The translations under genes were made by a program, and so were the position numbers. Below the pieces are notes generated by a model that saw only the letters and a program-made list of their open reading frames with translations, was not told the origin of the DNA and made no database searches. From assembly GCF_014385085.1 (NCBI RefSeq), contig NZ_JACRTD010000018.1, positions 1 through 6,794 of the forward strand: DNA of 6,794 nt. Direction: 5' to 3'. This document shows positions 1-6,794 of this stretch, piece after piece; within the stretch, counting starts at the first letter, position 1, and the number at the start of each line of letters is the position of its first letter. This DNA comes from Youxingia wuxianensis. Its GTDB lineage: Bacteria; Bacillota; Clostridia; Oscillospirales; Ruminococcaceae.

Positions 1-33
1 CTCTGCATCATTTACTGTTGCAATTCTTACCAT
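1..33 (-). CDS. 5' end of GNAT-SpoU gene, duplicated by the circular overlap
   Basis: The ATG at 33-31 and the following ten codons are the same start as the full gene at 6708. This fragment exists only because the circle was cut inside the gene; it is not a second copy. The ribosome site GAGGTG (about 43-38) lies about 5 bases upstream of the ATG. Confidence 0.9.
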   Translation of the reverse strand, partial: MVRIATVNDAE

Positions 34-75
34 AATTACACCTCATCAAATTCCGATTTGTCAAGTTCTCTTAAC
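31..75 (-). repeat. Gene-junction repeat A (before the GNAT-SpoU gene)
   Basis: A 45-bp junction from the stop of the HTH gene (GTTAA) to the ATG of GNAT-SpoU, also present at 6706-6750. It is homologous to 5396-5438, with the dyad CAAAT-CGGA-ATTTG and the ribosome site GAGGTG. Likeness including the stop, spacer and ribosome site suggests duplication of a junction module, not chance. Confidence 0.7.
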
Positions 76-562
76 CTCGAAACAACTTGCTAAACCAGCC
101 CCGTTTTTGCTCCGGCGCCTGGTCCTGCTGATCCGCTCCGGCCTCCCCGGTAAGAAGCTGCTGCTGGATCGTCCCCGCGTGAAGAGCCTGGGCCGCTGCC
201 GCCGTCTGCTGGGCAGCGGCCAGCGCATCAGTGAGCCGAGTAATGGTCTGAGCCTGCTGCTCGATCTGCCGGTCTTTCACTTCAAGCTGCCCTTGCAGTG
301 TGTCGATGGTGGCCTGTAAAACGCAAACCAAATCGCCAACTTCACGGTTTTCGGTTTGCGTTTTAGTTTGCGATTGGTTTTCGATTTCAGTTTGCGTTTT
401 TTCAAAAAAAGCCTGTTTTATCAAAGCTTCCTGGTGTTCATCAATCGCAAACTGGTTTCCGTTTTTTCGCAAACTTGATCGCAAACCCAGGTTTTCGATT
501 TGTTTACTTACCGCTGTCTTTGATACCCCTATCTCGTCGGCTATCTGCCGGATCGTTTTCAT
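71..562 (-). CDS. HTH / coiled-coil plasmid protein, probable Par (DUF536-like)
   Basis: A 163-aa protein, probably for plasmid segregation or copy control. Visible parts are an N-terminal helix-turn-helix (residues 4-26, IADEIGVSKTAVSKQI), a Q/T/E-rich linker (54-75), a long coiled coil (about 76-127) rich in A and Q, and a short basic-aromatic tail (KRGWFSKLFRG). HTH, coiled coil, then a conserved tail is the layout of DUF536 proteins such as pSK1 Par, which work without a partner ATPase. The start at 562 is chosen because ATGA overlaps the stop of the preceding gene (559-561), so translation is probably coupled; no good ribosome site is seen, and an ATG at 589 would overlap that gene by 31 bp. 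The coding sequence itself carries seven copies of GTTTGCG/CGCAAAC. A transcriptional or replication accessory role remains possible. Confidence 0.68.
   Translation of the reverse strand: MKTIRQIADEIGVSKTAVSKQIENLGLRSSLRKNGNQFAIDEHQEALIKQAFFEKTQTEIENQSQTKTQTENREVGDLVCVLQATIDTLQGQLEVKDRQIEQQAQTITRLTDALAAAQQTAAAAQALHAGTIQQQLLTGEAGADQQDQAPEQKRGWFSKLFRG
322..486. repeat. Symmetric GTTTGCG array inside the HTH gene (candidate centromere or iterons)
   Basis: Seven exact 7-mers lie in 165 bp. CGCAAAC (plus strand) is at 322-328, 446-452, 468-474 and 480-486; GTTTGCG is at 354-360, 366-372 and 390-396. The six at 354-486 form an inverted arrangement about position 420, with steps of 12, 24, 56, 22 and 12. 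I found the 7-mer nowhere else in the window. The copies fall in three different codon phases (encoding LR, FA, VC and QT), so protein repetition alone does not explain them. A second motif, GGTTTTCG, occurs at 346, 376 and 490. Such arrays bind Par or Rep proteins in other plasmids; binding by the HTH protein encoded here is inference. Confidence 0.65.
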
Positions 563-807
563 ACTTTCACGAACAGGCCCACAGGACACACACCCTTAAA
601 CCCAGGCGTAGATATGTACCAGCAAGCAGGGCCTGTCGGCTCCCAGGCTACTTCAAGGGTAATCTCGTGCCAGCCATCTGGAAACAAAGCTGTAAATCCC
701 TCTCCTGCGTGTATGCCGCGCCCTTCCAGGAGCAGACGAGGGTGCGGATCATCGTCTGCCGGATCGGGAAGCTGTATCTGCGCGATCCTCTCTTTATCCC
801 AGCTCAT
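559..807 (-). CDS. Small DUF5348-like protein of unknown function
   Basis: An 82-aa acidic protein with no signal peptide or membrane segment. After an N-terminal region rich in D and P, it shows the spaced pattern of the DUF5348 family: IHAGEGF at 32-38, DGW at 44-46, ACWYIS at 61-66 and GLFVKV at the end. The family is common on mobile DNA of Clostridia and has no known role; my assignment rests on this pattern from memory. The ATG at 807 has an ideal ribosome site (AAGGAGG, 816-822, eight bases away). The gene follows the toxin by 18 bp and its TGA overlaps the ATG of the HTH gene, so it sits inside the maintenance operon. A role as accessory to the toxin-antitoxin pair or to partition is possible but unproven. 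Confidence 0.62.
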   Translation of the reverse strand: MSWDKERIAQIQLPDPADDDPHPRLLLEGRGIHAGEGFTALFPDGWHEITLEVAWEPTGPACWYISTPGFKGVCPVGLFVKV

Positions 808-815
808 AGACCTTT

Positions 816-822
816 CCTCCTT
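816..822 (-). promoter_or_regulatory. Strong ribosome binding site of the 82-aa gene
   Basis: The minus strand reads AAGGAGG eight bases before the ATG at 807-805, a near-perfect match to the anti-Shine-Dalgarno of Bacillota. It fixes the start of the DUF5348-like gene and shows that the gene is meant to be translated independently of the toxin. Confidence 0.8.
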
Positions 823-825
823 CCC

Positions 826-1098
826 CTAAAATAAGTCGCTATGCGATCCCGTCCGGGTAAGATATAAAATCAGCTCGTCCCCGTCCACTTCGTAGATCAG
901 CAACCAATCCGGCGTAATGTGGCACTCACGACACCCCGCATAGTCCCCGGAAAGCTGGTGATCCCTGTTCTTCTCCGGCAACGGCTCCCCCGCAGCCAGC
1001 TTTTTAATAATATCGGTCAGCAAAGAAATATCAAAGCCGCGCTTTTTCACACGCTTCAAATCCTTCTGAAACTTTGTGGTTGGTCTTATGTTATACAT
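826..1098 (-). CDS. yafQ: YafQ-family toxin (mRNA interferase)
   Basis: A 90-aa RelE/ParE-superfamily toxin that in its family cuts mRNA on the ribosome. The YafQ active-site set is complete (numbered from the ATG at 1098): H47 in DHQL, H60 in ECHI, D64 in PDW, H86 in GSH and the C-terminal F90. These match the E. coli YafQ residues H50, H63, D67, H87 and F91 in order and spacing, so the toxin is probably active. I prefer the ATG at 1098 over the in-frame TTG at 1104, because a GGAGGAG lies 10 bases before it inside the antitoxin gene. The gene overlaps the antitoxin stop by 8 bp, typical of coupled toxin-antitoxin pairs. Its likely job is killing or arresting cells that lose the plasmid. Confidence 0.93.
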   Translation of the reverse strand: MYNIRPTTKFQKDLKRVKKRGFDISLLTDIIKKLAAGEPLPEKNRDHQLSGDYAGCRECHITPDWLLIYEVDGDELILYLTRTGSHSDLF

Positions 1099-1372
1099 CG
1101 GCAAGCAGCTCCTCCATCATCTGATCGACATTGGAATAGGTCTTGCCGAGGCTCGGATCGGCCTTCATTCTCTTTACTTCCTGGATTGCTTCGACGGTTT
1201 CTGCGTTCGGCACATCGCCGCTGATTTCAAAGGGTATTCTATACTCTCTCACCGCCTTACGAGCAAAAACATTGAACGCCGTTGTCATCGTCATTCCCAT
1301 ATCAGCACAGAACGCCTCAAACTGCCGCTTCAAATCTGCGTCCATACGGATGTTAATATTTGTATTCGCCAT
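1091..1372 (-). CDS. dinJ: DinJ/RelB-family antitoxin
   Basis: A 93-aa antitoxin that should bind and block the YafQ-type toxin encoded just downstream and repress its own promoter. The N-terminus (residues 3-45, TNINIRMDADLKRQFE then TAFNVFARKAVRE) is the ribbon-helix-helix DNA-binding domain of DinJ/RelB. The charged C-terminal part (about 55-93) would be the toxin-binding arm. The ATG at 1372 is preferred to the TTG at 1381, because AAAGGAG ends nine bases before the ATG but directly abuts the TTG. It is the first gene of the operon, behind a TTGACA/TACAAT promoter that overlaps a perfect 7-bp dyad, the expected place for autoregulation. Confidence 0.93.
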   Translation of the reverse strand: MANTNINIRMDADLKRQFEAFCADMGMTMTTAFNVFARKAVREYRIPFEISGDVPNAETVEAIQEVKRMKADPSLGKTYSNVDQMMEELLADV

Positions 1373-1402
1373 AGATAGCAACTCCTTTCGCTCTTATTAT
1401 AT

Positions 1403-1430
1403 ACATTGTATCATTTTTTATTCACAATGT
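1403..1430. promoter_or_regulatory. Candidate antitoxin operator (7-bp dyad)
   Basis: ACATTGT (1403-1409) and ACAATGT (1424-1430) form a perfect inverted repeat whose arms are centred 21 bases apart, two helical turns. One arm overlaps the -10 box and the other the -35 box. Ribbon-helix-helix antitoxins bind such paired half-sites, so this is the likely site of DinJ/YafQ autorepression. Confidence 0.65.
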
Positions 1431-1433
1431 CAA
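1405..1433 (-). promoter_or_regulatory. Promoter of the toxin-antitoxin/partition operon
   Basis: On the minus strand TTGACA (1433-1428) is followed after exactly 17 bases by TACAAT (1410-1405), close to a perfect vegetative sigma-70/sigma-A promoter. Transcription would start near 1398, about 26 bases before the antitoxin ATG. It is the best promoter in the window and may drive the antitoxin, toxin, DUF5348-like and HTH genes, and perhaps the GNAT-SpoU and SdpI genes by read-through. Confidence 0.85.
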
Positions 1434-1506
1434 TATGCATTCCTGGTCGTTTACCCAAGCACTGGCCCTTAAACTTCCACCCTGGTATGTACGCATTTAG
1501 GGGGCA

Positions 1507-1531
1507 AAAAGCCTTGATTTATGCGGCTTTT
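1507..1531 (-). terminator. Terminator-like hairpin after rep
   Basis: AAAAGCC (1507-1513) and GGCTTTT (1525-1531) are perfect inverted repeats with an 11-base loop. On the minus strand the second arm ends in TTTTT, giving a weak Rho-independent terminator about 85 bases beyond the rep stop. The A/T flanks make it usable in either direction. The rest of 1382-1616 holds only the operon promoter and small GC dyads such as CCCTCGGAGGG; I see no gene there. Confidence 0.5.
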
Positions 1532-1616
1532 CGGGCGCGGTAGCGAGGGGGCCGGTATATTTACCCTCGGAGGGCTGAAAACGGCTTCTAAAGCGTAACA
1601 GGGGCCTTTCTGGGCC

Positions 1617-3146
1617 TTATTCCTGGCCCCCATCGTGCAGCGCGTCCAGGAGCCAATCGCTCAACTCCTGGGAAGGGGACACCCGCACCGTTACATGCCC
1701 ATTTTCAAAGCGTACCGCTGGCGGCGGGCAATCCCACCACTTACGGACGGTTTTCGGATCAAGGCCAGTTTCCCGGTGACAGTCAGCCTTGCGCCCCTCC
1801 GGGTGCTGCTGCCGCCATTCATAAACCCGCGCCTGGGCCGTCCCGCTGTCTTTAGGCCGCCCATTTCCTTCCCTCCAATCCTTTTTCCCTTGCTGTTTCG
1901 CTTTAATATCCCGAATGGCTCTTGCAATTTCAAGATGATCTGCTTGTTTTTGAAAATTACGCTTATTGACAGGCATAGTCAGGCCGGAGAGCTTCGCTAT
2001 ATCGTCCCTGGGGAATGTCACATAGTCCTCGTTGAACATCTCCAGGGCGCACACCACATCATCTTTTGTAAAGCGGTTTATATCCTCCACACTCATATCA
2101 TCGTAGGGCCGGAGCAGTGCGAAAGCGTCCCGACGCAGCTCGTCCTCGTCTATCCCGCATTTTTTCGCATAAATCGCCAGCGTCATAATGCCATAGAAAC
2201 GATGTCCCACCCGGATTTCATCGGCGATCCGGTGCAGCCACCAGTCGTAAAGGTCACGCTTGACTGTCCAGCGGCCCCGCCGCTCCTTCTTGACAATCCG
2301 CCGCTCATACCAATCCGGATACTTCTCCTTCGCCTCGGCCAGCGACAGGCGGCTCTTTCTCATAAGCCCCTCAAGCCGCTGCTGCTCCCCGTTACTGTCC
2401 GGGATATAATCAAGCAGCCGCGCCAGCTCCACCGGCCCGCCGAGCCGGAACGCCCTCACAGGGTACTCACGCCCCAACTTCGAGCCGGAGCCGACCACCC
2501 GAAAACCCTGCAAAATCCCCTGCATTTGCGGCTCCTTGATGGTGGAGGTAAACTTATTCCAAATCTGCCGGGTAAGGGCATATTTCAGCTCTTTCAAGCA
2601 TTTTTGGTTGTGCGGGTACATAGGCACCGGCTCTTTCAGCACATAATACAGGTGAAGCCCCGTCCCGCTGTTTACAACAAAGGTTGCCTGGGGCAGAATA
2701 TCCTTGTTCATCTGGTGCAGCGTGTCCCGAAGCTGTGGCATACCCACCCCGTCCAGGTCAAAGACCAGGGCATAGAGATACCGGGCATTTTTGCCGCACC
2801 GCCGCCGTCCAAAATAGGAGATAGGGGACATAATCGTGAAATCGGTGTCTTGCAGCTCCCGCAGCTCGTCCAGCTCGTCAGTAATGGTACAGCGTTTCGC
2901 TTTACCGTCCCCCTCAATCTGCAGGGCAATACCAGTAGCCTTGTCAACCTCACCTTTCGGCACCGTCACCGCGATCCCGTTTCCCTTCCTGTCCTCAAAA
3001 TGACCCTTCCTCTCGAAAGATCCTTTCGGGAAGATCTCACGATAAAACTCATACGGCTCCACCGGCTCCAAAAACTTCCCTAAATGCTCGTTCTTTTCCC
3101 TATAAAGTTCCCGCAGCCGTTCCAGTGCTGCTTGCTGATCCGCCAT
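1617..3146 (-). CDS. Plasmid replication protein with archaeo-eukaryotic primase (PrimPol-like) domain
   Basis: A 509-aa protein, the only replication-initiator candidate here. The middle holds archaeo-eukaryotic primase signatures: motif I VFDLDG (128-133, metal-binding D130 and D132), motif II SGTGLH (160-165, H165), and a later FRVVGSGSK (215-223) resembling motif III, where the usual acidic residue is not obvious. A helical region (about 300-370, GHRFYGIMTLAIYAKKCGI) resembles PriCT-type primase C-terminal domains. At about 435-471 a C-terminal helix-turn-helix ends in TVRKWW and could bind the origin. The protein is therefore likely to prime, and perhaps initiate, plasmid replication with the host polymerase. 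The start has AGAGGTG (3153-3159) six bases upstream. The preceding 426 bp hold repeats and dyads that suit an origin. No rolling-circle Rep motif is visible, so theta-type replication is inferred. Confidence 0.84.
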   Translation of the reverse strand: MADQQAALERLRELYREKNEHLGKFLEPVEPYEFYREIFPKGSFERKGHFEDRKGNGIAVTVPKGEVDKATGIALQIEGDGKAKRCTITDELDELRELQDTDFTIMSPISYFGRRRCGKNARYLYALVFDLDGVGMPQLRDTLHQMNKDILPQATFVVNSGTGLHLYYVLKEPVPMYPHNQKCLKELKYALTRQIWNKFTSTIKEPQMQGILQGFRVVGSGSKLGREYPVRAFRLGGPVELARLLDYIPDSNGEQQRLEGLMRKSRLSLAEAKEKYPDWYERRIVKKERRGRWTVKRDLYDWWLHRIADEIRVGHRFYGIMTLAIYAKKCGIDEDELRRDAFALLRPYDDMSVEDINRFTKDDVVCALEMFNEDYVTFPRDDIAKLSGLTMPVNKRNFQKQADHLEIARAIRDIKAKQQGKKDWREGNGRPKDSGTAQARVYEWRQQHPEGRKADCHRETGLDPKTVRKWWDCPPPAVRFENGHVTVRVSPSQELSDWLLDALHDGGQE

Positions 3147-3182
3147 TCCTTACACCTCTTTTCGTACATTCTGCAAACCCAC

Positions 3183-3256
3183 AGGGGGAAAAGGGGGAGC
3201 CAAAGAGCGGCCCCTTCGGGGCCTTAAAGAGAAAGTCACCTCCCCCTTTTCCCCCT
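3183..3256. repeat. 17-bp perfect inverted repeat with nested hairpin in front of rep
   Basis: The arm at 3183-3199 (AGGGGGAAAAGGGGGAG) is matched perfectly by 3240-3256. In the 40-base loop sits a second perfect hairpin, GGCCCC-TTC-GGGGCC (3209-3223). The structure ends 36 bases before the rep ATG, so as RNA it would lie in the rep leader close to the ribosome site, and as DNA it could form a cruciform. Candidate roles are rep attenuation, a single-strand priming site or an origin element. Confidence 0.75.
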
Positions 3257-3304
3257 CGCTCTGGGGCATGGAAATGATGGAAAACCTTTCAGGTTTACCA
3301 CATT

Positions 3305-3336
3305 CCCACACCCCGCCGCTCACCCCCATAACCCCC
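3305..3336 (-). other. G-quadruplex-like tract in the rep leader
   Basis: On the minus strand four G-runs follow each other: five G, five G, four G, three G, with loops of 4, 8 and 3 bases. This fits a relaxed G-quadruplex pattern on the strand that would be the rep leader RNA. The plus strand is a long C-rich tract (about 3305-3350). Function is unknown. Confidence 0.4.
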
Positions 3337-3394
3337 TCCGACTTTCTCCCTGTCCGAGAGAGAATATTTTATTATTTTTTCCCTGGCCTAAAGG

Positions 3395-3438
3395 CCATAG
3401 GGGGGCATATATTATCAATATATTTTATTCCCTATTTT
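3395..3438. repeat. 44-bp direct repeat, copy 1 (candidate origin repeat)
   Basis: Identical over 44 bases to 3473-3516, with the copies offset by 78 bp. Each begins with CCATAGGGGGG and holds a perfect AT-rich dyad, ATATATT-ATC-AATATAT (3407-3423 in this copy), then TTTATTCCCTATTTT. Repeat plus AT-rich dyad suits an initiator-binding and melting region. It lies about 250 bp upstream of rep. Confidence 0.85.
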
Positions 3439-3472
3439 ACGACACGCTAACTTCCTGCTATCCCCTGTACCC

Positions 3473-3516
3473 CCATAGGGGGGCATATATTATCAATATA
3501 TTTTATTCCCTATTTT
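3473..3516. repeat. 44-bp direct repeat, copy 2 (candidate origin repeat)
   Basis: Second exact copy of the 3395-3438 repeat, with the same dyad at 3485-3501. It is preceded by CCCCC-ATA-GGGGG (3470-3482), so this copy also carries a GC stem at its edge. It lies just downstream of the candidate rep promoter, within the predicted leader. Confidence 0.85.
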
Positions 3517-3523
3517 TACTGTT

Positions 3524-3552
3524 ATTATAGCCTGTCCGGGCGGCTCTTGCCA
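3524..3552 (-). promoter_or_regulatory. Candidate rep promoter
   Basis: The minus strand has a perfect TATAAT (3529-3524) with TGGCAA (3552-3547) 17 bases upstream, a weak -35. Transcription would start near 3517, giving a rep leader of about 370 bases that includes both 44-bp repeats. The weak -35 and the overlapping dyad suggest that it is controlled. Confidence 0.5.
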
Positions 3553-3568
3553 GGCCCCCTGACAGGCT
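3529..3568. other. Hairpin/dyad between mob end and rep promoter
   Basis: AGCCTGTC (3529-3536) pairs with GACAGGCT (3561-3568), with further GC pairing inside (GGC-TCTT-GCC). It begins five bases past the mob stop and covers the -35/-10 region of the candidate rep promoter. It may be the mob terminator, though no T-run follows on the minus strand, an operator, or both. On the plus strand it is followed by TCTTTT. Confidence 0.4.
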
Positions 3569-3572
3569 TCTT

Positions 3573-4799
3573 TTACAGCTCCATACCACCCCAGGTGTGG
3601 CTCCGTTCCTGCTCTCTTTCCGGCTGCTGCACTTCTGGCACAGGTAGCAGCTCACGCGCCTTTTCGACCAGGGGCCGGAACTGCTCTGGCAAGTGCCGAT
3701 CCAGGAAATCCAGCACCGCCCCGATCCCTTCCTGGAGCCGCGCCGAAAACCCGCGCGCCCGGCTCAAATCTTCTTCCAGGTATTCCACCTGCACTTTGAG
3801 CTGCCGGTTTTCATTTTCAAGCCGCTGCCGCTCCTGGGCCTCCTTCAGCTTTTCTTTCGTCGAGGGGATTTTCTGCTGAAGCTGTTGGTTTTCTACCTTC
3901 AGCTCCCGCACCTTCTGCTCTGCCGCCGCGCCCCGGATCACCGCCGCCTTCAGCTCCTTCACCTGCTCCACCGTCACGCCCTTGACGGCCCCTGTCAGCG
4001 TCTTTTCCGGCTGTATTGCGTCCAAATCGGGCTTGACCTTCTCCACCGCTTTCAGCAGCTTCACATTCCCTTGCAGGGCCTTTCTCTGCTTTTCCAGGGC
4101 CGCGATCTCCTGCTCTGCCGCTGTCACCTGTTCCTGGATAGCTTCAAGCCGCTGGGCCGCTGCTCTGTACTCTGGCAGCTCCATATGAGGCCGACCACCG
4201 CCCAAGCTGATAATCTCAAACTCGTGCGCCTGGGCGATTTCCGTTAGGGATTCTTTCTCCCGTTCCATCCAGGCTTTCCATTCCGTCTGCTTCCGGCCCA
4301 GCCCTTCAAATCCCTGCTGCTTTAACGCTTGTTTCATTGATACCCGCGTCGAAAGGCCCCGGCTCTGCTCCGTTGCCACCGGCACGAAGTCCACATGGAG
4401 GTGGGGCGTGGCCTCGTCCATGTGCAGCACCATATTAAACACCCGCAGATGAGGGTTGCGCTCCTGGAAGGACTCTGCAAACTCTTTGAGAGCTGCCGCC
4501 GCCCGTTCCCCTCCAGGGGAGCCGCACCCGCAGTCTGTCAAGTTGCCGATCTGGAAGATAGCCTCGTGAAATAGCTTTTCCTGCTTGCTCTGCCGGATAT
4601 GCTCATAGTAGTCTGGTATCTTGTCCCTGGTCTTTTTCTTTTTGGCATTGTAGGCAGCCAGGGCTTCATCGAAAAGTTCGTGGTACACCTTTTTCAAATC
4701 CTCGTTGCAAAAGGTGACATTCTGCTCCGACCTGCTCCGGTCTACATTCGCCGCTGAAAAGCTCCTGTTGTTGTGCCGGATACTTCCCCGGCCCGTCAT
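3573..4799 (-). CDS. mob: MobV-family relaxase (Pre/Mob plasmid mobilisation protein)
   Basis: A 408-aa relaxase that should nick the plasmid at oriT and pilot the single strand into a recipient, using the conjugation machinery of another element. The N-terminal catalytic half shows the MobV motifs: HNNR at 9-12, FHEAIFQIGN at 77-86 and the metal-binding HMDEATPHLH at 126-135 (H126, H133, H135). The second half is mostly coiled coil (about 212-250 and 290-345), as usual for dimer-forming Pre/Mob proteins. Length and motif set look complete. The ATG at 4799 gives the family-like start MTGRGSIRHNN, but it has no clear ribosome site; upstream non-ATG starts in the same frame (for example ATT at 4806-4808) cannot be excluded. 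No VirD4 or other transfer genes are present, so the plasmid is mobilisable, not self-transmissible. Confidence 0.95.
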   Translation of the reverse strand: MTGRGSIRHNNRSFSAANVDRSRSEQNVTFCNEDLKKVYHELFDEALAAYNAKKKKTRDKIPDYYEHIRQSKQEKLFHEAIFQIGNLTDCGCGSPGGERAAAALKEFAESFQERNPHLRVFNMVLHMDEATPHLHVDFVPVATEQSRGLSTRVSMKQALKQQGFEGLGRKQTEWKAWMEREKESLTEIAQAHEFEIISLGGGRPHMELPEYRAAAQRLEAIQEQVTAAEQEIAALEKQRKALQGNVKLLKAVEKVKPDLDAIQPEKTLTGAVKGVTVEQVKELKAAVIRGAAAEQKVRELKVENQQLQQKIPSTKEKLKEAQERQRLENENRQLKVQVEYLEEDLSRARGFSARLQEGIGAVLDFLDRHLPEQFRPLVEKARELLPVPEVQQPEREQERSHTWGGMEL

Positions 4800-4868
4800 T
4801 CCCGAAATGGTTGTACCTATAAAATCACCCGTCCCTTTCCTGCAAAAAGCCCATATCCTACTATTCCT

Positions 4869-4897
4869 ATTTTACCATAACTGGCCGCAGGCCACAA
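4869..4897 (-). promoter_or_regulatory. Candidate mob promoter with overlapping palindrome
   Basis: The minus strand reads TTGTGG (4897-4892), 17 bases, then TAAAAT (4874-4869). A perfect TGGCC-GCA-GGCCA palindrome (4882-4894) fills part of the spacer and overlaps the -35. Transcription would start near 4862, about 60 bases before the mob ATG. MobV relaxases often repress their own promoter next to oriT, which this layout would allow. Confidence 0.5.
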
Positions 4898-4904
4898 CCT
4901 CTTT

Positions 4905-4987
4905 GTTACTTTCTTGTGAGAAAGTAACGCAAAAGCACTTTCACACCACCGCCCCTTTGGGGCTGGCAGTATGAAAGTGCCTTTGCG
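4905..4987. other. Candidate oriT: nested inverted repeats upstream of mob
   Basis: Two structures abut. The first is a perfect 10-bp hairpin, GTTACTTTCT (4905-4914) with AGAAAGTAAC (4919-4928), loop TGTG. The second is a 16-bp inverted repeat with one mismatch (4928-4943 with 4972-4987), enclosing GCCCC-TTT-GGGGC (4951-4963). The core AAAGT at 4921-4925 can pair with an ACTTT on either side, much like the alternative hairpins of the pMV158 MobV oriT. A further dyad, GCTAC/GTAGC, lies at 4999-5016. Position upstream of a MobV gene is the usual oriT position. The pMV158 nick sequence itself is not present, so the nick site is not assigned. Confidence 0.6.
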
Positions 4988-5038
4988 CCCTGCCGGGGGC
5001 TACAAGAGTCGGTAGCTCGCTGCTGCTTTTATACTAAG

Positions 5039-5398
5039 TTAGAATTTATCATCCAAAAATTTGTTTTTTATTCCTGTTTCAGTTTTGTAAAACCCAAAAA
5101 ACAGAAATATAATTCCAACGGCTACTCCTGCAAATACGGTAGACTGTGCGGAAATATTAAGAAAAAGTAAGGATATACACAAAACGATTTCTACCAAACC
5201 TAATGTTTTGCCAATACCAATAAAAATATTAGGCGCTATGCTTTGTGCATAATCCCAATGCTCTTGTGACTTTCGTGAGGAAGGTGTGTTGTACCCGTTG
5301 CCAGAGTTCATATCTTTTACAGGGTGCTTCTTTAAGATATATCCCACAAAAATCATCACGAACGGTATTACGAAATTCAATATAAGTAATCCATACAT
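5039..5398 (-). CDS. SdpI-family small membrane protein (possible bacteriocin immunity)
   Basis: A 119-aa protein with three likely membrane helices (about 2-22, 61-80 and 86-104). Between the first two is the SdpI signature loop: GYNTPSSRKSQEHWDYAQ (35-52), matching the family pattern G-Y-x-T-P ... W-x-Y-A. Bacillus subtilis SdpI protects cells against the SdpC toxin and helps to sense it; it is about 200 aa, so this is the short single-domain form. No sdpC-, sdpAB- or sdpR-like gene is present, so it is an orphan and its toxin is unknown. The start has GAGGAG eight bases upstream. It is AT-rich (about 37% GC), unlike the backbone, and follows the GNAT-SpoU stop by 35 bp, in the same operon. 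Confidence 0.76.
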   Translation of the reverse strand: MYGLLILNFVIPFVMIFVGYILKKHPVKDMNSGNGYNTPSSRKSQEHWDYAQSIAPNIFIGIGKTLGLVEIVLCISLLFLNISAQSTVFAGVAVGIIFLFFGFYKTETGIKNKFLDDKF

Positions 5399-5438
5399 AA
5401 GAACATCTCCTCAAATTAGGATTTGACTATCTCTTAAC
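5396..5438 (-). repeat. Gene-junction repeat B (before the SdpI gene)
   Basis: This 43-bp junction, from GTTAA at the SpoU stop to the ATG of the SdpI gene, is an imperfect copy of 31-75, with about 80% of positions shared. Common blocks in order are GTTAAGAGA, CAAATC, AATTTGA, GAG, TGT and TTATG. Both contain a CAAAT-N4-ATTTG dyad. The two copies flank the GNAT-SpoU gene exactly. Confidence 0.7.
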
Positions 5439-6291
5439 ACGCGCCCCCCGCGACTTCGCCGCGGCACGTTGCCGCCGCGCGTTGGCGCACGGCTTCGTAG
5501 AACATGACTGTGGCGGCGCAGGCCACGTTGAAGGAACTGGCCGAGCCGCGCGGATTCATCGGAATCGTCGCGAGCACGTCGCTGCGCTCCTTGTAAATGC
5601 GGCGCAGGCCCTCGGTCTCGTTGCCGATCAGCAGCATCGTCGGCTTTGTGAAGTCCACTTCCGAAAGCGTCTTTTCGTGGTGCGCCGTCGTGCCCACCAC
5701 CTGAAAGCCCGGGTAGCGCGCCTTCAGCGCGTCGATCAACGCAAAAACCGAGTCGTTGTCCGACATGCGGACCGCCGGCACGCAAAAGAACGAGCCCATC
5801 GTCGAGGAAACGACGTCCGGGTCGTACAGGTCCACGCCGTGCCCGGTCAGGATCAGCCCCTCCACGCCGAGCGCGTCGCAGGAGCGCAGGATCGTGCCGA
5901 GATTGCCGTGGTTCGAGGGGCGGTCGAACAGCGCGATCAGCGGGTTTTCCGAAAGCGGGATGCGCGAAAAATCGTCGTCCCGCATTTTGACGACCGCCAG
6001 CAGCTCCGAGGTGTCCGCCTTGCCGCTGAGCGCCGCGAGCAGCTCGCCGCGCAGCGCGTAGTTGACCTGCGTGCGCACCGCGGCGAGCTTGTCCCTGGCC
6101 CAGTCCGAGAGCTTCCGGTCGCCGTCGTAGAGGAACGACACGATCTCCCAGCCGTTTTCGACGGCGTTGTTGATGTTTCGCACGCCCTCGACGAAGAATT
6201 CCCCGTACTTGTACCGCTTGTTGCGGTTGGTCTTCAGCACCTCAAATTTCTGGTATGTCGCGCTGCGCGTGTAAACGCGTTCCGTTTTAAC
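5434..6291 (-). mobile_element. Inserted SpoU coding block bounded by GTTAA
   Basis: A GC-rich block (5439-6286, 848 bp) is flanked on both sides by GTTAA on the minus strand (6291-6287 and 5438-5434). Outside it, both sides are AT-rich. Joining the two flanks through one GTTAA gives GNAT codons ...CGA GTT AAG AGA TAG, a stop two residues after K141, hence a normal 142-aa GNAT followed at once by the SdpI gene. The SpoU stop TAA is itself formed by the right-hand GTTAA. No transposase, integrase or clear terminal inverted repeat is seen in the block. The 5-bp repeat may be a target duplication or microhomology; the means of insertion is unknown. Confidence 0.72.
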
Positions 6292-6708
6292 TCGTTTTGA
6301 TAAATGAAGTTCATTATCATCTACATATCCAAGTTTATTATATACAGTTTGTGCAACAAGATTTTCTTGTCCTGTTAGAAGTTCATATTGGTGAAGTGGA
6401 TAATTCTTACTACAATAAGCCTCTGCAAAAGTAATCATCTCACTCGCTAAGCCTCTTTTTCTGTATGCTGGTTTAACATACACTTCTGTAATTTCAGGCA
6501 TATATTCATCATAGCAGAACGATTTTTTAAGCTGAACACAAACAAATCCAACTAACATATCATCTTCATCAGCAACGATAACAACTTCCTGTTTATTATT
6601 CATAAGGGAATTTCTAATATTGTCTATGCTTGTTTCGCTCTCACCATTAAATTCATCATTTAAGATGTTTAATTGCTCTGCATCATTTACTGTTGCAATT
6701 CTTACCAT
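5434..6708 (-). CDS. GNAT acetyltransferase fused to SpoU/TrmH RNA 2'-O-methyltransferase
   Basis: A 424-aa in-frame fusion. Residues 1-140 are a GNAT acetyltransferase: the acetyl-CoA loop is RKRGLA (83-88) after TEVYVKP, and NLVAQTVYNKLGY (116-128) is motif B. Its substrate is unknown; an antibiotic, a protein or a small amine are all possible. Residues about 141-405 are a complete SpoU/TrmH (SPOUT) methyltransferase with a substrate-binding N-part (ATYQKFEVLKTNRNKRY) and the three motifs: NHGNLGTILR (266-275, catalytic R275), LLIGNETEGL (359-368) and IPMNPRGS...SFNVACAA (382-399). Such enzymes methylate ribose in rRNA or tRNA, and some give antibiotic resistance. Base composition jumps from about 33% GC (GNAT) to about 65% (SpoU) at codon 140/141. 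After that the first in-frame Met is residue 242, so the methyltransferase can be made only as a fusion. GAGGTG precedes the ATG at 6708. Confidence 0.92.
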   Translation of the reverse strand: MVRIATVNDAEQLNILNDEFNGESETSIDNIRNSLMNNKQEVVIVADEDDMLVGFVCVQLKKSFCYDEYMPEITEVYVKPAYRKRGLASEMITFAEAYCSKNYPLHQYELLTGQENLVAQTVYNKLGYVDDNELHLSKRVKTERVYTRSATYQKFEVLKTNRNKRYKYGEFFVEGVRNINNAVENGWEIVSFLYDGDRKLSDWARDKLAAVRTQVNYALRGELLAALSGKADTSELLAVVKMRDDDFSRIPLSENPLIALFDRPSNHGNLGTILRSCDALGVEGLILTGHGVDLYDPDVVSSTMGSFFCVPAVRMSDNDSVFALIDALKARYPGFQVVGTTAHHEKTLSEVDFTKPTMLLIGNETEGLRRIYKERSDVLATIPMNPRGSASSFNVACAATVMFYEAVRQRAAATCRGEVAGGAC

Positions 6709-6794
6709 AATTACACCTCATCAAATTCCGATTTGTCAAGTTCTCTTAACCTCGAAACAACTTGCTAAACCAGCCCCGTTTTTGCTCCGGCGCC
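6676..6794. repeat. Terminal direct repeat, right copy (circular overlap)
   Basis: Exact second copy of bases 1-119. It holds the first 11 codons of the GNAT-SpoU gene, the 37-bp gap before it and the last codons of the HTH protein gene. Closing the circle here puts the GNAT-SpoU gene 37 bp downstream of the HTH protein gene on the same strand. Confidence 0.95.

Follow-up and report, generated by a model that had tools for sequence, protein, structure and literature searches.

The bifunctional resistance enzyme AAC(6')-Ie-APH(2'')-Ia, a plasmid-borne two-enzyme protein with the acetyltransferase first, was made by gene fusion, and homology-facilitated or double illegitimate recombination joins foreign DNA at a few shared bases. 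Two MOBV plasmids of gut Bacillota, Blautia hydrogenotrophica plasmid NZ_CP136424 and Clostridioides difficile pCd13 (NZ_MH229772), carry genes for free-standing rRNA methyltransferases, Erm(B) and Cfr(C) respectively, and the Campylobacter plasmids pCC20JX12-60K and pCJ3K-03 carry a gene for a 142-aa GNAT protein (WP_025096305.1) that ends at its own TAG and lies between 14-bp edge palindromes. AviRb (PDB 1x7o/1x7p), the 23S rRNA (uridine-2479-2'-O)-methyltransferase of an avilamycin producer, makes Um2479 and confers avilamycin resistance, as stated in the review PMC9508554.

The window, by which we mean the whole 6,794-nucleotide stretch of DNA analysed, is a circular plasmid of 6675 bp, its first and last 119 bases being the same, in which a GNAT domain and a SpoU methyltransferase are encoded by one gene (Table 1); the product is predicted to be bifunctional and to modify ribosomes. 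The captured SpoU half has the two-domain architecture of AviRb, but it follows a GNAT domain and is carried, outside any antibiotic cluster, by a relative of mobilisable gut Bacillota plasmids. The order of the enzymes recalls AAC(6')-Ie-APH(2'')-Ia, whereas the second domain of the fusion is predicted to act on RNA and not on a drug, and its GNAT part does not reach the NCBIfam cut-off for AAC(6') (27.7 versus 140 bits). The GNAT gene shares 99.8% nucleotide identity over 450 bp, and the same palindromes, with its Campylobacter counterpart, in which the SpoU part is absent. As on NZ_CP136424 and pCd13, an rRNA methyltransferase gene occupies the slot of a related backbone, although the chemistry and target bases of Erm(B) and Cfr(C) are unlike those of the AviRb-like half. 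Finally, foreign DNA joined at few shared bases is also what we propose here, with the differences that a whole gene of ~850 bp was gained and that the overlap is putative.

Table 1. Features of the plasmid, in coordinates of the window; strand is given where assigned.
Feature	Position	Strand	Remarks
ORF	71-589		sub-cut-off match to plasmid replication DNA-binding protein
RelB/YafQ toxin-antitoxin pair	826-1381		Pfam
509-aa ORF	1617-3146		no family match
Mob_Pre relaxase gene	3573-4799		MobV-like; NCBIfam cut-off not reached
AT-rich accessory slot	5009..6735	.	SdpI and fusion
SdpI-like membrane protein gene	5039-5398	(-)	follows GNAT in empty-site copies too
14-bp imperfect palindrome CAAATnnnnATTTG	5412..5425	.	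GNAT unit edge, 3' side, just before SdpI gene
Fused GNAT-SpoU(AviRb-like) gene	5434..6708	(-)	424 aa, single open frame; PF00583 and PF00588 + PF22655 in one ORF
GTTAA, right join	5434..5438	(-)	TAA inside is the stop codon of the fusion
AviRb-like SpoU part, codons 141-424 plus stop	5434..6288	(-)	codon 141 opposite codon 2 of free-standing relatives
Inserted block	5439..6286	(-)	848 bp, 853 with one GTTAA; GC 64.3%
GTTAA, left join	6287..6291	(-)	codon 140 and first two bases of codon 141
GNAT part, codons 1-140	6289..6708	(-)	Pfam; 100% nucleotide identity to L059 and L076
Ribosome-binding-like GAGGTG	6714..6719	(-)	5 bases before GNAT ATG; read from sequence
14-bp imperfect palindrome CAAATnnnnATTTG	6722..6735	.	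GNAT unit edge, 5' side

An earlier note on this DNA proposed that a foreign, nearly gene-exact SpoU gene had been inserted at a GTTAA in the end of the GNAT gene, with the jump in GC content falling exactly at the two GTTAA pentamers, and that removal of 853 bp would restore a 142-aa GNAT gene followed by SdpI. The sequence and its relatives bear all of this out. GC content changes sharply at the joins, from 31.8% in GNAT and 34.7% on the SdpI side to 64.3% in the block (the plasmid backbone has 53.8%), and GC3 rises from 0.193 in codons 1-140 to 0.877 in codons 141-424. The search for relatives without SpoU that the note had suggested yielded two copies of nearly the same plasmid. One is contig C14, in the very assembly under which the window is filed: it is the same plasmid without the block, the sequence running continuously across the site, and its 5949 bp with a 127-bp terminal repeat give a circle of 5822 bp, exactly 853 bp less than the 6675 bp of the window, from which it otherwise differs by one base at 4934 and one mismatch beside the join. 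The other is a plasmid of Merdimmobilis hominis An559 (L076; 99.94% identity over 5393 bp, circle of 6640 bp), in which the intact 142-aa GNAT ends in SKRVKR and the GNAT-SdpI junction is as in C14.

The block brings no SpoU start codon of its own, as the note had also remarked. The start of the free-standing relatives (M1 of P0004 to P0012) aligns with V140 of the fusion, in L001, L002 and L005 the gene opens with GTG or ATG and then reads AGA/AAA AC., and the first methionine past residue 140 is M242; GAGGTG with the GNAT ATG is thus the only evident translation start for the fusion. From relatives whose nearest members are 92% identical in amino acids and 82% in nucleotides, we infer that the start codon of the captured gene was replaced by the join.

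The fusion is recent and has spread. Among protein clusters at 90% identity it forms P0001, which has 871 member sequences (sources listed jgi, lgn, ena), shares 422 of 424 residues with the window's protein and probably consists of near full-length members, since shorter pieces (P0002, P0031) cluster separately. A GNAT domain was found in 6 of the best 120 of 2897 clusters found, the join SKRV-KTERVYTRSATYQ being identical in all six; the right join is also visible in P0003 and P0015, read in a shifted frame. Because one join is common to the six fused clusters listed, the gene was probably captured once and then spread. In five of the fused clusters (81 members: P0002 with 51, P0031 with 26, P0015 with 2, P0003 and P0037 with 1 each) the SpoU half is shifted, cut or chimeric, which means either faulty data in some cases or a SpoU half that is sometimes lost. 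We note that the GNAT N-terminus of P0003 carries residues found in other GNAT alleles, pointing to either a chimera or recombination that followed the capture.

These clusters bear directly on whether the window is an assembly or library chimera. Such an origin would account for the plasmid without the block in the window's own assembly, where nothing block-like is seen elsewhere (best chance match E 0.08), but it is very improbable and close to refuted: the cluster of 871 members draws on jgi, lgn and ena, all 6 of the fused clusters listed have the same join, an assembler would not be misled by anything as short as GTTAA, and the contig closes as a circle. The assembly error that the earlier note had held against its own reading is rejected on the strength of the cluster, the common join and the circular closure, and we are practically certain that the fusion is real. 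Its other counter-case, many homologues of uniform composition, holds in one half only, as the homologues are indeed many (871 members) and their composition is not uniform; they look like copies of one event. Among 52 loci of species genomes, none has both halves: 28 match SpoU alone and 24 match GNAT alone. In L038 and L040, long tblastn matches that ran on beyond the GNAT end were rejected as chance extensions past a stop. IMG/VR gave no match to the join pattern, the protein or the palindrome pattern.

A few further clusters show other sequence at the end of the GNAT gene. In P0124 (1 member, 2 contigs, source lgn) GNAT is joined after the same V140 to an unrelated sequence that is also found in P0240, a lead, known from protein only, that the V140 spot is reused, and in P0122 GNAT is joined to unrelated sequence at its stop codon; each may be a further insertion at this gene end or an assembly artefact. 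In P0121 (3 members) the GNAT stop codon is apparently changed, with read-through into the SdpI region in another frame.

As to how the block was joined, we favour with moderate confidence the reading that 853 bp with an AviRb-like gene that seems to lack only its first codon entered in frame at the GTTAA of the GNAT end, likely once and by microhomology, giving a protein predicted to be bifunctional and to methylate 23S rRNA; for microhomology as the joining route our confidence is equally moderate. On this view the GNAT end took up a DNA fragment of a high-GC Clostridia gene, with a 5-bp overlap (GTTAA) on the right side and one of two bases (AA) on the left; the native SpoU gene would in that case end in TGTTAA, and translation would run from the GNAT ribosome-binding site. 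A block without a start codon could be expressed only after joining in frame. Of 200,000 simulated random blunt insertions, 0.4% produced a flanking repeat of at least 5 bp, and this rarity points to microhomology or a 5-bp target duplication, with either of which the presence of GTTAA at both block ends is compatible; homology at the left join is at most 2 bp. The two are not separable with nearest free-standing relatives of only 92% amino acid and 82% nucleotide identity.

A target duplication, or a core site, is what GTTAA would be if the block had entered through a recombinase or transposase acting in trans, as an integron-like or other cassette. The 5-bp direct repeat at the block ends would suit this, as would the host GNAT gene being itself a site-bounded exchangeable unit and the joining of P0124 (1 member, 2 contigs) to unrelated sequence after the same V140 codon. 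We nevertheless think it quite unlikely. Terminal inverted repeats of the block do not exceed what chance gives (score 5, matched by 2595 of 5000 shuffles), it showed no attC-like fold in a simple fold test (z of -1.3 and -1.6, and -0.9 on the other strand, with internal controls at -1.9 and 0.2), and its ends do not lie at CAAATnnnnATTTG sites. The integron core-site consensus is GTTRRRY, whereas the joins read GTTAAAA and GTTAAGA, with A as the seventh base on both sides. Pfam detected no transposase or integrase in the 8 ORFs scanned, 3 of which have no family match. RNA-mediated capture, in which a SpoU transcript is reverse-transcribed and then inserted, would explain why the block is almost purely coding sequence; it is extremely improbable, as the start codon and leader expected of a transcript are absent and none of the 8 ORFs scanned matched a reverse transcriptase in Pfam. 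Microhomology joining, which was among the options that the earlier note had listed, is enough to explain the block, and with neither inverted repeats beyond chance, an attC-like fold, a transposase nor an integrase detected, the undescribed route it had entertained is not supported.

The captured half is AviRb-like with high confidence, a likeness that the earlier note overlooked, as it did the site-bounded nature of the GNAT gene. Pfam assigns it a SpoU methylase domain (PF00588, 1.9e-30) with an L30e-like N-domain (PF22655, 2.8e-21), and in a phmmer search of solved structures with P0001, AviRb was matched at E 3.3e-72 over residues 142-412, the next best match being at 2.1e-27; among solved SpoU enzymes the bit scores were 246.8 for AviRb and 99.2 for the runner-up. 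Identity to AviRb is 48.9% (131 of 268 aligned residues), and the motifs GN.G...R, GNET and SASS-N, which we take to be the catalytic and cofactor motifs of SpoU/SPOUT enzymes, are common to both in the alignment and occupy nearly invariant columns. An AlphaFold2 model from a 28-row alignment has a mean pLDDT of 75.2, mostly above 80 in the SpoU half and 28-63 by blocks of ten in the poorly modelled GNAT half; the top four Foldseek matches in the PDB are AviRb chains, with TM of 0.90-0.92 by target length and rmsd of 2.1-2.2. The NCBIfam cut-offs for named methyltransferases are not reached by the fusion, and an AviRb-like sequence is no proof of U2479 as the target. Resistance to orthosomycins of the avilamycin type is a tentative prediction for the fusion, with a likelihood that we put a little short of even. 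If the AviRb-like half works, it would be a mobile methyltransferase acting at a 23S rRNA site that avilamycin and other orthosomycins target, and its plasmid belongs to a type that already has erm(B)- and cfr(C)-bearing relatives. Among the titles and abstract openings listed in literature searches, none pointed to a fusion of GNAT and SpoU, to AviRb on a plasmid or to edge sites of this kind.

The SpoU half could instead be a passenger, really inserted and useless, and kept as hardly harmful to the GNAT gene or the plasmid. The 81 members of five fused clusters with a disturbed SpoU half speak for this, and so do the loss of only the last residues from the GNAT half and the persistence of plasmids with the empty site. 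That the full-length cluster has 871 members, that the SPOUT motif residues are kept in the fusion, and that a frame of 284 codons at 64% GC is still open all speak against it, and we regard a useless SpoU half as unlikely.

The chromosomal SpoU parent that the earlier note had proposed to search for did not come to light, the nearest free-standing gene in genomes being at 82% nucleotide identity and the nearest relatives among the matches listed (P0004, P0005) at 92% amino acid identity. Within the window's own assembly the best match (E 0.08) was rejected as chance; among 17 genomes of the genus and 393 of the order, its own included, only its own empty site matched; 391 genomes of the class gave one weak match, 74% over 181 bp; and around the nearest donor-side genome (7 genomes of its genus, 398 of its family and 376 relatives) nothing came nearer than 82% in nucleotides. 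In the nearest donor-side family, the AviRb-like gene is present at E 1e-40 in only 4 of 150 genomes, a count that includes the centre genome and in which completeness is unstated, and it is thus accessory rather than housekeeping there. The ten neighbour proteins in six free-standing loci differ from locus to locus, except between L001 and L002, which fits an accessory gene, the neighbours of these two being not wholly unlike. In both of these nearest free-standing loci the downstream gene (L001 7021-7995, L002 7476-8450) encodes a protein of 324 aa with a GNAT domain.

The GNAT gene that received the block has a history of movement of its own to consider. Its domain (PF00583) scores 48.3 bits against a Pfam cut-off of 20.7, intact copies have 141-144 aa in 10 of 10 loci translated, and acetylation by the GNAT half of the fusion is putative. 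Twelve GNAT loci have at least 87% nucleotide identity and both flanks, and represent fewer than 12 contexts, since L055/L056, L085/L086 and L059/L076 are related pairs; 10 of the loci have the two palindromes, with one mismatch at most, L031 having the 3' one only and L030 neither. In the window both are intact and bracket the whole fusion. The DNA shared around GNAT extends for only 11-32 bp upstream and 6-22 bp downstream (36 pairs, 9 loci), with the exception of the downstream side in the near-identical plasmids L059 and L076.

Different units are found behind one and the same edge. At an IS1595-type end, L087 (with GNAT) and L093 (with CPT) are identical at 190 of 200 upstream positions, 14 of 14 in the palindrome and 17 of 60 downstream. 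The Campylobacter array L055 is L090 plus one GNAT unit, the second palindrome being followed by 160/160 identical bases, while upstream, where tandem repeats differ, an ungapped count gives 76/200. The edge of the MobV backbone carries GNAT in the window, an MBL gene with a degenerate palindrome in L076, or CPT in pCd13. For the CPT unit in 27 other plasmid records, many of one lineage, similarity ends at palindrome base two in 21, inside the palindrome in 3, just after it in 2 and elsewhere in 1. The CPT/aad6 units are edged by the palindrome at their 5' end alone, no such edge accompanies the remaining annotated genes of arrays L055, L089 and L090, and in a scan of 88 sources the units with both edges were GNAT and the fusion only. 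Palindrome-edged units (L055-L057, L059, L076, L080, L085-L093) occur in Campylobacter, Enterococcus, Kurthia, Clostridioides and Lachnospiraceae-type records.

Judged from these alignments, the GNAT gene is an exchangeable unit edged by CAAATnnnnATTTG palindromes, and the arrangement looks integron-like. A much wider reading, which we offer as speculation and consider rather unlikely, is that an integron-like exchange system, so far unrecognised, is common to Bacillota and Campylobacter and shifts CAAATnnnnATTTG-joined units with precision from one plasmid backbone, IS1595 element or resistance array to another, and that here a unit gained an AviRb-like gene at a GTTAA weak point, 8 bp from its edge palindrome, to become a mobile bifunctional orthosomycin-resistance unit. 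Should the edge palindromes be exchange sites, they would explain how single genes travel between Campylobacter and gut Bacillota although no recombinase is visible.

In NZ_CP136424, whose backbone is 94.4% identical over 73% of the window, the slot in which the fusion lies holds erm(B); in pCd13, at 77.9% identity over 17%, it holds aph(3')-IIIa and cfr(C). The plasmids have the slot edge in common: L076 agrees with the window at every one of the 120 positions in front of the palindrome (120/120), and in a gapped alignment with pCd13, 90 of 128 aligned columns match, 0 of 500 shuffles being as good. Three plasmids thus carry three kinds of 23S rRNA methyltransferase gene, a pattern and not proof of resistance. 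What the locus offers in any event is a recent two-enzyme gene made from a whole foreign gene in the end of a plasmid gene; as nearly identical plasmids preserve the state before capture, the origin of a fusion protein can be followed and tested here.

PADLOC gave no match. The backbone has two exact 44-bp copies (3395-3438 and 3473-3516), between the 509-aa ORF and the mob gene, which may be part of the replication origin. Neither the MBL gene of L076 nor the P0240 sequence had a match among PLSDB plasmids; the former is an extra gene of the metallo-beta-lactamase superfamily (Pfam), at 6063-6749 of L076 between backbone and GNAT, and begins at the degenerate palindrome copy CAAATTAGAATTG.
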